In this document: positions 1 through 64,000 of the stretch, piece after piece
How the letters are laid out: each line of letters starts with the position of its first letter
Position numbering within the stretch: the stretch's first letter is position 1
Assembly: GCA_026129865.1 (NCBI GenBank)
Contig: JAHCHG010000007.1
Location: forward strand, 62,001 to 126,000
Origin: Pyrinomonadaceae bacterium
GTDB taxonomy: Bacteria; Acidobacteriota; Blastocatellia; Pyrinomonadales; Pyrinomonadaceae
Direction of reading: 5' to 3'
DNA length: 64,000 bases
The notes under the pieces: model-generated
What the model saw: the letters and a program-made list of their open reading frames with translations, nothing else
Told to the model about the DNA's origin: nothing
The model's database searches: none
Position numbers and translations under genes: made by a program

Positions 1-192
1 AACCTGAAAAAGGATCGTTTCGAAAGAATCGAGCAATTCGCCGTTCTCGCTCAATAAATACGACGAATCCTCTCCATCAAAATTCAGCACGCAACCTTCG
101 TCGGTCCATTCGTCAACGATCGAAACATTCAGTTTCATATCGGAAACGATCGCCGTTAAAAACTCTTTCGCGTTCTCGCAAACTTCCTTCAT
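1..192 (-). CDS. jag: KhpB/Jag RNA-binding protein, N-terminal part (runs off left edge)
   Basis: Reading leftwards from an ATG at 192, 64 codons are open to the window edge. The product begins MKEVCENAKEFLTAIVSDM, then has a KH-domain-like stretch (SYLLSENGELLDSF) that lines up with the LLIGRRGETLDAL region of Jag/KhpB. The start has a good ribosome binding site (AGGAAGG, 9 nt upstream) and leaves no room for the basic Jag_N domain found in Bacillus, so this would be a short KH-R3H form. The R3H half is outside the window. The position directly after yidC is the classic yidC-jag order. KhpB proteins bind RNA in the cytoplasm and affect division and envelope homeostasis in Gram-positives. Confidence 0.8.
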   Translation of the reverse strand, partial: MKEVCENAKEFLTAIVSDMKLNVSIVDEWTDEGCVLNFDGEDSSYLLSENGELLDSFETILFQV

Positions 193-218
193 AACTTTTT
201 CCTTCCTAATCCGATCGG

Positions 219-2108
219 CTATTTCGTCAGCGCAGGCGCCGGAGACTCAACCGGATTTTCCGGTGTCTTGTTGTAATAATTAATGATCAGCTGCTGAACG
301 AAGCTGACAATGTTTCCCGCAAACCAGTACAGAAGAAGCCCGGCAGGCGCGCTCCACATAATAAAAAGCATCATAACCGGCATCAGATAGGTCATCATTT
401 TCTGCTGCATTTGCTGTTCCGGCGTAACCGGAGCTGATGTCGGCGAGAATTTCATCGAAAGGATCATCGAAAATGCAAAGCCGAATTCCAAAATATGCCA
501 CGGATCGCCGGCAGATAGATCGGGAAGCCAGAGGAACGATGCCTGTCGGAACCCGAGTGAAACCGAGACAGTAATATACAGGGCGATCAAAAGCGGAAAC
601 TGCAAAACCATCGGAAGACATCCGCCGATCGGCAGCGCGTCTTTTGTCATCTTAAGCTGCTGCATCTGCAACTCGCGCATGCGCGGATCGTCGTTCGGGA
701 CGCCTTTCTTTTGCAGGGCTTTGAGTTTTTCCTGCAATTCTTTCATTTTAGGCGCGTTAGCCGCGCTTTTCTTGAACGATTTCGATTGATACCATCTCAG
801 CGGAAACAGCAAAGAATAGAAAAAGAGCGTGAAAATGATGATCGACCAACCGTAGTTGTAAGTGAATCCGTAGAGAAAATTCAGCGCATACAGAATCGGC
901 ACCGACAATGGTTTTGTCAGGAATGAAAACCACCCGTAATTGATAAAATCTTCAATATCGATCGGGCGACCGACGGCATCGGTAATCTTCTTGTTATAAG
1001 CGCTTAAAACAAAATAATCTTTGGTTCCGGTGTAGATCTTGGTCGAAGCCCCGTCTGCCGATACCGGTACAAATGCCGAAATCAAATGCCGTGTCTGTTT
1101 TGTTTCAGGATTTCTTGTTATCCAGCTAAATATTCCGGTGAAAACCGGATTTATTTCGACCTCGTATTTTGACGCGCGATATTCCAAACCCTGACCCGGC
1201 TGCGAAGGGATGGCAGCCATCGCAAAATATGTATCGCCGACGCCCGCCCAGTCGACCGATCCGGGAACCTGCGTAACGCCGGTTTCCTGATCGTCGACAA
1301 TTGTAGTTCCGTGAAACCGCTCGCTCGAACCGTTTACCGTTGCAACGCCTTCCGGTTCGACTTGATAAAAATTGTAATGATTGATGCCGTGGTCGCCGAT
1401 GCTGGAACCGATCGCAAGTTTTGTCGTCGGAACCACCTGACCATTCTTTAGAACCTTTATTTTCAGATCGGTCAGGTAACTGTCCGCTTGAAAAGTGTAA
1501 GATTTGACCACTTCCAATCCGAGCGCTTCATCGCGAAGAGTAAAATCTATCTGGCGCGTTTCATTTCCCGCAAGGTTTATCGACGATTCGTCGCCGGAAA
1601 CCTCGTAATTGCGCTGGTTGATCACCGCGTCGACCGCCGCGTCTCCGGTTACAAGCCGAAACGGAACTTCGCGCGGTTCGCGCTTAAGTGCTTCCGGCGC
1701 AACAAGTTCGAGCGGTTTTCCCTCGCCGTCAAGCGAAGCGTCGGCATAGAGTTTCTTGCCGTTCGTGTCCTCGACCGAAACATTCTTCAATAGAACCCAG
1801 CTTGTTGCGAGGGCTCCTTTCGAATCGAGTTTAACTTCAAAAAGCGGTGAACTTATCGCAATTTCCTTATTAGGAACATTATCGGGAGTCGAAGCAACAG
1901 GAGTTGCGGGCGTTTCGGCAGGTTTGTTTTCCGCAACGACCGGTGCCGGTGCGGTATTCGTATTTTCCTGGGAAACGTTTGCGTTCGTGTTCGCCTGCTC
2001 CGGTGCCGGTCCTGGAAACAAGTACGACCAGCCGAATAAAACCGCCATCGAAAGCGCTGCCGCGATCATGAAACGAAACTGTGATTCTTTATTTTGTGTT
2101 TCTGCCAT
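219..2108 (-). CDS. yidC: Membrane protein insertase YidC (Oxa1 family)
   Basis: 629-residue Gram-negative-type YidC. An N-terminal membrane anchor (about 12-30) is followed by a Pro/Ala/Asn-rich linker, a large periplasmic beta-sandwich domain (about 80-365) and the C-terminal five-helix insertase core. The core motifs GWSIIIF, PLRWYQSKSFKKS and GGCLPMVLQFP are visible. YidC inserts proteins into the inner membrane with or without SecYEG. It lies in the minus-strand run rpmH-rnpA-yidD-yidC-jag, 18 nt after yidD and 26 nt before jag, so it is probably cotranscribed. It is longer than the E. coli protein (548), mainly through the linker and periplasmic domain. Confidence 0.97.
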   Translation of the reverse strand: MAETQNKESQFRFMIAAALSMAVLFGWSYLFPGPAPEQANTNANVSQENTNTAPAPVVAENKPAETPATPVASTPDNVPNKEIAISSPLFEVKLDSKGALATSWVLLKNVSVEDTNGKKLYADASLDGEGKPLELVAPEALKREPREVPFRLVTGDAAVDAVINQRNYEVSGDESSINLAGNETRQIDFTLRDEALGLEVVKSYTFQADSYLTDLKIKVLKNGQVVPTTKLAIGSSIGDHGINHYNFYQVEPEGVATVNGSSERFHGTTIVDDQETGVTQVPGSVDWAGVGDTYFAMAAIPSQPGQGLEYRASKYEVEINPVFTGIFSWITRNPETKQTRHLISAFVPVSADGASTKIYTGTKDYFVLSAYNKKITDAVGRPIDIEDFINYGWFSFLTKPLSVPILYALNFLYGFTYNYGWSIIIFTLFFYSLLFPLRWYQSKSFKKSAANAPKMKELQEKLKALQKKGVPNDDPRMRELQMQQLKMTKDALPIGGCLPMVLQFPLLIALYITVSVSLGFRQASFLWLPDLSAGDPWHILEFGFAFSMILSMKFSPTSAPVTPEQQMQQKMMTYLMPVMMLFIMWSAPAGLLLYWFAGNIVSFVQQLIINYYNKTPENPVESPAPALTK

Positions 2109-2126
2109 TATTTAATTTATGAAAAC

Positions 2127-2336
2127 CTATATCACGGGGTCGTGCCCGCCTTTGCAAAACGGCTGACAGCGCAGCAATCGCCAAAAGCCCTTTAGTATCC
2201 CGTGGAAAATTCCGTATTTTTCGACCGCTTCCATTGCATAGGTCGAACAGCTCGGCGTAAATCTGCACGCCGGCGGCAAAAAAGGCGAGACCCACATTTT
2301 GTAAAGCCGCAAAAATTCTATGACCAAAAACTTCAT
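2127..2336 (-). CDS. yidD: Membrane protein insertion efficiency factor YidD
   Basis: 69-residue protein with all hallmarks of YidD: the amphipathic start FLVIEFLRLYKMWVSP, then CRFTPSCSTYAMEAVEKYG, GFWRLLRCQPFCKGGHDPV and the conserved cysteines. YidD sits peripherally on the inner membrane and helps YidC-dependent insertion. It begins 5 nt after the rnpA stop and ends 18 nt before yidC, in the standard order, which indicates translational coupling within one operon. Confidence 0.95.
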   Translation of the reverse strand: MKFLVIEFLRLYKMWVSPFLPPACRFTPSCSTYAMEAVEKYGIFHGILKGFWRLLRCQPFCKGGHDPVI

Positions 2337-2341
2337 TTTGC

Positions 2342-2908
2342 TTACCCTACGTTGTGGCTTTCGCCTTTGTTCAGTTCCAGTTTTTGAACCTTCGCAATTA
2401 TTTGCCGGAATTCTTCAAGCGGCTCATCTACCTTTGATCTAAGTAAATATCGTCTCGCATTCAGCACCCAATCGTAATTTTTATCAAGCCGCGAAAGCTC
2501 TGCTTTGCTTAATCTAAACACTTCCCTCAAAAGCCGTTTCGCACGATTACGTTGAACCGCGTTTCCGACAGCTTTTTTCGAAGCCGTAATACCCAAACGC
2601 TGAAAAGACGTTTCCGACGGCGTAAAAAACACCGTCATAAAACGCCCTTCAATACGAATTCCTTTTGCGTAAACATGCTGAAATTCGCGCGGTTTACGCA
2701 GTCGATTTTCTTTCGGAAGCCGAAAGTTTAATAGTGAAACGGCGTTAATCTCTTGCGCCCCTTCGCTCTGCGGCGTTTGATCACGTTCTGACCCGATTTG
2801 GTCTTCATGCGCGAGCGAAACCCGTGTTTCTTTGCCCGTCGGCGATTGTTTGGCTGAAAAGTTCTCTTTGGCATAATTGTCGATCTCCTCACTCAAAAGT
2901 GAAACCAT
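2342..2908 (-). CDS. rnpA: Ribonuclease P protein component, with N-terminal extension overlapping rpmH
   Basis: The conserved RnpA core begins at about residue 64 ([13 protein letters not shown]) and includes the RNR signature region [18 protein letters not shown] (115-132), so the catalytic RNA-binding fold is intact. The core is about 125 residues, the normal length. There is no ATG, GTG or TTG between the core and the region upstream of rpmH. The frame opens at an ATG at 2908 (or a TTG at 2896) and contains all of rpmH in another frame. The promoter at 2911-2939 would put the RNA start near 2904, downstream of the ATG, so the true start is unsettled: TTG at 2896, a leaderless message, or a non-AUG codon after rpmH. 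RnpA is the protein subunit for tRNA 5' processing. Confidence 0.88.
2728..2874 (-). CDS. rpmH: Large ribosomal subunit protein bL34, nested in rnpA
   Basis: 48-residue protein starting [20 protein letters not shown], with [22 protein letters not shown] and ending TPFHY. This is an unmistakable bL34, rich in Arg and Lys. The ATG at 2874 has a strong ribosome binding site (GAGGAG, 8 nt spacing). The stop at 2728 lies inside the rnpA frame, so the whole gene is embedded out of phase in the upstream extension of rnpA. It is the first gene of the rpmH-rnpA-yidD-yidC-jag block and has a near-consensus promoter just upstream. Confidence 0.97.
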
Positions 2909-2910
2909 AG

Positions 2911-2939
2911 ATTTTATTGATACGGTCGACTAATGTCAA
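2911..2939 (-). promoter_or_regulatory. Sigma-70-type promoter of the rpmH operon
   Basis: On the minus strand, TTGACA (2939-2934), a 17-nt spacer and TAAAAT (2916-2911). The -35 is perfect and the spacing ideal. Transcription is expected at about 2904-2905, giving rpmH a leader of roughly 30 nt that contains its Shine-Dalgarno. The upstream ATG (2908) of the rnpA frame would lie just outside the message. Confidence 0.75.
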
Positions 2940-3220
2940 AGGTAAACGCGTTCATACATAGATTTTTTAGGCTTTAGATTCCGTATCTTAATTCGAAAGA
3001 TCAGCCGTGCACTGAAAGATCTTTTCCTCACGAAGTCTAAGCGAACGCTAAAATCAGTAAAGTAAAAGCGGAGTGATCCATCGATTTATCAACCGGTTAC
3101 CGGGAAGGTTCTCAATGGTAAAGCTTTGGCGCTTCAATTCGGAAAACTCTAAATCCTTTTATCCATCGAAGCGAAAGTAAATTTGTGCCACAAACCTGAG
3201 GTTTATTCGTTTGATTCAAA
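2940..3220. other. Gene-free stretch between the rpmH promoter and a small membrane-protein gene
   Basis: No open frame, RNA gene, perfect DnaA box or terminator hairpin could be supported here. The sequence is moderately AT-rich. The closest match to a DnaA box (TTATCCATC, near 3160) differs at two positions, so this is not called as an origin. Confidence 0.4.
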
Positions 3221-3388
3221 ATGTACTTGGTAAACGCTTTACTCGGACTTCTAATCTTGTTTTTGGTCTACGGATCGCTGTTTATTTTCTTCTTCTTTCT
3301 CGTAATTTCGCTCGGTTTAAAGGAGCGCGACACGAAACTGAAGATCCGCGAAATAACCGGAGATCTTTTTAAACTGATCTTCCGATGA
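3221..3388 (+). CDS. Small single-pass membrane protein (55 aa), hypothetical
   Basis: ATG at 3221 opens 55 codons. The N-terminal half (about residues 3-33) is almost entirely hydrophobic with runs of Phe and Leu, giving one membrane helix. A charged tail follows (KERDTKLKIREITGDLFKLIFR). No strong Shine-Dalgarno is visible. The last 20 nt overlap the 3' end of the convergent purN gene. The helix-plus-basic-tail layout argues against a random frame, but no family is recognised and expression is unproven. Confidence 0.45.
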   Translation: MYLVNALLGLLILFLVYGSLFIFFFFLVISLGLKERDTKLKIREITGDLFKLIFR

Positions 3389-3974
3389 TCTTTCGTCCGA
3401 CGATCTTATAATTTCCTTCAACAATTCTTTTTACCGATTCCACGTAAAGTGCGTGTTCAAGTTCGAGAATCCGCGCTGAAAGCGATTCCGGCGTGTCGTC
3501 GTCTTTTACTTCAACAACTTTCTGGGCAATTATCGCTCCGTGATCGAGATGCTCATCGACAAAATGGACCGTGCATCCGGAAACCTTCACCCCATATTCG
3601 ATCGCCTGTTTCTGTGCTTCGAGTCCGGGAAATGCGGGTAAAAGACTCGGGTGAATGTTTATGATCTTGTTCGGAAAAGCTTTGATAAAATCCTCCGATA
3701 AAAGCCGCATATAACCGGCAAGGCAAACGAGTTCAACTTGATTGGCGCGAAGTTCGGCAATTATCTCTCTGTCATGTTCTTCCCGCGACTTACCGATTCT
3801 CGGGATGTACTTAGTCGTTAATTCTAATTCTTTGGCTCTTTCCAATCCTGCTGCCGATCTTTTATCGCTTATCACTACTGCGACCTGAGAATCGGGAATA
3901 ACGCCGTCAGCGACCGCCTGAGCAATCGCCGACATATTCGAACCTCGTCCGGAAATTAATATTCCGATCCTCAT
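3369..3974 (-). CDS. purN: Phosphoribosylglycinamide formyltransferase PurN
   Basis: 201-residue GART using 10-formyl-tetrahydrofolate to formylate GAR in step 3 of purine synthesis. The N-terminal GRGSNM phosphate-binding loop, the catalytic motif NIHPSLLPAFPG (Asn, His) and DHGAII with its catalytic Asp are all present. The length is typical for the family. The ATG overlaps the purM stop by 4 nt, so the two genes are translationally coupled in the order purM-purN. Confidence 0.96.
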   Translation of the reverse strand: MRIGILISGRGSNMSAIAQAVADGVIPDSQVAVVISDKRSAAGLERAKELELTTKYIPRIGKSREEHDREIIAELRANQVELVCLAGYMRLLSEDFIKAFPNKIINIHPSLLPAFPGLEAQKQAIEYGVKVSGCTVHFVDEHLDHGAIIAQKVVEVKDDDTPESLSARILELEHALYVESVKRIVEGNYKIVGRKIIGRSV

Positions 3975-5005
3975 TTAATGAGCACTTCCTGTTTTCCGCT
4001 GACAACTTTCCCGATCTCGAAATAACGCTCATCTATGTCATCGAGATGTTTTTTGATCTCGATCAGATCTTCGGGCGAAACGACGACAACCATTCCGATT
4101 CCCATATTAAACGCGCGAAACATCTCGTCGTCCTCGACGTTTCCGAGCTTTTGCATTAAACCGAAGATCGGCAGTTCGGTCCACGAGCCGCGTTCAATTT
4201 CGACCGAGACATTTTCAGGTAAAATTCTCGGAATATTGTCCAAAAATCCGCCGCCTGTGATGTGTGCTAAACCCTTTAACTTCTTTTTATCGATCAAAAC
4301 CGCAAGCGGCTTGTAATAGCTTCTATGCGGTTTAAGGAGAGTTTCCGCGATCGTCTCGCCGGTTTCTTCGAGCTTTGAATCTATTTCAAACCCGCCGACC
4401 TCGAACAAAAGCTTTCGCGCCAGCGAATATCCGTTCGTATGCAGACCGTTTGACGGCAAACCGATCAAAACATCGCCCGGTTTTATGCCTTTTCCGTCTA
4501 CAACCTTGTCGCGTTCGACGATCCCAACGATAAATCCCGCCAGATCGTATTCTCCGTCGGCGTAAAAACCCGGCATTTCAGCCGTTTCGCCGCCGAGAAG
4601 AACACAATTGTTCTGCTTGCAGGCAATAGAAATTCCCTCCACAACATCTGCCGTAATTTCCGGTGAAAGCACGCCGGTCGCAAAATAATCCAAAAAGAAA
4701 AGCGGTCGCGCGCCCTGAACTAAAATATCGTTCACGCAGTGATTTACCAGATCTTGCCCGATGGTTTTATGAACTCCGGCAAGAAATGCGATCTTCAACT
4801 TGGTTCCCACGCCGTCCGCAGAAGCAACAAGGATCGGCGAATTCATCTCGGCAAATTTAGCGTCGTACATTCCGCCGAAACTGCCGATCTCCGTCAACGT
4901 TCGTGCGTTAAAGGTCGATTTAGCAAAGTCCCGGATCTTTGCAACCGCTTGATTGGCATTGTCGATCGAAACTCCCGCGTCTGAATATGTAATTGGTTTC
5001 GTCAT
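3971..5005 (-). CDS. purM: Phosphoribosylformylglycinamidine cyclo-ligase PurM (AIR synthetase)
   Basis: 344-residue ATP-dependent cyclo-ligase making AIR from FGAM in purine synthesis. Recognisable motifs are SFGGMYDAKF, ADGVGTKLKIAF, the QGARPLFFLDY block, LLGGETAEMPGFY and HITGGGFLDNIPR. The start is placed at the ATG at 5005 (MTKPITYSDAGVS). The frame is open back to 5110, but those extra codons overlap a promoter and do not resemble PurM. purN follows with a 4-nt overlap. Confidence 0.95.
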   Translation of the reverse strand: MTKPITYSDAGVSIDNANQAVAKIRDFAKSTFNARTLTEIGSFGGMYDAKFAEMNSPILVASADGVGTKLKIAFLAGVHKTIGQDLVNHCVNDILVQGARPLFFLDYFATGVLSPEITADVVEGISIACKQNNCVLLGGETAEMPGFYADGEYDLAGFIVGIVERDKVVDGKGIKPGDVLIGLPSNGLHTNGYSLARKLLFEVGGFEIDSKLEETGETIAETLLKPHRSYYKPLAVLIDKKKLKGLAHITGGGFLDNIPRILPENVSVEIERGSWTELPIFGLMQKLGNVEDDEMFRAFNMGIGMVVVVSPEDLIEIKKHLDDIDERYFEIGKVVSGKQEVLIK

Positions 5006-5081
5006 AAATAAAATTTTCCCTGCGAAATTCGAAATTATAAACAGCCGGACGGCAAATATCCATTGCCAAAATTTTTTCTCG

Positions 5082-5110
5082 ATTATACTTAAACGAAAAT
5101 AACCGGACAA
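5082..5110 (-). promoter_or_regulatory. Promoter of purM-purN
   Basis: Minus-strand TTGTCC (5110-5105), a 17-nt spacer and a perfect TATAAT (5087-5082). The predicted RNA start near 5075 leaves a leader of about 70 nt before the purM ATG at 5005. This supports the downstream start codon for purM. Confidence 0.65.
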
Positions 5111-5177
5111 AAATCCGGCGGAGTTTATTGACTCTTATCCGCCCGCGCGTTTAGCATTTTTTACAGGGAGAATTTTT

Positions 5178-5561
5178 ATGAGCTTTACTTTGATCGATCT
5201 AAGTTCAGAAAACTTTGAGTTTAGAGCGAACGTATGGAATTGGAAGACGGCGCTCGAAATCATCAAGAGTTTCGATATTCTGAGCGAAAATAACCTTCGC
5301 CAGATGAGTTACAACGCCACCGGAGTTAAGGTCGAAAAGGACGCGGTTAACGAGATAGGCGAACGAATTCGCGGTGAGATCCTGCCGAAACTCGAACCGG
5401 ACAAGCGGATTTTTGCAGACCTGACCATAACCGAAAACCCTGACGACGGAACACTTTACAAGGATGAAGACGAACAGTGGAAAAACTACAGCGCAGATTA
5501 TCAGTGGCTGAAGGATTTTTCGGATTTTTGTCTTCGGTCAAAAGGCTTTCAGGTTTTTTGA
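5178..5561 (+). CDS. Conserved-looking hypothetical protein (127 aa)
   Basis: ATG at 5178 is preceded by a good Shine-Dalgarno (AGGGAGA). The product is soluble, acidic and Trp/Asp-rich, with no signal peptide or membrane helix. It starts MSFTLIDLSSENFEF and carries many charged helices (ENNLRQMSYNATGV, EIGERIRGEILPKLEP). No family is recognised with confidence. It is divergent from purM and 41 nt upstream of the DUF445 gene, with which it may be cotranscribed. Confidence 0.75.
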   Translation: MSFTLIDLSSENFEFRANVWNWKTALEIIKSFDILSENNLRQMSYNATGVKVEKDAVNEIGERIRGEILPKLEPDKRIFADLTITENPDDGTLYKDEDEQWKNYSADYQWLKDFSDFCLRSKGFQVF

Positions 5562-5602
5562 ACGGAATCTTTGTGCTCTTTAATTTCCGCTAAGTAGTAT
5601 AA

Positions 5603-7243
5603 ATGGAATTTTTCTCTCAACTCTTTGAATCGATCAGCGCTTTCCTCGCGCCGGTTTTTTCCGACATCAGATTTCAGCTTGCGTCGCTCATTATTTTTGC
5701 GACGTTTCACGGCTATGCCGGTGCCTGGCTCGCCGTTCGAATGCTTTTTCGACCGCGCAAACCGCTGAAGATCTTTGGACTTACGATCTTTCCGCAGGGA
5801 ATGATCCCGAGACATCGAAACCGGCTTGCAGCTGCGATCGGAAAAGCCGTCGGCGAAGAGCTTGTTTCGCAGGAAACTATTATCGAGGAGCTTTTCGGTA
5901 AAGAATTCCTGCAGAGAAAGATCCAAAACGTAGTGGATTCTTATACAGAAGACCTTCTTTCTCAAAGTTATCCGTCGATCGTGGAAACATTGCCGGCAAA
6001 TCTTCGTGAACCGGTGCTCGATGCAATTTCGACTTTGCAGATAAAGATCGCTTCTCATATTGAAAACGTTCTTGCAAATGAAGAGACTTTCGAAACGATC
6101 CGCGGGTTTGTCGAACGGCGCGTGGATGAGGTTTTGTCCCGGCGCGTGAACGAAACGGTTGACGACGAAACTTTTCGCGAAATTGTTTCGATCATTGAAA
6201 ATCGGGTGCGATCAATCATTTACGAACCGGAATTCGAAAACAAGATTCGCACATTTATCAGCAGCCGCGTTGACGATCTTGCAGATACGGTGACGCCGCT
6301 CGGCGATTTATTTACAAACGACGCGGTCGATCTTTTAAAGGAAAAAGCCGAGGAACAGATCGAACCGATCGTTCATCGCCTTGCCGAACTTGCAACGGCT
6401 GAGCGGACGCGAAATCAGATCAGCGCGATGATCAAACACGAAGTTCATGATTATTATGAACAGCTGCCGTTCTTTAAACGAATTTTCGTCTCGCGTGAAA
6501 ATTTGCTCAAAGAAGTGGACGATCTTGTAAATGAAAGTCTTCCGAAACGCGTCGAAGAAACGCTGCGCGGCGATTTTTTCGCCCAGGAAGCGCGCGGCTT
6601 TTTAAACTCTGCGATCGACGGTGCGCTTTCCCGACCGCTTCCGGAAATTGCGGGAAAGATCGCTCCCGAACAGCTTTCCAGTCTCAAAGAACAGGTCACG
6701 CGCGGAATTTTATCCGTTCTGCGCGGCGATCAAATGATCGATTCGATCGTGTCTTACGCTTCGGAAACCCTTGAAAAGCTTCGTCCGCACAGCGTCAGCG
6801 CGATTCTTCATACCGTTCATCCCGAAGCCGAAGAAAAGCTAAAATTAATGCTTTCAAAAGGTTTGCTTAACGTATTAAATCGCGAAGAAACTTCAAATAT
6901 AATCAATTCCGTTCTCGCTGATCAGATCGACGGACTTCTTGCCGCTCCGATCGGAAAATTGTCGGATCATATTTCGGAAGAAAAAGTTCGCGCCGCCGGC
7001 GTTTCATTGACCGATACGATCATTGCAGCCGCGAAAGAAAAGCTTCCCGAAGCAATAAAGGAATTTGACGTCGGTGGTGTCGTTGAAGAAAAAATTAAGC
7101 ATTATCCGGCGGAAAAACTCGAAAATCTTGTGCTTTCCGTTGCAAAGGAACATCTGCGAACGATAGAACTTTTCGGCGCGGGCTTCGGTCTTGCGATCGG
7201 AATAATACAGGCGATCCAGTTCTATTTCTGGAGCGGCAAATAG
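5603..7243 (+). CDS. DUF445 (YheB/YjiN-like) membrane-anchored protein
   Basis: 546 residues with hydrophobic segments at the N-terminus (about 10-45) and C-terminus (about 520-540) and a long helical middle. The family hallmark is the block after the first helix, LFRPRKPLKIFGLTIFPQG then MIPRHRNRLAAAIGKAVGEEL, as in Bacillus YheB and E. coli YjiN. The middle repeats short amphipathic helices with IVDSVLSE-like patterns. The function of the family is not settled; YheB is linked to the spore/envelope. It may share a transcript with the small gene just upstream. Confidence 0.85.
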   Translation: MEFFSQLFESISAFLAPVFSDIRFQLASLIIFATFHGYAGAWLAVRMLFRPRKPLKIFGLTIFPQGMIPRHRNRLAAAIGKAVGEELVSQETIIEELFGKEFLQRKIQNVVDSYTEDLLSQSYPSIVETLPANLREPVLDAISTLQIKIASHIENVLANEETFETIRGFVERRVDEVLSRRVNETVDDETFREIVSIIENRVRSIIYEPEFENKIRTFISSRVDDLADTVTPLGDLFTNDAVDLLKEKAEEQIEPIVHRLAELATAERTRNQISAMIKHEVHDYYEQLPFFKRIFVSRENLLKEVDDLVNESLPKRVEETLRGDFFAQEARGFLNSAIDGALSRPLPEIAGKIAPEQLSSLKEQVTRGILSVLRGDQMIDSIVSYASETLEKLRPHSVSAILHTVHPEAEEKLKLMLSKGLLNVLNREETSNIINSVLADQIDGLLAAPIGKLSDHISEEKVRAAGVSLTDTIIAAAKEKLPEAIKEFDVGGVVEEKIKHYPAEKLENLVLSVAKEHLRTIELFGAGFGLAIGIIQAIQFYFWSGK

Positions 7244-7361
7244 GTCGTTGATTCGTCGCCATTCACTTAGCACGCCCGAAATCCAATTTTTATCGAACTT
7301 TCAATAAATCAAACTCGTTCTCGGTTATGACTTTTATTTTTTAACCGGAGAGAATCAGGAA

Positions 7362-8054
7362 ATGAAAAAAATTGGAATCATCGTTTTTTTAGTCGCGTTG
7401 GCGATCGGAATATCTTTTAGCGGACTTTTTACTTTCGGTAAATTTGTCCCGAATTTCTCATTTTTCTCACGCTCGGTGAAAGGAAACGGCAACACGATTG
7501 CTGAAAAACGAATCGTTAAAAATTTTAATGGAATCGACGTTGGCGGAATTTTTGAGGTCGAGATGACCAACGGAGAATCGACCGATGTTGAGGTGATCGC
7601 AGACGAAAATCTTTTGCAGTATATCGAACTTGAAAACAGCGGCGACCGGCTCGAAATCTCGACGAACAAGCGAATTGCTTCCGACAGCAAGATCGTCGTG
7701 AAGATAACCGCACCTGACATACAGGCTGTCGACGCCTCGGGCGCGGCGTCTGTGAAATTAATTGAATTTCGTGCGGACAAACTTCATGCGGAACTTAGCG
7801 GTGCCGCAAAAATATCAGGAACTGGTGTGGTCAGAGACCTGTCGCTTGATCTCAGCGGTGCGAGTCAGGCGGACACGTCGATGATCGATTCGGCAGTTGT
7901 TTCGGTCGATGCAAGCGGCGCCAGCAAGGCTTCGGTAAAAGCTTTGGAAAAGTTGTCCGTAGATCTTTCGGGCGCAAGCCGTGTTAATTATTCGGGAAAT
8001 CCTAAAGAACTGATCAAAAACATTTCCGGCGGAAGCCGTTTGAGCGGAAATTAG
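7362..8054 (+). CDS. Exported head-GIN-domain protein (DUF2807, putative adhesin-like)
   Basis: 230 residues. An N-terminal signal anchor (residues 4-24) is followed by a DUF2807 beta-helix with the typical start KNFNGIDVGGIFEVEM and the periodic DLSGAS / DASGAS / ELSGAAK turns at roughly 20-residue spacing. Family members are cell-surface or periplasmic and sometimes called auto-transporter adhesin heads, although the function is not demonstrated. It ends 27 nt before a strong hairpin terminator. Confidence 0.85.
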   Translation: MKKIGIIVFLVALAIGISFSGLFTFGKFVPNFSFFSRSVKGNGNTIAEKRIVKNFNGIDVGGIFEVEMTNGESTDVEVIADENLLQYIELENSGDRLEISTNKRIASDSKIVVKITAPDIQAVDASGAASVKLIEFRADKLHAELSGAAKISGTGVVRDLSLDLSGASQADTSMIDSAVVSVDASGASKASVKALEKLSVDLSGASRVNYSGNPKELIKNISGGSRLSGN

Positions 8055-8080
8055 GCTTGATTATCGGCAATGAATTAACA

Positions 8081-8116
8081 AATCGGGCGTTTTCAAACGG
8101 TGCGCCCGATTTTTTA
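8081..8116. terminator. Intrinsic terminator, possibly bidirectional
   Basis: Perfect 9-bp stem AATCGGGCG (8081-8089) with CGCCCGATT (8103-8111), a 13-nt loop and a following T-run to 8115. It ends transcription of the DUF2807 gene. The last bases include the stop codon of the convergent NuiA-like gene. Confidence 0.85.
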
Positions 8117-8581
8117 TGTCTCAACAGCGAAAGTTTTGATTCCGCAAATTTCGCTGTCGGTAAAAACACCTAAAACGTAGATATCTATTTTCACCTTTCC
8201 GACCCGATAAACCCTGATCTTGTATAAGTTTTGCTCCAGGAACTTCTGAAGTTCCGCGAACTGTTTCGCCCGTTTTGATTCCTCTTCGCGAAACCATTCT
8301 TTTTCGCTCGTCAGACGACCGAAAAATGTTTCAACGTTTCGAATATCAACCGATCCGATTGCCGAGCCAGATTCGTTCGCCAAAAAATTTTCGATCGAAT
8401 TATCGTCGGGAAGTACAAAAAAAACAGGTTCGATCGGCGCGTCTGTTTCGCTGATATATATCAGGTCTGCGACCTTTTCCCGGAGATCTTTTATGAACGA
8501 ATTCAGCTCGAAATTTTTTGCTGCAATTGGCTTATATGAACCTTGATTTTCGAGGTGATTTTTTTTCGCCCTTTTTGCCAT
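8114..8581 (-). CDS. Nuclease A inhibitor (NuiA)-like protein
   Basis: 155 residues. From about residue 30 it follows the NuiA family closely: LREKVADLIYISETDAPIEP, VETFFGRLTSEKEWF, AKQFAELQKFLEQNL, YKIRVYRVGKVKIDIYVLG and a terminal FAVET. Anabaena NuiA inhibits the non-specific nuclease NucA. Homologues occur widely without a nearby nuclease, and none is seen here. The N-terminal 25 residues are Lys/Asn-rich and not part of the domain. It converges on the DUF2807 gene and shares its terminator region. Confidence 0.82.
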   Translation of the reverse strand: MAKRAKKNHLENQGSYKPIAAKNFELNSFIKDLREKVADLIYISETDAPIEPVFFVLPDDNSIENFLANESGSAIGSVDIRNVETFFGRLTSEKEWFREEESKRAKQFAELQKFLEQNLYKIRVYRVGKVKIDIYVLGVFTDSEICGIKTFAVET

Positions 8582-8813
8582 TCTTTTCTTTCACTTTTCG
8601 TCTGATTCTTGAGTCTAGCATATCAATTTTTCCTCCCAAACCTTTGTTGAAAAAAGCCTTTATGCGAATCGATTCAGGTCCGAAAAAAACCTGTGGAATT
8701 CTCTTGCATTGAACGGTTTTCTTTGATACTCTGTGTCCCGTTTCAAGTCTGTTTAGTTCTCGTAAATAGTTGAAAACATTAGACTTCAAGTGTTACTTTA
8801 ACTTTTAAGCAAG

Positions 8814-8846
8814 TTTCCACAGTGTTGTGGAAAACTCTGTGGATAA
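8814..8846. promoter_or_regulatory. DnaA-box cluster upstream of dnaA
   Basis: Within 33 bp there are TTTCCACA (8814-8821), TTGTGGAAA (8825-8833, box on the minus strand) and TGTGGATAA (8838-8846), which is a perfect TTATCCACA on the minus strand. The rest of the 8582-9006 intergenic region has no supported gene. The cluster probably serves DnaA autoregulation and/or is the upstream half of a bipartite origin. Confidence 0.8.
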
Positions 8847-9006
8847 CTTTATTTCTGCTGCTGTAAGAAACCTCTAAACTTACCAAAACAGAAAGGTTTG
8901 TCGGAGATTTTCGAAAGTAATTCTCTAAGGCATTTTTGAAGTATCATTTTTGTCGGATTGCTTAAAGGTTACTGAAAAAATTTATACAAAATTCGCTGGA
9001 GATTTT

Positions 9007-10461
9007 ATGGAATCGTTGGAAGGAAAACGTGCGGAAGTAAACGTTTGGAATCTGTTTCTTGAGTCGGTCGAAAAGCGCCTAAACAAGCAGATCTTTGACG
9101 CTTGGTTTCGACCCATTAAGTTTGAAGGTTTTGACGAGAACGAGAAGACTCTGAAACTTCGCGCGAGCCACATAACCAAAAATTGGGTCAGCACATATTA
9201 TGCTGATCTAATTTCGCAAACAATGAAGGATCTCGATCTGAGAAATTTCAATCTCGACTGGACGATCGAGGAACAGGACTCAAGCCTTGAAGCCGCTGCG
9301 GACGATGAGGACCAGGATTTCTTTGATGAACCGGGCTCATTGAATTTTCACGGCGGAAACGCGCGGGTTCCGCAAAATTCAAAGAATGAGAGTCTGCCGC
9401 GAAATAATTCGACCAATTTCGTAGATATCGAACCGATCGAAAATTCGCTCAATTCAAAATATACGTTTGAAAAATTTGTTGTCGGATCGTGCAATCAATT
9501 TGCGCATGCCGCAACTCTTGCTGTTGTCGAAGCACCGGGAAAGACCTATAACCCGATGTATATTTACGGCGGAGTCGGTTTAGGAAAAACACATTTGATG
9601 CATGCAGCCGGGCATGCGATAAAAGAGCGAAACCGTCATCTTCGCGTCGCATATATTTCTTCTGAGAAATTTATGAACGAACTGATAAATGCGATCCGTT
9701 ACGACAAAACGCAGACATTTCGCGAAAAATATCGTTCTATCGATGTACTTTTAATGGACGACATACAATTTCTTGCCGGAAAGGAAAGAACACAGGAAGA
9801 GTTTTTCCATACGTTTAACGCGCTCCACAACGATCAAAAGCAGATAGTAATTACTTCCGACTGCCCTCCGAGGGAAATTCCGACATTAGAAGAGCGGCTT
9901 CATTCGCGTTTCGAATGGGGTTTGATCGCGGATATCGAACCGCCTGATCTCGAAACTAAAGTAGCCATTCTGAAACGAAAAGCCGATCTGGACGGCGTGC
10001 ATTTGCCGGATGAAATAGCTTTTTATATGGCGACCAAGGTTAAAAGCAACATTCGCGAACTAGAAGGTTCGCTTGTTCGGCTCGTTGCTATTTCGTCGCT
10101 GCGCGGCGTTCCGATCTCAAAAATGCTTGCTCAGGACGCAATGCGGAACATAATCGACAGCGACCAGCCGGACGGCATTTCGATCGAGAGAATCGCCAAA
10201 ATAGTCGCGTCGAAATACGATCTGACATTTGAAGAGATAAAGTCTAAGAATAATTCGAGACAGATCGCCGTACCGCGCCAGATAGCGATGTATCTCTGTA
10301 AACGATTAACAAAACACAGCTTTCCGGAAATCGGGAAAGCTTTTGGCGGAAAGCATCATACTACCGTAATGCATTCGGTTGAGAAGATCGATAACCTGAT
10401 AAAAGACGACAGAGTTTTGCACAGGTCGGTCAGCGAATTTATCGACGAACTTTGCGGTTAG
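9007..10461 (+). CDS. dnaA: Chromosomal replication initiator DnaA
   Basis: 484 residues from the ATG at 9007, chosen because GGAG lies 5 nt upstream and the product starts directly before domain I (VNVWNLFLESVEKRL). The frame extends to a TTG at 8950 without support. Domain III has Walker A GGVGLGKTHLMHA and Walker B LLMDDIQFLAGKERTQEEFF. Domain IV has the DnaA signature GKAFGGKHHTTVMHSVEKI. DnaA binds TTATCCACA boxes and melts the origin. Boxes flank the gene on both sides. Confidence 0.98.
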   Translation: MESLEGKRAEVNVWNLFLESVEKRLNKQIFDAWFRPIKFEGFDENEKTLKLRASHITKNWVSTYYADLISQTMKDLDLRNFNLDWTIEEQDSSLEAAADDEDQDFFDEPGSLNFHGGNARVPQNSKNESLPRNNSTNFVDIEPIENSLNSKYTFEKFVVGSCNQFAHAATLAVVEAPGKTYNPMYIYGGVGLGKTHLMHAAGHAIKERNRHLRVAYISSEKFMNELINAIRYDKTQTFREKYRSIDVLLMDDIQFLAGKERTQEEFFHTFNALHNDQKQIVITSDCPPREIPTLEERLHSRFEWGLIADIEPPDLETKVAILKRKADLDGVHLPDEIAFYMATKVKSNIRELEGSLVRLVAISSLRGVPISKMLAQDAMRNIIDSDQPDGISIERIAKIVASKYDLTFEEIKSKNNSRQIAVPRQIAMYLCKRLTKHSFPEIGKAFGGKHHTTVMHSVEKIDNLIKDDRVLHRSVSEFIDELCG

Positions 10462-10559
10462 AAAAGGTCTTGAACGGTTTTGCTGTAAAAAAGTTTTCCG
10501 CAGCGTCGCTACAATCAAGAAACGGTTTTGTCGAGAGGATGACAACAAATGATCATTAA

Positions 10560-10576
10560 TTTTCCACATTTCCACA
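10560..10576 (+). repeat. 17-bp direct repeat, copy 1 (double DnaA box)
   Basis: TTTTCCACATTTCCACA, two overlapping relaxed DnaA boxes. An identical copy lies 157 bp downstream. Confidence 0.85.
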
Positions 10577-10716
10577 ACAAGACGTAAACCGGACAGGTGG
10601 AAAATCAAAATAACGAGATATAGAAAAGTTTATCCACAAATCGAAAAGATTATTAACAACAATTTCAACGTCGGCTGTGGACGGAAAAGATCAATGAAAA
10701 CGTCGATTTTATGCGG

Positions 10717-10733
10717 TTTTCCACATTTCCACA
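10717..10733 (+). repeat. 17-bp direct repeat, copy 2 (double DnaA box next to trios)
   Basis: Identical to the copy at 10560. It directly precedes the DnaA-trio array and AT-rich unwinding stretch, so it is the likely nucleation site for DnaA on single strands. Confidence 0.85.
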
Positions 10734-10822
10734 TGACCTACTAGTACTACTAGAAAAATATAAATTATTTATCTTTATTTTATAAAAAGCATCCTTGATC
10801 AGCTTCGTTTGGTCTTATACGA

Positions 10823-11224
10823 ATGAGAATATTTTTAATAAGTTTGACTGTAGTTTTTGGAGTTCTGCTTTCCGGCTGTCAGACGGGAGAAAAAGAGAAA
10901 ACCGTTAGTTTGAGTTCAGGTAAAACCGTTTCGATATCGTTTGAAAAAGAAACCGTCAACGAAAAAGTTACCAAATTAGCTGTCGACGCCGTTACGACGG
11001 AAAAATTGAAGACGGAAGTTGATCTGGAAAAAGATGTTACGGAAATTTGGGAATCCGTGCGTGAGAACGTCGAAAATGACGACCTCGACGAAGCGGTCAT
11101 CAGATATAAATATTCAGCCGATTACGTCAATGAAAGTAACGATCCTGAGAAGGTTTTTGTCGTGTCGGTTTTCCTTATTGAAAAGATAGAGAACGGGACA
11201 TGGAAGATAGATAAAATAGGATAA
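10823..11224 (+). CDS. Small lipoprotein, hypothetical
   Basis: 133 residues with a type II signal peptide (MRIFLISLTVVFGVLLSGC, lipobox LSGC with Cys19). The mature part is acidic with many Thr/Val/Lys repeats (SSGKTVSISFEKETVNEKV) and ends with a WKIDKIG strand that recalls NTF2-like lipoproteins seen elsewhere in the window. It lies between oriC and dnaN, 39 nt before dnaN, an unusual position. No family is recognised. Confidence 0.7.
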   Translation: MRIFLISLTVVFGVLLSGCQTGEKEKTVSLSSGKTVSISFEKETVNEKVTKLAVDAVTTEKLKTEVDLEKDVTEIWESVRENVENDDLDEAVIRYKYSADYVNESNDPEKVFVVSVFLIEKIENGTWKIDKIG

Positions 11225-11263
11225 ATCGGTTAATATTCGGGAAATAAAATTAGGAGAATTTAG

Positions 11264-12442
11264 ATGGAATTTGTAATCAAGCAAAGCGCTTTGAAAGATG
11301 AACTCGGGTTTGTGCAGGGAATTGTTGAAAAGAAAAGCACTATTCCGGTTTTGTCGAATATTCTGATCGAATCGATTGGCGAAAACACGATCCGAATCGT
11401 CGGAACGGACCTCGATGTAACGATCCGCTGCGAGGTAGAAGCCGATATCAAAACGGGCGGTTCGATCTGTCTGCAGGCAAGAAAGCTGTTTGATATTGTA
11501 AGATTGCTGGAAGATTCAGACCTTCATTTCAAAAAAGACGATAACGATTGGGTCAGTCTCGATTCCGGAAAATCGAAATTCCGCCTTGCCGGCGTAAGCC
11601 GTGAACAATTTCCGGAAGTTCCGACATTCAAGAGCGCTCCGCTTAAGATCTCTGCTGAAATTTTTAATCATTTTATTCAAAACACCAGCTTTGCCATTAC
11701 AAACGAACAATCACGCTTTACGCTTTCTGGAGCTAAATTTATGATCGACAACGGTTTAGCTCGAATGGTAACGACTGATGGTCACCGCCTGGCGTTTATC
11801 GAACGCGAGGTTTCTACCGATCCGAGCGAGAAAGTCGATTCGTTAATTCCAAAAAAGGCTTTGATGGAACTTACAAAGATCGCAAGAGATTCAAGCGGCG
11901 ACATCAGTTTTGGCGAAGATGATAATCATATTTATTTCGAAGTTGAAGGTCGCCTGCTGATTTCCCGAAAACTTTCCGGAACTTTTCCAAATTATGAAAT
12001 GGTCATACCGAAAGACAATGACAAGGTCGTTACTTTTGACGCGGAGGAAATGAAGAATGCGATCCGGCGTGTCGCACTGCTTGCAGACGAACGGACGCGT
12101 TCGGTCCGCTTAACGATTAAGTCCGGCGAGATCGCGATCGCCGCGCAAAGTGCAGAGGAAGGTGAAGCTCACGAAGTAGTCCCGGCAAATTTCGCCGGCG
12201 ATGATGTTGAGATCGGGTTCAATTCGCAGTATCTACAGGAATTTCTAAACGTTGCGACAGCAACCGCAGGCGAAAATGAGGAAGTCGAAAAAGAAGTCGA
12301 CGGCGAAACCGTTCGCGTAAAAGACGGCGGAAGACTTCAAATCGCATTCGAATTTAAGGACGGAAACGCTCAAACACAGATGAATATTGCGGGCGATTCT
12401 AATTACAACTACAAATACATAGTCATGCCGTTGCGCATATGA
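11264..12442 (+). CDS. dnaN: DNA polymerase III beta subunit (sliding clamp)
   Basis: 392 residues with three repeated clamp domains. Recognisable parts include KKSTIPVLSNILIE, TDLDVTIRCEV, FAITNEQSRFTLSGAKF, TTDGHRLAFIE and the C-terminal YKYIVMPLRI (family ends MPMRL). AGGAGA lies 9 nt before the ATG. A Glu/Lys-rich insertion (about 340-360, ENEEVEKEVDGETVRVKDG) lies in domain III. The clamp tethers polymerase III to DNA. It has the usual position after dnaA, separated from it by oriC and a small lipoprotein gene. Confidence 0.98.
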   Translation: MEFVIKQSALKDELGFVQGIVEKKSTIPVLSNILIESIGENTIRIVGTDLDVTIRCEVEADIKTGGSICLQARKLFDIVRLLEDSDLHFKKDDNDWVSLDSGKSKFRLAGVSREQFPEVPTFKSAPLKISAEIFNHFIQNTSFAITNEQSRFTLSGAKFMIDNGLARMVTTDGHRLAFIEREVSTDPSEKVDSLIPKKALMELTKIARDSSGDISFGEDDNHIYFEVEGRLLISRKLSGTFPNYEMVIPKDNDKVVTFDAEEMKNAIRRVALLADERTRSVRLTIKSGEIAIAAQSAEEGEAHEVVPANFAGDDVEIGFNSQYLQEFLNVATATAGENEEVEKEVDGETVRVKDGGRLQIAFEFKDGNAQTQMNIAGDSNYNYKYIVMPLRI

Positions 12443-12451
12443 TGAGATTTG

Positions 12452-12499
12452 CGAAGAATAAGAAAAGTGGAATTCCTACACTGCTTTTCTTATTCTTCG
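12452..12499. terminator. 16-bp perfect inverted repeat between dnaN and phaR (probable bidirectional terminator)
   Basis: CGAAGAATAAGAAAAG (12452-12467) pairs perfectly with CTTTTCTTATTCTTCG (12484-12499) across a 16-nt loop. It begins 10 nt after the dnaN stop and contains the phaR stop codon in its right arm. The stem is A/T-rich and the T-run is short, so termination efficiency is uncertain. Confidence 0.55.
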
Positions 12500-12969
12500 T
12501 CCTTTTCCGGTTTCTTTCCTGTCATAATTTCCCGCATAACCTCGGCGCCGGGAATTACCTTTTCCCACATTTGAGGCGCAGTAACTGCCATTTCCAAAAT
12601 ACTTCGAAATCGGTTGTCGAATTCTTCCTTGGTCTTTAGATATGCGTTGAAACTTGCTGATAGATGCGTTCTGAAAAATTCCTGCAAAGACTCTTCTCGC
12701 GTTCGCAAAATTTGAAATAAAAACTCGGTCGGTAATACCGTCTTATCGTTTTTCTCTTCTTCCAAAATGAGCTGTATCAAGACCGCTTTAGTTACATCTT
12801 CTTTTGTTTTGGAATCAATTACCCTTATATCCGTTCCCGTCCTAACGATCTCCGAAAGATCGCCGTAATTTACATAGGATTTTGTTTCTGTATTGTAAAG
12901 TCGACGATTGCCGTAACGCTTGATCGTTAGCACGTCTTCAGAGTCTTTATCAGATTTCGACTTAGCCAT
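12490..12969 (-). CDS. phaR: Polyhydroxyalkanoate synthesis regulator PhaR (PHB_acc family)
   Basis: 159 residues. The N-terminal PHA accumulation regulator DNA-binding domain is clear: [56 protein letters not shown] (about 14-73). A helical PHB_acc region follows ([20 protein letters not shown]). PhaR represses phasin genes and is released by binding nascent storage granules. It is transcribed divergently from a phasin-like gene, the classic arrangement. Palindromic TGCGA sites lie between the two. No phaC lies in the window. Confidence 0.9.
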
Positions 12970-13045
12970 AATAAAATAATGCTAACACGTTTTCTCAATT
13001 ACTCGAACCGAATTTCTAGGGTCAAATTCGATCGATGTCTGTTTA

Positions 13046-13057
13046 TCGCATCTGCGA
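13046..13057. promoter_or_regulatory. Palindrome TCGCA-N2-TGCGA, candidate PhaR operator 1
   Basis: TCGCA, TC, TGCGA at 13046-13057 in the 336-bp divergent region between phaR and the phasin-like gene. The same half-sites and spacing recur at 13175. Known PhaR sites are TGC-rich inverted repeats, so this is a plausible operator, but that is inference. Confidence 0.45.
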
Positions 13058-13174
13058 GTCAAATTCTTACGCGGAACAAACGCCCAACCCGTAATTTGTA
13101 GTGAAGAAATTGCGGTACAACATAACGAAACATCAGCAGTGAGCGAGCTCTTACGGAAATTCGATCATTTCATC

Positions 13175-13224
13175 TCGCAAATGCGAAGAGATAAGTTGAC
13201 AGATGATTTTTTCTGCGATAGTCT
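13175..13224 (+). promoter_or_regulatory. Palindrome 2 and promoter of the phasin-like gene
   Basis: TCGCA, AA, TGCGA at 13175-13186, followed by a perfect -35 TTGACA (13196-13201), a 17-nt spacer and a weak -10 TAGTCT (13219-13224). A third TGCGA half-site (13214-13218) directly abuts the -10. A repressor on these sites would block the promoter. The rest of 12970-13305 shows nothing else. Confidence 0.5.
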
Positions 13225-13305
13225 CGTTTACATAGAACGGCAAAACTTTTAGCAGTTCAAATAAAAAAGCAATATTTAGAAAAATTTTCGAAGGAGAAGT
13301 TGATC

Positions 13306-13689
13306 ATGGCAAACACAAAGAAAACAGACGTTACAGAAATCATGGAAACGGCAATGGATTTAACGCAAAACTCTGCAAAAACAGCACTTAAAGGTGCAGT
13401 GCAAACTGCGGAAGTTACGGAAAGTTATGTTCAGGGAATGTACAAAGCAGGTTACGATGCAAATTACGAAGCTCTCAAAGTAGCAAAAAACTACTGGGAT
13501 GCAACTTCGCAGATCCGTCAGGACTGGATCAAACTTTTTGGTCAAGCCGGCGAATCGTTAATTAACGCAACTGCGAAAATGGAACTGCCGATGCAGAAAG
13601 AGATCATGGACATGGGCAAAGGGATGATCGGAAACATAGAAAGAACAGTTGAGAATTTTACCCCTCAGACTAAATCAGCTGCTAAATAA
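13306..13689 (+). CDS. Phasin-like granule-associated protein
   Basis: 127 residues from the ATG at 13306 (AGGAG, 9 nt upstream; the frame also opens at a TTG at 13300). The product is small, all-helical, with no Cys, rich in Ala/Lys/Gln/Met, with amphipathic stretches such as VAKNYWDATSQIRQDWIKLF and LINATAKMELPMQKEIMD. This composition, the Trp/Gln pattern and the position divergent from phaR fit a phasin coating PHA or neutral-lipid granules. The sequence is not a clear phasin_2 match, so the function is inferred from context. It ends at a strong terminator. Confidence 0.65.
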   Translation: MANTKKTDVTEIMETAMDLTQNSAKTALKGAVQTAEVTESYVQGMYKAGYDANYEALKVAKNYWDATSQIRQDWIKLFGQAGESLINATAKMELPMQKEIMDMGKGMIGNIERTVENFTPQTKSAAK

Positions 13690-13703
13690 TCGGTTGATGG
13701 GGC

Positions 13704-13738
13704 GAGTCCGCGGTTGTAACAGACCGCGGACTCTTTTA
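13704..13738 (+). terminator. Intrinsic terminator after the phasin-like gene
   Basis: Perfect 11-bp GC-rich stem GAGTCCGCGGT (13704-13714) and ACCGCGGACTC (13723-13733), an 8-nt loop and TTTTATATT. It separates the phasin-like transcript from the next gene. Confidence 0.9.
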
Positions 13739-13777
13739 TATTCTAATTACAAATTTTCCCAACATACATAAAACATC

Positions 13778-14473
13778 ATGGCAGAAACGAAGAAAAAACC
13801 CGTGAAGGCTAAGAAAACTGCGGAGAAAAAGTCGGAATCAAAAACAACGCCGAAAGCGAAACGATCCGCGAAGAAGGTTGCCGAACCGTCGTCGAGTTCC
13901 AGGAGTTCGTCGCCGCCGAGTCCGGAGGTTTCGTCAGACTGGGCACGAACGATCGTCGATCAATTGATCGAAGCGCAAAAGATGTGGCTTGAAATCGTTT
14001 CCCGGCAAAACGCGCTGGTTTTTAAGACGGTTTCGGAAATTACCGGAATGGCGAACAGCGCTCCGTCCGACGCTCTGGCAAACTGGGCGAAACAGTCCGC
14101 GGAAAGCTTTATCGAAGCGCAGAAACAATGGTCGTCGATGGCGATCGAGCAAGGCGATCAATTGATGAAAGCGATGCGTTCGGGCGCCAATCTTTCGGAT
14201 CCAAACGTACTGTCGACCGTTCAGGAAACTGCCGGTAACGGGCTTCAAACATTGATCAAAATGCGCATGTCGTGGCTCGACTTTGCCGCGCAGCAAAATG
14301 CGCAAATGATGAAAATGATGAAGGAAGGATTAAAGCTCGATGATTCGTCGCCGGCAAATGCAATTGCAGATTTTGCTCAGGCTACCATGACGAGTTATGT
14401 TGAGATCCAGAAACGCTGGATGGACGTCGCAATGCAGCTGCCACTGTTTGGTTCGCCGAGCGACAAAAAATAG
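13778..14473 (+). CDS. Phasin/PhaE-like protein with Lys/Ala-rich tail and four internal repeats
   Basis: 231 residues. The N-terminal 45 residues are Lys/Ala/Pro/Ser-rich (KKPVKAKKTAEKK), like histone H1 or PhaF tails that bind DNA. Four related helical units follow, each with a W/F-x-x-Q pattern: LIEAQKMWLEIVSRQNA (about 64), FIEAQKQWSSMAIEQGD (about 110), LIKMRMSWLDFAAQQNA (about 157) and YVEIQKRWMDVAMQLPL (about 208). The pattern resembles phasin or PhaE helices. A role linking storage granules to the nucleoid, as for PhaF, is a reasonable inference. The next gene starts 5 nt downstream. Confidence 0.65.
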   Translation: MAETKKKPVKAKKTAEKKSESKTTPKAKRSAKKVAEPSSSSRSSSPPSPEVSSDWARTIVDQLIEAQKMWLEIVSRQNALVFKTVSEITGMANSAPSDALANWAKQSAESFIEAQKQWSSMAIEQGDQLMKAMRSGANLSDPNVLSTVQETAGNGLQTLIKMRMSWLDFAAQQNAQMMKMMKEGLKLDDSSPANAIADFAQATMTSYVEIQKRWMDVAMQLPLFGSPSDKK

Positions 14474-14478
14474 AATAA

Positions 14479-15048
14479 ATGGTCACACAAACCAAATCTA
14501 AACGCTCTTATCCCTGGACGACAAAGATCGGCGGCACAGAGTTCAAACTCCGGTTGATGACGGCGGATGACAAGCAGGCGATGCTCGACTTTGCAAAGTC
14601 GCTTCCGGAAGACGACCTTCTTTTTTTGGCTGTCGATATCACGGAAGAGCGTGCGGTTGACGACTGGATCAGAAGAATCAACGACGGAAACCTGCGCACG
14701 ATCTTGATCGAAAAAGACGGAAAGCTTGTCGGGCACGGCAGTCTGCTGCACGAAGAACAGGTTTGGACGCGTCACCTCGGCGGAATTATCTTATTGCTCG
14801 CGCCGGAAGTTCGCGGAAAAGGGTTGGGAAATATTCTCGCCGGTGAGCTTTTCGCATTTGCGAGCGAACTAAATCTTCGAAAAGTGATGGCACGAATGGC
14901 GGCGGGACAAACCGGCGCTGTGCAGGTTTTCGAAAAGCTTGGTTTTAAGATCGAAGCACTGCTCGCAGATTGTGTGATCGACCGCAACGACCGAACTCAC
15001 GATCTGATAATAATGTCTTACGACGTTACCGGATTCACCGAGCAATAA
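14479..15048 (+). CDS. GNAT-family N-acetyltransferase
   Basis: 189 residues. The GNAT fold is indicated by FKLRLMTADDKQAMLDF at the start, HLGGIILLLAPEVRGKGLG (acetyl-CoA-binding R/Q-x-x-G-x-G/A loop) and the C-terminal AVQVFEKLGFKIEALL. The substrate cannot be predicted. It starts 5 nt after the four-repeat phasin-like gene and precedes the WS/DGAT gene by 37 nt, so it probably belongs to the storage-granule operon. It might acetylate a granule protein or its Lys-rich tail, but nothing in the sequence proves that. Confidence 0.85.
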   Translation: MVTQTKSKRSYPWTTKIGGTEFKLRLMTADDKQAMLDFAKSLPEDDLLFLAVDITEERAVDDWIRRINDGNLRTILIEKDGKLVGHGSLLHEEQVWTRHLGGIILLLAPEVRGKGLGNILAGELFAFASELNLRKVMARMAAGQTGAVQVFEKLGFKIEALLADCVIDRNDRTHDLIIMSYDVTGFTEQ

Positions 15049-15085
15049 TGATCTAACTAAGCTCACAAAGCCAAATCTTGACGTT

Positions 15086-16522
15086 ATGAAAAAGCCCGAA
15101 TTAAACCGCAGATTGTCTTCGCTTGATTCGGCTTTTCTGTATTTAGAGAAGAAGGAATGTCCGCTTCATATCGGCAGCACCAGTGTCTTTGAAGGAAAGA
15201 TCACATTTAAAGACCTAAAAAAACATATTTCCGAAAGACTTCATTTAATCCCTAGATATCTTCAAAAAGTTGTTCCCGACCCTTTTAATTTAGGGCATCC
15301 AACGTGGGAACAAGATCAAGACTTCGAGATCGGGAAACATATTTTTGAGATAACAAGCGAAAAGCCGGTCGATCAAAAAAAATTGATCGAGATCGCGGGT
15401 GAAATCATGAGCAGCGTTCTGGAGAGGAACAAACCTCTCTGGGAACTTCATCTTGTAAATGAACTTGAAAGCGGCGGATCGGCACTTGTCGCAAAGGTTC
15501 ATCACTGCATGGTCGACGGAATTTCAGGAGTCGATCTAATAAAAATTCTTTTCGACATAACACCTGAAGGTACAAAAGCGCCGCCTGCGCCGGAAAACGA
15601 ACCGCCGCTGCCGAAAAATGACCCGACGCGCGCTTTTCTCGATTCGGTTCTAGGTTCTATGCAGGAAGGAATGAGCCGTTTTATGGAAATGCAGGCGGGA
15701 ATGCTGTATTTGACGCAGGCGATGTTCAATCCGCAAACGGCGGAAAAACTTCCGCAAATTGCCGATGTGCTTCCGGCAATCTCTGCACCGCCGCCGCTTT
15801 TGCCGTTTAACGGAGCGTGTTCAGGCGAACGCCGGCTGGCGTGGAGCGAATTTTCGTTTGCTGAAGCGCGCAAAATAAAGAATATTCTCGGCGGAACGGT
15901 AAACGACGTTGTATTAACGGTTTTGAGCGAAGCCGTTGCGCGGTATGCGCAGATTCACGGGCAAAAGCTCAATGATCGTATAGTTCGTTTTATGGTTCCG
16001 GTCAGTTTGCGGCAGAAAGAACAACGCGGCGCGCTCGGAAATCTTATTTCGATCTTACCGGTCGAAATTCCGCTCGACGTTGAAACATTGACGGAAAGAT
16101 TTTCGGCGGTAAATCGAAAGACTGCTTTAATGAAAGAAGCAAAGCTGGCAGAAGGTTTGGGGGTTTTCGGCGCGCTTTACGGAATGATGCCGGCTCCGCT
16201 CCAATCGGTCATCGGAGCGCTTGCAGACACTCCGATCCCGCCGTTTAATATGGTCGCAACGAACGTTCCGGGACCGCAGATTCCGTTATATCTTGTTGGC
16301 AAAAAATTACTTTCGCATTATCCGTACGTGCCGATCGGGTACGGATTAGGGCTTGGATGCGCTATCTTCAGTTATAATCAAACGCTGTACTTCGGTTTTT
16401 CCTCCGATGCACAGGCGATGTCGGATGTTGAGACGTTTAAGGAATTGGTGGATCGGGTCTTTGACGATCTGCTCGCGACGGCTGAAAACATGGAAACACA
16501 GCCGGCAAGCGCCGCGGCATAA
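15086..16522 (+). CDS. Wax ester synthase / diacylglycerol O-acyltransferase (WS/DGAT)
   Basis: 478 residues of the bifunctional WS/DGAT family, which transfers acyl-CoA to fatty alcohols or diacylglycerol and makes neutral-lipid bodies. The catalytic HHxxxDG motif is intact (HHCMVDG, residues 139-145). PLWE (117-120), VNDVVLTVLSEAVARY and the C-terminal ATNVPGPQIPLYLVG motif are also present. The start MKKPELNRRLSSLDSAFLYLE is typical. It is flanked by a GNAT gene and a lipase and follows phasin-like genes, which points to neutral-lipid rather than PHA storage. Confidence 0.92.
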   Translation: MKKPELNRRLSSLDSAFLYLEKKECPLHIGSTSVFEGKITFKDLKKHISERLHLIPRYLQKVVPDPFNLGHPTWEQDQDFEIGKHIFEITSEKPVDQKKLIEIAGEIMSSVLERNKPLWELHLVNELESGGSALVAKVHHCMVDGISGVDLIKILFDITPEGTKAPPAPENEPPLPKNDPTRAFLDSVLGSMQEGMSRFMEMQAGMLYLTQAMFNPQTAEKLPQIADVLPAISAPPPLLPFNGACSGERRLAWSEFSFAEARKIKNILGGTVNDVVLTVLSEAVARYAQIHGQKLNDRIVRFMVPVSLRQKEQRGALGNLISILPVEIPLDVETLTERFSAVNRKTALMKEAKLAEGLGVFGALYGMMPAPLQSVIGALADTPIPPFNMVATNVPGPQIPLYLVGKKLLSHYPYVPIGYGLGLGCAIFSYNQTLYFGFSSDAQAMSDVETFKELVDRVFDDLLATAENMETQPASAAA

Positions 16523-16542
16523 GTAAATTAAAACGATCATAA

Positions 16543-17319
16543 ATGGATATTTTAGAAGGCGAATTAGAAGCGTTTACCGGATTTGATAAGGAGATCCGTG
16601 AATCCGCGCTTCCGCTGATGTTTGAGTCGCTTGTCGGAGTTGACTGGACACTTCTGCATTTATCGCCTGTTTATTATGGTTTCGGAATTCCGCACGGAAA
16701 CGGCGAACCGGTGATCGTAGTTCCCGGATTTCTCGGCTCCGACATTTATTTGTACGAATTATACCTTTGGCTGGGTCGGATCGGGTATAAGCCGTACATG
16801 TCGAACATCGGCTGGAATGCGGATTGTTTGAACAGTTTGTCGGAAAAATTACTGGAAACGATCGGAATTGCTAAAAATGAGACGGGTCAAAAGGTAAATT
16901 TGATCGGGCATAGCTTAGGCGGAGTTTTGTCGAGATCGGCGGCGACGCAGAAAAGAGATTCGATCGCGTCGGTAATTACACTGGCGTCGCCGTTTCGCGG
17001 CGTCTCATCACATCCGAAGGTTTTGGAGCTTTCGCATCGTATCAGAACACGGATCTTCAAAAACACCGACAAGACCGATTTTCCGCATTGTTACACCGGT
17101 CATTGCGATTGCAGTGCGGTTTCTGCCTTGCAAAATTTTCTGCCGAAAGGTTTGAAGCAAACGGCGATCTATACAAAATCGGACGGAATCGTCGATTGGA
17201 AAAAATGCATTTCCCGGTTTTCCGACAATAACTTTGAAGTCACCGGCACGCATATCGGACTAGTTTATAATTTTCAGGTTTACAAACTGATCGCCGAGCG
17301 CTTAGCTTCACAAAACTAG
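16543..17319 (+). CDS. Alpha/beta-hydrolase, probable lipase/esterase
   Basis: 258 residues. The oxyanion region VIVVPGFLGSD and the nucleophile elbow GHSLGG (Ser124) are clear. The likely acid is in KSDGIVDWKKC and the His in VTGTHIGLVYN. No signal peptide is seen, so it is cytoplasmic. It lies 20 nt after the WS/DGAT gene, and a lipase next to a lipid-body synthase suggests mobilisation of stored ester or triacylglycerol. It could equally act on another ester. Confidence 0.85.
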   Translation: MDILEGELEAFTGFDKEIRESALPLMFESLVGVDWTLLHLSPVYYGFGIPHGNGEPVIVVPGFLGSDIYLYELYLWLGRIGYKPYMSNIGWNADCLNSLSEKLLETIGIAKNETGQKVNLIGHSLGGVLSRSAATQKRDSIASVITLASPFRGVSSHPKVLELSHRIRTRIFKNTDKTDFPHCYTGHCDCSAVSALQNFLPKGLKQTAIYTKSDGIVDWKKCISRFSDNNFEVTGTHIGLVYNFQVYKLIAERLASQN

Positions 17320-17324
17320 TTTTA

Positions 17325-18560
17325 TCAATAAACCATCCGGGTTTTAATCGTTCCCTTAACTTCTCTCATGATTTCGAACGCCTCTTTAGAAAGCTGACGG
17401 TCGACGTCCAGAATAACGTATCCGATCTCTTCGTTCGTTTTTAGAAACTGTCCTAATATATTGATGTTTTTCGCGGAAAGCTTCGTATTTATTTCGCCCA
17501 GAACGCCGGGAATATTTTTGTGAATATGCAGTATTCTGTGTGTTCCAACGGCTTGCGGCAGCGTGACATCGGGAACGGTCAAAGATCCGTGCGAAGAACC
17601 TAACTCTAAATATGCAATAAGTTTAGCGGTAACATCGTGCCCGATGTTTTTCTGAGCTTCCTCCGTTGACCCGCCAATATGCGGCGTTAAAATCACGTTC
17701 GAAAGATTCTGCAATCCGCATTCGAACCGGTCGCCGTTTTTTTCCGGCTCTTCCGGGTACACGTCGATCGCGGCACCGCCGATTTTTCCCGATTCGAGGT
17801 TTTCTTTGAGAGCATCAAGATCGACAACATCGCCGCGAGAATAATTTATTAAGATCGCACCCGGTTTCATCTGCTTAAATTCAGGACCGGAGATCAAGTT
17901 TCGCGTCGCGTCATCGGACGGTACGTGAAGCGTGATTATGTCGGAAACGTTCAAAACTTCCTTCAAAGACAGCATTTGCTTTACATTACCGCGCTGCAGT
18001 TTTGAGGCGACATCGAAATAGACGACCTCCATTCCAAACGCTTCTGCCAGAGAAGAAACCTGCGAACCGATATTGCCGTAGCCAATAATTCCGAGTGTTT
18101 TTCCGCGAAGTTCAAATGAACCTTTCGCATCTTTCAGCCAGATCCCTTTGTGAGCTGCGGCATTTTTATCGGGGATTTTCCGGATCAGCATTACGCACAG
18201 ACCCAAAACCAGTTCGGCAACCGACCGCGTGTTTGAATATGGTGCGTTGAAAGCAGCGATCCCTCTGTGCATTGCCGCTTTCAGGTCGATCTGATTTGTT
18301 CCGATACAAAACGCGCCTATCGCGAGCAATTTCTCTGCTGCCGCGAGAACGTTTTCACTAAGCCGGGTCTTTGAACGGATTCCCACGATGTGTGCGTCCT
18401 TGATCTCAGAGATCAATTCGTCTTCGCTGAGTGCGCCGGAAACCCGTTTGATCTCGGTATAACCGTTTTCTGTAAATCCCGACACTGCGGACTCCGAAAT
18501 GTTTTCGAGGAGCAGAATCTTGATCTTGCTGCGCGGGTAGGATGTCTGTTTGTTTGCCAT
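17325..18560 (-). CDS. serA: D-3-phosphoglycerate dehydrogenase SerA (E. coli-like, C-terminal ACT domain)
   Basis: 411 residues, NAD-dependent first step of serine synthesis. The Rossmann motif GIIGYGNIGSQVSSLAEAFG, the active-site region INYSRGDVVDLDAL, the catalytic His in TPHIGGSTEEAQ and the C-terminal ACT domain (THRILHIHKNIPGVLGEINT) are all there. The start is set at ATG 18560 (MANKQTSYPRSKIK). The frame extends to a TTG at 18638 through a hydrophobic, unlikely leader. A TATAAT lies 12-17 nt upstream of the ATG. The gene converges with the lipase gene, only 5 nt apart. Confidence 0.95.
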   Translation of the reverse strand: MANKQTSYPRSKIKILLLENISESAVSGFTENGYTEIKRVSGALSEDELISEIKDAHIVGIRSKTRLSENVLAAAEKLLAIGAFCIGTNQIDLKAAMHRGIAAFNAPYSNTRSVAELVLGLCVMLIRKIPDKNAAAHKGIWLKDAKGSFELRGKTLGIIGYGNIGSQVSSLAEAFGMEVVYFDVASKLQRGNVKQMLSLKEVLNVSDIITLHVPSDDATRNLISGPEFKQMKPGAILINYSRGDVVDLDALKENLESGKIGGAAIDVYPEEPEKNGDRFECGLQNLSNVILTPHIGGSTEEAQKNIGHDVTAKLIAYLELGSSHGSLTVPDVTLPQAVGTHRILHIHKNIPGVLGEINTKLSAKNINILGQFLKTNEEIGYVILDVDRQLSKEAFEIMREVKGTIKTRMVY

Positions 18561-18656
18561 AAAGAAAACGATTATAAAGAAAACGCCCGTAAAAATCACA
18601 TTGATCAAACGATCGCCCGCCTTTTTCAATTCAAGCAAAGTTGTTAGATTAATTTT

Positions 18657-18902
18657 ATGACCCCATTTACTTTGATGATCCTGATAGTTTTGCTGCTCAC
18701 CGCCGTCGGCGTATTTGTCCTGGCGTTTATTACCGTGAAGTTTTACTGGGGCGACCGCGGCACGCCGCCGTTAACCGGAGAACAGAGGCGAGCGCAAAAG
18801 GAAGTGGAGCTGAAACTTCGTTCACGGCAGATCGAACATAGCGAAAAAAATCCGTGGAAACCACGCAAAACCAGCTTTTGGGACAACAGGAAAGATGTAT
18901 AA
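18657..18902 (+). CDS. Small membrane protein, hypothetical (81 aa)
   Basis: ATG at 18657. One strong N-terminal membrane helix (residues 5-28) is followed by a basic, Arg/Lys-rich tail (GEQRRAQKEVELKLRSRQ, NPWKPRKTSFWDNRKDV). No family is recognised. It is divergent from serA, about 100 nt between starts. The clear helix-plus-basic-tail layout supports a real gene. Confidence 0.55.
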   Translation: MTPFTLMILIVLLLTAVGVFVLAFITVKFYWGDRGTPPLTGEQRRAQKEVELKLRSRQIEHSEKNPWKPRKTSFWDNRKDV

Positions 18903-19206
18903 CCGCTGATCGTAAATGTCGATTCGCGAATTTCCGTAAAGATGCGACCGGTTTTTCTCTGAAGATCTTTAATTGACTCATCCGATAATCTTTCCTTCGA
19001 AACTTCCGGTCATCTTGAATTAATAAAATAGCTTCAACCGGTCAAACTGATCGAACCAAACCTCTAGCGACTTAGAGACTTTCTCTCAAAACCGCCATTT
19101 TCATTGCCCGAATCATAAACCCTTCATCTGGCACGTCTTTTGCGAATGGTGATGTGCCCGACCAGCGATTTTGGTCGCGTCAAAATTAGAGAGAAGTTTT
19201 AACAAA
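18903..19206. other. Intergenic region upstream of the subtilase gene
   Basis: About 300 bp without a supported gene, RNA or strong hairpin. It should hold the subtilase promoter, but no near-consensus -35/-10 pair was found. An in-frame TTG at 19171 is not favoured as the subtilase start. Confidence 0.4.
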
Positions 19207-21273
19207 ATGAAATCCATTAAAATCTCCCAAGCATTAAGCGCTATCGTCCTTGCCGGGATAGTGATTCATACATTTGCTCTTTCCGGTGCGGCGCAATTGA
19301 TGAAGCAGTCGGCGAAAGCTGAACTAGCCGTCGAAACCGCGGGAACCGTTGAGAATCAGTTCATTAAAAACAAAATAGCCCCCGATCTTGAAGAAAAAAG
19401 CGATGAGCTTAACTACGGTTTTAGAAGCGACGAAACTCAAAAAGTGATCATTCAGTTAAAGGCTGAAACACCGCTTAATGAGATGTTCGGCAATGATCTT
19501 TCGGAACGGGCGAAAAGATCGCTGTTTCGCGAAGAGGTCAGCAAGAACGAAGAAAAGGTCGGAACGGTCGAAGATCGTTTGAAGGAAAACGGCGGCGATC
19601 TGAAACGCGCTTTTAAGAACCTCGGGTTGGTTTCAGCGGAACTTCCGCTGTCAAAAGTTCGCGAACTCGCGCAGATGGATGAGATCGAATATATCTCGCC
19701 CGACCGCGACACGTCGGGCGCGGGACATCTGCAAAGCACGACGGGTTATTATAATCAGGGAATTTATGATGCGGGCGACACCAACCCTTCGACATGGCTT
19801 GATGCGGGAAATCAAACGATCGCTGTTATCGACAGCGGTGTCGATTCAACCCATACGCTGATGCAGTGGGAAGGCGTCGGCAGCAAAGTTTGGAAATACG
19901 ATTTTACCGGTCAGGGAACGACCAACGACAACTACGGACACGGAACCCACGTTGCTTCAATGCTCGGCGGTCAATTTACGCTGGGCAACGGGACATATCA
20001 GGGAATTGCCGCCGGAGCACAGATCATTAGTCTTAGAGCTCTGAAAAACGATGGAAAAGGCAGCATCAGCTATGCGATCGCGGCGCTTGATTGGGCTGTT
20101 CAGCAAAAGCTAAATAATTGGTGGAATATTCGTGTCATCAACATGAGTCTCGGCGCCGGACCGCGCGACAGCTATCTAAATGACCCTCTTTGCCAGGCTG
20201 CGCGGCGCGCGGTCAATGCGGGAATTGTCGTAGTTGCATCTGCCGGAAACTACGGCAAGGATCAAAACGGGCAGAAGATCTACGGCGGAATCAGCTCGCC
20301 GGGAATCGAACCGTCGGTCATCACGGTCGGCGCTGCAAACACTTTCGGAACGAACTTTCGTTCTGACGATACCGTCGCCACCTTCAGTTCGCGCGGACCA
20401 ACGCGCGGTTACCGCACGCTTACGAATGGCGCGCGAAAATATGACAATCTGATCAAACCCGATCTGGTAGCGCCCGGCAATAAGCTTATCGGCGCGCGCA
20501 GCACCACGACAAATACGCTGATCCAGCAATATCCTCAACTTGCGACCGGAAACGCGACTAATGCGAAGGACAAGGTCATGTATCTCAGCGGAACGTCAAT
20601 GGCGGCACCGATCGTCGCCGGAGCGGCTTCGCTGTTGATTCAAACAAATCCGAATCTTACGCCGAATCTGGTAAAAGCGATCCTGATGTATTCTGCTCAG
20701 CCATTGAGAAATTTTAATACGCTCGAACAGGGAGCAGGAGAATTGAACGTTGACGGAGCCGTCAGGCTTGCCCGGCTAGTGAAATCGACGATTCCTACGA
20801 CGAACGGAGCGGCGATGCTCAACGGCGCTTTGCCGACTTCGCAAAGCAGCTTGATCGCAGGTCAAACTGCCTATTGGGGTAAAGGAGTAATTACGAATTT
20901 TGGATTCCTTATCGGCAACGATCTAATGCTGAAATACCAGAAAATGTACGGAAACGGCGTGCTTATGTCGGATTCGACTCCATTTTCAGGAAGCTCGATC
21001 ACACGGTCGACCACCTGGACCTCGGGATCGCTCACGCTTTATCAGGGCGTTATCCGAAACAACGGTGTTCTTATGTCCGACGGTACGAATGTGATGAACG
21101 CCAATGCGATGGGCGGTTCGCCGACTCCGTACGTTAATTCTCAAGGAGTTTTGATGAGCGACGGAGTTCTGATGAGCGATGGCGTTCTGATGGGCGACGG
21201 AGTTTTGATGAGCGACAACGTTGCAGATTTCGCGCTTGGCGACAACACAACCTGCATGCAGCCGGCGCCGTAA
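19207..21273 (+). CDS. Secreted subtilisin-like serine protease (S8) with GVLMSD-repeat tail
   Basis: 688 residues from ATG 19207 (GAGAGAAG upstream), with a signal peptide (about 10-30, ending SGAAQ). An I9-like propeptide region (KVIIQLKAETPLNEMF ... VRELAQMDEIEYISPD) precedes the catalytic domain. The triad is intact: Asp in AVIDSGVDST, His in NYGHGTHVASML, oxyanion Asn in ASAGNYG and Ser in SGTSMAAPIVAG. The C-terminal 150 residues carry repeated GVLMSD units, including four perfect tandem copies. It is probably exported and possibly displayed on the surface. A strong terminator follows. Confidence 0.95.
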   Translation: MKSIKISQALSAIVLAGIVIHTFALSGAAQLMKQSAKAELAVETAGTVENQFIKNKIAPDLEEKSDELNYGFRSDETQKVIIQLKAETPLNEMFGNDLSERAKRSLFREEVSKNEEKVGTVEDRLKENGGDLKRAFKNLGLVSAELPLSKVRELAQMDEIEYISPDRDTSGAGHLQSTTGYYNQGIYDAGDTNPSTWLDAGNQTIAVIDSGVDSTHTLMQWEGVGSKVWKYDFTGQGTTNDNYGHGTHVASMLGGQFTLGNGTYQGIAAGAQIISLRALKNDGKGSISYAIAALDWAVQQKLNNWWNIRVINMSLGAGPRDSYLNDPLCQAARRAVNAGIVVVASAGNYGKDQNGQKIYGGISSPGIEPSVITVGAANTFGTNFRSDDTVATFSSRGPTRGYRTLTNGARKYDNLIKPDLVAPGNKLIGARSTTTNTLIQQYPQLATGNATNAKDKVMYLSGTSMAAPIVAGAASLLIQTNPNLTPNLVKAILMYSAQPLRNFNTLEQGAGELNVDGAVRLARLVKSTIPTTNGAAMLNGALPTSQSSLIAGQTAYWGKGVITNFGFLIGNDLMLKYQKMYGNGVLMSDSTPFSGSSITRSTTWTSGSLTLYQGVIRNNGVLMSDGTNVMNANAMGGSPTPYVNSQGVLMSDGVLMSDGVLMGDGVLMSDNVADFALGDNTTCMQPAP
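21145..21216 (+). repeat. Four 18-bp tandem repeats encoding GVLMSD in the subtilase tail
   Basis: Units at 21145, 21163, 21181 and 21199, each 18 bp (GGAGTTTTGATGAGCGAC and near-identical variants), encode GVLMSD, GVLMSD, GVLMGD, GVLMSD. Two further single units occur upstream, near 20958 and 21064. Confidence 0.9.
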
Positions 21274-21293
21274 GCTGGATTTCCTTATTCAAT

Positions 21294-21330
21294 AAAAAAG
21301 AGCCCGGACGCGCGTCCGGGCTCTTTTTTT
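21294..21330. terminator. Bidirectional intrinsic terminator
   Basis: Stem GAGCCCGGACG (21300-21310) with CGTCCGGGCTC (21313-21323), flanked by A6 on the left and T7 on the right. It works for the subtilase gene and for the convergent lpdA gene. Confidence 0.95.
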
Positions 21331-21345
21331 GTAACGCTTTGCGAA

Positions 21346-22755
21346 TTACAAATGAATCGTTAGATCGTGAACGCCTTCGGCGGCTTCCATCATCGATTCG
21401 CTAACCGTCGGATGCGCGTGAATAGTGCGACCCAATTCGTCAGCGGTTGTTTCGAGCGCCATCGCTACGCAGGCTTCTGCGAGCAATTCGGTAGCGTGCG
21501 GTCCGATGATATGGACTCCCAAAACCTCATCGTATTTCTTTTCCGCAACGATCTTGATAAAACCGTCCGTTTCACCCAAAATTCGCGCCTTGCCGGATGC
21601 TGAGAACGGGAATTTTCCGACCTTTACGTCATAGCCGGCTTCTTTTGCTTTTGCTTCTGTCAAGCCGACGGATGCGACCTCAGGGTCGCAATACGTGCAG
21701 TTCGGGACAAGATTTGCTTTGATCGGCTCGACCTTTTTGCCGGCGATCTTTTCAACTACGTTAATTCCTTCTTTCGACGCCAGATGCGCGAGCCATGCCG
21801 TGTCGATCACATCTCCGATAGCATAAATGCCGGGTTCGTCGGTTTCGAACGAGTCATTAACCTTGATCGTTCCCCGCGGGTTAACAACGACTTTTGTATT
21901 CTCAAGTCCAAGATTTTCCAGATACGGCATTCTTCCTATCGCGACGAGGATCATTTCGGCTTCGAGCTGAACATCTTTCCCTTTCGCATCTTTGCCGGAA
22001 ACCTTAACGGAATTTTTCGACTTTTTCATCGTGTCGAGCTTAACGCCGGTCATTATGTTGATGCCTTGTTTTTTAAAGGAACGTTCAAGCTGTTTCGAAA
22101 CATCGGCATCTTCGATCGGGACGATCCTATCAAGAAGTTCGACGACCGTCGTTTCACAGCCAAAACGTGCATAAACGCTGGCAAATTCTACGCCGACCGC
22201 GCCTGATCCGATAACGACCATCGATTTCGGAACTTTTTCGAGTTCGAGAATATGATCCGAATTTACGACCTGTTTTCCGTCGGTTTCAAATCCCGGGATC
22301 GGTCGAACGACGGAACCCGTCGCAATTATTATGTTCTTCGCTTCGATCGTCTGTTTTTTGTCGTCATTCGTGGTGATTTCGACCTTTCCGGGTTTTAAGA
22401 TCTTCCCGAAACCGTTAAACACCTGAACCTTATTCTTCTTCATCAAATAAGAAACACCGGCGGCGTTTTTATTGACGATGCCCGATTTATAATTTTGAAC
22501 TTTCTCCCAATCGTAGCTAAGCTCCTTAACCATCAGTCCAAAATCTTCAAAATGTCCGGCTTTTTGATAAAGATGCGCCGCATTTAGCAGCGCTTTTGTC
22601 GGAATACATCCGCGCAAGCCGCAGGTTCCGCCGAGTCTTTCGGTTTTCTCTTTTTCGATCAATGCTACTTTTAAACCCATCTGCGCGCCGCGAATCGCTG
22701 AGACATATCCGCCCGGTCCGCTGCCGATGATCGCTACATCAAATTGTTCTGCCAT
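21346..22755 (-). CDS. lpdA: Dihydrolipoyl dehydrogenase (E3)
   Basis: 469-residue FAD/NAD disulfide oxidoreductase that reoxidises dihydrolipoamide in 2-oxoacid dehydrogenase or glycine cleavage complexes. FAD motif AIIGSGPGGYVSAI; redox disulfide GGTCGLRGCIPTKALL (Cys-x4-Cys); NAD motif VIGSGAVGVEFASVYARFG; YAIGDV; catalytic His-Glu in HAHPTVSESMMEA. The redox motif reads CGLRGC rather than the usual CLNVGC. AGGAA precedes the ATG. No E1/E2 genes are nearby. Confidence 0.95.
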   Translation of the reverse strand: MAEQFDVAIIGSGPGGYVSAIRGAQMGLKVALIEKEKTERLGGTCGLRGCIPTKALLNAAHLYQKAGHFEDFGLMVKELSYDWEKVQNYKSGIVNKNAAGVSYLMKKNKVQVFNGFGKILKPGKVEITTNDDKKQTIEAKNIIIATGSVVRPIPGFETDGKQVVNSDHILELEKVPKSMVVIGSGAVGVEFASVYARFGCETTVVELLDRIVPIEDADVSKQLERSFKKQGINIMTGVKLDTMKKSKNSVKVSGKDAKGKDVQLEAEMILVAIGRMPYLENLGLENTKVVVNPRGTIKVNDSFETDEPGIYAIGDVIDTAWLAHLASKEGINVVEKIAGKKVEPIKANLVPNCTYCDPEVASVGLTEAKAKEAGYDVKVGKFPFSASGKARILGETDGFIKIVAEKKYDEVLGVHIIGPHATELLAEACVAMALETTADELGRTIHAHPTVSESMMEAAEGVHDLTIHL

Positions 22756-22820
22756 TTATATTCCTCTTAGAAAATAAGTAAAATTTACGAAATTCAAATT
22801 AAACATTATAGGAATTAACT

Positions 22821-22860
22821 GTAAAAAGAAAAAGCGGAAGCAAATTTTCGCTCCGCTTTT
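22821..22860 (-). terminator. Terminator of the minus-strand lipoprotein gene
   Basis: AAAAGCGGA (22830-22838) pairs with TCCGCTTTT (22852-22860). On the minus strand the stem is followed by TTTTTCTTTTTAC. It lies 43 nt after the stop of the gene at 22903-23346. Confidence 0.75.
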
Positions 22861-22902
22861 AATAAGGTCAAGGTGTTTGAAAACACGTATGGTCAAGTCT
22901 GT

Positions 22903-23346
22903 TTAGATCTTGAAGATAGACGGCAGATCGTCGAGAACATTTTGTATCGTTGCCGCCGCGGCTTTCTCACCTACTAATTTAGCGCGGTTTTTCATTACCG
23001 CCAATGCCAATATTCTCCGGTTTCGGTCGATATTTTCGCGGAGGATCTTGCGCATTTCGTCAGAATTTTCCTTATTGGCAAGCTCTTTTGCAGAAACGAA
23101 TGCTTTCGTCAGTTCGTCCTTTTTAGCTGCGAAAATTTCCCCGGCTTTGGCGATGCCGTCGGAGTCTTCGCCGGATTTTATCGTCTCGATCATCTCTGCA
23201 ACCGTTGCGTCCATTTCGTTTGTGAACGCATCAACCTGGTGCCGTTCGCCGCCCGCGGCGCAGGCTGAGGTGTAAACCAGACCGGCAATTATCAGCATTG
23301 TTTTGAATTTCGAAAGAATTGTATTTGTCATAACCGTTTTTTCCAT
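22903..23346 (-). CDS. Helical lipoprotein, hypothetical
   Basis: 147 residues with a lipoprotein signal (LIIAGLVYTSAC, lipobox Cys about 29). The mature part is wholly helical and charged: VDAFTNEMDATVAEMIETI, FAAKKDELTKAF, ILRENIDRNRRILALAV. No family is recognised. It is divergent from the rhodanese-methyltransferase gene and has its own terminator. A second in-frame ATG at 23331 is an alternative start. Confidence 0.7.
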   Translation of the reverse strand: MEKTVMTNTILSKFKTMLIIAGLVYTSACAAGGERHQVDAFTNEMDATVAEMIETIKSGEDSDGIAKAGEIFAAKKDELTKAFVSAKELANKENSDEMRKILRENIDRNRRILALAVMKNRAKLVGEKAAAATIQNVLDDLPSIFKI

Positions 23347-23404
23347 CTTTAATGTTCTTAGAACGCAATTTATTCGACTACTTGCTTTAGAGGGCTTAAT
23401 TTTT

Positions 23405-24448
23405 ATGGATCATTCAAAAGAATTTGAAGAGCTTGTCCGGCAGATAATGCCGGAAATTACGGAGATTTCTATCGACGAAACTCTATCGAGAAAGAAACAC
23501 GGCGCGCAGCTGATCGACGTTCGTGAAGATCGTGAATGGGACGACGGACACGCGGCAGGCGCGATCCATATGGGGCGCGGCGTCATTGAACGCGATATTG
23601 TTCGCCAAATTCCGGATAAAGATTCCGAATTAATTCTCTATTGCGGCGGCGGTTACCGTTCTGCGCTGGCGGCTTCGAATCTTCAGAAAATGGGTTATAC
23701 AAATGTTAGATCGATGAAGGGCGGTTGGACCGCCTGGAAGGAATCCGGCGCACCGCGCACTGCCGGCGAAAACGATTTGAAAGCAGTCCGCGAACGAACC
23801 CAGAAGGTCGCCGAGAGTTTCATTAGCGAAGGCGATGCAACCGGTTGGTTCGAGGAAATTTACGGCGGCGCGGACGGCAATAATCTGGAAATTCCTTGGG
23901 CGGATCTGGAACCGAACAGATTTTTTGTCGAGTGGGCAAGATCGGCAAATCTCAGCGGAAATGGTCGCAAAGCTCTCGTCGTCGGCTGCGGACTCGGCGA
24001 CGACGCGGAATATCTGGAAGACATGGGATTCAGGGTCACTGCATTTGACGTTTCGTCAAAAGCGATCGAATGGGCGCGTGAAATTCACAAAGATTCAAGT
24101 ATCGAATTTCATGTTGCGGATCTCTTCAACCTGCCTGAAGAATGGAAAAATTCGTTCGACTTTGTTTTGGAAATTTATACGATTCAGGCATTGCCGATGA
24201 ACCTGCGGGAAAAGACGATCGATGCCATAAGCGAGCTTGCCGCGCCGGACGGCGAACTGCTGATCGTAACGCGCGGTCGCGAAGACGATGTCGAACCCGA
24301 AGGTCTTCCCTGGGCGGTGTCTTGCGAAGATCTGTCGCGATTCGAAAAGAATGGATATGAATTGAAAGAGTTTACGGTAATGCCGGGTGAAGAAGAAGTG
24401 CCGATCGAACGGTTCGTCGCACGCTATAAAAAAACGACTTTAAAATAA
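23405..24448 (+). CDS. Rhodanese - SAM methyltransferase fusion protein
   Basis: 347 residues from ATG 23405 (GAGGG upstream; the frame extends to 23303 without support). Residues about 15-125 form a rhodanese domain with GAQLIDVREDREWDDGHAAG and a catalytic Cys loop YCGGGYRSA, ending in GGWTAWKESGAP. A class I methyltransferase follows: glycine-rich motif VVGCGLGDDAEYLEDMGF, acidic motif VTAFDVSSKAIEWA, DLFNLPEEW and VLEIYTIQALP. It resembles the TPMT/TehB group. Rhodaneses transfer sulfur via a Cys persulfide, so a thiol or persulfide methylation role is an inference. Confidence 0.88.
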   Translation: MDHSKEFEELVRQIMPEITEISIDETLSRKKHGAQLIDVREDREWDDGHAAGAIHMGRGVIERDIVRQIPDKDSELILYCGGGYRSALAASNLQKMGYTNVRSMKGGWTAWKESGAPRTAGENDLKAVRERTQKVAESFISEGDATGWFEEIYGGADGNNLEIPWADLEPNRFFVEWARSANLSGNGRKALVVGCGLGDDAEYLEDMGFRVTAFDVSSKAIEWAREIHKDSSIEFHVADLFNLPEEWKNSFDFVLEIYTIQALPMNLREKTIDAISELAAPDGELLIVTRGREDDVEPEGLPWAVSCEDLSRFEKNGYELKEFTVMPGEEEVPIERFVARYKKTTLK

Positions 24449-24451
24449 AAA

Positions 24452-24528
24452 TGGTGGCGGGGGGGAGACTTGAACTCCCGACCTCGGGGTTATGAATCCC
24501 GCGCTCTAACCAGCTGAGCTACCCTGCC
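24452..24528 (-). tRNA. tRNA with CAT anticodon, probably elongator tRNA-Met
   Basis: A complete 77-nt cloverleaf on the minus strand with encoded CCA: acceptor GGCAGGG / CCCCGCC, D arm GCTC...GAGC, anticodon loop TTCATAA, T arm GGGAG-TTCAAGT-CTCCC. Two A.C mismatches are seen, at positions 4-69 in the acceptor and 31-39 in the anticodon stem. It lacks the three G-C pairs of initiators. Lysidine-modified tRNA-Ile(CAT) is the alternative. It begins 3 nt after the stop of the convergent fusion gene. Confidence 0.93.
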
Positions 24529-24600
24529 GTGAAAAATAGATTATAGAGCTTTAAATTTTTTGGTCAAGTGATTATAAGCCTCTCAGATCGATTTGAATTG

Positions 24601-25125
24601 CTAATTGCAAAACGAATATCCGATAGCAATTAGCAGGGCAAGGATAGATAACGGTATGAGGATCTTGATGATATTGTCGCTCGTGTTTTGAAAACCGGCG
24701 GGTTTAGATTCCGGCGTGATCGCAACCGGATCTGAAGGTATTTGCAGCCTTTCGCGAAGAACCGCGCCGGTGGGAATTTCCGCCGTCGGCGTGAGTTCAT
24801 TGACAAGAGTCGGCGTCACAAACGCTGTTGCATATGTCGCCGTTTTATAATCGAGACCGGTCTCGCGGGCGATCTCTTTTAACGTAACTTCACCGTAAAC
24901 GCTTTCCGTCTGTTCATAAGAGATCGGCATATTCGCGCCGACATTCACCCATGTCATAGCCAGATCGCCGAGTCCGGCGCTCTCGAAAGTTCGCAAAAAA
25001 CCTGGAAAACTGCCGTTTTCCTCGTCCGCGATCATCGCCAGAATAATGTCGACGAGCGAATCGGCTTTATCGCCGATCCCAAATTTTTTTCGGGTTTCTT
25101 CTTTGATCGAATCAAATGCTTCCAT
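24601..25125 (-). CDS. DUF937/YidB-like protein with C-terminal membrane anchor
   Basis: 174 residues. Residues about 20-115 follow the YidB/DUF937 pattern: FLRTFESAGLGDLAMTWVN, GANMPISYEQTESVYGEVTL, LVNELTPTAEIPTGA. A Pro-rich linker and a single C-terminal membrane helix (about 152-172) follow. The family has no firm function. It lies 22 nt upstream of the DUF374 acyltransferase gene on the same strand and is probably cotranscribed with it in the order DUF374-DUF937. Confidence 0.8.
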   Translation of the reverse strand: MEAFDSIKEETRKKFGIGDKADSLVDIILAMIADEENGSFPGFLRTFESAGLGDLAMTWVNVGANMPISYEQTESVYGEVTLKEIARETGLDYKTATYATAFVTPTLVNELTPTAEIPTGAVLRERLQIPSDPVAITPESKPAGFQNTSDNIIKILIPLSILALLIAIGYSFCN

Positions 25126-25147
25126 TTTTCACATCCTCAGCGGTATC

Positions 25148-25870
25148 TTAAGAATCGCTTTGACGCCAATTCTTACCAATCTCGACCGCTTCGTCAAGCC
25201 TTGCCTGCACCAATGAACGGTACATTTCAAGCTCTTCATTTTCAGCAGTTTTACTAACGTAAACCGGTTCGCAGATAATTACCCGCGCTCGGGTGAACGG
25301 TTTCGGAATCTGAAGTTTGTCCCAGCTGTTTATCGTCCAGAAGCGTTTTGCTTCGACAACGAACGGCATTATCGGATTTCCGCTCTTTTTCGCCAGCAAA
25401 ATTGCGCCCGATTTCGCCACGTACCGCGGACCTTTCGGACCGTCGAGCGTAAAACCCATCGGAAAACCGCGTTTCATCAATCGGATCATTTTGGTCAACG
25501 CTCGAATTCCGCCGCGTGTTGACGATCCTTTAACGATTCCGTAACCAAACCGCTGAATGACGCGGGCGGTATATTCAGAATCGAAACTTTCCGACGACAT
25601 AACAATTATGCCGCGATTTCGAAAAAAATATGTTCCGAGAAAAATTCTGTCGTGCCAAAATGTGTAGATCGGGATCTTGCCTTCGGCAAAAATATCATCC
25701 ATAGATCTCAGATTTTCAACTTCGAACCGAACGGTTTTACCGATCAGAAAAATCGCCGCAAAAAAAACTTTTTCTGCCAGATAAATTACAATTCGCTGTC
25801 GGAGAGAATATTTATTCAGCGGAGAAAATTTGTAGAGCTCGGGATGTTGTCCGGTTAATTTCTCGTCCAT
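25148..25870 (-). CDS. DUF374 lysophospholipid/lipid A acyltransferase-like protein
   Basis: 240 residues from ATG 25870 (MDEKLTGQHPELYKF). Upstream in-frame ATGs exist at 25903 and 25939 but would crowd the divergent gene. The DUF374 signature is clear: YTFWHDRIFLG (catalytic H-x4-D variant), VKGSSTRGGIRALTKMI, FTLDGPKGPRYVAKSGAILLAKKSG and PIMPFVVEA. A hydrophobic segment near residues 27-45 tethers it to the inner membrane. The family acylates lipid A-like or phospholipid acceptors. It suggests an LPS-containing envelope. Confidence 0.85.
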   Translation of the reverse strand: MDEKLTGQHPELYKFSPLNKYSLRQRIVIYLAEKVFFAAIFLIGKTVRFEVENLRSMDDIFAEGKIPIYTFWHDRIFLGTYFFRNRGIIVMSSESFDSEYTARVIQRFGYGIVKGSSTRGGIRALTKMIRLMKRGFPMGFTLDGPKGPRYVAKSGAILLAKKSGNPIMPFVVEAKRFWTINSWDKLQIPKPFTRARVIICEPVYVSKTAENEELEMYRSLVQARLDEAVEIGKNWRQSDS

Positions 25871-25978
25871 CGATAGAAAATATCTAACAGTTTGAGTTAT
25901 CATGTGCAACAAAGGGCAACAAATTATCGTTGAAATCATTAGAGCGGCTCTTTTTAATCCGGCTTCCTACAGGTGAAA

Positions 25979-26779
25979 ATGCAGAGACGAATATTGATTG
26001 TTGATGACCACGATGATTTGAAAACCGCTCTTACAGACGTTTTCACAAAGCTTGGTTATTTGGTGAAATCAACTGAAAGCCGCGATGAAGCCGTTAAAAT
26101 GGACGATGCAGAAGATTTTGATCTTGTCATCACAGATCTCGACGGCGATTCTGCTTTTCAGATCGGCAGTTCATGCGAAGACGATCTTTCCTGTCTTCCG
26201 CATTGCGAACCGGACGATAAGAGTCGAAGTATTGTGAGAGCTTTTAAGGTGTGTGCGACTCATTTTCGCAGGGATAATTTCAGCGAAAACGAGCTCAAAC
26301 ATCTCTTTGAAACCGTTCTGAACTACAAATCGGAATTTATCGATAAAACCGATTCGATGACGAACATTCGCGAAAAGATCGAGTTTGAGTTTCCGAGCGC
26401 GATCTCGCTGATGCACAGTGTCCTCGGTTATTTAACCAAGCGGGTTGAAAAAGTAGGAATTGTCGATGCGGAAAGCTCTAATCTTTTTGTCGCGCTCGAT
26501 GAAGCTTTTGTGAACGCCATTAAACACGGCAACAAGTTTGACGCAAACAAGATCGTCAAAATTTCAGCCGAAGTTTCGCCGGTAGAAGCCCGTTTTACGA
26601 TCGAAGACGAAGGCGACGGTTTTGACGTTGCGGAGATTCCCGATCCGACAAAACCGGAAAATCTTTTCAAAACCTCCGGTCGCGGCGTTTTATTCATCCA
26701 CAATATTATGGATGAAGTAACCTACAACGAACGCGGCAATCGGCTGACGATGGTTAAAAGAAAAAAATCGAAAGATTAG
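25979..26779 (+). CDS. Receiver-domain / RsbW-like ATPase fusion (signalling protein)
   Basis: 266 residues from ATG 25979 (AGGTGA upstream). Residues 1-110 are a receiver domain: acidic pair in LIVDDHDDLKTAL and phospho-acceptor Asp in LVITDLDG. The usual Lys of the KPF motif is replaced (FRRDNF) and the beta4 region is degenerate. Residues about 130-262 form an RsbW-type HATPase: LFVALDEAFVNAIKHGN (N box), DEGDGFDVAEIPDP (G1) and SGRGVLFIHNIMDEV (G2). Such proteins act as anti-sigma factors or kinases of anti-anti-sigma factors. Confidence 0.85.
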   Translation: MQRRILIVDDHDDLKTALTDVFTKLGYLVKSTESRDEAVKMDDAEDFDLVITDLDGDSAFQIGSSCEDDLSCLPHCEPDDKSRSIVRAFKVCATHFRRDNFSENELKHLFETVLNYKSEFIDKTDSMTNIREKIEFEFPSAISLMHSVLGYLTKRVEKVGIVDAESSNLFVALDEAFVNAIKHGNKFDANKIVKISAEVSPVEARFTIEDEGDGFDVAEIPDPTKPENLFKTSGRGVLFIHNIMDEVTYNERGNRLTMVKRKKSKD

Positions 26780-26792
26780 TTTCGTCTTTTCC

Positions 26793-27293
26793 TTAATTCA
26801 ATTTTGCCTGAAGATTTCTAAGCGCTTTGTAAGCCTGCATATAATCGCGCTGTTCGTCGAGCGCAAGCGTGTAATGCGTTACCGCTTCCAAAAGCTTGCC
26901 GCGTTTTTCATAGACCGATGCGAGATTAAAATGCGGAAACGCACGGGCTTTGTAGCGTGGAGCTTTGATTGCAAGCTTGAACCAACGAACGCAATCGTAA
27001 AAATTACCTTTCGCGATCAAATAACTGCCGATATCGTTATATGGATTTCCGAACGTTTCGTCGACAGCGATCGCTGCCAGACATTCTGCGATCGCCAGAT
27101 CGTATTCGCCTCTGAAACTATACGTCCAACCGAGGAATGTAAACGCCTCCGCCGTGGGGAAAATGTCGATCGAACGCTTGTAAAGCGCGATGGCATTTTC
27201 AAGATCCTGCGCCATCTGTGCTTCGTAAGCGTCGTTAAACAATGCGACCGCTTCGCGCATTTCGGGAGTTTTGATCTCAGTTTCCGAGAACAT
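26793..27293 (-). CDS. TPR-repeat protein
   Basis: 166 residues from ATG 27293 (the frame opens at a TTG at 27314). It has at least three TPR units with typical patterns: YEAQMAQDLENAIALYKRSI, AFTFLGWTYSFRGEYDLAIA, PYNDIGSYLIAKGNFYDCV, PHFNLASVYEKRGKLLEAV. No signal peptide is seen. It is a scaffold-like protein with unknown partners. It converges with the receiver/RsbW-like gene (13 nt gap) and lies 46 nt after the 5'-nucleotidase gene on the same strand. Confidence 0.8.
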   Translation of the reverse strand: MFSETEIKTPEMREAVALFNDAYEAQMAQDLENAIALYKRSIDIFPTAEAFTFLGWTYSFRGEYDLAIAECLAAIAVDETFGNPYNDIGSYLIAKGNFYDCVRWFKLAIKAPRYKARAFPHFNLASVYEKRGKLLEAVTHYTLALDEQRDYMQAYKALRNLQAKLN

Positions 27294-27339
27294 AAATCGA
27301 CAATTTTTCTTCAATCTTTAGTTTTCCAAACGCGTTCCA

Positions 27340-28848
27340 TTAGTTGACTTTAACGATCCTGCCTTCAATTTTAGGTGAAATCGTCATCTCCGGCGACGAT
27401 TTAATTGCGTCTTCCAGAATTTCCGCATCCTTTTTCGCGTTTTCAGGCTTTATCAAAAGCTTTGCATCCTTGAACATCGTGTATCCGTCGCCGCCGTTGA
27501 GGACGAGAAATGACGACGTCGCCAGCGTATATGTTTTACCGTCTTCGATCGGCATGCCGCCCACCTTTGCTTCCACGATCCGTGAACCCGCGGGTTTGGA
27601 AAGGTCGTATTTATAGGTCAAACCGGAAACCTGCGGAAATCGTCCCGGTTCGGGATCTTCCGCACTGCGCGCTACGCCGTGTTCTAAAACTTCGCGCAGC
27701 GTTTTTCCGCCGATCTCGATCTTCACGACCGGATTATTAAATGGAAGCATCGATAAAACATCGCGTTTTGTGATACTTCCCGGATTGTATGTCAGATCGG
27801 CGCGGATCGATCCGCCGTTCAAAAATCCGATATCGGCGCCGGTCGATCGGCGAAATGCATCGGCGATAAAATTGCCGACGTTCGTTTCCTGCGTGCGGTT
27901 CGAAGCCGAACCGGCATCGAGCACAACGGCGGTTCTTCCGATCGGCTCCGCAAGCTTTTCAAGCAGATCTTTGTACTTTGCCGTAACCGGAGCAAAATCG
28001 GGTGAATCCGCTATCCTGTCGGTGACTGGAATCACTTGCCAATCGATGCTGATCAGTTCCCTTGTCTTCGGATCAAAATTCAGATCGAATTTGCCAAGTT
28101 CACGGGCGTCGGCGGTCATTTTGAAGATCGGCGTTCCGTTAGAACTCGACTGCAAAAGCGTATGTTCGTGCCCGCCCAGGATCAAGTCAAAATCGGCGCA
28201 TTGAGCGAGCTTTTTGTCCTGCGCCATAAAAAGATGTGTCAGACCGACGATCGCATTGGCGCCTTCTTTGCGCATTTCCGGAACATATTTTTTCGCCGTC
28301 TCACAATAGTCGGCAACCATCAAATTTTCGCCCATGCTCGAGGTTTCTTTCGTTTCGGGAAGGATCAAACCGATGATTCCCACCTTTACGCCGCCCGGAT
28401 ATTCGACGATGACGTATTTTGGTGTGTCTGCGAAGATCCTTTTGGTTTCTGTATCGATGATATTCGCTCCGAGCCAGCGAAACTTAGACTCCTTCATTCG
28501 TTCGAGCAAAACAGGCGTCTTTAGGTCAAACTCATGATTTCCGAAAACCGAATAATCGAGCCCGACGGCATTCCATGCGTCGATCATTTGCGCTCCCTTG
28601 TAGGTCAAGGTTTCGACCGACGGCGAAAGCGTGTCGCCGCCGAGCGTAAAGATCGTATTCGGATTTTCTTTCATCGCCTGCTGCTTTAACGTCAGCAAAC
28701 GGGCGAGTCCGCCCCGCGTACCGCCGTCGACGGGCGCGAACGAATAAACGTCGTTGACGTGTAGAATTGTGACCTTGATCGGCGCCTGCGAAAACGCAGC
28801 CGACGCGGCGGATAGAACAACAAAAACTAATGCGGCTAAAAATTTCAT
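27340..28848 (-). CDS. Secreted 5'-nucleotidase / cyclic-nucleotide phosphodiesterase (UshA family)
   Basis: 502 residues with a signal peptide (ending ASAAFSQA). Metallophosphatase motifs: ILHVNDVYSF (an HxNDxY form of the usual DxH), GGDTLSP, VFGNHEFDLKTP, VGLTHL, LILGGHEHTLL. A C-terminal nucleotide-binding domain follows (DIGFLNGGSIRADLTYNPG, LPFNNPVVKIEIGGKTL). It is exported and hydrolyses nucleotides to recover phosphate or nucleosides. The length is normal for the family. Confidence 0.92.
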   Translation of the reverse strand: MKFLAALVFVVLSAASAAFSQAPIKVTILHVNDVYSFAPVDGGTRGGLARLLTLKQQAMKENPNTIFTLGGDTLSPSVETLTYKGAQMIDAWNAVGLDYSVFGNHEFDLKTPVLLERMKESKFRWLGANIIDTETKRIFADTPKYVIVEYPGGVKVGIIGLILPETKETSSMGENLMVADYCETAKKYVPEMRKEGANAIVGLTHLFMAQDKKLAQCADFDLILGGHEHTLLQSSSNGTPIFKMTADARELGKFDLNFDPKTRELISIDWQVIPVTDRIADSPDFAPVTAKYKDLLEKLAEPIGRTAVVLDAGSASNRTQETNVGNFIADAFRRSTGADIGFLNGGSIRADLTYNPGSITKRDVLSMLPFNNPVVKIEIGGKTLREVLEHGVARSAEDPEPGRFPQVSGLTYKYDLSKPAGSRIVEAKVGGMPIEDGKTYTLATSSFLVLNGGDGYTMFKDAKLLIKPENAKKDAEILEDAIKSSPEMTISPKIEGRIVKVN

Positions 28849-29393
28849 TTATAATTTCCTGTTTTTTCGTCAGTGCTCACGCGAACGGTCGGGCAGAATT
28901 ACGAAATTTTAGAAGCGCCTTTCCGATCCGTGCATAACCTTGGATGAGCGATCTGCATATTTTAATGCTTTCCTAATTATATTGATCCGAGCCTTTTCAC
29001 AAACCCCGAAGAATTTAAGCGACACGGCGGAAGATCTCAATACCACTTCGTTTCAAACGATAAATACCGAATTTTGAACTAACAATTTATCATAAAATGC
29101 CTGCTCATTTTTTAAAAAGATCCGGGTCAGCAATGTTTAACACGTGGAAATGAAAAAAGATAACGTTTCGCCGTGCAACAGCGGTTTTTTATGGAACCGA
29201 ATCCATTACGCCCGACAATGAACCAGCAGCGGCAGGCGCAATTTACAGGTTCATAACATTCGGCTGAAAAAATTCTCAATATTAATCGCGAAATGGAAGG
29301 ACGCGATCCTTACGCTCGGCTGAGGAACGGCGGTTTTGCGAATTCTTCCGAAAATTCGGTTAGACCTGAACGCAGCGAGAACTTCGCAAGCTT
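28849..29393. other. 545-bp gene-free region
   Basis: No frame longer than about 25 codons with a plausible start, no RNA gene and no clear terminator were found on either strand. It separates two unrelated minus-strand genes and may hold the promoter of the 5'-nucleotidase gene. It could be decayed coding DNA, but no homology was recognised. Confidence 0.4.
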
Positions 29394-30263
29394 TTATTGA
29401 TAAATATTCCGCTCGTTTCGTTTATATTTCCAGTCGACTTCCAGCACGTTTTCAGGATCTGAAGACATTATCTCTTCGCTGAGTTTATCGGTTTCGCTAT
29501 TTAAATTAAGCGAAAGATAATATCTGAGTTTTCCGACCGGCGATTCTTCGCAGGAGGGAATGATCTTCCGAATTTCAGCAGAAATGTTATTTTCGGCAAA
29601 GAGATCTTCCAAACTTTTCTGACTTTTCTCTATGTCTTTTGTACAAACTGTTAACTGCATCGGACGATAAGAGTTTTCCGCCTGATTTTGTTCGAGCAGC
29701 CAGAGCAGACCAAGGACAAAGAAACACAAAACTACTCCGAGTTCCCACTTTCCTACACCGGCTGATAACCCGAGCGCGAGACTCACGAGGAGAACTGTAA
29801 TTTCCTTGGGGTCGCGAATATTCGTTCTAAAGCGAACAAGTGAGACAGCAGCAAAGATCGCAAATGCACGCGCGGCATTGTTGCCGACTATCATCATCAG
29901 CGATGCGGCGACGACCGCGAGCAGTATTTCGGTCTGTGCGACGTGAAAATTTCTTTGAAATAACGGCGTGTGCCGCTGCGGTCGAAAAGCCAATAATCCT
30001 GAAAGCAAAACTGCAAGCAATAGACGAAAAACTATCTCGGACGTCCGTTCGGTCCACGGAACTGCCGACTCCAATGCCTCCGACTCCATCACCTCGGACA
30101 AAAGCGGTATGCCGCCTCCGGCGGGCTGCGATTGAGCTGCCGTTGCGCGTTCGGCAGCAACGATCTCTTTCCGCCGCAGCGCACCGCTGAGCGACAAAAT
30201 GATCATCGAAACAATGACTAAAACATAAATTACCGTTACAAATTTCGAGGTGTTGCTTTTCAT
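29394..30263 (-). CDS. DUF4956 membrane protein
   Basis: 289 residues. One N-terminal helix (about 9-28), a polar segment, then a group of helices (about 78-95, 108-125, 130-147, 155-175, 178-192) with the DUF4956 block AFAIFAAVSLVRFRTNIRDP then KEITVLLVSLALGLSAGVG. A cytoplasmic alpha/beta tail ends the protein (MQLTVCTKDIEKSQKSLEDL). Family members often sit beside VTC-like polyphosphate polymerases and CotH-type kinases. Its ATG overlaps the stop of the upstream exported kinase-like gene by 4 nt, so the two are coupled. Confidence 0.85.
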   Translation of the reverse strand: MKSNTSKFVTVIYVLVIVSMIILSLSGALRRKEIVAAERATAAQSQPAGGGIPLLSEVMESEALESAVPWTERTSEIVFRLLLAVLLSGLLAFRPQRHTPLFQRNFHVAQTEILLAVVAASLMMIVGNNAARAFAIFAAVSLVRFRTNIRDPKEITVLLVSLALGLSAGVGKWELGVVLCFFVLGLLWLLEQNQAENSYRPMQLTVCTKDIEKSQKSLEDLFAENNISAEIRKIIPSCEESPVGKLRYYLSLNLNSETDKLSEEIMSSDPENVLEVDWKYKRNERNIYQ

Positions 30264-31225
30264 CTGCGTGCTAATTTTGTCTGACTTGCGTTATCCAGTT
30301 CGGAAATTTTTTCCTTAAAAGCGCGGGCAAAGGTCTCTATCTCGCTCGCTGTATAGTTCGCCGCGCGAAATGCATCCTTTATCTGCTTATCGGATAACTG
30401 CAGTAAAAGATCGGCAGTCCAACGAACATCGCTTGCTGAAATGTCGTCGAATAAACCGGGATTGCGTCCGACGTACTTAAATTTTATGTCTCCGTCGTCA
30501 TCTTTTTCAATGAATTTTGAACCGCCGTAATGATCGGGATTGTTCTTGCTTCGACCCAGTCTCCAAAAAATAGGAATGTTGAAATAACCTGTTTTTCCAA
30601 ACGTTGCGCCAAGATCGCTAACGACAAAGTGAAGCTCACTACGGCTGCCTTTATCAATAAGAAGAGTAATGTTGTTTCCCTCTTCTTTCAGGTCCCAGTT
30701 GTTCAGCATCGCCATCATGATCTTTAGTCCCTGAAGTTCTCTGGTTCCTTTGAACGGATTTTCTTTCCAGCTCCAGCGGTCCTCTCTTTCAACGTTTTCC
30801 GGTCGTGCTTCGAGCCGGACATTCCTGAACGTCCCACGACCGGGAATAGTAAGTTCCGGAACAAGATAATTGATCTCGGTGCTGTACCCGATTCCCCAGA
30901 CTAGTCTGACCGCTGCTGTTTCGGACTGCGCTTCCTTCCCGATTTTCGCTACCCATTCTTTGCCGGAACCGTCTTTGATCCGGAATTTTTTGGTTGCGCC
31001 ACCCTTTTCCTCTTTTAGAAATTTAATTTTACGGACATTTGGCTTCATCGAAACGCCGCCCGGACCTAGAAAAAGATCGCGCTTCGAAACGTCAACTTTT
31101 TCCCACATTACCTTCGATACGGATGTTTGTTTTTTCTTCGATTTTCTTTGAGCCGGTGCCGGAATCACTGCCGATGAAAGAGCAACAAACATCAGCAAGA
31201 CAGCCACGAAAAATGTTCGGATCAT
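30260..31225 (-). CDS. Exported protein with kinase-like motifs, hypothetical
   Basis: 321 residues with a signal peptide (about 1-25, ending PAPAQ). It has a pattern like an atypical kinase fold: beta3-like Lys (EWVAKIG, Lys94), alphaC-like Glu (SETAAVRL, Glu102), a catalytic-loop-like MLNNWDLKEEGNN (Asp178, Lys180, Asn184/185) and a DFG-like VVSDLGATFG (Asp204). The spacing resembles FAM20/CotH or PI3-kinase-like enzymes more than Hanks kinases. No family name can be given. It overlaps the DUF4956 gene by 4 nt, which recalls known CotH-DUF4956 pairings. Catalysis is an inference. Confidence 0.7.
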   Translation of the reverse strand: MIRTFFVAVLLMFVALSSAVIPAPAQRKSKKKQTSVSKVMWEKVDVSKRDLFLGPGGVSMKPNVRKIKFLKEEKGGATKKFRIKDGSGKEWVAKIGKEAQSETAAVRLVWGIGYSTEINYLVPELTIPGRGTFRNVRLEARPENVEREDRWSWKENPFKGTRELQGLKIMMAMLNNWDLKEEGNNITLLIDKGSRSELHFVVSDLGATFGKTGYFNIPIFWRLGRSKNNPDHYGGSKFIEKDDDGDIKFKYVGRNPGLFDDISASDVRWTADLLLQLSDKQIKDAFRAANYTASEIETFARAFKEKISELDNASQTKLARR

Positions 31226-31475
31226 TTATACGATTCTCCCTGTACAAAGTACCGTTCCCGGCAAGCAAACGGCTCGCCATTCGTCGAAGCCGTTTACTCT
31301 TGAGAACAGCGCGTTTATTAATTCAAGCAAGCCGCATTCCGAAGCAGCGCCGACCGGATAATTGCTGTATTTTCAGAAATTTGTAAGTGAAGGAATGAAA
31401 ATTCGCAGATAAAGATCAATTTACCGCTGTATCGCATTCGAACACAGCGGCATCGAAGATCTTGGCAAAATTGAT

Positions 31476-32258
31476 CTAAGAAAGTTCGAGATGCGTTCGC
31501 GCTTCCCAAAGCTCGGGGAAGAACTTTTTGTCGAGAGTAGTTCGCAAATATCCTGCGCCGTCCGAACCGCCGGTGCCTTTCTTCATGCCCAGCATTCTTT
31601 CAACCATCAGCACATGATGATAACGCCAAAGCGAGATATTTTCGTCGTGATCGATCAGCAGATCCTGCATAACGAAAAGTTCCGGATATTTTTCCGGATG
31701 ACCGAGGATCTCGCCGACAGAACTCAGCCGATCTTCGCTTTCGCCGACAGAGAAACCTTCGCTTTCGAGAAGTTTCCAAAAAGCATCTGCGAGACTTGGT
31801 TCATTAAACCGCCGTGTCAGACGTTCGTGTGCATATTCATCAAATTCAAAGAATTTCAAGATCCGCTCGTCTTTAGCACCGGAAACAAATTCGAGTTCGC
31901 GAAACTGCATCGATTGAAACCCGCTTGCCGGGTTTAATTTGTCGCGAAATTCCAAAAATCCGATCTGCGCCATCGTTTCCAGAATATGTATTTGAGATAC
32001 GATAACTTTTTCGATCGCGGTTGCTGCTTTCAGAGAATGGTTGACGCGAAATTTTCTGCCCTCATTCATCCAGCCGATAGAAGCGTCGAGTTCATGCAGA
32101 ACCTGTTTGAACCAGAGCTCGTAAGTTTGGTGAATTATTATAAACAACAGCTCGTCATGGCTTTCCGGTTCGGACAGCGGCTGCTGAAGATCTATCAGCT
32201 CGCGAACCTTGAGATATTGATTGTAGGAAAGTGCGGGATTTTCTCCGTAATTATGCAT
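31476..32258 (-). CDS. kynA: Tryptophan 2,3-dioxygenase
   Basis: 260 residues from ATG 32258 (MHNYGENPALSYNQYL). The frame extends to 32381 but the extra residues match nothing. Family motifs: HDELLFIIIHQTYELWFKQ, FRELEFVSG, and WRYHHVLMVERMLGMKKGTGG then SDGAGYLRTTLDKKFFPELW, with the heme-ligand His. It opens the indole ring of Trp to N-formylkynurenine. No other kynurenine-pathway gene is nearby. Confidence 0.94.
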   Translation of the reverse strand: MHNYGENPALSYNQYLKVRELIDLQQPLSEPESHDELLFIIIHQTYELWFKQVLHELDASIGWMNEGRKFRVNHSLKAATAIEKVIVSQIHILETMAQIGFLEFRDKLNPASGFQSMQFRELEFVSGAKDERILKFFEFDEYAHERLTRRFNEPSLADAFWKLLESEGFSVGESEDRLSSVGEILGHPEKYPELFVMQDLLIDHDENISLWRYHHVLMVERMLGMKKGTGGSDGAGYLRTTLDKKFFPELWEARTHLELS

Positions 32259-32372
32259 AAAAACTTGACCGATTTGGGAAATTAGCTTGCCGATATCTTC
32301 GTTTATCAAAATGCCTATGTCAATTTTCCGACCGATGCGAAAGATTTTTATCAATAGAACAAAAAAAACACC

Positions 32373-32401
32373 TTGACACAAGCCGTGATATTAGGTAAAT
32401 T
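32373..32401 (+). promoter_or_regulatory. Promoter of the cold shock gene, with a ~230-nt leader
   Basis: TTGACA (32373-32378), a 17-nt spacer and TAAATT (32396-32401). The predicted start near 32408 gives a 5' UTR of about 230 nt before the csp ATG. Long leaders of this size are known from cspA genes, where they fold differently with temperature. The leader holds several T-rich and A-rich runs but no obvious single hairpin. This accounts for most of the gene-free 32259-32640 interval. Confidence 0.6.
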
Positions 32402-32640
32402 TTCGGCGTTCTATCAAAAAACAACACCAAGTAAATAATCCTAAAAATCTTGCATTTTAAGATTTTCTAGTTGCTAGAAATGATTAGTTGTACATTTCTT
32501 TGATCCCGTATCAGAAGGCTTAAATGCGCCTTCCGCGATGGGTTTGTTTTTACCGTGCGTTTACCCAGAATGCTTTCGGCTTAGAACTAACAGGAAGAAA
32601 AATTATATTCACTGAAGTTTGTAGGAGGAATTTAGAAAAA

Positions 32641-32847
32641 ATGTCAAAAACAACCGGTAAGGTCAAATGGTTTAACAATGCCAAGGGTTACGGATTTATC
32701 GAACAACCGGGCGAACAGGATATCTTCGTTCATTACAGCGCGATCTCTGGCGACGGTTATAAAACGCTTGTCCAGGGTCAGGAAGTAGAGTTCGAAGTAA
32801 CGAACGGTCCGAAAGGACCTCAGGCAGAAAACGTGTTGGCAACTTAG
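32641..32847 (+). CDS. Cold shock domain protein
   Basis: 68-residue CspA-type protein from ATG 32641, behind a perfect AGGAGG (32623-32628). RNP1 is KGYGFIEQ and RNP2 is DIFVHYSAI; the start is [15 protein letters not shown]. It binds single-stranded RNA and DNA in the cytoplasm. The frame upstream to 32524 is leader, not coding. A strong terminator follows at 32917. Confidence 0.96.
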
Positions 32848-32916
32848 ATCCTTACCATTTGTCCGCTTTCGGTCTTCTCTTGAAATCCGGAAAGCAGATC
32901 ATCAAAAACGAAACCG

Positions 32917-32952
32917 GCGGCTGTTTTCCACGGAAAACAAGCCGCTATTTTT
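32917..32952 (+). terminator. Intrinsic terminator of the cold shock gene
   Basis: GCGGCTGTTTTCC (32917-32929) pairs with GGAAAACAAGCCGC (32932-32945) with one bulge, followed by TATTTTT. Confidence 0.85.
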
Positions 32953-33004
32953 CTGCGTTTTCTATTGAAACTTAACTTTTGGTTGAACGTAAACCAAAAC
33001 TATT

Positions 33005-33520
33005 ATGAAACTAAGATCAATTTTGCCGGTGATATTATTGCTGGCTGCAGGTACGATGGCACAAACCGATAAATCCGAGTCCCTTAAATCTATCGATTCC
33101 ATTATTGACGGCGTTTACAAAGTTATCAGCGGCGGCGCCGGCGAAAAAAGAGATTGGGATCATTTTCGATCTCTTTTCCATCCGGACGCGCGGCTCATTC
33201 CGGTGAATACCGACAAAGATACGAAATCTGTGAGTGCAAAGGCGATGACGCCGGATCAATATATCGAACGGGCTTCGCCGTTTTTTGAAAAGAATGGCTT
33301 TTTTGAAACGGAAATAGCCAGAAAAACAGAACGTTTCGGCAATATTGCCCATGTGTTTTCAAGCTACAATTCGTTTTACAAATCCGACGACAAACAACCG
33401 TTCGCGCGCGGCATAAACAGTTTTCAGCTGATGTTCGACGGAAAACGCTGGTGGATCGTAACAATTTATTGGCAGGGCGAATCAAAGGATCTGCCGATTC
33501 CGGCTCAGTATTTGAAATAA
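33005..33520 (+). CDS. Exported NTF2/SnoaL-like protein
   Basis: 171 residues. A signal peptide (LPVILLLAAGTMAQ) is followed by an NTF2-like fold: IDGVYKVISGGAGEKRDWD, FRSLFHPDARLIPV, an AHVFSSYNSFYKSDD strand and FQLMFDGKRWWIVTIYWQ. Such small cone-shaped domains bind ligands or act as enzymes; no catalytic residues can be assigned. Probably periplasmic. Confidence 0.8.
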   Translation: MKLRSILPVILLLAAGTMAQTDKSESLKSIDSIIDGVYKVISGGAGEKRDWDHFRSLFHPDARLIPVNTDKDTKSVSAKAMTPDQYIERASPFFEKNGFFETEIARKTERFGNIAHVFSSYNSFYKSDDKQPFARGINSFQLMFDGKRWWIVTIYWQGESKDLPIPAQYLK

Positions 33521-33641
33521 ATGCAGCCGCACTGCGACCGCCGGTTCCTGCCATTAAATTACGGATCGGAGTTTGATTTTAGCTTCTTGTTTTGCCAATC
33601 TATTTTCACCGGCAGACATCCCGACCGGGCATTTCTTTACG

Positions 33642-34118
33642 ATGGCAGAACATATTTTGATCCGCAGTTTTGACCTCGATCGACCGAGAAAAGAGGTCTT
33701 CGAGTTTTTTGCTGACGCAGGAAATCTCGAGCTGATAACGCCGCCGGAACTTAATTTTCGCATTCTGTCCGATCAGCCGATCAATATTCGTCAGGGAACT
33801 TTGATCGATTATAAATTGCGGCTTCGCGGAATACCGATCGCATGGAAAACGGAAATTTCCGTCTGGAATCCACCGTATTCATTCACCGACCGCGCGCTGA
33901 AAAGCCCGTACCGCCAATGGATACATCGACATAATTTTACCGAACTATCGGAAAACCGAACCCGGATCGAAGACGAGGTTCGATACCGTTTGCCCCTTGA
34001 ACCTCTGGGAGATCTGTTTTACTGGCTTGTCCGCCGCGAACTCGACCATATATTTGATTATCGCGAAAAAACGGTTGCTGAATTTTTTGCAGAAAAATCG
34101 ATTGAAAATAATGAATAA
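33642..34118 (+). CDS. SRPBCC-family (polyketide cyclase-like) protein
   Basis: 158 residues from ATG 33642; the frame opens at a TTG at 33573, but the extra residues do not fit. The helix-grip fold is shown by ILIRSFDLDRPRKEVFEFFA, NLELITPPELNFRIL, GTLIDYKLRLRGIPIAWKTEI and the closing helix ELDHIFDYREKTVAEFF. It is the type of ligand-binding protein often found with NAD-sugar epimerases or lyases. Its stop overlaps the rpiA start by 8 nt. Confidence 0.83.
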   Translation: MAEHILIRSFDLDRPRKEVFEFFADAGNLELITPPELNFRILSDQPINIRQGTLIDYKLRLRGIPIAWKTEISVWNPPYSFTDRALKSPYRQWIHRHNFTELSENRTRIEDEVRYRLPLEPLGDLFYWLVRRELDHIFDYREKTVAEFFAEKSIENNE

Positions 34119-34800
34119 AGATCTTGAAAACGAAAAGCGCCTCGCTGCGGTCGAAGCCGTTCGATCGGTCGAAGACGGAATGATCATCGGACTCGGGACC
34201 GGTTCTACGGCGAATATTGCGATTCGAGAGATCGGAAAACTGGTCGCAGAAGGATTTCGCGTCACCGGCGTCGCAACTTCAAATGCGACCGAAGAACTGG
34301 CGCTTTCTCTGGAAATTCCGCTAAAACAGCTCGACGATGTCGATTCGATCGACCTGACCATCGACGGTACCGACGAATTTGACGCCGATCTAAACCTTAT
34401 AAAAGGTGGCGGCGGTGCACTTTTTCGTGAAAAAATGGTCGCACGTCTTTCAAAGCGCGAAATAATAATGGCAGATTCAACAAAGCGCGTGGAAAAACTC
34501 GGCGCTTTTCGCGTTCCGGTCGAGGTCGTGCCGATCGCGCTTGTCTTTGCGCAAAAACAGATCGAAAAGTTTGGCGGAAAAGCCGAACTTCGATTAAAGA
34601 ACGGTGAAACTTTTGTAACAGACGCGAGAAACCGAATATTAGACGCCGATTTCGGTTTGATCGAAGACGTTCGAAAAATTTCTGCGGCGCTCGATTCGAT
34701 CGAAGGGGTCGTTTGTCACGGGTTATTCATCGATCTTGCAGACGTGGTGATCATGGCTTCCGGCAGCAAAACCGAGACATTTGAAAAGCCGCGAGTGTAA
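34111..34800 (+). CDS. rpiA: Ribose-5-phosphate isomerase A
   Basis: 229 residues from ATG 34111 (MNKDLENEKRLAAVEAV). Motifs GLGTGSTANIAI, TIDGTDEFDADLNLIKGG then GGALFREKMVA and MADSTKRVEKLG are intact, including the catalytic Asp and Glu/Lys. It interconverts ribose-5- and ribulose-5-phosphate. It is coupled upstream by an 8-nt overlap and followed 3 nt later by crcB. Confidence 0.95.
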   Translation: MNKDLENEKRLAAVEAVRSVEDGMIIGLGTGSTANIAIREIGKLVAEGFRVTGVATSNATEELALSLEIPLKQLDDVDSIDLTIDGTDEFDADLNLIKGGGGALFREKMVARLSKREIIMADSTKRVEKLGAFRVPVEVVPIALVFAQKQIEKFGGKAELRLKNGETFVTDARNRILDADFGLIEDVRKISAALDSIEGVVCHGLFIDLADVVIMASGSKTETFEKPRV

Positions 34801-34803
34801 AAA

Positions 34804-35187
34804 ATGGAAACGCTTGCAAAAATTGCAGTCATCGGCGCCGGCGGCGCGTTCGGAGCTATCGCGCGTTACCTTCTAAACATTTCTCCGCTTGCGTCGCTTT
34901 TTGAAAAATTTCCGTTTCCGACCTTTTTTATCAATGTTACCGGTTCATTTCTGATCGGATTTTTTCTGATCGTTTTGACAGACAAGGTCGCGGTTCCGGA
35001 AAATCTTCGTCTTGCTGTGATGATCGGGTTTCTCGGAGCATTCACGACATTTTCAACATTTGAACTCGAACTTTTCGATCTGATCCGCGAAAAGTTCGCT
35101 TTAACTGCGTTCGGCTATCTTTTTTTGAGCGTGGCTGTCGGCTTTGCCGCCGTCATTGCCGGAATTGCGGTCGGACGCAGATTTTGA
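34804..35187 (+). CDS. crcB: Fluoride channel CrcB/FluC
   Basis: 127-residue four-helix membrane protein with the Fluc signatures GAGGAFGAIARYLL, FPTFFINVTGSFLIGF and GFLGAFTTFSTFELE (the fluoride-coordinating Phe/Thr box). It exports fluoride as a dual-topology dimer. It directly follows rpiA (3 nt), so it is cotranscribed and no fluoride riboswitch precedes it. The 220-bp stretch downstream to purK shows no supported gene. Confidence 0.95.
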   Translation: METLAKIAVIGAGGAFGAIARYLLNISPLASLFEKFPFPTFFINVTGSFLIGFFLIVLTDKVAVPENLRLAVMIGFLGAFTTFSTFELELFDLIREKFALTAFGYLFLSVAVGFAAVIAGIAVGRRF

Positions 35188-35407
35188 CGCGATCAACCTT
35201 CGTTTTCAACAGTTTCATCTTCCCAACGCTTCTGCGAAAACTCAAACTTGCCTGCGGCTGCTTGTTCGGGCACAGCGCCCGAAATCCGCGCGAGAGTTTT
35301 CAAACGTCTGTCGGGTGAAATATTATGCAGCGTCCGCTTATAGTGACGGTCCGAAAACTTTCGAAGAAATTGGATTTTGAGAGAACGAATTTGGAAAGAA
35401 ACTGTTT

Positions 35408-36532
35408 TCAGATCAATGAAGCCCGGGCATTTACCGCAAGTTCGCGGGCTTGCTGAGCCGTTTCGCCGAGCGCTGTAATATGCCCCATTTTTCTGCCCAA
35501 ACGCGATTCGGTTTTGCCGTAAAGATGAAGTTTTACATTCGGAAACGCGAGTGCGTTTTGCCAATTCGGCTCGGAATTTTCCCACAGATCGCCGAGCAGA
35601 TTTGCCATTGCCGCCGGTCTGAAAAACTCGGTCGAACCGAGCGAAATGCCGCAAACTGCACGAAGCTGCTGTTCAAATTGCGACGTCATACATCCGCCGA
35701 ACGTAAGATGCCCGGAATTATGCGGGCGCGGCGCGATCTCGTTAATAATAAGTTTTTCGTCTTTCGTCAGAAAAAATTCAACGCAAAGTGTGCCGACAAA
35801 TCCAAGCTTTTCGGCGAGATCGCGCGTTATCTCAACTGCTTCGTCAAAAACCTTGCGCGAAACCATCGCGGGCGCGAACGAAACGTCCAGGATATGATTT
35901 GCATGATCGTTTTCAATGACGCCGTAATGGACGAAATTTCCCGCCGCGTCGCGCGCGCAAACTACCGAAACCTCTTTTTCAAAATCGATAAATCCTTCCA
36001 GCACCGATTCTCGACCGTCGATCCGGCTAAATGCCGGTTCGACATCGCCGACGGCATTTATCTTTTCCTGCCCTTTTCCGTCGTAACCGAACCCGGCGGT
36101 CTTCAAAACCGAGGGCACGCCGATTTCATTGACCGCGTGATATAGATCTTCGAGTGTTTTTATGTGCCTGAACGGGACGACCGGAAAGCCGTTTTCGTTT
36201 AAAAATGTCTTTTCGCGAAGGCGGTTTTGCGCGATATGAAGAATTTCACCTTTCGGATGAACAGCGACAAATTCGGCGGCTTTTTCGACCGTTTTCGAAG
36301 GAACATTTTCAAATTCGAAAGTTACGACATCGACCGATCTTGCAAATTTTTCAACTTCTGCAAGATCGTCATAATTCGCCGAAGTCTCCACGTCCGCTAC
36401 CTGACCCGTCGGCGTATCGCTCGCCGGCGAAAAAGTGTGAACTCGGTAGCCCATTTTGCGAGCTTCTATCGCAAACATCCGTCCGAGCTGACCGCTGCCG
36501 AAAACACCGATCGTTGAATTTGGTTGGATCAT
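35408..36532 (-). CDS. purK: 5-(carboxyamino)imidazole ribonucleotide synthase PurK
   Basis: 374-residue ATP-grasp enzyme. N-terminal TIGVFGSGQLGRMFAIEA; ATP-grasp parts VPSVLKTAGFGYDGKGQ, VLEGFIDFEKEVSVVCARD, LCVEFFLTKDEKLIINEIAP then RPHNSGHLT; C-terminal VKLHLYGKTESRLGRKMGHI. It carboxylates AIR with bicarbonate. It works with PurE, encoded upstream on the same strand, with a small membrane-protein gene between them. Confidence 0.95.
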   Translation of the reverse strand: MIQPNSTIGVFGSGQLGRMFAIEARKMGYRVHTFSPASDTPTGQVADVETSANYDDLAEVEKFARSVDVVTFEFENVPSKTVEKAAEFVAVHPKGEILHIAQNRLREKTFLNENGFPVVPFRHIKTLEDLYHAVNEIGVPSVLKTAGFGYDGKGQEKINAVGDVEPAFSRIDGRESVLEGFIDFEKEVSVVCARDAAGNFVHYGVIENDHANHILDVSFAPAMVSRKVFDEAVEITRDLAEKLGFVGTLCVEFFLTKDEKLIINEIAPRPHNSGHLTFGGCMTSQFEQQLRAVCGISLGSTEFFRPAAMANLLGDLWENSEPNWQNALAFPNVKLHLYGKTESRLGRKMGHITALGETAQQARELAVNARASLI

Positions 36533-36581
36533 GATTCTGCAAAAATTAGTCGAAATAAGTTACCGATTTTCGATCGATCTT

Positions 36582-36752
36582 TTATTTGTGAATGATTTCA
36601 AAATACAGCCCGAAAAGAAATAATGATATCAACAATATTATGACGACTATCGGAACGGATACAAGAACGACTAGGGAAATCGCAATTTTTTCGCCGAGCG
36701 TCGCTTTTTTATCGACTTCGCCGTCTAGGATTGAGATTATCTCTTTTTTCAT
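36582..36752 (-). CDS. Small membrane protein (56 aa) between purE and purK
   Basis: ATG at 36752 opens 56 codons, ending at a TAA at 36582. The product begins MKKEIISILDGEVDKKATLG and then has one strong helix (about 23-54, LVVLVSVPIVVIILLISLF). No family is recognised. It starts 14 nt after the purE stop and ends 49 nt before purK, on the same strand, so it is almost certainly on the purE-purK message. The polar start plus clean helix argues for a real gene. Confidence 0.6.
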   Translation of the reverse strand: MKKEIISILDGEVDKKATLGEKIAISLVVLVSVPIVVIILLISLFLFGLYFEIIHK

Positions 36753-36766
36753 TGAAATTCGGCTTT

Positions 36767-37267
36767 CTAAATTTCGCTTTTAAGCACCTTTTCGGTCTGT
36801 GACTCGCGATAACTTCGATATTTTGATCTTAGTTCGCTGTGAGAATTCCCGAGGATCGAGATCGCGAGCAACGCAGCGTTTTTCGCGCCTGCTGCGCCGA
36901 TCGCCAGAGTTCCGACCGGAATTCCGGCTGGCATTTGGACGATCGAAAGAAGCGAATCCATTCCCGAAAGTGCTTTGCTTTGTACCGGAACGCCTAAAAC
37001 CGGCAAAACGGTCTGTGAAGCGCACATTCCGGGCAGATGCGCCGCGCCGCCTGCGCCGGCGATTATCACTTCAATGCCGCGCGACTCCGCAGATTTTGCA
37101 AATTCAAACAGCAGATCGGGCGTCCGGTGCGCCGAAACGACTTTGCATTCGTGCGGAACGCCGAACTCTTCCAAAATATCAGCCGCGTTCTTCATCGTTT
37201 CCCAATCGGACGTCGAACCCATGATTATCGAAACGATAACGTTTTCATCTTCAGCGTGGTCTTTCAT
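36767..37267 (-). CDS. purE: N5-carboxyaminoimidazole ribonucleotide mutase PurE
   Basis: 166-residue class I Pur[36 protein letters not shown] (active-site His), [35 protein letters not shown] and [18 protein letters not shown] are all present. It converts N5-CAIR from PurK to CAIR. It is first in the order purE - small membrane protein - purK. Confidence 0.96.
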
Positions 37268-37387
37268 GTGATTTCAAAATAGAAAAGGTTAAGGCGAAAA
37301 TCAAACACCGCGTGGATTTTGCTCTAGTTTTAACGCCTTTTGATCTGACAAAAACCAATCTGTTCAATCGCGCAACAATATGATTCT

Positions 37388-38068
37388 TTACAAACGTTCA
37401 AGAATCCGGCGCGATTCAGATTTTATATCCTCGTCTTCCATCTCGTGATTCTTGTTAAGCGGAGCATTAACTATCCATTCCAAATGCTCTTTAGCCTTTG
37501 CCTTATTGCGGTTTGAAAGATAGGCATCAGCCAGATAAAGATGATTCAAATAAAATTTCGGACCGAGCCGAACCGCGTTTTCGAGACATTCAACGGCTTT
37601 ATCGACATTGCCGATCGAGAACGGAAAACCCGGAGCTTTATCGTAAAGCCTTCCCAAGATCCGCCACGGACCGCCGTAGAAATAGCTTTCGTCGAGCTCG
37701 ATGCATTTTTCCGCCAGATCCTTGATCGGGTTGATCAGCGAAAGGCTCTGCATAATTCCTTTTTCCTGTCCGTAAAGTCCGTAATTGACGGCGAGCCAAA
37801 AATTAGCTTCAAGACAATCTTCATCAACTGCCAAACCTTTCTTTCCCCAATCGACGCCTTCTTCGAAATTGACGAGTTTGTCAGCGCCTTCGGATGTTTC
37901 GCCGATCCAGTAATAGATCTCCGAAAGCAGTCCGTACGCCCAGGCGCACGATTCGTCCTCTTCGATCAGATCGAGCAGTTCGCCGTATGCAAGATCGATA
38001 TTCTCCTCGTCAAGTTCGCGCTCGTCGATCAACTCGCGTACCTTTTCGAAAATTTTCTTATGTTTCAT
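37388..38068 (-). CDS. TPR/TatT-like helical protein
   Basis: 226 residues with no signal peptide. TPR-type helices run through the whole protein; the part CLEANFWLAVNYGLYGQEKG, IKDLAEKCIELDESYFYGGP and RILGRLYDKAPGFPFSIGN resembles the TatT (TPR-containing TRAP-associated) family. No TRAP transporter genes are nearby. The protein is very acidic at its N-terminus. Function unknown. Confidence 0.75.
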   Translation of the reverse strand: MKHKKIFEKVRELIDERELDEENIDLAYGELLDLIEEDESCAWAYGLLSEIYYWIGETSEGADKLVNFEEGVDWGKKGLAVDEDCLEANFWLAVNYGLYGQEKGIMQSLSLINPIKDLAEKCIELDESYFYGGPWRILGRLYDKAPGFPFSIGNVDKAVECLENAVRLGPKFYLNHLYLADAYLSNRNKAKAKEHLEWIVNAPLNKNHEMEDEDIKSESRRILERL

Positions 38069-38163
38069 TTATGGCTGCAGTAAATTCGGAACGAACCTGT
38101 CGGCGGTCGCGAATCTATTATTTGGAATTGATTAAAAACTTACTATTGCTATCCGAATAAAAC

Positions 38164-38196
38164 AACAAAAAAAGGACGTTCACCGAAGCGACGTCC
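38164..38196 (-). terminator. Terminator of the minus-strand gene at 38338
   Basis: On the minus strand GGACGT (38196-38191), an 11-nt loop with CTTCGG, ACGTCC (38179-38174) and a T7 run (38173-38167). Confidence 0.75.
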
Positions 38197-38228
38197 ATTA
38201 TACTCAAGTCATTTCTGACCAAATTCAT

Positions 38229-38258
38229 CGAGATCGATGCCGATCGGCATCGATCTCG
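38229..38258. repeat. Perfect 30-bp palindrome
   Basis: The sequence from 38229 to 38258 equals its own reverse complement (arms CGAGATCGATGCCGA and TCGGCATCGATCTCG). It lies between the terminator at 38164 and the stop codon of the 38338 gene. No T-run follows on either side. Confidence 0.85.
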
Positions 38259-38337
38259 ACAAAAATTCCGGCTTAGCCCAAGTTCATAGCTTTGGACTCA
38301 GATCCCGCCGGAAACTTAATAACTGCGGAAAAACGGT

Positions 38338-38961
38338 CTACTGCCGGACCCAAACGACGCCGTCCGACCACTCGATCTCGGATCCGTCGTCCGACAAAAT
38401 GCCGTTCTTGGTCGAAAAATCCTGTGCGTAAACTCGATTTCCGCGAATAGTGCCGCGCGATTTTGTTTTGGATCTCGGATTTGTGTCAACGATCTTCAGC
38501 GTCGAGCCTTCCTGATAGATCGCCCAAACAAAGGAAGAACGAGTTCCATCCGCATAATAACCGACCCAGTTTCCGTTCAGATCGGGCGTTCCGTCGTCAA
38601 TGACCGCCGTCGTAACTCCGTTTTCGTAATAAAGCGTAACGCCCAAAATTTCGAGCAGATTCAGATTCTCCCATTCAAGATATGCGCCGGTTTCGTCTTC
38701 GATCCGAAGATCCCACATTTTCGCGCGCTCAGACCGCGAAAATTTAATATCGACCGATTCGCCGTTCAGCAAAACGTCAATTCCCATCACATCTTTGCCC
38801 CAGGTATTCGCCTTGTGCGGTGTAATATAGACCGCATAGATCGCAACTCCGGTGGCGTTGGTCAATGTAAAATCCTGCTTTCCCTGACCGGAGACGCTGG
38901 CGACAGCAAACACTCCAGTCGCAACTAATAGAAGCAACAATCCTTTTAATATATTCTTCAT
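38338..38961 (-). CDS. Exported beta-rich hypothetical protein
   Basis: 207 residues with a signal peptide (about 1-25, ending SVSGQ). Residues about 28-118 form a domain seen in many exported acidobacterial and planctomycete proteins: FTLTNATGVAIYAVYITP, WGKDVMGIDVLLNGESVDI, RSERAKMWDLRIEDETG. The second half (LNGNWVGYYADGTRSSFVWA) looks like a small lipocalin-type domain reporting GNW start motifs. No function known. It has its own terminator downstream. Confidence 0.72.
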   Translation of the reverse strand: MKNILKGLLLLLVATGVFAVASVSGQGKQDFTLTNATGVAIYAVYITPHKANTWGKDVMGIDVLLNGESVDIKFSRSERAKMWDLRIEDETGAYLEWENLNLLEILGVTLYYENGVTTAVIDDGTPDLNGNWVGYYADGTRSSFVWAIYQEGSTLKIVDTNPRSKTKSRGTIRGNRVYAQDFSTKNGILSDDGSEIEWSDGVVWVRQ

Positions 38962-39011
38962 TTTTACAACTCCCGATTTTCTCTAAAACTAATGTTCGCC
39001 TTAAAAAAGCG

Positions 39012-39680
39012 TTAACTCCACATTTCAAAACTGCCCCAGATCTCGTCGATGATGTTCTCGTTCGCAGCAAACTTGTCATCCGCTGTGCCGAGGATCATCA
39101 CGTAATTGTCTGTGATGTCGGTCCCGACCATGATCCTAAGCCTTCCTTTGCTTCCGTCGGCGAGAACCGTCGTTGCGTCCGCAACCGCATATAGATCGCT
39201 TTCAGCCTGCAGCGAACCCGGCGTGACACGCTGCCCCATTTCCTCTAAAAACGCCACCGCATCATTCAACAGATCTTCTTTGGTTAGTTCGCGATTTTTA
39301 TAAGCAAGAACGAACATATCGATGTTCGACGGCGACGGCGTGGTCAAAACCATATAATCGACACCATCAACACTGTCCGATTCGCCGAGCGTACCTTCAG
39401 GAACCGAAAATCCGTAACCCTTATTGGAATCGTAAACATAGATCCAATCGTCCGGGACAGGATTATTTTTCTTCGCCGTTTTAGCCGTGCCTTCGGGTTT
39501 TTCCGAACCTCTGACTGCGGATTTCGGTTTCTCGTTTTTGGGTTTTGCAGCTTCGTCCTTCTTCGGTTCTGAATTTACCGGTTTGGCTGTCGATGTAACG
39601 GTTGACGTATTTGCCGTAAAGTTACACCCGGCGCATACCAGCAAGGTCAACAGAAGGACAGACAGTAGATTTGATCTCAT
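39012..39680 (-). CDS. Lipoprotein, hypothetical
   Basis: 222 residues with a lipoprotein signal (LLLTLLVCAGC, Cys19). A low-complexity Lys/Pro/Glu/Thr linker (about 25-75) is followed by a globular domain: WIYVYDSNKGYGFSVPEG, YMVLTTPSPSNIDMFVLA, RLRIMVGTDITDNYVMILG, like small PsbP/DUF1795-type domains. AGGAG precedes the ATG. Probably cotranscribed with the 38338 gene, 50 nt downstream. Confidence 0.75.
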   Translation of the reverse strand: MRSNLLSVLLLTLLVCAGCNFTANTSTVTSTAKPVNSEPKKDEAAKPKNEKPKSAVRGSEKPEGTAKTAKKNNPVPDDWIYVYDSNKGYGFSVPEGTLGESDSVDGVDYMVLTTPSPSNIDMFVLAYKNRELTKEDLLNDAVAFLEEMGQRVTPGSLQAESDLYAVADATTVLADGSKGRLRIMVGTDITDNYVMILGTADDKFAANENIIDEIWGSFEMWS

Positions 39681-39932
39681 TTTTGTTTTTCTCCTGACGG
39701 TTTTTTAAACGTTGAGCATAGCCGTTAATTTGCGGCTAAAATTGTTGATCTATGACCTTTCGTCAATGCAGACGCGTATCTGATTAAACGACGGTTGCGA
39801 GCGAATCGTGTCATTGGAAAAAAATATTCTTGCGGCATTTTTTGAAGATTAGCGATTCTTGAGGGCAGAAAGGTTTAATAAATCGGTGATTTTAATCTAT
39901 AATTGACCGCTTTCGCACTGACAACCTAATTT

Positions 39933-40505
39933 ATGGATAAAGATGCAGCTCACGAGATAAGCGAATTGCTTAATTACTGGAACGCGGGTGATGAAGACGC
40001 GCTTGAGAAACTGCTTCCGTTGGTTTACGACGAACTACGTGTTATGGCGCGCAGGTATATGAGAAAGCAGCCCGACGGGCACACGCTGGAAACGACCGAA
40101 CTCATGCATGAGGCTTATCTGAAGATCGCTGCCGGCGGCACTCAAAAATGGCAAAATCGCGAGCATTTTTTCGGAGTGGCTGCAAAAGCGATGCGTCATA
40201 TTCTGGTGGATTACGCTAAATCGAAACACAGATTAAAGCGCGGCGGATGGCAGGAACGAATTACTTTTGCGGACGAGGCTTTCGGAAAGCGCGATAGTTC
40301 GAAGGAAATGGTCGCGCTCGATGATGCTTTGAACCAGCTGGCGATTTTGGACGAAAGAAAAGTTCGCGTCGTTGAAATGAAGTTTTTTGCAGGCTTAAAG
40401 GTAGAAGAGATCGCCGGAGTATTAAAAATCTCTCCCGAAACGGTGAAACGCGATTGGAGTTTTGCAAAAACATGGCTCTTGCGCGAACTTGTAAAACAAG
40501 GCTGA
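39933..40505 (+). CDS. ECF-like RNA polymerase sigma factor (TIGR02999 type)
   Basis: 190 residues. Sigma region 2 (LLNYWNAGDEDALEKLLPLV, YDELRVMARRYMRKQ, TTELMHEAYLKI) and region 4 (ALNQLAILDERKVRVVEMKF, GLKVEEIAGVLKISPETVKR) are clear, with the TIGR02999-specific AAKAMRHILVDYAKSKHRLK between them. A TATAAT lies at 39898-39903. It is 68 nt upstream of a Ser/Thr kinase gene, the standard pairing in this sigma group, where the kinase replaces an anti-sigma factor. Confidence 0.92.
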   Translation: MDKDAAHEISELLNYWNAGDEDALEKLLPLVYDELRVMARRYMRKQPDGHTLETTELMHEAYLKIAAGGTQKWQNREHFFGVAAKAMRHILVDYAKSKHRLKRGGWQERITFADEAFGKRDSSKEMVALDDALNQLAILDERKVRVVEMKFFAGLKVEEIAGVLKISPETVKRDWSFAKTWLLRELVKQG

Positions 40506-40573
40506 TCGACGATCTCGAATAATTTTCAAGGGGTTAATGCGGCTTTCGCAATATATTTCGGAATTTTACCCCT

Positions 40574-43252
40574 ATGGATTCTGCAAAGCTTAAAAAGATC
40601 GAAGACGTCTACCACTCCGCCCTGGAACTTTCGGAAGCCGAGCAAGAAGGCTTTTTCCGCGATCTGTGTGAAAACGACGTCGAAATAATCCGCGAAGTTA
40701 AATCCCTTCTCGCCCTGAAAAATTCCGCGGACCGATTTCTGGAAGATTCTCCCGACGCTCTGGCAGCGGAAATGCTTGCAGCAGAACGATCTTCAAGGTT
40801 TCTCGGCAAACTGATCGGGCATTACAGGATCAAAGAGCTGCTCGGAACAGGCGGAATGGGCGAAGTTTATCTGGCTGAAGATCAAAAACTCGATCGTCAG
40901 GTTGCGCTGAAATTTCTTCCGCAGCAGTTTGCTTCAGACAAAGATCGCCTTACACGGTTCATCCGCGAGGCGCGCGCGGCATCTTCATTAAACCATCCCA
41001 ACATCATTACGATCTATGAGATAGACGAGGTCGACGGCGCGCACTTCATCGCGACGGAATTCATTGACGGGAAAACCCTCAATGCGTTGATCGCGGAAGA
41101 TCGCTTATCCCGAGAGTTTGCCTTAAATATAGCCGTTCAAATAGCTTCTGCGCTTGCTGAAGCTCACTCCGAAGGGATAATTCACCGCGATATAAAGCCG
41201 GACAACATAATTGTCCGGTCAAACGGATTGGCAAAGATCCTCGATTTCGGCATTGCGAAATTCGTCGGTTCGGAAAGTTTGGAACTACCGGACGATTCCG
41301 ATTTAATAAATTCTTCGATTCTGCAGGCGACAAATTCAGGTTCTATCCTCGGCACACCACATTACATGTCGCCGGAACAGGCAAAAGGTGCCGAGATCGG
41401 CGCCGCGACGGATATTTTCAGCTTTGGCGTAATGCTTTACGAAATGTTCGCCGGCGAGCTGCCCTTTCACGGGAAAACGGCAAAAGAGATAAGAAAAGCG
41501 ATCATTGAGGACGAACCGAAATCCTTACCTGAGACGGTGGACGAAAAGATCGCAAGAATAATTTTTAAATGTATTGAAAAGGACACGACCGATCGATACC
41601 GGACGATCAAAGAGGTTTTGTTCGATCTGACGGAAGCTTCAAAACCGCTTGTTTTCGCAAATACCATCAAGATCGATAACGGAAACACGGGTCAAATGCC
41701 GGCATTCGAAACTGATTACAATTCAATGCGAACCACTGGCATTAAACGAAACAGACGAAATAGTTTCCGGTTGTATACAGCGATCGCTGCGATCGTTCTC
41801 TTATCCGCCGCGGGCATCGCTGCGTATCTCTATTTCGGAACGCAAAAACAGATTCGGTCGATCGCCGTTATGCCTTTTGTTAATGCCAGCGGCGAAAAGG
41901 AAGCTGAATATCTTTCCGATGGTATAACCGAATCGCTAATTAATAACCTTTCGAAAATTCCGGGACTTTCGGTCAAAGCTCGGAACTCGGTTTTTGCTTA
42001 CAAAGGAAAAGACGCAGCGGCGAAGGAGATCGGTGCCGAACTCGGAGTTGACGCCGTCCTGTTCGGGCGAATGACCCGTCAGAACGAAGATCTGAGAATG
42101 AGCCTGGAACTTGTCGATACAGCAACCGGAAATCTTGTCTGGGCGAATGCTTACAACGGAAAGTTAAACGACCTGAACGCGCTGCAAATCATCGCGTCAA
42201 AGAATGTCGCGGAAGAACTTCGTTTAAAATTATCTGCTTCGGACGAAGAATTTGTCGCAAGAAGATATACGGCAAACCCCGAAGCCCAGCAGGCATTTTT
42301 AAAGGGAAAGTTTCATTGGAATAAACGAAACGTCCGGGATCTGAAACGCGCGGTCGAATATTTCAGCCAGGCTGTCGAAAAAGATCCCGACTACGCTCTC
42401 GCCTACACCGGTTTAGCGCAAACCTATGCATTGATACCGCTTTACGGCGATTATCGACCCAAGGATTATATTCCGCGCGCGCAGGAAGCGGCTCGAAAAG
42501 CCCTTGCGATCGATGAACAGGTTGCCGAAGCTCACGCGCTGCTCGGGTATCTTGCTTTCTTTTACGATCACAATCCGCGCGAAGCCGAACGTCAGTATAA
42601 GCGCGCGATCGAACTTAATCCGAATTATCCGACCGCGCATCAATGGTATGCAGAATTTTTGGCGTTTCGCGGAAAACAGACCGAGGCGATCGCGGAAATT
42701 TCGAAAGCTTTGGAATTAGATCCGCTTTCGCTTGTCATTAACCGGATGAAAGGCAACATTTTAGGCTTCGGCAAGCGCTATGACGAAGCGCTCGTTCAGC
42801 TGCGCAAAACCGAAGAAATGTATCCCGACAACGCACTCGTAAAATTCAATATCGGCGATCTGTACGCGTCGAAGAAAATGTACGCAGAAGCGGTCGAGCA
42901 TTATCTGGCTGCTCTAAAACTTAGCGGAAAGGACGAAAAAGACGTTGAAGCACTTCGGTCCGCTTTTGATCGAAACGGCTGGAGCGGGTTTTGGGAAAAA
43001 TATCTGGAAACACTTTTGGCTGCGCGCAAAGCCGCACTTGCGAAACAACCTAACGCGTATATCAAAAACGAATCGATCGCGTATGCCTACGCGGCGGCGG
43101 GGAACAAGGAAAAAGCGATCGAATATCTGAATCTCGCCTTTGAAGAACGCGACCCGGACCTGATAACCATAAGAATGTCCGACGTTTACGGCTTTCTCGA
43201 GGATGACCCGCGGTACCGGCATCTGATAAAAAAGATCGGATTGATCGATTAA
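40574..43252 (+). CDS. Membrane Ser/Thr protein kinase with TolB/FlgO-like and TPR regions
   Basis: 892 residues. Kinase domain about 84-350: G-loop GTGGMGEV (91-98), VALK (Lys113), HRDIKPDN (204-211), DFG (224-226) and GTPHYMSPEQA. One membrane helix follows at about 397-417. A region RSIAVMPFVNASGEKEAEYL, DGITESLINNLSKIPGL then resembles the TolB/CadC-type adenylate cyclase-associated domain. From about 575 to the end are TPRs (YALAYTGLAQTYALIPL, AEAHALLGYLAFF, NYPTAHQWYAEFLAFRG). It probably regulates the upstream ECF sigma factor by phosphorylation. Confidence 0.93.
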   Translation: MDSAKLKKIEDVYHSALELSEAEQEGFFRDLCENDVEIIREVKSLLALKNSADRFLEDSPDALAAEMLAAERSSRFLGKLIGHYRIKELLGTGGMGEVYLAEDQKLDRQVALKFLPQQFASDKDRLTRFIREARAASSLNHPNIITIYEIDEVDGAHFIATEFIDGKTLNALIAEDRLSREFALNIAVQIASALAEAHSEGIIHRDIKPDNIIVRSNGLAKILDFGIAKFVGSESLELPDDSDLINSSILQATNSGSILGTPHYMSPEQAKGAEIGAATDIFSFGVMLYEMFAGELPFHGKTAKEIRKAIIEDEPKSLPETVDEKIARIIFKCIEKDTTDRYRTIKEVLFDLTEASKPLVFANTIKIDNGNTGQMPAFETDYNSMRTTGIKRNRRNSFRLYTAIAAIVLLSAAGIAAYLYFGTQKQIRSIAVMPFVNASGEKEAEYLSDGITESLINNLSKIPGLSVKARNSVFAYKGKDAAAKEIGAELGVDAVLFGRMTRQNEDLRMSLELVDTATGNLVWANAYNGKLNDLNALQIIASKNVAEELRLKLSASDEEFVARRYTANPEAQQAFLKGKFHWNKRNVRDLKRAVEYFSQAVEKDPDYALAYTGLAQTYALIPLYGDYRPKDYIPRAQEAARKALAIDEQVAEAHALLGYLAFFYDHNPREAERQYKRAIELNPNYPTAHQWYAEFLAFRGKQTEAIAEISKALELDPLSLVINRMKGNILGFGKRYDEALVQLRKTEEMYPDNALVKFNIGDLYASKKMYAEAVEHYLAALKLSGKDEKDVEALRSAFDRNGWSGFWEKYLETLLAARKAALAKQPNAYIKNESIAYAYAAAGNKEKAIEYLNLAFEERDPDLITIRMSDVYGFLEDDPRYRHLIKKIGLID

Positions 43253-43362
43253 AAAAACGCCTTTGAATTCCGCTTCAATTACCTCTGACGCGACCAACCA
43301 AACAGTTAATTCCATCAAACGAAATTTGTCTTTCACGCTTTTAAATTGCGACAATAAGTACA

Positions 43363-44913
43363 ATGAAATTGAATTTAAACGATACGTTCCGCCGCGCACT
43401 GCCTGCCGATCCGGTTACGGAAAATTATGTTCGCCAGGTTTCGGGTGCCGCGTTTTCTTTTGTCACGCCGAAAAAACCGGGCGCGCCGGAGCTCGTACAT
43501 GTTTCGCCGCAGATGCTAGAAGCCGTCGGTTTAACCGAAAAGGACGCGAAGAGCGAGGAATTTTTAAAAGTATTTTCCGGAGCGATGGTTTATCCGGAAA
43601 CTGAGCCTTACGCGATGAACTACGCCGGGCATCAGTTCGGAAACTGGGCAGGACAATTGGGCGACGGTCGCGCGATCAATCTTTTTGAAGTTGATCATAA
43701 CGGGCAGCAATGGGCGTTGCAGCTAAAAGGCGCTGGGCGCACGCCTTATTCGCGCGGCGCGGACGGTTTGGCGGTTCTGCGATCTTCTGTGCGCGAATAT
43801 CTTTGTTCGGAGGCGATGTTTCATCTCGGAGTGCCGACGACGCGGGCGCTTTCATTGGTTTTGACCGGCGATCAGGTTCTGCGCGATATGTTTTACGACG
43901 GGCACGCCGAATATGAAAAAGGCGCCATCGTTTGCCGCGTTGCGCCGACGTTTGTTCGTTTCGGCAATTTTCAGATCTTTGCCTGGCGGCAGGATCTTGA
44001 GAATCTGAAAAAGCTCGCCGATTACACGATCACGAATTTTTTCCCGCATTTGGGCGAGCCTTCAAAAGACGTTTATATCGAATTTTTCCGCGAAGTCTGC
44101 GAACAAACGCTTGATCTGATGATCGAATGGGAACGCGTCGGATTCGTCCACGGCGTGATGAACACGGACAATATGTCGATCTTAGGGCTCACGATAGATT
44201 ACGGTCCGTACGGCTGGCTCGAAAATTACGATCCGAATTGGACGCCGAACACGACCGATGCCGGATTAAAACGTTACCGCTTCGGAAATCAGGCGCCGAT
44301 CGGCGTCTGGAACCTGATGCAGCTCGGCAATGCGCTCTTCCCGCTAATCGAAGACGCCGCGCCGCTCGAAGAAATTTTGGCAAATTATCAAACGTCTTAT
44401 CTGCCAAAACATATCAAAATGATGTCCGACAAACTCGGATTAAAAAACGAAGCAAACGAAGATCTTATTCTTCAGCTCGAGAAACTGCTTTTCGATTGGG
44501 AAATGGATATGACGCTGTTTTTCCGCAGGTTAAACCGCTTTGACGAGTCATCGCCGGCAGATTTTTGGACGGAACTCGAAAGATCGACCTATTCCGACAA
44601 CTTTGAAAAATTCAGACCAAAATGGATCGAATTTCTAAACAGTTACGCAGAACTTTTGATCACGGAAAAAAGCGAAAAAGCCGAAAGAATCGAAAAAATA
44701 AACAGCGTAAATCCAAAATACGTTCTGCGAAATTACATGGCACAACTCGCCATCGACGCGGCGGACGACCGCGATTACTCCCTGATCGACGAGCTTTTCA
44801 ATCTGCTCTTAAATCCATACGACGAACAGCCCGAATCGGAAAAATGGTTCGCCCTTCGCCCCGACTGGGCAAAGACAAAAGCCGGATGCTCAATGCTTTC
44901 GTGCAGTTCGTAA
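43363..44913 (+). CDS. selO: Protein adenylyltransferase SelO (YdiU)
   Basis: 516 residues of the SelO pseudokinase family, which transfers AMP to Ser/Thr/Tyr of partner proteins in response to redox stress. YAGHQFGNWAGQLGDGRAI, LQLKGAGRTPYSRGADG, VREYLCSEAMFHLGVPTTRA, GFVHGVMNTDNMSILGLTID and DYGPYGWLENY are intact. The C-terminus CSMLSCSS keeps the conserved Cys at the position where animal SelO has selenocysteine, with a second Cys nearby for a disulfide. The length is normal. Confidence 0.95.
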   Translation: MKLNLNDTFRRALPADPVTENYVRQVSGAAFSFVTPKKPGAPELVHVSPQMLEAVGLTEKDAKSEEFLKVFSGAMVYPETEPYAMNYAGHQFGNWAGQLGDGRAINLFEVDHNGQQWALQLKGAGRTPYSRGADGLAVLRSSVREYLCSEAMFHLGVPTTRALSLVLTGDQVLRDMFYDGHAEYEKGAIVCRVAPTFVRFGNFQIFAWRQDLENLKKLADYTITNFFPHLGEPSKDVYIEFFREVCEQTLDLMIEWERVGFVHGVMNTDNMSILGLTIDYGPYGWLENYDPNWTPNTTDAGLKRYRFGNQAPIGVWNLMQLGNALFPLIEDAAPLEEILANYQTSYLPKHIKMMSDKLGLKNEANEDLILQLEKLLFDWEMDMTLFFRRLNRFDESSPADFWTELERSTYSDNFEKFRPKWIEFLNSYAELLITEKSEKAERIEKINSVNPKYVLRNYMAQLAIDAADDRDYSLIDELFNLLLNPYDEQPESEKWFALRPDWAKTKAGCSMLSCSS

Positions 44914-45093
44914 ATTAATAAAATTGTCGAAAACTTTGGTTTATGGTCCATAATCCCCGCTAAATCGCTGAATTCGTGGAAAGTACCGTGATCCGCTAAT
45001 CCCTTTAGCAGATTGCGCTCTAACTTCGCTTATATGTTTAGCGGTACGCATGTTGCAGGCATCTATTCTTAGATCACTTTCAAAGGGGGTTTT

Positions 45094-46149
45094 ATGAGAA
45101 GTTCTAAGAAATTATTAATATTTTGTCTGGCGTTGATGTTGATCGGTTTCACCGGGTCGGATGTCTCGGCTCAGAAGGGCAAGAAATGGAAGAAAGACCG
45201 TGAGGAACGGCGCGAGATGCGTGAAAAACGCAGCGAAAACCGACGCGAAAAACGCGAGCGCCGCGCTGAACGAAGGGATGATGATGACGACGACGACGAT
45301 GATCGTCGTTCGCGCTACAAACGGCGTGGCGGGGACGACGACGACGACCGGCGTGATCGCGTAAAAAGGCGCAATGACGAGCGCCGCGACGTTAACGAAC
45401 GCTGGAAAGATTACGAACGCGAACAGAATCGCCGCGCCGCCGAATATAGAAATTACGAAATTCGACGCGCGCAGATCCGCCGCGAAGAGCAGAAAAGACA
45501 GGCTAAATTCGAGCGCGAATATCAAAAGCAAATTCGCCGCGATCAGCGAGCATACGAACGCGACAAACGTGCTTATTATAAAGAGATCAGAAAGCGTCAG
45601 GGCGATAATCGCAGAGACCGGCGCTACGATGACCGCGATGATTATTATTATGCGCGGCAGCCTGTGTATCAGGAACGGGAATACTATTCCGAAAGCCCGT
45701 ATATGCCGTTTATTCAAGCCGGTATCTCTATGCTGCTCAACAGCTTCGGAGGTCAGGTAAATCAGGCTGCGGTTCCGTATAATTCATACGTACAACCGTA
45801 TGTTCCAACCCGTAATTACGATAATTCGGGTTATGTAACGAACAACGGCTATTACAGCGAACCTGAGTACGCAGCGAACGACGTTTATTACGATAACGGA
45901 TATTACGAACCGGACTATTACCAGAACGATTCGAATATATATGATCCGTATCAAAGCAGCATGCTGCCGTTTGATACCGGAAAAGATTGGCTCAATCAAA
46001 TTCTCGGAGTTGCCATTGCAAGTCTTTTGAATGGTGGAGATCAGAGTTATTTGAACACTCTGCAGCCCGGTCAGCCGTTTTACAGCAGTGTTTACGACGA
46101 TTCGATGGTGTATTCGAATCCTTATAATCAATACGATATCGGGTACTAG
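45094..46149 (+). CDS. Secreted, extremely charged protein with poly-Asp runs and Tyr-rich C-terminus
   Basis: 351 residues with a signal peptide (about 1-26, ending DVSAQ). Residues 27-190 are almost only Arg, Lys, Glu and Asp, with two Asp runs (nine and five long) and many RREKR-type blocks. From about 190 the protein turns Tyr/Asn/Pro-rich (YYYARQPVYQEREYYSES, YNSYVQPYVPTRNYDN), with two LLNxF/LLNGG helices (IQAGISMLLNSFGG, ILGVAIASLLNGG). AAAGGGGG precedes the ATG and a very strong terminator follows, suggesting high expression. Possibly a cell-surface, nucleic-acid- or metal-binding protein. Confidence 0.8.
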   Translation: MRSSKKLLIFCLALMLIGFTGSDVSAQKGKKWKKDREERREMREKRSENRREKRERRAERRDDDDDDDDDRRSRYKRRGGDDDDDRRDRVKRRNDERRDVNERWKDYEREQNRRAAEYRNYEIRRAQIRREEQKRQAKFEREYQKQIRRDQRAYERDKRAYYKEIRKRQGDNRRDRRYDDRDDYYYARQPVYQEREYYSESPYMPFIQAGISMLLNSFGGQVNQAAVPYNSYVQPYVPTRNYDNSGYVTNNGYYSEPEYAANDVYYDNGYYEPDYYQNDSNIYDPYQSSMLPFDTGKDWLNQILGVAIASLLNGGDQSYLNTLQPGQPFYSSVYDDSMVYSNPYNQYDIGY

Positions 46150-46196
46150 GCACTATATTAACCGATATGGTGCATTGCCAAATTCGTTAAAAGCAG

Positions 46197-46239
46197 AGAA
46201 CCCGCGATCGAACTTTTTCGATCGCGGGTTCTTTTTTTT
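46197..46239 (+). terminator. Very strong intrinsic terminator
   Basis: 16-bp perfect stem AGAACCCGCGATCGAA (46197-46212) and TTCGATCGCGGGTTCT (46217-46232), a 4-nt loop, then T7. Confidence 0.97.
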
Positions 46240-46331
46240 GAAAGCGAAGCTCTTTGCAAGAGAAAGCCCGACTTCAGGTATTTGTTCAAAATTTTCAAAA
46301 AATTCCCGTGCTAACGGAAATTCTGCGAACA

Positions 46332-46546
<215 letters not shown>

Positions 46547-46793
46547 GGAATGCCAAGATTTCGGTTTCTTAGTTTACGTTTTTATTCAACGTTGATTAGA
46601 ATAGCGGTAACTATCTTCATGACCTGAAATCCTTCAACGCGAACCGGTATCTAAAGGTCAGGAATTTTTAGTCAAATTTTATATAAACGAAATCGAAACA
46701 TCAGTTTACATTTGCCGGGGCGACGGGTTAGATGTTTCTCCGGACAAAAAGGAAAACATCGGTCTGAGCGGCATTCGATTTTCTTAGCTCTAA

Positions 46794-49031
<2,238 letters not shown>

Positions 49032-49199
49032 ACTTACGATTAAAAATGCAAAAGGTAGAGCCGTGAAATATCGTGGCTCTAATCTGCCGAATGTTGATTA
49101 TTATATTTTGACTAAATATAATTGCTTTACGCTAGTTCAGGTTAAAAAATATGAAGATTTAACCTGTCCTGCTGTGAGTTCTAAGGTGGGTCTGATTAT

Positions 49200-49484
49200 T
49201 TGGTAACTGTGGACTGTGGAGACTTCTTTTCTACTGTAAAGGGAAGAAAGTTTTGCGACGAATGTCAAGATAATTTCTACGAAGAACTTTACGACGGAGC
49301 AATGTTAGAAGCAGATAACTTTATTAAGTTGTTTATTCATGAATTAGCAGAAACTTTAGGAGGAAAATGTATGGACAATACTGACACTAATGGACTTAGC
49401 GCGAACTCACAGCAGGCAAAAAACTTTTATTACAATTCTCTTTACTTACAGTCGTTGCGAGGATTTTTACTTTGTCCCGAATAA
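49200..49484 (+). CDS. AT-rich ORF at island start, hypothetical or gene fragment
   Basis: 94 codons from a TTG at 49200. It contains a CDEC motif (GRKFCDECQDNFYEEL) and helical stretches (MLEADNFIKLFIHELAETLG). Upstream, another frame (49009-49206) has similar AT-rich composition, so this may be part of a frameshifted gene. The 3' end overlaps the convergent DUF4276-like gene by 43 nt. Base composition differs sharply from icd. The evidence for expression is weak. Confidence 0.35.
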   Translation: MVTVDCGDFFSTVKGRKFCDECQDNFYEELYDGAMLEADNFIKLFIHELAETLGGKCMDNTDTNGLSANSQQAKNFYYNSLYLQSLRGFLLCPE

Positions 49485-50074
49485 GACGGATGAGATATAA
49501 TCCTCAAGAACTTTCTGAATGATCTTGAATTACAAGCAATGTTCAAAATATTTTGCTTGGCTGTTATGTTCTGAGCATCTTTCCTTTTGTGATATTGAGA
49601 TTCTTTAGGAATTGTAATTGTGTCAAGAAGTTTTTCGGCATCTTTTACACTGTCAGCCTTATTATTTTTTATTCGGTTCTCAAAAGCATTTGTTACGGAA
49701 AACCTTTTGGGCATCTTTTTTAGTGCTTCAATATCTGCACATAACCAATTTTCAAACTTTCTATTTTTAACAACTACTTGTATTTCTTCGTCGGCAATTT
49801 TTTTGAATGCTGCTTCAAGATTATTTTTTATCTCAGGAGGACAAGTTTCCGAATCTTCTCTATCAATAAAAACTATGATTTTGTCAGCATTTTTTCCTCG
49901 TAAAAGACTAATGCTTTTTAACGCCTTTTTTGCAATTTGTTCAAACGAAGCTTTGGGCTGAATGTCGGCGTAAACGGGTTTTATGATTTGAGTATTTTCG
50001 ATTTGTATATTTTTAGTGAGATTGAATAATGCTTGTGATTCAGCATCACCATCAACTATGATTCCAATTTTCAT
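49442..50074 (-). CDS. DUF4276-like TOPRIM-type partner of a defence ATPase
   Basis: 210 residues. The N-terminus MKIGIIVDGDAESQALFNL and KIIVFIDREDSETCPPEI resemble the acidic motifs of DUF4276/TOPRIM-like proteins, followed by VVVKNRKFENWLCADIEAL as in the family. It starts immediately after the ATPase stop (TAG-ATG), so the two are tightly coupled. Such ATPase + TOPRIM-like pairs (AbiL/RloAB/PARIS type) act in phage defence. The final residues (QSKNPRNDCK) look like read-through into foreign sequence, so the C-terminus may be altered. Confidence 0.75.
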   Translation of the reverse strand: MKIGIIVDGDAESQALFNLTKNIQIENTQIIKPVYADIQPKASFEQIAKKALKSISLLRGKNADKIIVFIDREDSETCPPEIKNNLEAAFKKIADEEIQVVVKNRKFENWLCADIEALKKMPKRFSVTNAFENRIKNNKADSVKDAEKLLDTITIPKESQYHKRKDAQNITAKQNILNIACNSRSFRKFLRIISHPSYSGQSKNPRNDCK

Positions 50075-51445
50075 CTAAAATACGCCTCCGGGAGCATATT
50101 GTCCTATATAACCTGAATCAAGGTAAGTTGATAGTGTATATTTACCTTCTTTAAATTCGGTTTCTATTTCAGGATCAATTTCGGTTAATTTTTTTAGGTG
50201 TGATTCACCGTTTTTACGATAAATTACCCAAAGCTCATCAGGGTTTAGTAAATCAACTAAAATCGGTGAATGAGTAGTTATGATTACGTTTTTAATTTTG
50301 CTGACGCTTCTGAGTGTTTCTACCACAGTTCGTAAAACCCAAGGATGTAAGGAATTCTCTATTTCATCGAACAACGTCAAAGTGCTTCTGCCTTCAAACG
50401 CGGCGATCAATAATGCCAAAGTTAGAATCGTTCCGTCAGAAACTTCTTCCGCTCGCCAAGGTCTGCCGACACCTTCTTCTTCAAAAAAAAGCGCCAATTC
50501 TCTCGTGTAAATATAATCTGTAGAAATATCAATCAAACCAGGAAGAACTTCCCGCATTTTTTCCAACACTGATTGCCACTGCTTGGTCGAACTTCTTTTT
50601 AACGAATCTACCATTGTGGGTAAATTTTCACCTGTTGAGGATAGAAAAGGATTCGGAATTGGCGGCGAGCTTCTTCTAGCTAATACAGGTGAAAGTTGGA
50701 AAACTTTGAATCTGGAAACTGTGAAAATAAAAAGTGAAATTATACTATCGAGTTCTGAAAATCTAATTAAATACCTTATTTCGATGGGAAAATTTAATAG
50801 AACTAACTCTTGTTCTTTAATTTTTTCCTCTGCAAAATCAAATAAAAGCTGTTGATACTTAATTTCCGCACTTTCTTTTGTATTCTTAGAAATTCTTTTC
50901 GGGCTTTTAACTCTAAACAAAGGCGACTTTTCAAATTCTTTTATTATCTGCTCGTTCAGGTTGAGTAAATTTATTTTTCCATTCTCATCACGAGTAAAAT
51001 GCAAAATTAAATTTTCATTGCCTGAACTATCAAAATCTTTTACCAACACTTCTTCATCATCTACTTTGAAGTCTGCTTTTATTCCACCTCCAATGGCTGT
51101 CAACGAGAATTTGTGGTGAACATAAACTTTTTCAGATGATTTAGTTTTCTCCCTCTCTCTCGGATAATTTCTCAAATCGTTTTTGTCTAATTCAACGACT
51201 GTTTCAAAAGATATAGGTGCTTTTGAACGTCTTTGTTTACGTAGAGCAATATTCTCATATCCACCCGCATTCAAAATTGCACGCTCCAAACCAATCTCAT
51301 AAACTTCCGCCAAAAAACTCAACGCCTTTGCAAAATTGGTTTTTCCAGAAGCATTTGCTCCAACGATTGCTGTAAATTCAGAAGGTGAGAAACAAATATT
51401 CTTGAGCGATTTAAAGTTTGAAATTTTTACCTGTTTAAGTCTCAT
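50075..51445 (-). CDS. AAA (ABC-type) ATPase, probable defence effector/sensor
   Basis: 456 residues from ATG 51445 (MRLKQVKISNFKSLKNI). N-terminal Walker A GANASGKTNFAKAL; signature region EEVSDGTILTLALLIAAFEG; Walker B TLTLFDEIENSLHPWVL; switch His in TTHSPILVDLLNPDELW. This is an SMC/OLD-like AAA_21 ATPase as in AbiLi and AriA. It is coupled to the DUF4276-like gene. The DNA is distinctly more AT-rich than the flanks, a sign of transfer. An inverted repeat TTAAGTTG/CAACTTAA (51469-51524) lies in its upstream region. Confidence 0.85.
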   Translation of the reverse strand: MRLKQVKISNFKSLKNICFSPSEFTAIVGANASGKTNFAKALSFLAEVYEIGLERAILNAGGYENIALRKQRRSKAPISFETVVELDKNDLRNYPREREKTKSSEKVYVHHKFSLTAIGGGIKADFKVDDEEVLVKDFDSSGNENLILHFTRDENGKINLLNLNEQIIKEFEKSPLFRVKSPKRISKNTKESAEIKYQQLLFDFAEEKIKEQELVLLNFPIEIRYLIRFSELDSIISLFIFTVSRFKVFQLSPVLARRSSPPIPNPFLSSTGENLPTMVDSLKRSSTKQWQSVLEKMREVLPGLIDISTDYIYTRELALFFEEEGVGRPWRAEEVSDGTILTLALLIAAFEGRSTLTLFDEIENSLHPWVLRTVVETLRSVSKIKNVIITTHSPILVDLLNPDELWVIYRKNGESHLKKLTEIDPEIETEFKEGKYTLSTYLDSGYIGQYAPGGVF

Positions 51446-51649
51446 TATTATTAAACTACATTTCAAATTTTAAGTTGTCATTATTGAGGTTATAAAAGAT
51501 AAGTTTTGCAACACGGCAACTTAACTGTTTGATTCTACTCAAATATGCAATACACCTCAAAAATTTGTGATTCATAAAATACAATCGCTGAAAACATCAG
51601 TCAAAATCTCATTGCTCGCTTGCGACTTTGATCATTACAATCATCCCGT

Positions 51650-51868
51650 TTATCGAGTCAGTTTCGACCGCGTTAAACTTGATTTTCGCGTATGCTGGTG
51701 GGCAACTTTTATCAGCAGTCGCAGTGCCTCGTTGACTGCTTCCGAGCCGGGAAACGCCGCTTGCACGTGCAATTCCAGGCGGATTCGATTCGTTCCGTAA
51801 GGGTAACTCCCCACACATTTGCCGCGCACTCTGCCCGTCAGTTTCGTCAAATCGTATTCGGGACGCAT
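51650..51868 (-). CDS. Antitoxin-like small protein
   Basis: 72 residues from ATG 51868. MRPEYDLTKLTGRVRGKCVG, YGTNRIRLELHVQAAFPGSE and AVNEALRLLIKVAHQ follow the pattern of a widespread short CopG/BrnA-like family often found with toxins (EYDFSK...RGKY...VNEALR). It overlaps the 3' end of the truncated VapC by 22 nt. The C-terminal tail (TRKSSLTRSKLTR) may be altered. No toxin partner remains. Confidence 0.6.
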   Translation of the reverse strand: MRPEYDLTKLTGRVRGKCVGSYPYGTNRIRLELHVQAAFPGSEAVNEALRLLIKVAHQHTRKSSLTRSKLTR

Positions 51869-52038
51869 TTGATCTTGCCGAGCTGAATTTTGATCTGCAT
51901 TTCCCCGATGCTCGCATCACTCAAATATATGTGATTTTCCTCATTTTCCAGCGCGGATAAGGCGGCGGGCGATAGCTTTTCGGGTTCATCCGCCCACCAG
52001 ATAAAGCTGTGCGTGTCGAAAAGCAAATCCGAAATCAT
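51847..52038 (-). pseudogene. VapC-type PIN-domain toxin, truncated
   Basis: Starts MISDLLFDTHSFIWWADEPE, with the PIN-domain first Asp (LLFDTH) and LSDASIGEMQIKIQLGKIK, then stops after CVPNTI, 63 codons in. A full VapC of this type has about 125 residues with further acidic residues. The second half is replaced by the start of the antitoxin-like gene at 51868. The ATG overlaps the vapB stop (ATGA), so this was a normal vapBC pair. Nuclease activity is presumably lost. Confidence 0.8.
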
Positions 52039-52271
52039 TCTTTTCCAAGCCAAAACTCATCCGGCAGCGGTTCGTCGAAATCTTTGCTCGTCCAGATCAT
52101 TCCGCGGTTTAGACCGGAGATGCGTTTCTTTTTCTGCGGCGCGACGGATTCCAGACGCGCGAGCGGCTTGCCGTCTTGAGTAATGACAATTTCGCCGTCG
52201 TCTTCGACAATAGCCAGCAGTTCGGCTAACTGCTTTTCAACTTTATCTAGATTGACCGTCTGCGTCGGCAT
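52035..52271 (-). CDS. Phd/YefM-type antitoxin (VapB)
   Basis: 78 residues from ATG 52271 (AAGGTG 8 nt upstream; ATG 52277 is the alternative). TQTVNLDKVEKQLAELLAIV and EDDGEIVITQDGKPLARLES are typical of Phd/YefM antitoxins, followed by a toxin-binding tail with MIWTSKDFDEPLPDEFW. It overlaps the truncated toxin gene. It is now an antitoxin without an intact toxin. Confidence 0.85.
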   Translation of the reverse strand: MPTQTVNLDKVEKQLAELLAIVEDDGEIVITQDGKPLARLESVAPQKKKRISGLNRGMIWTSKDFDEPLPDEFWLGKE

Positions 52272-52429
52272 AACCATTCACCTTCAAAAAAAGTATAGCA
52301 TGACAGACAAGAGGTCTCGAGACTACAAAAATTTCCCCCGGTTGTTAAATTAAAGCACGAATAGCGTCTTTAAATTCAACTATCAAAGGGTTGCAGCAAA
52401 GTTCATCGGCATTCGTGCAGGATTGAATT

Positions 52430-52711
52430 TCAAATTCCGTCGATCTCTTTCGCCAGGGTAAAATCGTTATGCGTCAGACCGCCGGCGTCGTGGGTTATGA
52501 TAAAGAATTCCGCGTAGCCCCAGCCGAAATAGATATCGGGATGATGGTCTTTTTCCTCGGCGATCGCGCCGGCTTTGTTGACGAAAGCCAAGGCGGACGC
52601 GAAATTTTCAAATTCGAACCGCTTTTTCAATTTGTCGTTCGTAATTTCCCATCCCGAAAGCTCGCTGAGCTTTTTTTCCGCATCTTCCTTGCTCAATTTT
52701 TGTCTAGCCAC
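52430..52711 (-). CDS. Pterin-4a-carbinolamine dehydratase
   Basis: 93 residues from a GTG at 52711, chosen because AAGGAG lies 9 nt upstream and the promoter at 52751-52780 precludes longer forms. LSGWEITNDKLKKRFEFENF, FASALAFVNKAGAIAEE and the catalytic KDHHPDIYFGW, with GGLTHNDFTLAKEID, identify the family. It dehydrates 4a-carbinolamine to regenerate tetrahydrobiopterin after aromatic hydroxylation or acts with molybdopterin enzymes. Confidence 0.93.
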   Translation of the reverse strand: MARQKLSKEDAEKKLSELSGWEITNDKLKKRFEFENFASALAFVNKAGAIAEEKDHHPDIYFGWGYAEFFIITHDAGGLTHNDFTLAKEIDGI

Positions 52712-52750
52712 GCTTAGAAACTCCTTATTTTTTAGGTTATAGTAATTGGA

Positions 52751-52780
52751 ATTATAGAGTTTCAGTATGTATTTTTCCAA
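52751..52780 (-). promoter_or_regulatory. Promoter of the pterin dehydratase gene
   Basis: Minus-strand TTGGAA (52780-52775), an 18-nt spacer and a perfect TATAAT (52756-52751). It overlaps the beginning of the divergent lipoprotein gene at 52767 and supports the GTG start at 52711. Confidence 0.55.
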
Positions 52781-53246
52781 AACGTTAAAAATCTATCTAT
52801 TTATTTTTGCACTGATATTTTCCGCCGCCGGATGTGCGTCCGAAACGCCGCCGGCTACGCCGCGCGATTCGCTGAAAGCGTATACGATGGCGATCAAGAA
52901 AAAAGATCCGACGACGATGAAGCTTTTACTGACGGACGGTTCGTTGAAAATGCATGAACAGCAGGCGAAAGAGCAGGGCGTTACGATCGACGATATCGTT
53001 TTGCGTGAAACGATGTTCAGTCCGGATCAATCGACGCTGAAAGTAAAAAACGAGAAGATCGAAGGCGACCGGGCGACCATTGAGGTTGAAAATTCGTTCG
53101 GCGGCTGGGATGTCGTTCCGTTTATTCGCGAAGAGGGAATCTGGAAAATAGACAAACAGGGTTTTGCCAATCAATTTCAACAGCAGATCGAACAGCAGAC
53201 CAATCAGGCGATCGACGATGTCATAAATCAGGGAAGAATTCCATAA
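52767..53246 (+). CDS. NTF2/DUF4878-like lipoprotein, tandem copy 1
   Basis: 159 residues, lipoprotein signal IFALIFSAAGC (Cys23). The domain pattern is SLKAYTMAIKKKDPTTMKLL, VKNEKIEGDRATIEVE and VPFIREEGIWKIDKQ, shared with the next two genes. A Gln-rich C-terminus (FQQQIEQQTNQAI) is added. The NTF2-like fold is inferred. It begins a run of three paralogues with gaps of 27 and 3 nt. Confidence 0.8.
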   Translation: MYFSKTLKIYLFIFALIFSAAGCASETPPATPRDSLKAYTMAIKKKDPTTMKLLLTDGSLKMHEQQAKEQGVTIDDIVLRETMFSPDQSTLKVKNEKIEGDRATIEVENSFGGWDVVPFIREEGIWKIDKQGFANQFQQQIEQQTNQAIDDVINQGRIP

Positions 53247-53273
53247 ATCAAAGTAACGGAGAAAATCAGAAAA

Positions 53274-53756
53274 ATGAAAAGAACAATCTTTTTTGCGCTT
53301 TTGGCGTTAACAATGGCGGGCTGCGCGACAGCTTCGCGCGAGGCGAATACTAATCAGAACGCGAATTCGAACACGAATGCGACATCCGCGTCGACACCCG
53401 CGGAAACCAAACCGGCAGCTGACACCGGAGGAATGGACAGCCCGACCGCGACGATGACCACGTTTGTCGAAGCATTGAAGAAGAAAGATATTGCAACGAT
53501 CAAAAAGACGCTTTCAAAATCGTCCGTTACAAAACTTGAAGAATCAGCGAAAGCCGGAAATACGACGGTCGAAGCGATCTTGATGGAAGGCGAAGACATG
53601 TCGAACGAGAAAATGCCGCAAATGAAGAACGAAAAGATCGACGGCGACACTGCAACTCTCGATATCGAAGACGATAAGACCAAAAAATGGGACACCGTTC
53701 CGTTCGTCAAAGAAGACGGTGTTTGGAAGATCGCTTTCGATAAAATTAAGACGTAA
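53274..53756 (+). CDS. NTF2/DUF4878-like lipoprotein, tandem copy 2
   Basis: 160 residues, signal LLALTMAGC (Cys17). An Asn/Thr/Ala-rich linker (about 20-60) is followed by TMTTFVEALKKKDIATIKKT, MKNEKIDGDTATLDIEDD and VPFVKEDGVWKIAFDKI, the same layout as the flanking genes. It lies between copies 1 and 3 and is almost certainly cotranscribed with both. Confidence 0.82.
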   Translation: MKRTIFFALLALTMAGCATASREANTNQNANSNTNATSASTPAETKPAADTGGMDSPTATMTTFVEALKKKDIATIKKTLSKSSVTKLEESAKAGNTTVEAILMEGEDMSNEKMPQMKNEKIDGDTATLDIEDDKTKKWDTVPFVKEDGVWKIAFDKIKT

Positions 53757-53759
53757 TTT

Positions 53760-54308
53760 ATGAACAATTTCAAACTCGTTTTCATCGCCGTTTTGGCGCT
53801 GATTATATCGGCGTGCGGGGGCAGCGCGGAGCCTGAAACTCCGGCTAACGCAAACGCTGCGCGTGCCGAAAATCGAGCGCCGGTCGAACCTGAAAAGGAA
53901 AAACCCGAGCCGGAGGTTTCGTATCCGCGCGAAAGCTATTCGCAGAAAACGCCGACCGATGCTTATAAGACCTACATAATGGCGACCGTAAACGGCGATG
54001 CGGAAACGGTAAAAAAGCTCCTTTCAAAAGCGAGTTTGGAATTTGTTGAAAAGTCTGCAAAGGAACAGGGACGAACGGTCGACGAACTGTTAACCGGCGG
54101 CGCGGTTCAAAACGAATCAAAAAAAATTCCCGAGGTCCGAAACGAAAAGATCGACGGAAAGAACGCAACTATCGAATTTAAGGACGAATCGATGCCTGAA
54201 TATTTAAAAATGCCGCTCGTTAAGGAGAACGGCGAATGGAAGGTTGCGCTTGATAAATTTATGCAGGAGCTTCTGCAGCAGCTTCAAAACGATTTACAAA
54301 AAGTTTGA
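53760..54308 (+). CDS. NTF2/DUF4878-like lipoprotein, tandem copy 3
   Basis: 182 residues, signal VLALIISACG (Cys19). A Pro/Glu/Ala linker, then DAYKTYIMATVNGDAETVKK, VRNEKIDGKNATIEFKDE and MPLVKENGEWKVALDKF. It has the longest linker of the three. It starts 3 nt after copy 2 and precedes the DUF1015 gene by 34 nt. Confidence 0.82.
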   Translation: MNNFKLVFIAVLALIISACGGSAEPETPANANAARAENRAPVEPEKEKPEPEVSYPRESYSQKTPTDAYKTYIMATVNGDAETVKKLLSKASLEFVEKSAKEQGRTVDELLTGGAVQNESKKIPEVRNEKIDGKNATIEFKDESMPEYLKMPLVKENGEWKVALDKFMQELLQQLQNDLQKV

Positions 54309-54342
54309 TCGAACGATCGAACCGTACCGGGAGAATTAAGAC

Positions 54343-55569
54343 TTGTCAGTAATTAAACCATTTCGCGCTTTGCGACCCGTCGAGGAAAAGGCAAAGCAGG
54401 TTTCCTGTGTGCCGTATGACGTGGTGCACGAACATGAGGTCCGCGAATTTATTGCGGAAAATCCGCTCAGCTTTCTTCGCGTAACACGTCCGGAAGCCGA
54501 ATTTTCGCCGCAGCAGAATCCGGATAACCCGGAAGTTTTTGCTAGAGCGCAGAAAAATTTGCGCGAATTTATCGATCAAAACATTTTTTCAACCGAAGAC
54601 GATCCGGCAATTTATCTCTATCGTCTGGCAAGCGACGGGCATTCTCAAACCGGTGTCGTTGCATGTTGTTCGCTGGACGAATACGAATCGGGTCTGATCA
54701 AAAAGCACGAAAAAACGCGCCCTGACAAGGTTGAAGACAGAACCGCGCACATGGTTTCGCTAAGGGCACAAAGCGGTTTGATTTTTCTCGCTTTTCGCGG
54801 AACCGATCAAACAAAAAAATTGATCGGCGATGCGGTCGAAAATGCTCCGCTTTACGATTTTTACTGCACGAACGGCGTCCGGCAGACGATTTGGAAGGTC
54901 GATCGAAACGAAGATTTTATCTCGGCGTTCGAACAGATCCCGGCGCTTTACATTGCCGACGGACATCACCGGGTTGAGAGCGCAAATCTGGCGCGAAAGA
55001 TCCTTCGCGATCAAAACCCGCACCATAACGGAACCGAAGATTACAACTTTATCGTCGCCGGAATTTTTCCGGCGGATGACCTGAAAATTTTGGCGTATAA
55101 CCGCGTCGTTAAGGATCTGAACGGGCTTTCGGAAGCTGAATTTTTAGAAAAATTGGGCGAAAGTTTTCACGTTTCCGAAACTGAAGAAAAAGAGCCCGCA
55201 CAGCACGGCGATATCTGTATGTATCTGGGAAAACGCTGGTATAAGCTGCGTTTTGCCGTCGATTTTATCCGTGAACCGGATCCGATCGAACGGCTCGATG
55301 TCAGCATTTTGCAGGATTATATTTTAAAACCGATCCTCGGGATCGAAGATGCGCGAACGAACAAACGGATAAACTTTATCGGCGGAATTCGCGGAACTTC
55401 CGAACTTGAAAAAGCCGTCGACAGCGGCGGACAAGCCGTAGCATTTTCGATGTTTCCGACGACAATGGACGATCTTTTCGCCGTTTCTGACATGGATGCG
55501 ATAATGCCGCCGAAATCGACCTGGTTCGAACCGAAGCTAAAAGACGGTTTGCTCGTTCATCTAATTTGA
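54343..55569 (+). CDS. DUF1015 family protein
   Basis: 408 residues. The start is a TTG at 54343 with GGGAG 10 nt upstream; no ATG fits. SVIKPFRALRPVEEKAKQVS, CVPYDVVHEHEVREFI, FLRVTRPEAEF, RPDKVEDRTAHMVSLRAQ and IADGHHRVESANLARK are hallmarks of the family. Its function is not established; it often lies near serine-biosynthesis genes. The His-rich DGHHR motif suggests a ligand or metal site. Confidence 0.9.
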   Translation: MSVIKPFRALRPVEEKAKQVSCVPYDVVHEHEVREFIAENPLSFLRVTRPEAEFSPQQNPDNPEVFARAQKNLREFIDQNIFSTEDDPAIYLYRLASDGHSQTGVVACCSLDEYESGLIKKHEKTRPDKVEDRTAHMVSLRAQSGLIFLAFRGTDQTKKLIGDAVENAPLYDFYCTNGVRQTIWKVDRNEDFISAFEQIPALYIADGHHRVESANLARKILRDQNPHHNGTEDYNFIVAGIFPADDLKILAYNRVVKDLNGLSEAEFLEKLGESFHVSETEEKEPAQHGDICMYLGKRWYKLRFAVDFIREPDPIERLDVSILQDYILKPILGIEDARTNKRINFIGGIRGTSELEKAVDSGGQAVAFSMFPTTMDDLFAVSDMDAIMPPKSTWFEPKLKDGLLVHLI

Positions 55570-55594
55570 ACGGCGGATCGCGATAAATGGTGAT

Positions 55595-56149
55595 ATGGGT
55601 GTAAAAATCGAAACATCGCGCCTGATCATCCGCCCGTTCGAAGACCGCGACGCAGACTGCGTATTCGCTCTTAGAAGCGATCCGGAAATAATGCGTTTCA
55701 TACGCAAACCGCAGCAAAATCGGGAAGAATCGATCGCATGGATAAAACTGATATCGAGCCGCTGGAACTCGGAAGGAATCGGTTTTTCTGCAGTAACGCT
55801 AAAGAAAAACGGAACTTTGATCGGTTGGTGCGGGCTCTGGCGTTTGAAGGAAACCGGCGAAATGGAAGTCGGATATGCGATAGCACAAAAGTTCTGGAAA
55901 AACGGTTACGCATCCGAAGCTGCAGACGCATTTTTGAAATACGGTTTTGAAAACCTGGGTCTTGAAGAGATCGTTGCCGTCGCAGATCCTTTGAATGAGG
56001 CTTCGCAGAAAGTGATGAAGCGGCTTGGAATGAACTACGACTACGCCGGCGAATTTTACGGGCGTGAACTGGTGCATTATTCGCTGACTTCCGACGAATG
56101 GAAGGCTATTGCTTCCGAAAACGCACAAGGGAACGATGACGATTCTTGA
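55595..56149 (+). CDS. GNAT acetyltransferase, RimJ/RimL type
   Basis: 184 residues. IETSRLIIRPFEDRDADCVF, the FSAVTLKKNGTLIGWCGLWR strand pair, MEVGYAIAQKFWKNGYASEA (acetyl-CoA loop) and NEASQKVMKRLGMNYDYAG are typical. It is likely to acetylate a protein N-terminus or a small amine. The next gene, another GNAT, starts 14 nt before its end, so they are coupled paralogues. Confidence 0.9.
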   Translation: MGVKIETSRLIIRPFEDRDADCVFALRSDPEIMRFIRKPQQNREESIAWIKLISSRWNSEGIGFSAVTLKKNGTLIGWCGLWRLKETGEMEVGYAIAQKFWKNGYASEAADAFLKYGFENLGLEEIVAVADPLNEASQKVMKRLGMNYDYAGEFYGRELVHYSLTSDEWKAIASENAQGNDDDS

Positions 56150-56672
56150 AACCGACCGGTTGGTGATCAGAAAATTTGAACCCGACGATCTTGCCGCGCT
56201 GATCGCGTTTCGCACCGATCCGCGTGTCAGTAAATATCTCGGCGGTGCTAAAATTCAAAACCCCGATTCGTTAAAGGAACGTCTCCGGTTTTATATCGAT
56301 TGCTGCGACACACACGGATTCGGAATGTCTGCCGCAATTTGGAAGGAAACCGGCGAATTGATCGGCGCATGCGGTTTGCAGCCGCTTGAAAACACAGGCG
56401 AAACCGACGTCGGCTACAGTTTTGCTTATCCGTTTTGGGGCAAAGGACTCGCGACCGAATGCGCTAAAGCCTGGCTTCGTTTAGGCTTTACAAAGTTTGA
56501 GCTTCCGCGGATTGCTGCCGTCGCACAGACCGGAAATTCGGCGTCGCAAAATGTCATGAAAAAGCTTGGAATGCGGTTTGTGAAAAACGCCGGGCATTAC
56601 GGATTAAACTGCGCCTATTACTTAGTAGAGCGCGAAGAGTTTCTTCAGAGATTTGGAGGAGAAAATGAGTGA
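56136..56672 (+). CDS. GNAT acetyltransferase, RimJ/RimL type (second copy)
   Basis: 178 residues from ATG 56136 (AAGGG upstream; the frame extends to 56109). ILETDRLVIRKFEPDDLAAL, GFGMSAAIWKETGELIGACG, DVGYSFAYPFWGKGLATECA and NSASQNVMKKLGMRFVKNAG parallel the previous gene closely. It overlaps that gene by 14 nt and the next by 8 nt. Substrate unknown. Confidence 0.9.
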   Translation: MTILETDRLVIRKFEPDDLAALIAFRTDPRVSKYLGGAKIQNPDSLKERLRFYIDCCDTHGFGMSAAIWKETGELIGACGLQPLENTGETDVGYSFAYPFWGKGLATECAKAWLRLGFTKFELPRIAAVAQTGNSASQNVMKKLGMRFVKNAGHYGLNCAYYLVEREEFLQRFGGENE

Positions 56673-57186
56673 AAACGGCTTCAAAATCAACTATCCAAAG
56701 CTGATCTTCGCGATCTTGCTCTCAATCTACTTCTTCTCGGTCGCATACGCTCCGTTAAACGGAAGCTATCTTGATCTTGTCGATCTTCCCATTCACGAAG
56801 CCGGACATCTGTTCTTTAGACCCCTTGGCGATTTTATGATGATCGCCGGCGGAACCTTGTTCCAGTTGATCGTTCCCGCCATATTCGTCGGGTATTTTTT
56901 CTGGAAAGAACAGTATTATTCCGCCGCGGCAGTTCTCTTCTGGCTCGGGCAAAGCTTTTTGAACGTCTATGTTTACGCAAACGACGCGATCGTTATGAGG
57001 CTTGTTTTACTGGGCGGATTTACCGGTTCTGAAGGCGCGTTTCACGATTGGAACTTTATGCTTCGCGAGTTGGGTTTGATAAACTCGACGGCGACGGTCG
57101 CGGGTTTGATCCGTCTGACCGGTACGCTCCTGATAATTGCGGCAGCGGTCCTGACGGTCAGATTTTCGTTCAGCAAAGATAAATGA
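56665..57186 (+). CDS. Membrane protein with HExxH motif (putative M50-like)
   Basis: 173 residues from ATG 56665 (GGAGG upstream). About five helices. DLPIHEAGHLFFRPLGDF carries an HEAGH (HExxH) zinc-site motif at residues 44-48 at the end of helix 1, followed by MMIAGGTLFQLIVPAIFV, like the site-2-protease/M50 layout. The second zinc ligand (NxxPxxxxDG) is not clearly seen. It overlaps the GNAT gene by 8 nt and the SDR gene by 4 nt. Confidence 0.7.
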   Translation: MSENGFKINYPKLIFAILLSIYFFSVAYAPLNGSYLDLVDLPIHEAGHLFFRPLGDFMMIAGGTLFQLIVPAIFVGYFFWKEQYYSAAAVLFWLGQSFLNVYVYANDAIVMRLVLLGGFTGSEGAFHDWNFMLRELGLINSTATVAGLIRLTGTLLIIAAAVLTVRFSFSKDK

Positions 57187-57983
57187 AAGCAACTCTAATT
57201 ACCGGCGCATCGGGCGGAATCGGCGAAGCCTTCGCACGTAAGCTCGCCGCTAAAGGACATAATCTTGTTCTGGTCGCGCGGACCGAAAACAAACTTGCGG
57301 CGATCTGCGATGAGTTAAAGTCGGAGTTCGAGATCGAAGCGCATTATATTGCCGTCGATCTGACCGAGTTTCAATCGGACACGCAGCTTTTTGCGGAAAC
57401 GGAAAAACATGGTCTGGAGATCGACTGTCTGATAAATAACGCGGGTTACGGAACGATCGGTGATTTTTCCGATCTCGATCTTGAGAACGAACTTCGGATG
57501 ATCACGCTCAATATAATGGCGCTTGTCGCCCTGACGCACCGATATCTGGCACCGATGCGGGAGCGCCGCGAAGGTGTCATTATCAATGTTTCATCGACAG
57601 CCAGCTTTCAGCCGATCCCCTACTTTGCAACTTATGCGGCGACAAAAGCTTTTGTGACATCATTTAGCGAGGCGATCGCGGAAGAAAACCGGAAGTTTGG
57701 AATTAGGATCCTGAATCTTTGTCCGGGTCCGACTGAAACCGGATTTTTTGAAGCGGCGAAAATGGACAGTAAAGCCAAAAAGGCGTTTGCTTCGAAAGGA
57801 ATACAAACACCGGAAGATGTTGTGGATACAGCACTTGAGGCGATAGATCGGGGAAAAACAACGGTCATCTCAGGATGGGTAAACTATGTAATATCGATTT
57901 TCGGATACGCGGCGCCTGATTGGCTGGTTTCAAGATTCATGGCGAGGCAGCTTCGTTCAAGATTTACACCTACTAACAAATAG
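57183..57983 (+). CDS. Short-chain dehydrogenase/reductase (SDR)
   Basis: 266 residues. Nucleotide motif TLITGASGGIGEAFARKLA; NNAGYG; catalytic Ser in NVSSTASF and the YxxxK motif YAATKAF; CPGPTETGF. The C-terminus has a hydrophobic stretch (YVISIFGYAAPDWLV), as in membrane-associated lipid-modifying SDRs (DltE/YqjQ-like). It overlaps the preceding gene by ATGA and abuts the MBL gene. Confidence 0.92.
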   Translation: MKATLITGASGGIGEAFARKLAAKGHNLVLVARTENKLAAICDELKSEFEIEAHYIAVDLTEFQSDTQLFAETEKHGLEIDCLINNAGYGTIGDFSDLDLENELRMITLNIMALVALTHRYLAPMRERREGVIINVSSTASFQPIPYFATYAATKAFVTSFSEAIAEENRKFGIRILNLCPGPTETGFFEAAKMDSKAKKAFASKGIQTPEDVVDTALEAIDRGKTTVISGWVNYVISIFGYAAPDWLVSRFMARQLRSRFTPTNK

Positions 57984-58805
57984 ATGAAATTTACAGTTCT
58001 CGGCAGCGGTTCAACGGGAAATTCAGTTCTGATAGCGACTGAAAAAACGAAAGTGCTGATAGATGCAGGACTTAGCGCAAAGCAGATCCTGCTTCGTCTT
58101 GCTGCCGTCGGTGTCGATTTCGCCGATCTCGACGCCGTTCTGATCACGCATGAACACAGCGATCACGCCGGCGGCTTGCGCGTTTTGCTTAAAACTCTCA
58201 AATGTCCGGTTTACATTTCCGGAAAAACCCACGACGCATATTTGCGCGACCGCAAGACCATCAACAACGAAGCGAAAAAACGTGCCGATGCGATCGCCGA
58301 CCGGACAGTCGAGATCGAATCGGACCGCGGGTTTTGTATCGGCGAAATGGATTTCGAACCGTTTTCGGTTCCGCATGACGCTGCGGATAATTTCGGATTC
58401 GTCGCCAAAAATCGCGGAGTCAGGATCGCAACATTAATGGATTTCGGATGCTTTACACCGCTGATAAATGAAAAACTTGCGGGATGCGACGGCATAATCG
58501 TCGAATCGAATCATAGTCTCGATATGCTGAAAGCCTGCGACATTTACAGCTGGGAACTGAAACAGCGGATAGCGTCGCGAACCGGGCATTTATCGAACGA
58601 AGATCTTTCAACGTGGCTAGAAAACGAGTTTGACGGCTCGGCGCGCAACATTGTACTTGCGCATTTGTCGCAAAAAGCGAACGAACCGAATCTGGCAAAA
58701 TTGACCGCGCAAACGGCGCTTGACGCACGCAGCCCCCTTTTTCGTGCGGAAACGCGGCTCACAATTTCTTACGACCGGTCGCCGACCGATTGGATCGAAT
58801 ATTGA
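57984..58805 (+). CDS. MBL-fold hydrolase, YycJ/WalJ-like
   Basis: 273 residues. MKFTVLGSGSTGNSVLIATE and the metal motif ITHEHSDHAGG (His56, His58, Asp60, His61), PHDAADNFGF, ATLMDFGCFTP, ESNHSLDML and RTGHLSNED match the YycJ group of exonuclease-like metallo-beta-lactamase-fold enzymes. It follows the SDR gene with no gap. Confidence 0.92.
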   Translation: MKFTVLGSGSTGNSVLIATEKTKVLIDAGLSAKQILLRLAAVGVDFADLDAVLITHEHSDHAGGLRVLLKTLKCPVYISGKTHDAYLRDRKTINNEAKKRADAIADRTVEIESDRGFCIGEMDFEPFSVPHDAADNFGFVAKNRGVRIATLMDFGCFTPLINEKLAGCDGIIVESNHSLDMLKACDIYSWELKQRIASRTGHLSNEDLSTWLENEFDGSARNIVLAHLSQKANEPNLAKLTAQTALDARSPLFRAETRLTISYDRSPTDWIEY

Positions 58806-58856
58806 TCTTTCAAGACCGATTTCGCCTGAAAATCAAACATGCTAAACTCTTTGCTT

Positions 58857-59354
58857 ATGGCTGAGAGTCTTTTCGTGCCGGAAACGTCGAACCGGAAATT
58901 GATCTATGACGAGATCGTGCCGCAGATCGAATCGCTGGTTTCAGGCGAATCGGACCTGACGGCGAACCTCGGCAACATTGCCGCCGCGCTGAAAGAAGCG
59001 TTTGGCTTTTTTTGGATCGGTTTTTATGTGCGAAAAGAAGATCAACTTGTATTGAACGCCTTTCAGGGTCCGATCGCCTGCACGAGAATCGATTTTGGAA
59101 AAGGAGTTTGCGGGCACTGTTATTCAACGGCGAAAACGGAGATCGTTCCGAACGTCGATGAATTTCCCGGGCATATTGTCTGCAGTTCCCGGGCGAGAAG
59201 CGAGATCGTGTTACCGGTTTTCGGCGCGGACGGCTCGGTCGAAATGGTTTTGGATGTAGATAGCGACAAATTCGGCGATTTTTCCGAAACAGACGCCGAA
59301 GGACTCGGGAGAATCGTAAAGATCGTCGAAAAATTGATCGGTAAAAAACTATGA
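58857..59354 (+). CDS. msrC: Free methionine-(R)-sulfoxide reductase (GAF-domain fRMsr)
   Basis: 165 residues from ATG 58857 (an ATG at 58839 is also possible). FWIGFYVRKEDQLVLNAFQG, GPIACTRIDFGKGVCGHCYS, EIVPNVDEFPGHIVCSS and SEIVLPVFGADGSVEMVLDV match fRMsr, with the three catalytic/resolving Cys (75, 85, 109 in this numbering) plus one extra Cys. It reduces free Met-R-sulfoxide. It overlaps the aldo/keto reductase gene by 4 nt. Confidence 0.92.
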   Translation: MAESLFVPETSNRKLIYDEIVPQIESLVSGESDLTANLGNIAAALKEAFGFFWIGFYVRKEDQLVLNAFQGPIACTRIDFGKGVCGHCYSTAKTEIVPNVDEFPGHIVCSSRARSEIVLPVFGADGSVEMVLDVDSDKFGDFSETDAEGLGRIVKIVEKLIGKKL

Positions 59355-60451
59355 AAGCGAAAGCAGCAACGCAGGAATCGACTGAAAAATTTGCCGCAAG
59401 ATTTTCCGGCGCGGCAAAAGGACATTTTCGCAAAGCCCAGGATCTGACGGTTTCGTCGCTCGGGATCGGCACGTATCTCGGGAATTGGGACGAAGCAACC
59501 GACCAGAGTTACAAAGACGCGGTTGAAAAATTTGTCGACTCGGGCGGCAATGTCATTGATACTGCTGCAAATTACCGCTTTCAACGCAGCGAGCGAAGCA
59601 TCGGTGAAGCACTTTCAAATTTAGCTGAGAAAGGATTTGAGCGCGGCGAAATAGTGATCTGTACAAAGGGCGGCTATCTGCCTTTTGACGGCGAACCGCC
59701 AACGGATGTTCGGGCATATTTTGAAGAAAATTTCGTAAAGACGGGAATCGCGACGTTTGACGATCTCGCCGGCGGAAGTCATTGCATGGCGCCGGGTTAT
59801 CTGCAAAACCAGATCGAACAATCGCTAAAGAATATGAATATCGATTCGATCGATGTTTATTATGTTCATAATCCTGAATCACAGCTTTCGGCGGTCGATA
59901 AGAATACTTTCGAAGTTCGTTTAAGCGCAGCATTTGAACTTCTGGAAGAGATGCGGTCGCAGGGAAAATTGAAATATTACGGTGCGGCGACCTGTAACGG
60001 ATTTCGGGTCGCGCCGCAGGATTCCGGCTATCATTCGCTGGAAAAAATGGTCAGCATTGCACGGCAGGTTGGCGGCGCAGACCACGGTTTTAAATTTGTT
60101 CAGCTGCCGTTCAATTTAATGATGCCGGAAGCGTACCTTTTGAATAACCAGGCATTTGACGGCAAAGCGATTTCAGCGATCGAAGCTGCGAAAAATCTTG
60201 GGGTTTCGGTAATGGCAAGCGCTTCGATCCTGCAGGGAAAGCTTTCTTCAAATTTGCCGGAAAATTTGCGCAGGATATTCGGAAATTTGGAAAGCGATGC
60301 TCAAACGAGCCTGCAGTTTGTTCGTTCGACGCCTGGAATTTCGACTGCGCTCGTTGGAATGTCGGACGTGGAACATGTCGCTGAAAACATGAAACTTTCA
60401 GATGTCGAACCGGCGAGCGAAGCAGATTTTCAGGAACTATTTACAAAGTGA
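59351..60451 (+). CDS. Aldo/keto reductase
   Basis: 366 residues. SSLGIGTYLGNWDEATD, GGNVIDTAANYRFQRSERSI (active Asp and Tyr), CTKGGYLPF (Lys), IDVYYVHNPESQL (His), NADP-binding GVSVMASASILQGKL and TPGISTALVGMSDVEHVAEN identify the family. Substrate unknown. It ends the tightly packed run that starts at 55595. The overlap with fRMsr suggests a redox or aldehyde-stress role, an inference. Confidence 0.9.
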   Translation: MKAKAATQESTEKFAARFSGAAKGHFRKAQDLTVSSLGIGTYLGNWDEATDQSYKDAVEKFVDSGGNVIDTAANYRFQRSERSIGEALSNLAEKGFERGEIVICTKGGYLPFDGEPPTDVRAYFEENFVKTGIATFDDLAGGSHCMAPGYLQNQIEQSLKNMNIDSIDVYYVHNPESQLSAVDKNTFEVRLSAAFELLEEMRSQGKLKYYGAATCNGFRVAPQDSGYHSLEKMVSIARQVGGADHGFKFVQLPFNLMMPEAYLLNNQAFDGKAISAIEAAKNLGVSVMASASILQGKLSSNLPENLRRIFGNLESDAQTSLQFVRSTPGISTALVGMSDVEHVAENMKLSDVEPASEADFQELFTK

Positions 60452-60456
60452 ACTAA

Positions 60457-60697
60457 AGTTGAAGAGCAAAAAGGTGAAAAGTTGAAAAAATAGAAAAGTT
60501 AAAAACTAGGACGGGCTTTTATCCGAGCGGGAGAAAAACACAGCGGAATGATCGGCGGATTTAGCTGCAACGCTGTGAACGGCGTGTTGATAAATTAAGC
60601 ATTCCCTGGCTATGATCTGTGTCGGCGACCATCGCGAGAAAATTACTAAATACTTTTCAACATTTACAATTTTCAACCTTTTAACCATTTAACCTGG
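60457..60697. repeat. AT-rich heptad-repeat element with inverted ends (MITE-like)
   Basis: The left end (60457-60516) repeats GTTGAAAAG/GTTAAAA-type words. The right end (60650-60697) carries the same words inverted (CTTTTCAAC, TTTTCAACC, TTTTAACC). The centre has about 130 bp of ordinary composition. No gene is present. The mirror-image ends suggest a small insertion element or a folding repeat. Confidence 0.4.
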
Positions 60698-60719
60698 CTC
60701 CGTTTTTTAGAGATTATTT

Positions 60720-61790
60720 ATGAATGGAATTGAATTTCCTTTATGGGTTTGGGGAACGTTTTTCGCGATCGTACTGATCGCTTTATTTGTTGACATTTTT
60801 ATCGTCAACCGCCACGCACATGTGCCTTCGCGAAAAGAAACCGTGACCTGGAGCATTGTTTGGATTTCGCTCGCGCTTGCGTTTAACGGTTTTGTTTACT
60901 GGGTCGTCAACGATCTTTACGGGCATGATGCCGCGCTTTTCAAAGCGAAAGAGTTTTTTACCGGATACCTCATCGAACTATCGCTTTCGGTCGATAATCT
61001 TTTCGTTTTTCTATTAATTTTCAGCTATTTTCAGGTTCCGAAAAAGTATCAGCACCGCGTGCTTTTCTGGGGAATTATGGGCGCGATCTTTATGCGCATG
61101 GGAATGATCTTTGCGGGAGCTGAACTTGTCGAAAGATTTCACGCGATACTCTATCTTTTCGGGGCTTTTCTGATCTACACCGGTCTAAAAATGTTTTCGG
61201 ACGATGAAGACGGATTTAATCCGGAAGAGAGCAAAATGGTGTCGCTGGTTACCCGCTATGTGCGCATTACGAAGAGATATGAAGGTGAAAAATTCATCAT
61301 CATCGAAGGCGGTAAGCGTGCGGGAACGCTGCTTTTGCTGGTTTTGATCGTTGTCGAGATCTCAGATGTCGTATTTGCGGTCGATTCGATTCCGGCGATC
61401 TTCGGAATTACGACCGACCGTTTTATCGTTTATACATCGAATATTTTTGCGATCCTCGGTTTGCGGACTTTCTTCTTTTTACTGGCTGATCTGGCGGACA
61501 AATTTCATTATTTGAAATACGGTTTGGCGACGGTTTTGACATTTATCGGTTTCAAAATGCTGACGCCGCTTTTAGCCGAAGGGTTGATATTAGTGCTCGG
61601 AACCGAAAACCAATCTGCGGTTGCCGTTTTCACAAAAAGGTTTGTCGCCGGCGATTTTAAGCAGGAGTTTATAAATATTTCGCTGGCTTTTGTGGTAATT
61701 GCCATCTTTTTGTCAGTGGTTTTATCGCTGGTTTTTCCGGCAAAGCAGGTTACAGCGAAAGAAAACTCGATAGAAAAACTGGATGAATAG
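60720..61790 (+). CDS. TerC/Alx-family membrane protein
   Basis: 356 residues with 9-10 membrane helices. VDIFIVNRHAHVPSRKET, GYLIELSLSVDNLFVFLLIF (DN motif), QHRVLFWGIMGAIFMRMGMI, VVEISDVVFAVDSIPAIFGI and YTSNIFAILGLRTFFF are diagnostic for Alx/TerC. The family exports manganese or protects metalloprotein loading. No yybP-ykoY riboswitch structure was seen upstream. Confidence 0.93.
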   Translation: MNGIEFPLWVWGTFFAIVLIALFVDIFIVNRHAHVPSRKETVTWSIVWISLALAFNGFVYWVVNDLYGHDAALFKAKEFFTGYLIELSLSVDNLFVFLLIFSYFQVPKKYQHRVLFWGIMGAIFMRMGMIFAGAELVERFHAILYLFGAFLIYTGLKMFSDDEDGFNPEESKMVSLVTRYVRITKRYEGEKFIIIEGGKRAGTLLLLVLIVVEISDVVFAVDSIPAIFGITTDRFIVYTSNIFAILGLRTFFFLLADLADKFHYLKYGLATVLTFIGFKMLTPLLAEGLILVLGTENQSAVAVFTKRFVAGDFKQEFINISLAFVVIAIFLSVVLSLVFPAKQVTAKENSIEKLDE

Positions 61791-61813
61791 CATATAATTG
61801 CCGTTGGTTTTTG

Positions 61814-63049
61814 ATGGAAAACAAGTACCGCAAATTTTACGTCGATTGGTGGAAGATCAAGAAAAGTACCGTTTACGGTGTTGTCGCGATCGTCGTTTTT
61901 GTCGCAGTGGTAACGGGCGGTATTTGGTGGTTATGGAATAACGACAGTATTCTCACAAATCAGCCGACCGAAGCCGGACCGAAAGACTCCGGAAAACTGA
62001 TCTATTTCGAAGGCGAAGTTCGCGTCATTCGCGCATCGACCCGCGAAACCGTTCTTGTAACGAAGGAAATATTTGTTTCCGCCGGAGATACGGTTCAGAC
62101 ACAGGCAGACGGACGGGCGAAAATTCAAATGATCGACGGTTCCGTTATTTCCGTCCGTCCGAACAGTACGGTTGTTATACGCAACAGCAATTCGCTTTTC
62201 GGCGGTAAAAACGTTCGCGTCGCGCTCGACGGCGGTCAGATCAATGTCCAAACACAGGATCAAACCGACGGAGAGAACGTTGTCGAGGTTCGAGAATCGG
62301 AAAACTATGTAAATCCTGAAACAGACGCCAGTTTTAACATCAATGAAAAAACGAACGGCGGCGAGATCAGGATCAGCCGCGGAAGCGTCGAAACAAAGAT
62401 CGGCGATCAAACCACGGTGATCAAAGAAAATGAATTTGCTTCGGTAAGCAACGGCAAGATCGCAAATCGTGAAAGTCTTGTAAATCCGCCGAAGCTTGTT
62501 TCGCCCGGATCCGGCGAACAGCTGTTGGCGGGTTCGAACGGAAGCGCGGGTGTGAATTTCCGTTGGGAAAGATCAGGCGGAATTGCGCCGTCGAGTTATA
62601 ACGTTCAGATCGCAAAATCGCCGTTCTTTATGTCCGATTCAATGATCCTCGTCCGCGATTCGATCAACTCACAAAGCATTTCGTTGGGGAGTATCGCGCC
62701 CGGAACATATTATTGGCGTGTTCGTGCAAGTACAAATTCAGGACAGGTAAGCGATTGGAGCGATCCCGGAAAATTTACCGTCATCCGCCGGTCTTCGGGC
62801 AACGTTATTACCGCCGGCGATTGGTCGGTCGAACCGCTCGGCGGCAGCATTTATCTTGTCAGCGGAAAAACAAAGCCGGGTTCGACCGTGCGCGTAGCCG
62901 GACGCGAGATATATGCTTCCGGCGACGGAACGTTCACCATTCAGATCTCTTCGAACTCGTCGATCGTCGGAATTGAGATCAGCGACGACCGCGGAAACCG
63001 GACGCGGTTTAATCTTTCTCTGACGACCGCGCGTGCGACAAAACTCTGA
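61814..63049 (+). CDS. FecR-domain membrane protein with Fn3-like repeat
   Basis: 411 residues from ATG 61814. A membrane helix lies at about 20-42, then a FecR domain (FEGEVRVIRASTRETVLVTK, GDTVQTQADGRAKIQMIDGS, VRPNSTVVIRNSNSLFGGKN), then RWERSGGIAPSSYNVQIAKS and GTYYWRVRASTNSGQVSDW (Fn3-like), and a carbohydrate-binding-type end (YLVSGKTKPGSTVRVAGREI). Without a TonB receptor gene nearby it is probably an envelope sensor or scaffold. It follows TerC by 23 nt. Confidence 0.88.
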   Translation: MENKYRKFYVDWWKIKKSTVYGVVAIVVFVAVVTGGIWWLWNNDSILTNQPTEAGPKDSGKLIYFEGEVRVIRASTRETVLVTKEIFVSAGDTVQTQADGRAKIQMIDGSVISVRPNSTVVIRNSNSLFGGKNVRVALDGGQINVQTQDQTDGENVVEVRESENYVNPETDASFNINEKTNGGEIRISRGSVETKIGDQTTVIKENEFASVSNGKIANRESLVNPPKLVSPGSGEQLLAGSNGSAGVNFRWERSGGIAPSSYNVQIAKSPFFMSDSMILVRDSINSQSISLGSIAPGTYYWRVRASTNSGQVSDWSDPGKFTVIRRSSGNVITAGDWSVEPLGGSIYLVSGKTKPGSTVRVAGREIYASGDGTFTIQISSNSSIVGIEISDDRGNRTRFNLSLTTARATKL

Positions 63050-63161
63050 TCGACCCCAGCTGAACTAAACGCAACCTTGAACGCCGACCAAACAGCCTTT
63101 AGACTCAATATAGACGCGATGGTTCCGGAAGACGGGGCAGATTAAAAATCGCGAAGGTTGA

Positions 63162-64000
63162 ATTATCGGCGCACATCATTCACATACAGACACCCGGCGA
63201 AGCGAACAGAGCCTGCGAAGATTAAAGATCGCGCTCGGGTTGACGTTCGTCTATATGATCGCGGAGGCTCTCGGCGGCTGGTTTGCCAATTCGCTGGCGC
63301 TCATCGCCGACGCGGGTCATATGCTGACGGATGTTGCGGCACTGAGCCTGACTTTGGCGGCGATCTGGTTTGCCGCGCGACCGGCGACGTCGAATAAAAC
63401 TTACGGGTACTACCGGCTTGAGATCCTTGCGGCATTTGTTAACGGCATTGCACTTGTTTTGATCTCGCTCTGGGTCGTTTATGAGGCTTACGAGCGGTGG
63501 AATGCTCCGCCGGAGATAAAAGGTCTCGAACTTACGATCATCGCGATCGGCGGTCTGATCGTTAATCTTATTGCAGCTTACCTGCTTCACGGCGATCATC
63601 AGCATGATCTGAATATGCGCGGCGCATGGCTTCATGTAATCGGCGACGCGCTCGGTTCCGTGGCGGCGATCGTCGCGGGAATTTTGATCGTCGCGTTCGG
63701 ATGGGTTTGGGCTGATGCAGTGACGAGCGTCGTTATCAGCATCATAATAATTTTCGGCGCGTGGAATCTTATCAAAGAATCGGTCAATGTTTTATTGGAA
63801 GGAACGCCTTCGCACATTAATATCGCCGCGATCGAACAAGCGATATTGAAACACGAAAATGTCAGAAACGTTCACGATCTTCACGTCTGGACGATAACTT
63901 CCGGAATCGAAGCCTTGAGCGTTCACATCGTCCATCATGAAGAAGCCGAGCAGACACAGCTGATGCGGAAGATCAGAAAAAATCTGCACGACGAATTCGG
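63162..64000 (+). CDS. CDF (CzcD-like) cation efflux protein, runs off right end; non-canonical start
   Basis: Open from about 63162 to the window end. The product begins with a His-rich stretch (GAHHSHTDTRRSEQSL), then LKIALGLTFVYMIAEALGG, SLALIADAGHMLTDVAALSL (metal site HxxxD), KTYGYYRLEILAAFVNGIAL, LHVIGDALGSVAAIVAG and the cytoplasmic domain NVRNVHDLHVWTITSGIEAL. It exports Zn or related ions. In this frame there is a stop at 63159 and no ATG/GTG/TTG before the first helix. The best candidates are ATC at 63165 or ATT at 63162, behind GAAGG. Confidence 0.88.
   Translation, partial: MIGAHHSHTDTRRSEQSLRRLKIALGLTFVYMIAEALGGWFANSLALIADAGHMLTDVAALSLTLAAIWFAARPATSNKTYGYYRLEILAAFVNGIALVLISLWVVYEAYERWNAPPEIKGLELTIIAIGGLIVNLIAAYLLHGDHQHDLNMRGAWLHVIGDALGSVAAIVAGILIVAFGWVWADAVTSVVISIIIIFGAWNLIKESVNVLLEGTPSHINIAAIEQAILKHENVRNVHDLHVWTITSGIEALSVHIVHHEEAEQTQLMRKIRKNLHDEF

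Follow-up and report, generated by a model that had tools for sequence, protein, structure and literature searches.

We identified what is quite likely a neutral-lipid (wax ester or triacylglycerol, TAG) inclusion system regulated by PhaR, in a Pyrinomonadaceae-type member of the Blastocatellia (Acidobacteriota). The proposed system occupies positions 12490-17319 of the 64,000-nucleotide stretch analyzed here (hereafter, the window) and consists of six genes: a divergent PhaR, a short phasin, a four-repeat phasin, a GNAT acetyltransferase, a wax ester synthase/diacylglycerol acyltransferase (WS/DGAT) and an alpha/beta-hydrolase. All six were found and adjoin one another, as a preliminary description of this DNA had reported. 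Judging from sequence comparison, a PhaR-operator-phasin module is in this lineage joined to a repeat phasin, a WS/DGAT and a lipase-like hydrolase, without a PHA synthase. The preliminary description had gone further and held that PHA-type control was wired to this locus, which is now partly supported by the absence of phaC and the kept gene order, and additionally by the shared operator, the phasin homologous to those of PHA clusters, and a phylum-wide co-occurrence.

The regulator gene (12490..12969, minus strand) encodes a predicted PHB/PHA accumulation regulator, PhaR. Its DNA-binding domain (PHB_acc_N, PF07879) scores 85 bits, well above the cut-off of 25, and includes a block that is invariant in an alignment of 20, whereas the granule-binding domain (PHB_acc, PF05233) is weak (21.1 bits, below the Pfam cut-off of 27) and the TIGR01848 model reaches 107.1 bits (cut-off 109.45). 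Between phaR and the phasin gene (12970-13305) lie two copies of the palindrome TCGCANNTGCGA, which we consider candidate PhaR operators. Operator 1 (TCGCATCTGCGA, 13046..13057) is a perfect TCGCANNTGCGA, conserved upstream of PhaR, and is located 76 bp ahead of the phaR start codon (ATG). Operator 2 (TCGCAAATGCGA, 13175..13186) is 129 bp from operator 1 and directly ahead of a TTGACA at 13196, and a paired-site spacing of ~103-130 bp recurs in relatives with either cluster type. The palindrome is found upstream of PhaR at WS/DGAT-type and PHA-type loci alike, with 18 perfect copies in 8550 bp of PhaR-upstream DNA for the former (~0.03 expected; at least one copy at 16 of 19 loci) and 8 in 4500 bp for the latter (~0.02 expected; 5 of 10 loci). 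Known PhaR sites have the form YGCR-N-YGCR and are also paired at phaP (PMC12542648); the half-sites are separated by two nucleotides in this class, and by one in the known sites. Since TCGCANNTGCGA is equally abundant in the genomes of relatives that lack PhaR, its count alone is uninformative and the operator argument rests on position; genome-wide counts were thus rejected as regulon evidence, the more so as, of the 13 further copies in this genome, 12 are intragenic and one is intergenic. A perfect copy at 14852, inside the GNAT gene, was taken as a chance occurrence because it is not conserved. Overall, PhaR, two conserved palindromes and a divergent phasin form a predicted module common to the PHA clusters of the same class.

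The short phasin (127 aa, 13306..13689, plus strand) is divergent from phaR and likely starts at the ATG at 13306, which follows AAGGAG. It is homologous to the equally placed short phasin of PHA clusters (hhalign probability 96%, E 3.4e-9), and occurs in 14 of the 118 class genomes. A Pfam search with the window protein gave no significant match, phasin families included, the best members of its family reached E-values of 0.02 (Phasin_2) and 0.046 (Phasin), and its structure model was of poor quality. Downstream, an intrinsic terminator (13704..13733, plus strand; 12-pair stem and T tract) separates this gene from the four-repeat gene; the same hairpin occurs with sequence changes at two related loci (L013 and L019), and different hairpins at two others (L020 and L021). 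Given this strong terminator ahead of the remaining genes, the PHA-type control previously assigned to the locus has its best support, as direct control by PhaR in this genome, for phaR and the phasin gene rather than for the WS/DGAT itself. No operator was seen either in the upstream region of an unlinked GNAT-WS/DGAT operon in a relative (G064).

The four-repeat phasin (13778..14473, plus strand) carries a Lys/Ala, histone H1-like tail; the tail had been noticed before, and its position is now fixed as N-terminal. A repeat HMM delineates units at residues 53-90, 101-138, 149-185 and 197-222, although this HMM was built from the same family and is circular for Blastocatellia members, so that it counts as evidence only for proteins from family f16, from f34 and from PHA clusters, with E-values derived from a small sequence set. 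The protein was modeled as four long helices (mean pLDDT 62), for which Foldseek returned no PDB match below E 1.6, and 23 of the 118 class genomes encode a member of its family. Pfam phasin families gave no significant match to the window protein, and Phasin_2 matched 5 of 20 family members (best 0.008). Profile A1, for its part, matches a protein located beside PhaR and PhaE-PhaC in three genomes (G294, 3.4e-16; G195, 7.5e-8; G334, 9.2e-7), and the four-repeat phasin is on this evidence related to the phasins of PHA clusters. Homology to PhaR (probability 2.5%), to the short phasin (5%) or to PhaE (0.8%) was not supported. New here are TCGCANNTGCGA upstream of PhaR at both locus types, a window phasin homologous to a PHA-cluster phasin, and a four-repeat family reaching PHA-cluster phasins.

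The three remaining genes, all on the plus strand, encode predicted enzymes. The GNAT acetyltransferase (14479..15048; PF00583, Acetyltransf_1, 49 bits) is kept in the cluster among relatives at 50-79% identity; the preliminary description saw in it a possible acetylation of coat or tail. The WS/DGAT (15086..16522) scores 349 bits against TIGR02946 (cut-off 310) and has an intact HHxxxDG motif, in which H139, H140, D144 and G145 are invariant (alignment of 17). The alpha/beta-hydrolase (16543..17319; PF07819 and PF00561 above cut-off), probably a lipase or wax-ester hydrolase, carries GHSLGG and an intact Ser-Asp-His triad (S124, D214 and H237, all three unchanged across 15 aligned sequences), and is 47-50% identical to the f16 hydrolase adjoining the repeat phasin.

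Gene order in relatives, whose absence had been set beforehand as a possible refutation, is kept across three families of the class (f1, f2 and f6, the latter two without the short phasin) as PhaR<>phasin-repeat phasin-GNAT-WS/DGAT-hydrolase. This recurrence at ~40-79% protein identity places the locus beyond chance. In f16, PhaR<>repeat phasin-hydrolase recurs with the WS/DGAT behind PhaR; the repeat phasin, hydrolase and WS/DGAT there adjoin an AdhE-type enzyme, and the interval from PhaR to the repeat phasin holds two classical TGCN3GCA sites. The cluster of genus g7 is split into two halves that are unlinked or 7 kb apart. One locus (L032, genome G010) looks decayed, with a PhaR lacking its N-terminus and a WS/DGAT lacking its first third.

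Across a phylum sample of 297 genomes, PhaR was detected in 61, including all 39 with WS/DGAT vs. 22 of 258 others (Fisher 2e-33, uncorrected for kinship; 27 genera). This association speaks against PhaR being a general carbon-status regulator of the phasin and other genes, with the WS/DGAT a mere neighbor and phasin-coated lipid bodies that PhaR does not sense, an explanation that we consider unlikely. The unlinked g7 halves would fit such a role, as would the fact that the phasin alone has the operator ahead of it and is closed off by a terminator, and broad PhaR regulons are described for Sinorhizobium and Bradyrhizobium (PMC12542648 and PMC10888616). However, with a single intergenic copy among the 13 other operator-like sites, no broad regulon is visible in this genome, and the f16 sites are placed right between the PhaR and repeat-phasin genes.

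No phaC, the presence of which the preliminary description had named as the other refutation, was found in the genome: the PhaC_N model had no match and TIGR01836 (class III PhaC) returned only a 23-bit hydrolase fragment, while roughly 20 genomes of the class yield a synthase with the same models. Among the 118 genomes examined, 19 have PhaR and WS/DGAT without PhaC, and 15 have PhaR and PhaC without WS/DGAT; PhaC and WS/DGAT occur together in G090, G003 and G008. An absence common to 19 genomes is not caused by a missing contig, and speaks, like the AdhE-type neighbor in f16, against inclusions that consist of PHA or a different polyester after all, produced by a synthase that escaped recognition, with the WS/DGAT and hydrolase acting on other lipids. 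We regard this possibility as very improbable, even though PhaR, phasin and PhaC co-occur in sister families and the window phasin has its homolog in PHA clusters. Least credible of all is a chance adjacency or a decaying, functionless remnant of a PHA cluster, which the decayed-looking relative might recall but which is already contradicted by the conserved catalytic residues and operators and by a gene order shared across families at ~40-79% identity.

For a PhaR-regulated neutral-lipid inclusion system, we propose that free PhaR would bind the paired sites and repress both the phasin gene and its own. As the WS/DGAT makes lipid bodies, PhaR would be drawn to their surface and the phasin promoter would open, so that the amount of phasin coat would follow the surface present; TAG bodies can indeed be coated by a PHA phasin (PMC6273058). 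The repeat phasin may be a second coat whose basic tail tethers the bodies to the nucleoid, like PhaF and MLDS, and the hydrolase would mobilize the stored lipid.

This scheme resembles the PhaR-phasin control of PHA (Ralstonia, Paracoccus, Sinorhizobium AniA) in its PhaR-family regulator, divergent phasin gene and paired palindromes built from YGCR half-sites, and in having a homologous phasin in same-class PHA clusters, but the storage enzyme here is a WS/DGAT and the cluster adds the repeat phasin, the GNAT and the lipase-like hydrolase. The closest functional analog is MLDS/MLDSR of Rhodococcus jostii, where a regulator sequestered on neutral-lipid bodies governs the main coat protein, itself bearing a Lys-rich DNA-binding tail (PMC5504291); a similar logic is proposed here. 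MLDSR is, however, an XRE-type helix-turn-helix protein encoded in one operon with MLDS, whereas the window regulator is a divergent PHB_acc_N protein, with no XRE-type regulator sharing an operon with a coat gene, and the MLDS PAKKA motifs are C-terminal (PMC5504291) where the repeat phasin has an N-terminal basic tail. Similarly, among the nucleoid-tethering phasins PhaF and PhaM (PMC5658603), PhaF combines a helical body with a histone-like Lys/Ala tail, of which the four-repeat protein, at its neutral-lipid locus, would be the mirror image.

Taken together, these data suggest that a single switch for granule sensing is reused in bacteria across two storage materials. We somewhat favor the broader reading that acidobacterial PhaR senses the neutral-lipid droplet surface directly, and that the PhaR-phasin switch is general and independent of storage material, with two or more past swaps of partner between PHA synthase and WS/DGAT. 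If so, PhaR would read the inclusion surface as such, rather than being bound to polyhydroxyalkanoate, and target recognition by a storage-granule sensor would become directly testable, because PhaR is closely similar among sister lineages whose shared operator stands at PHA loci in some and at neutral-lipid loci in others. The locus would also serve as a genetic marker of oil or wax storage in Acidobacteriota, abundant soil bacteria in which neutral-lipid synthesis is termed unexplored in PMC10351704, whose accessible part reports no PhaR linkage. The WS/DGAT loci of Actinomycetota and Pseudomonadota described there often include Kennedy-pathway genes, unlike the present one; they share with it a WS/DGAT above the family cut-off and, for some relatives, nearby fatty-acid genes. 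An acyl-CoA synthetase gene lies within one f2 cluster (L026) and one f6 cluster (L028), and the cluster in f6 also includes a P450-reductase fusion.

The six genes that the preliminary description placed side by side (PhaR, phasin, four-repeat protein, GNAT, WS/DGAT and hydrolase; 12490-17319) are all real and contiguous in the window (G000:C19:62001-126000; source genome 4.4 Mb, 95.8% complete), whose relatives with named records fall within Acidobacteriota (Pyrinomonadaceae, an Aridibacter famidurans MAG and Blastocatellia). ATG 13306 is the most probable start of the short phasin, the four-repeat protein carries its Lys/Ala tail at the N-terminus, and the GNAT is an ordinary superfamily member with no nameable substrate. 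As proposed, no PHA synthase was found: searched against the window's own genome, the PhaC_N profile gave no match, and the sole match of a class III PhaC model was part of another hydrolase, at 23 bits. Both models work here, since they recovered true synthases in ~20 of 118 class genomes.

The expected co-occurrence was borne out in the Blastocatellia class sample (thresholds of 150 bits for WS/DGAT and 100 bits for PhaC), where 19 of 39 PhaR-positive genomes carried WS/DGAT without PhaC, 15 PhaC without WS/DGAT, three both and two neither. These last two are explainable, as one (G004) holds only a longer, 32% identical PhaR paralogue and the other (G053) a WS/DGAT fragment at a contig end. 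Across the phylum sample (n = 297), PhaR was detected in 61 genomes and WS/DGAT (≥150 bits) in 39, all 39 of which, spanning 27 genera, carry PhaR (Fisher 2e-33, kinship ignored). By listed coordinates, the two genes lie ≤10 kb apart in 14 of these 39 (families f1, f2, f6, f16, f23 and f29). Four WS/DGAT genomes of the larger class sample (G020, G021, G078, G113) gave no PhaR match; the G078 contig stops inside the phasin, and G113 is 82% complete. L042 (3809-4486) and L052 (3938-4639) encode a second PhaR-type regulator, which at 225-233 aa is longer than the window PhaR and shares 32-34% identity with it.

Gene order is likewise conserved, with divergent phaR and phasin followed by repeat phasin, GNAT, WS/DGAT and hydrolase recurring in those retrieved f1 genomes that do not belong to genus g7, and in f2 and f6 minus the short phasin. 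The cluster has stayed together as its surroundings changed, because neighbours differ among relatives: dnaN ends 48 bp before it in the window, and the relatives' stretches contain neither dnaA nor dnaN (dnaA and dnaN directly precede the cluster at 8950-12442). In g7 it is split into phaR-phasin-repeat phasin and GNAT-WS/DGAT-hydrolase, on separate contigs in G064 and 7 kb apart in G056. The f6 clusters have gained a phosphatase, a short-chain dehydrogenase and, between GNAT and WS/DGAT, a P450-reductase fusion of ~1080 aa with CYP102-like architecture (L023 5700-8954, L025 5662-8880, L027 5695-8961, L028 4950-8177); an acyl-CoA synthetase gene occurs in one f6 locus (L028) and one f2 locus (L026). 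One f2 genome also has an HMG-CoA reductase gene within its lipid cluster (L026 6221-7408). In G010 (L032 1950-4150), a PhaR lacking its N-terminus adjoins a WS/DGAT missing its first third, and phasin, repeat phasin and GNAT are all gone, an apparent decay.

The HHxxxDG motif of WS/DGAT is invariant in the alignment, and the hydrolase keeps Ser124, Asp214 and His237. The window hydrolase is 47-50% identical to that adjoining the repeat phasin in f16, whose loci (L094, L095, L096) combine PhaR, repeat phasin, hydrolase and WS/DGAT with an ABC1-type kinase, an AdhE-type aldehyde/alcohol dehydrogenase (NF010378, 1139 bits) and a GMC oxidoreductase. The latter two enzymes would fit wax-ester turnover, and the whole set looks like a cassette for it.

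The coat proteins also connect the two kinds of locus. The window short phasin aligned over 86 columns (probability 96%, E 3.4e-9) with the small protein between phaR and phaC in class PHA clusters; the comparison of repeat with short phasin was negative (5% probability). The repeat phasin is predicted to consist of a disordered tail followed by four long helices; f1 members have a long tail rich in Lys, Ala and Thr, and f2 and f6 members a short one. Outside the class, the repeat-phasin profile matched proteins with five to six repeats next to WS/DGAT in G228, G185 and G355, as well as shorter phasin-like ones next to PhaR and PhaE-PhaC in G294, G195 and G334, which places the family at both locus kinds.

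A candidate operator is shared as well. Two perfect TCGCANNTGCGA copies lie 129 bp apart between phaR and phasin in the window, and the sequence upstream of phaR contains 18 perfect sites over 8550 bp at WS/DGAT-type (WS-type) loci and eight over 4500 bp at PHA-type loci, for 0.03 and 0.02 predicted by the genome-wide rate; TGCANNTGCA variants are frequent at loci without a perfect copy. Pairs ~103-130 bp apart are common to PHA-type L036, L040 and L041 and to WS-type loci. Recorded PhaR sites include CTGCN3GCAG and TGNTGCN3GCAA (PMC3206438) and YGCRNYGCR, paired at phaP1 and phaP2 (PMC12542648); the Blastocatellia site has the same half-site pair but a spacer of two, whereas f16 has the classical spacing (e.g., TGCATTGCA and TGCAGTGCA, ~70 bp apart between phaR and repeat phasin). 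These sequences suggest putative PhaR binding. In PhaR-less g3 relatives (G007, G060, G061), TCGCANNTGCGA occurs 9-17 times per genome vs. 0-3 for a reversed control pattern.

In a tree of 32 PhaR proteins, which drew a long-branch warning from the tool, the Blastocatellia WS-type PhaRs form one group (support 96/98) and the f16 WS-type PhaRs cluster with PHA-type PhaRs (99/96). This tree needs at least two partner changes between WS/DGAT and PHA, in either direction. That the core material could change is physically plausible, because a PHA phasin expressed in TAG-making bacteria coats their TAG bodies (PMC6273058). The component families are already known, as is, in Rhodococcus MLDS/MLDSR, a droplet-bound regulator controlling the droplet coat; the literature searched, with most subscription journals outside its reach, gave no account of PhaR used for WS/DGAT inclusions.

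From the observed sequence features we infer, at every step, a mechanism in which free PhaR would keep the phasin gene and phaR itself shut until the surface of nascent lipid bodies made by WS/DGAT takes it up, so that phasin output would match lipid-body surface. A terminator at 13704-13733 could keep phasin output above enzyme output; its hairpin is found again, with altered sequence, in L013 and L019. In addition, the repeat-phasin tail may tether the bodies to the nucleoid, by analogy with PhaF (PMC5658603) and MLDS (PMC5504291). Elsewhere in the window, a subtilisin-like protease (19171-21273) bears C-terminal GVLMSDG repeats, an 18-bp tandem unit in four copies (21145-21216).
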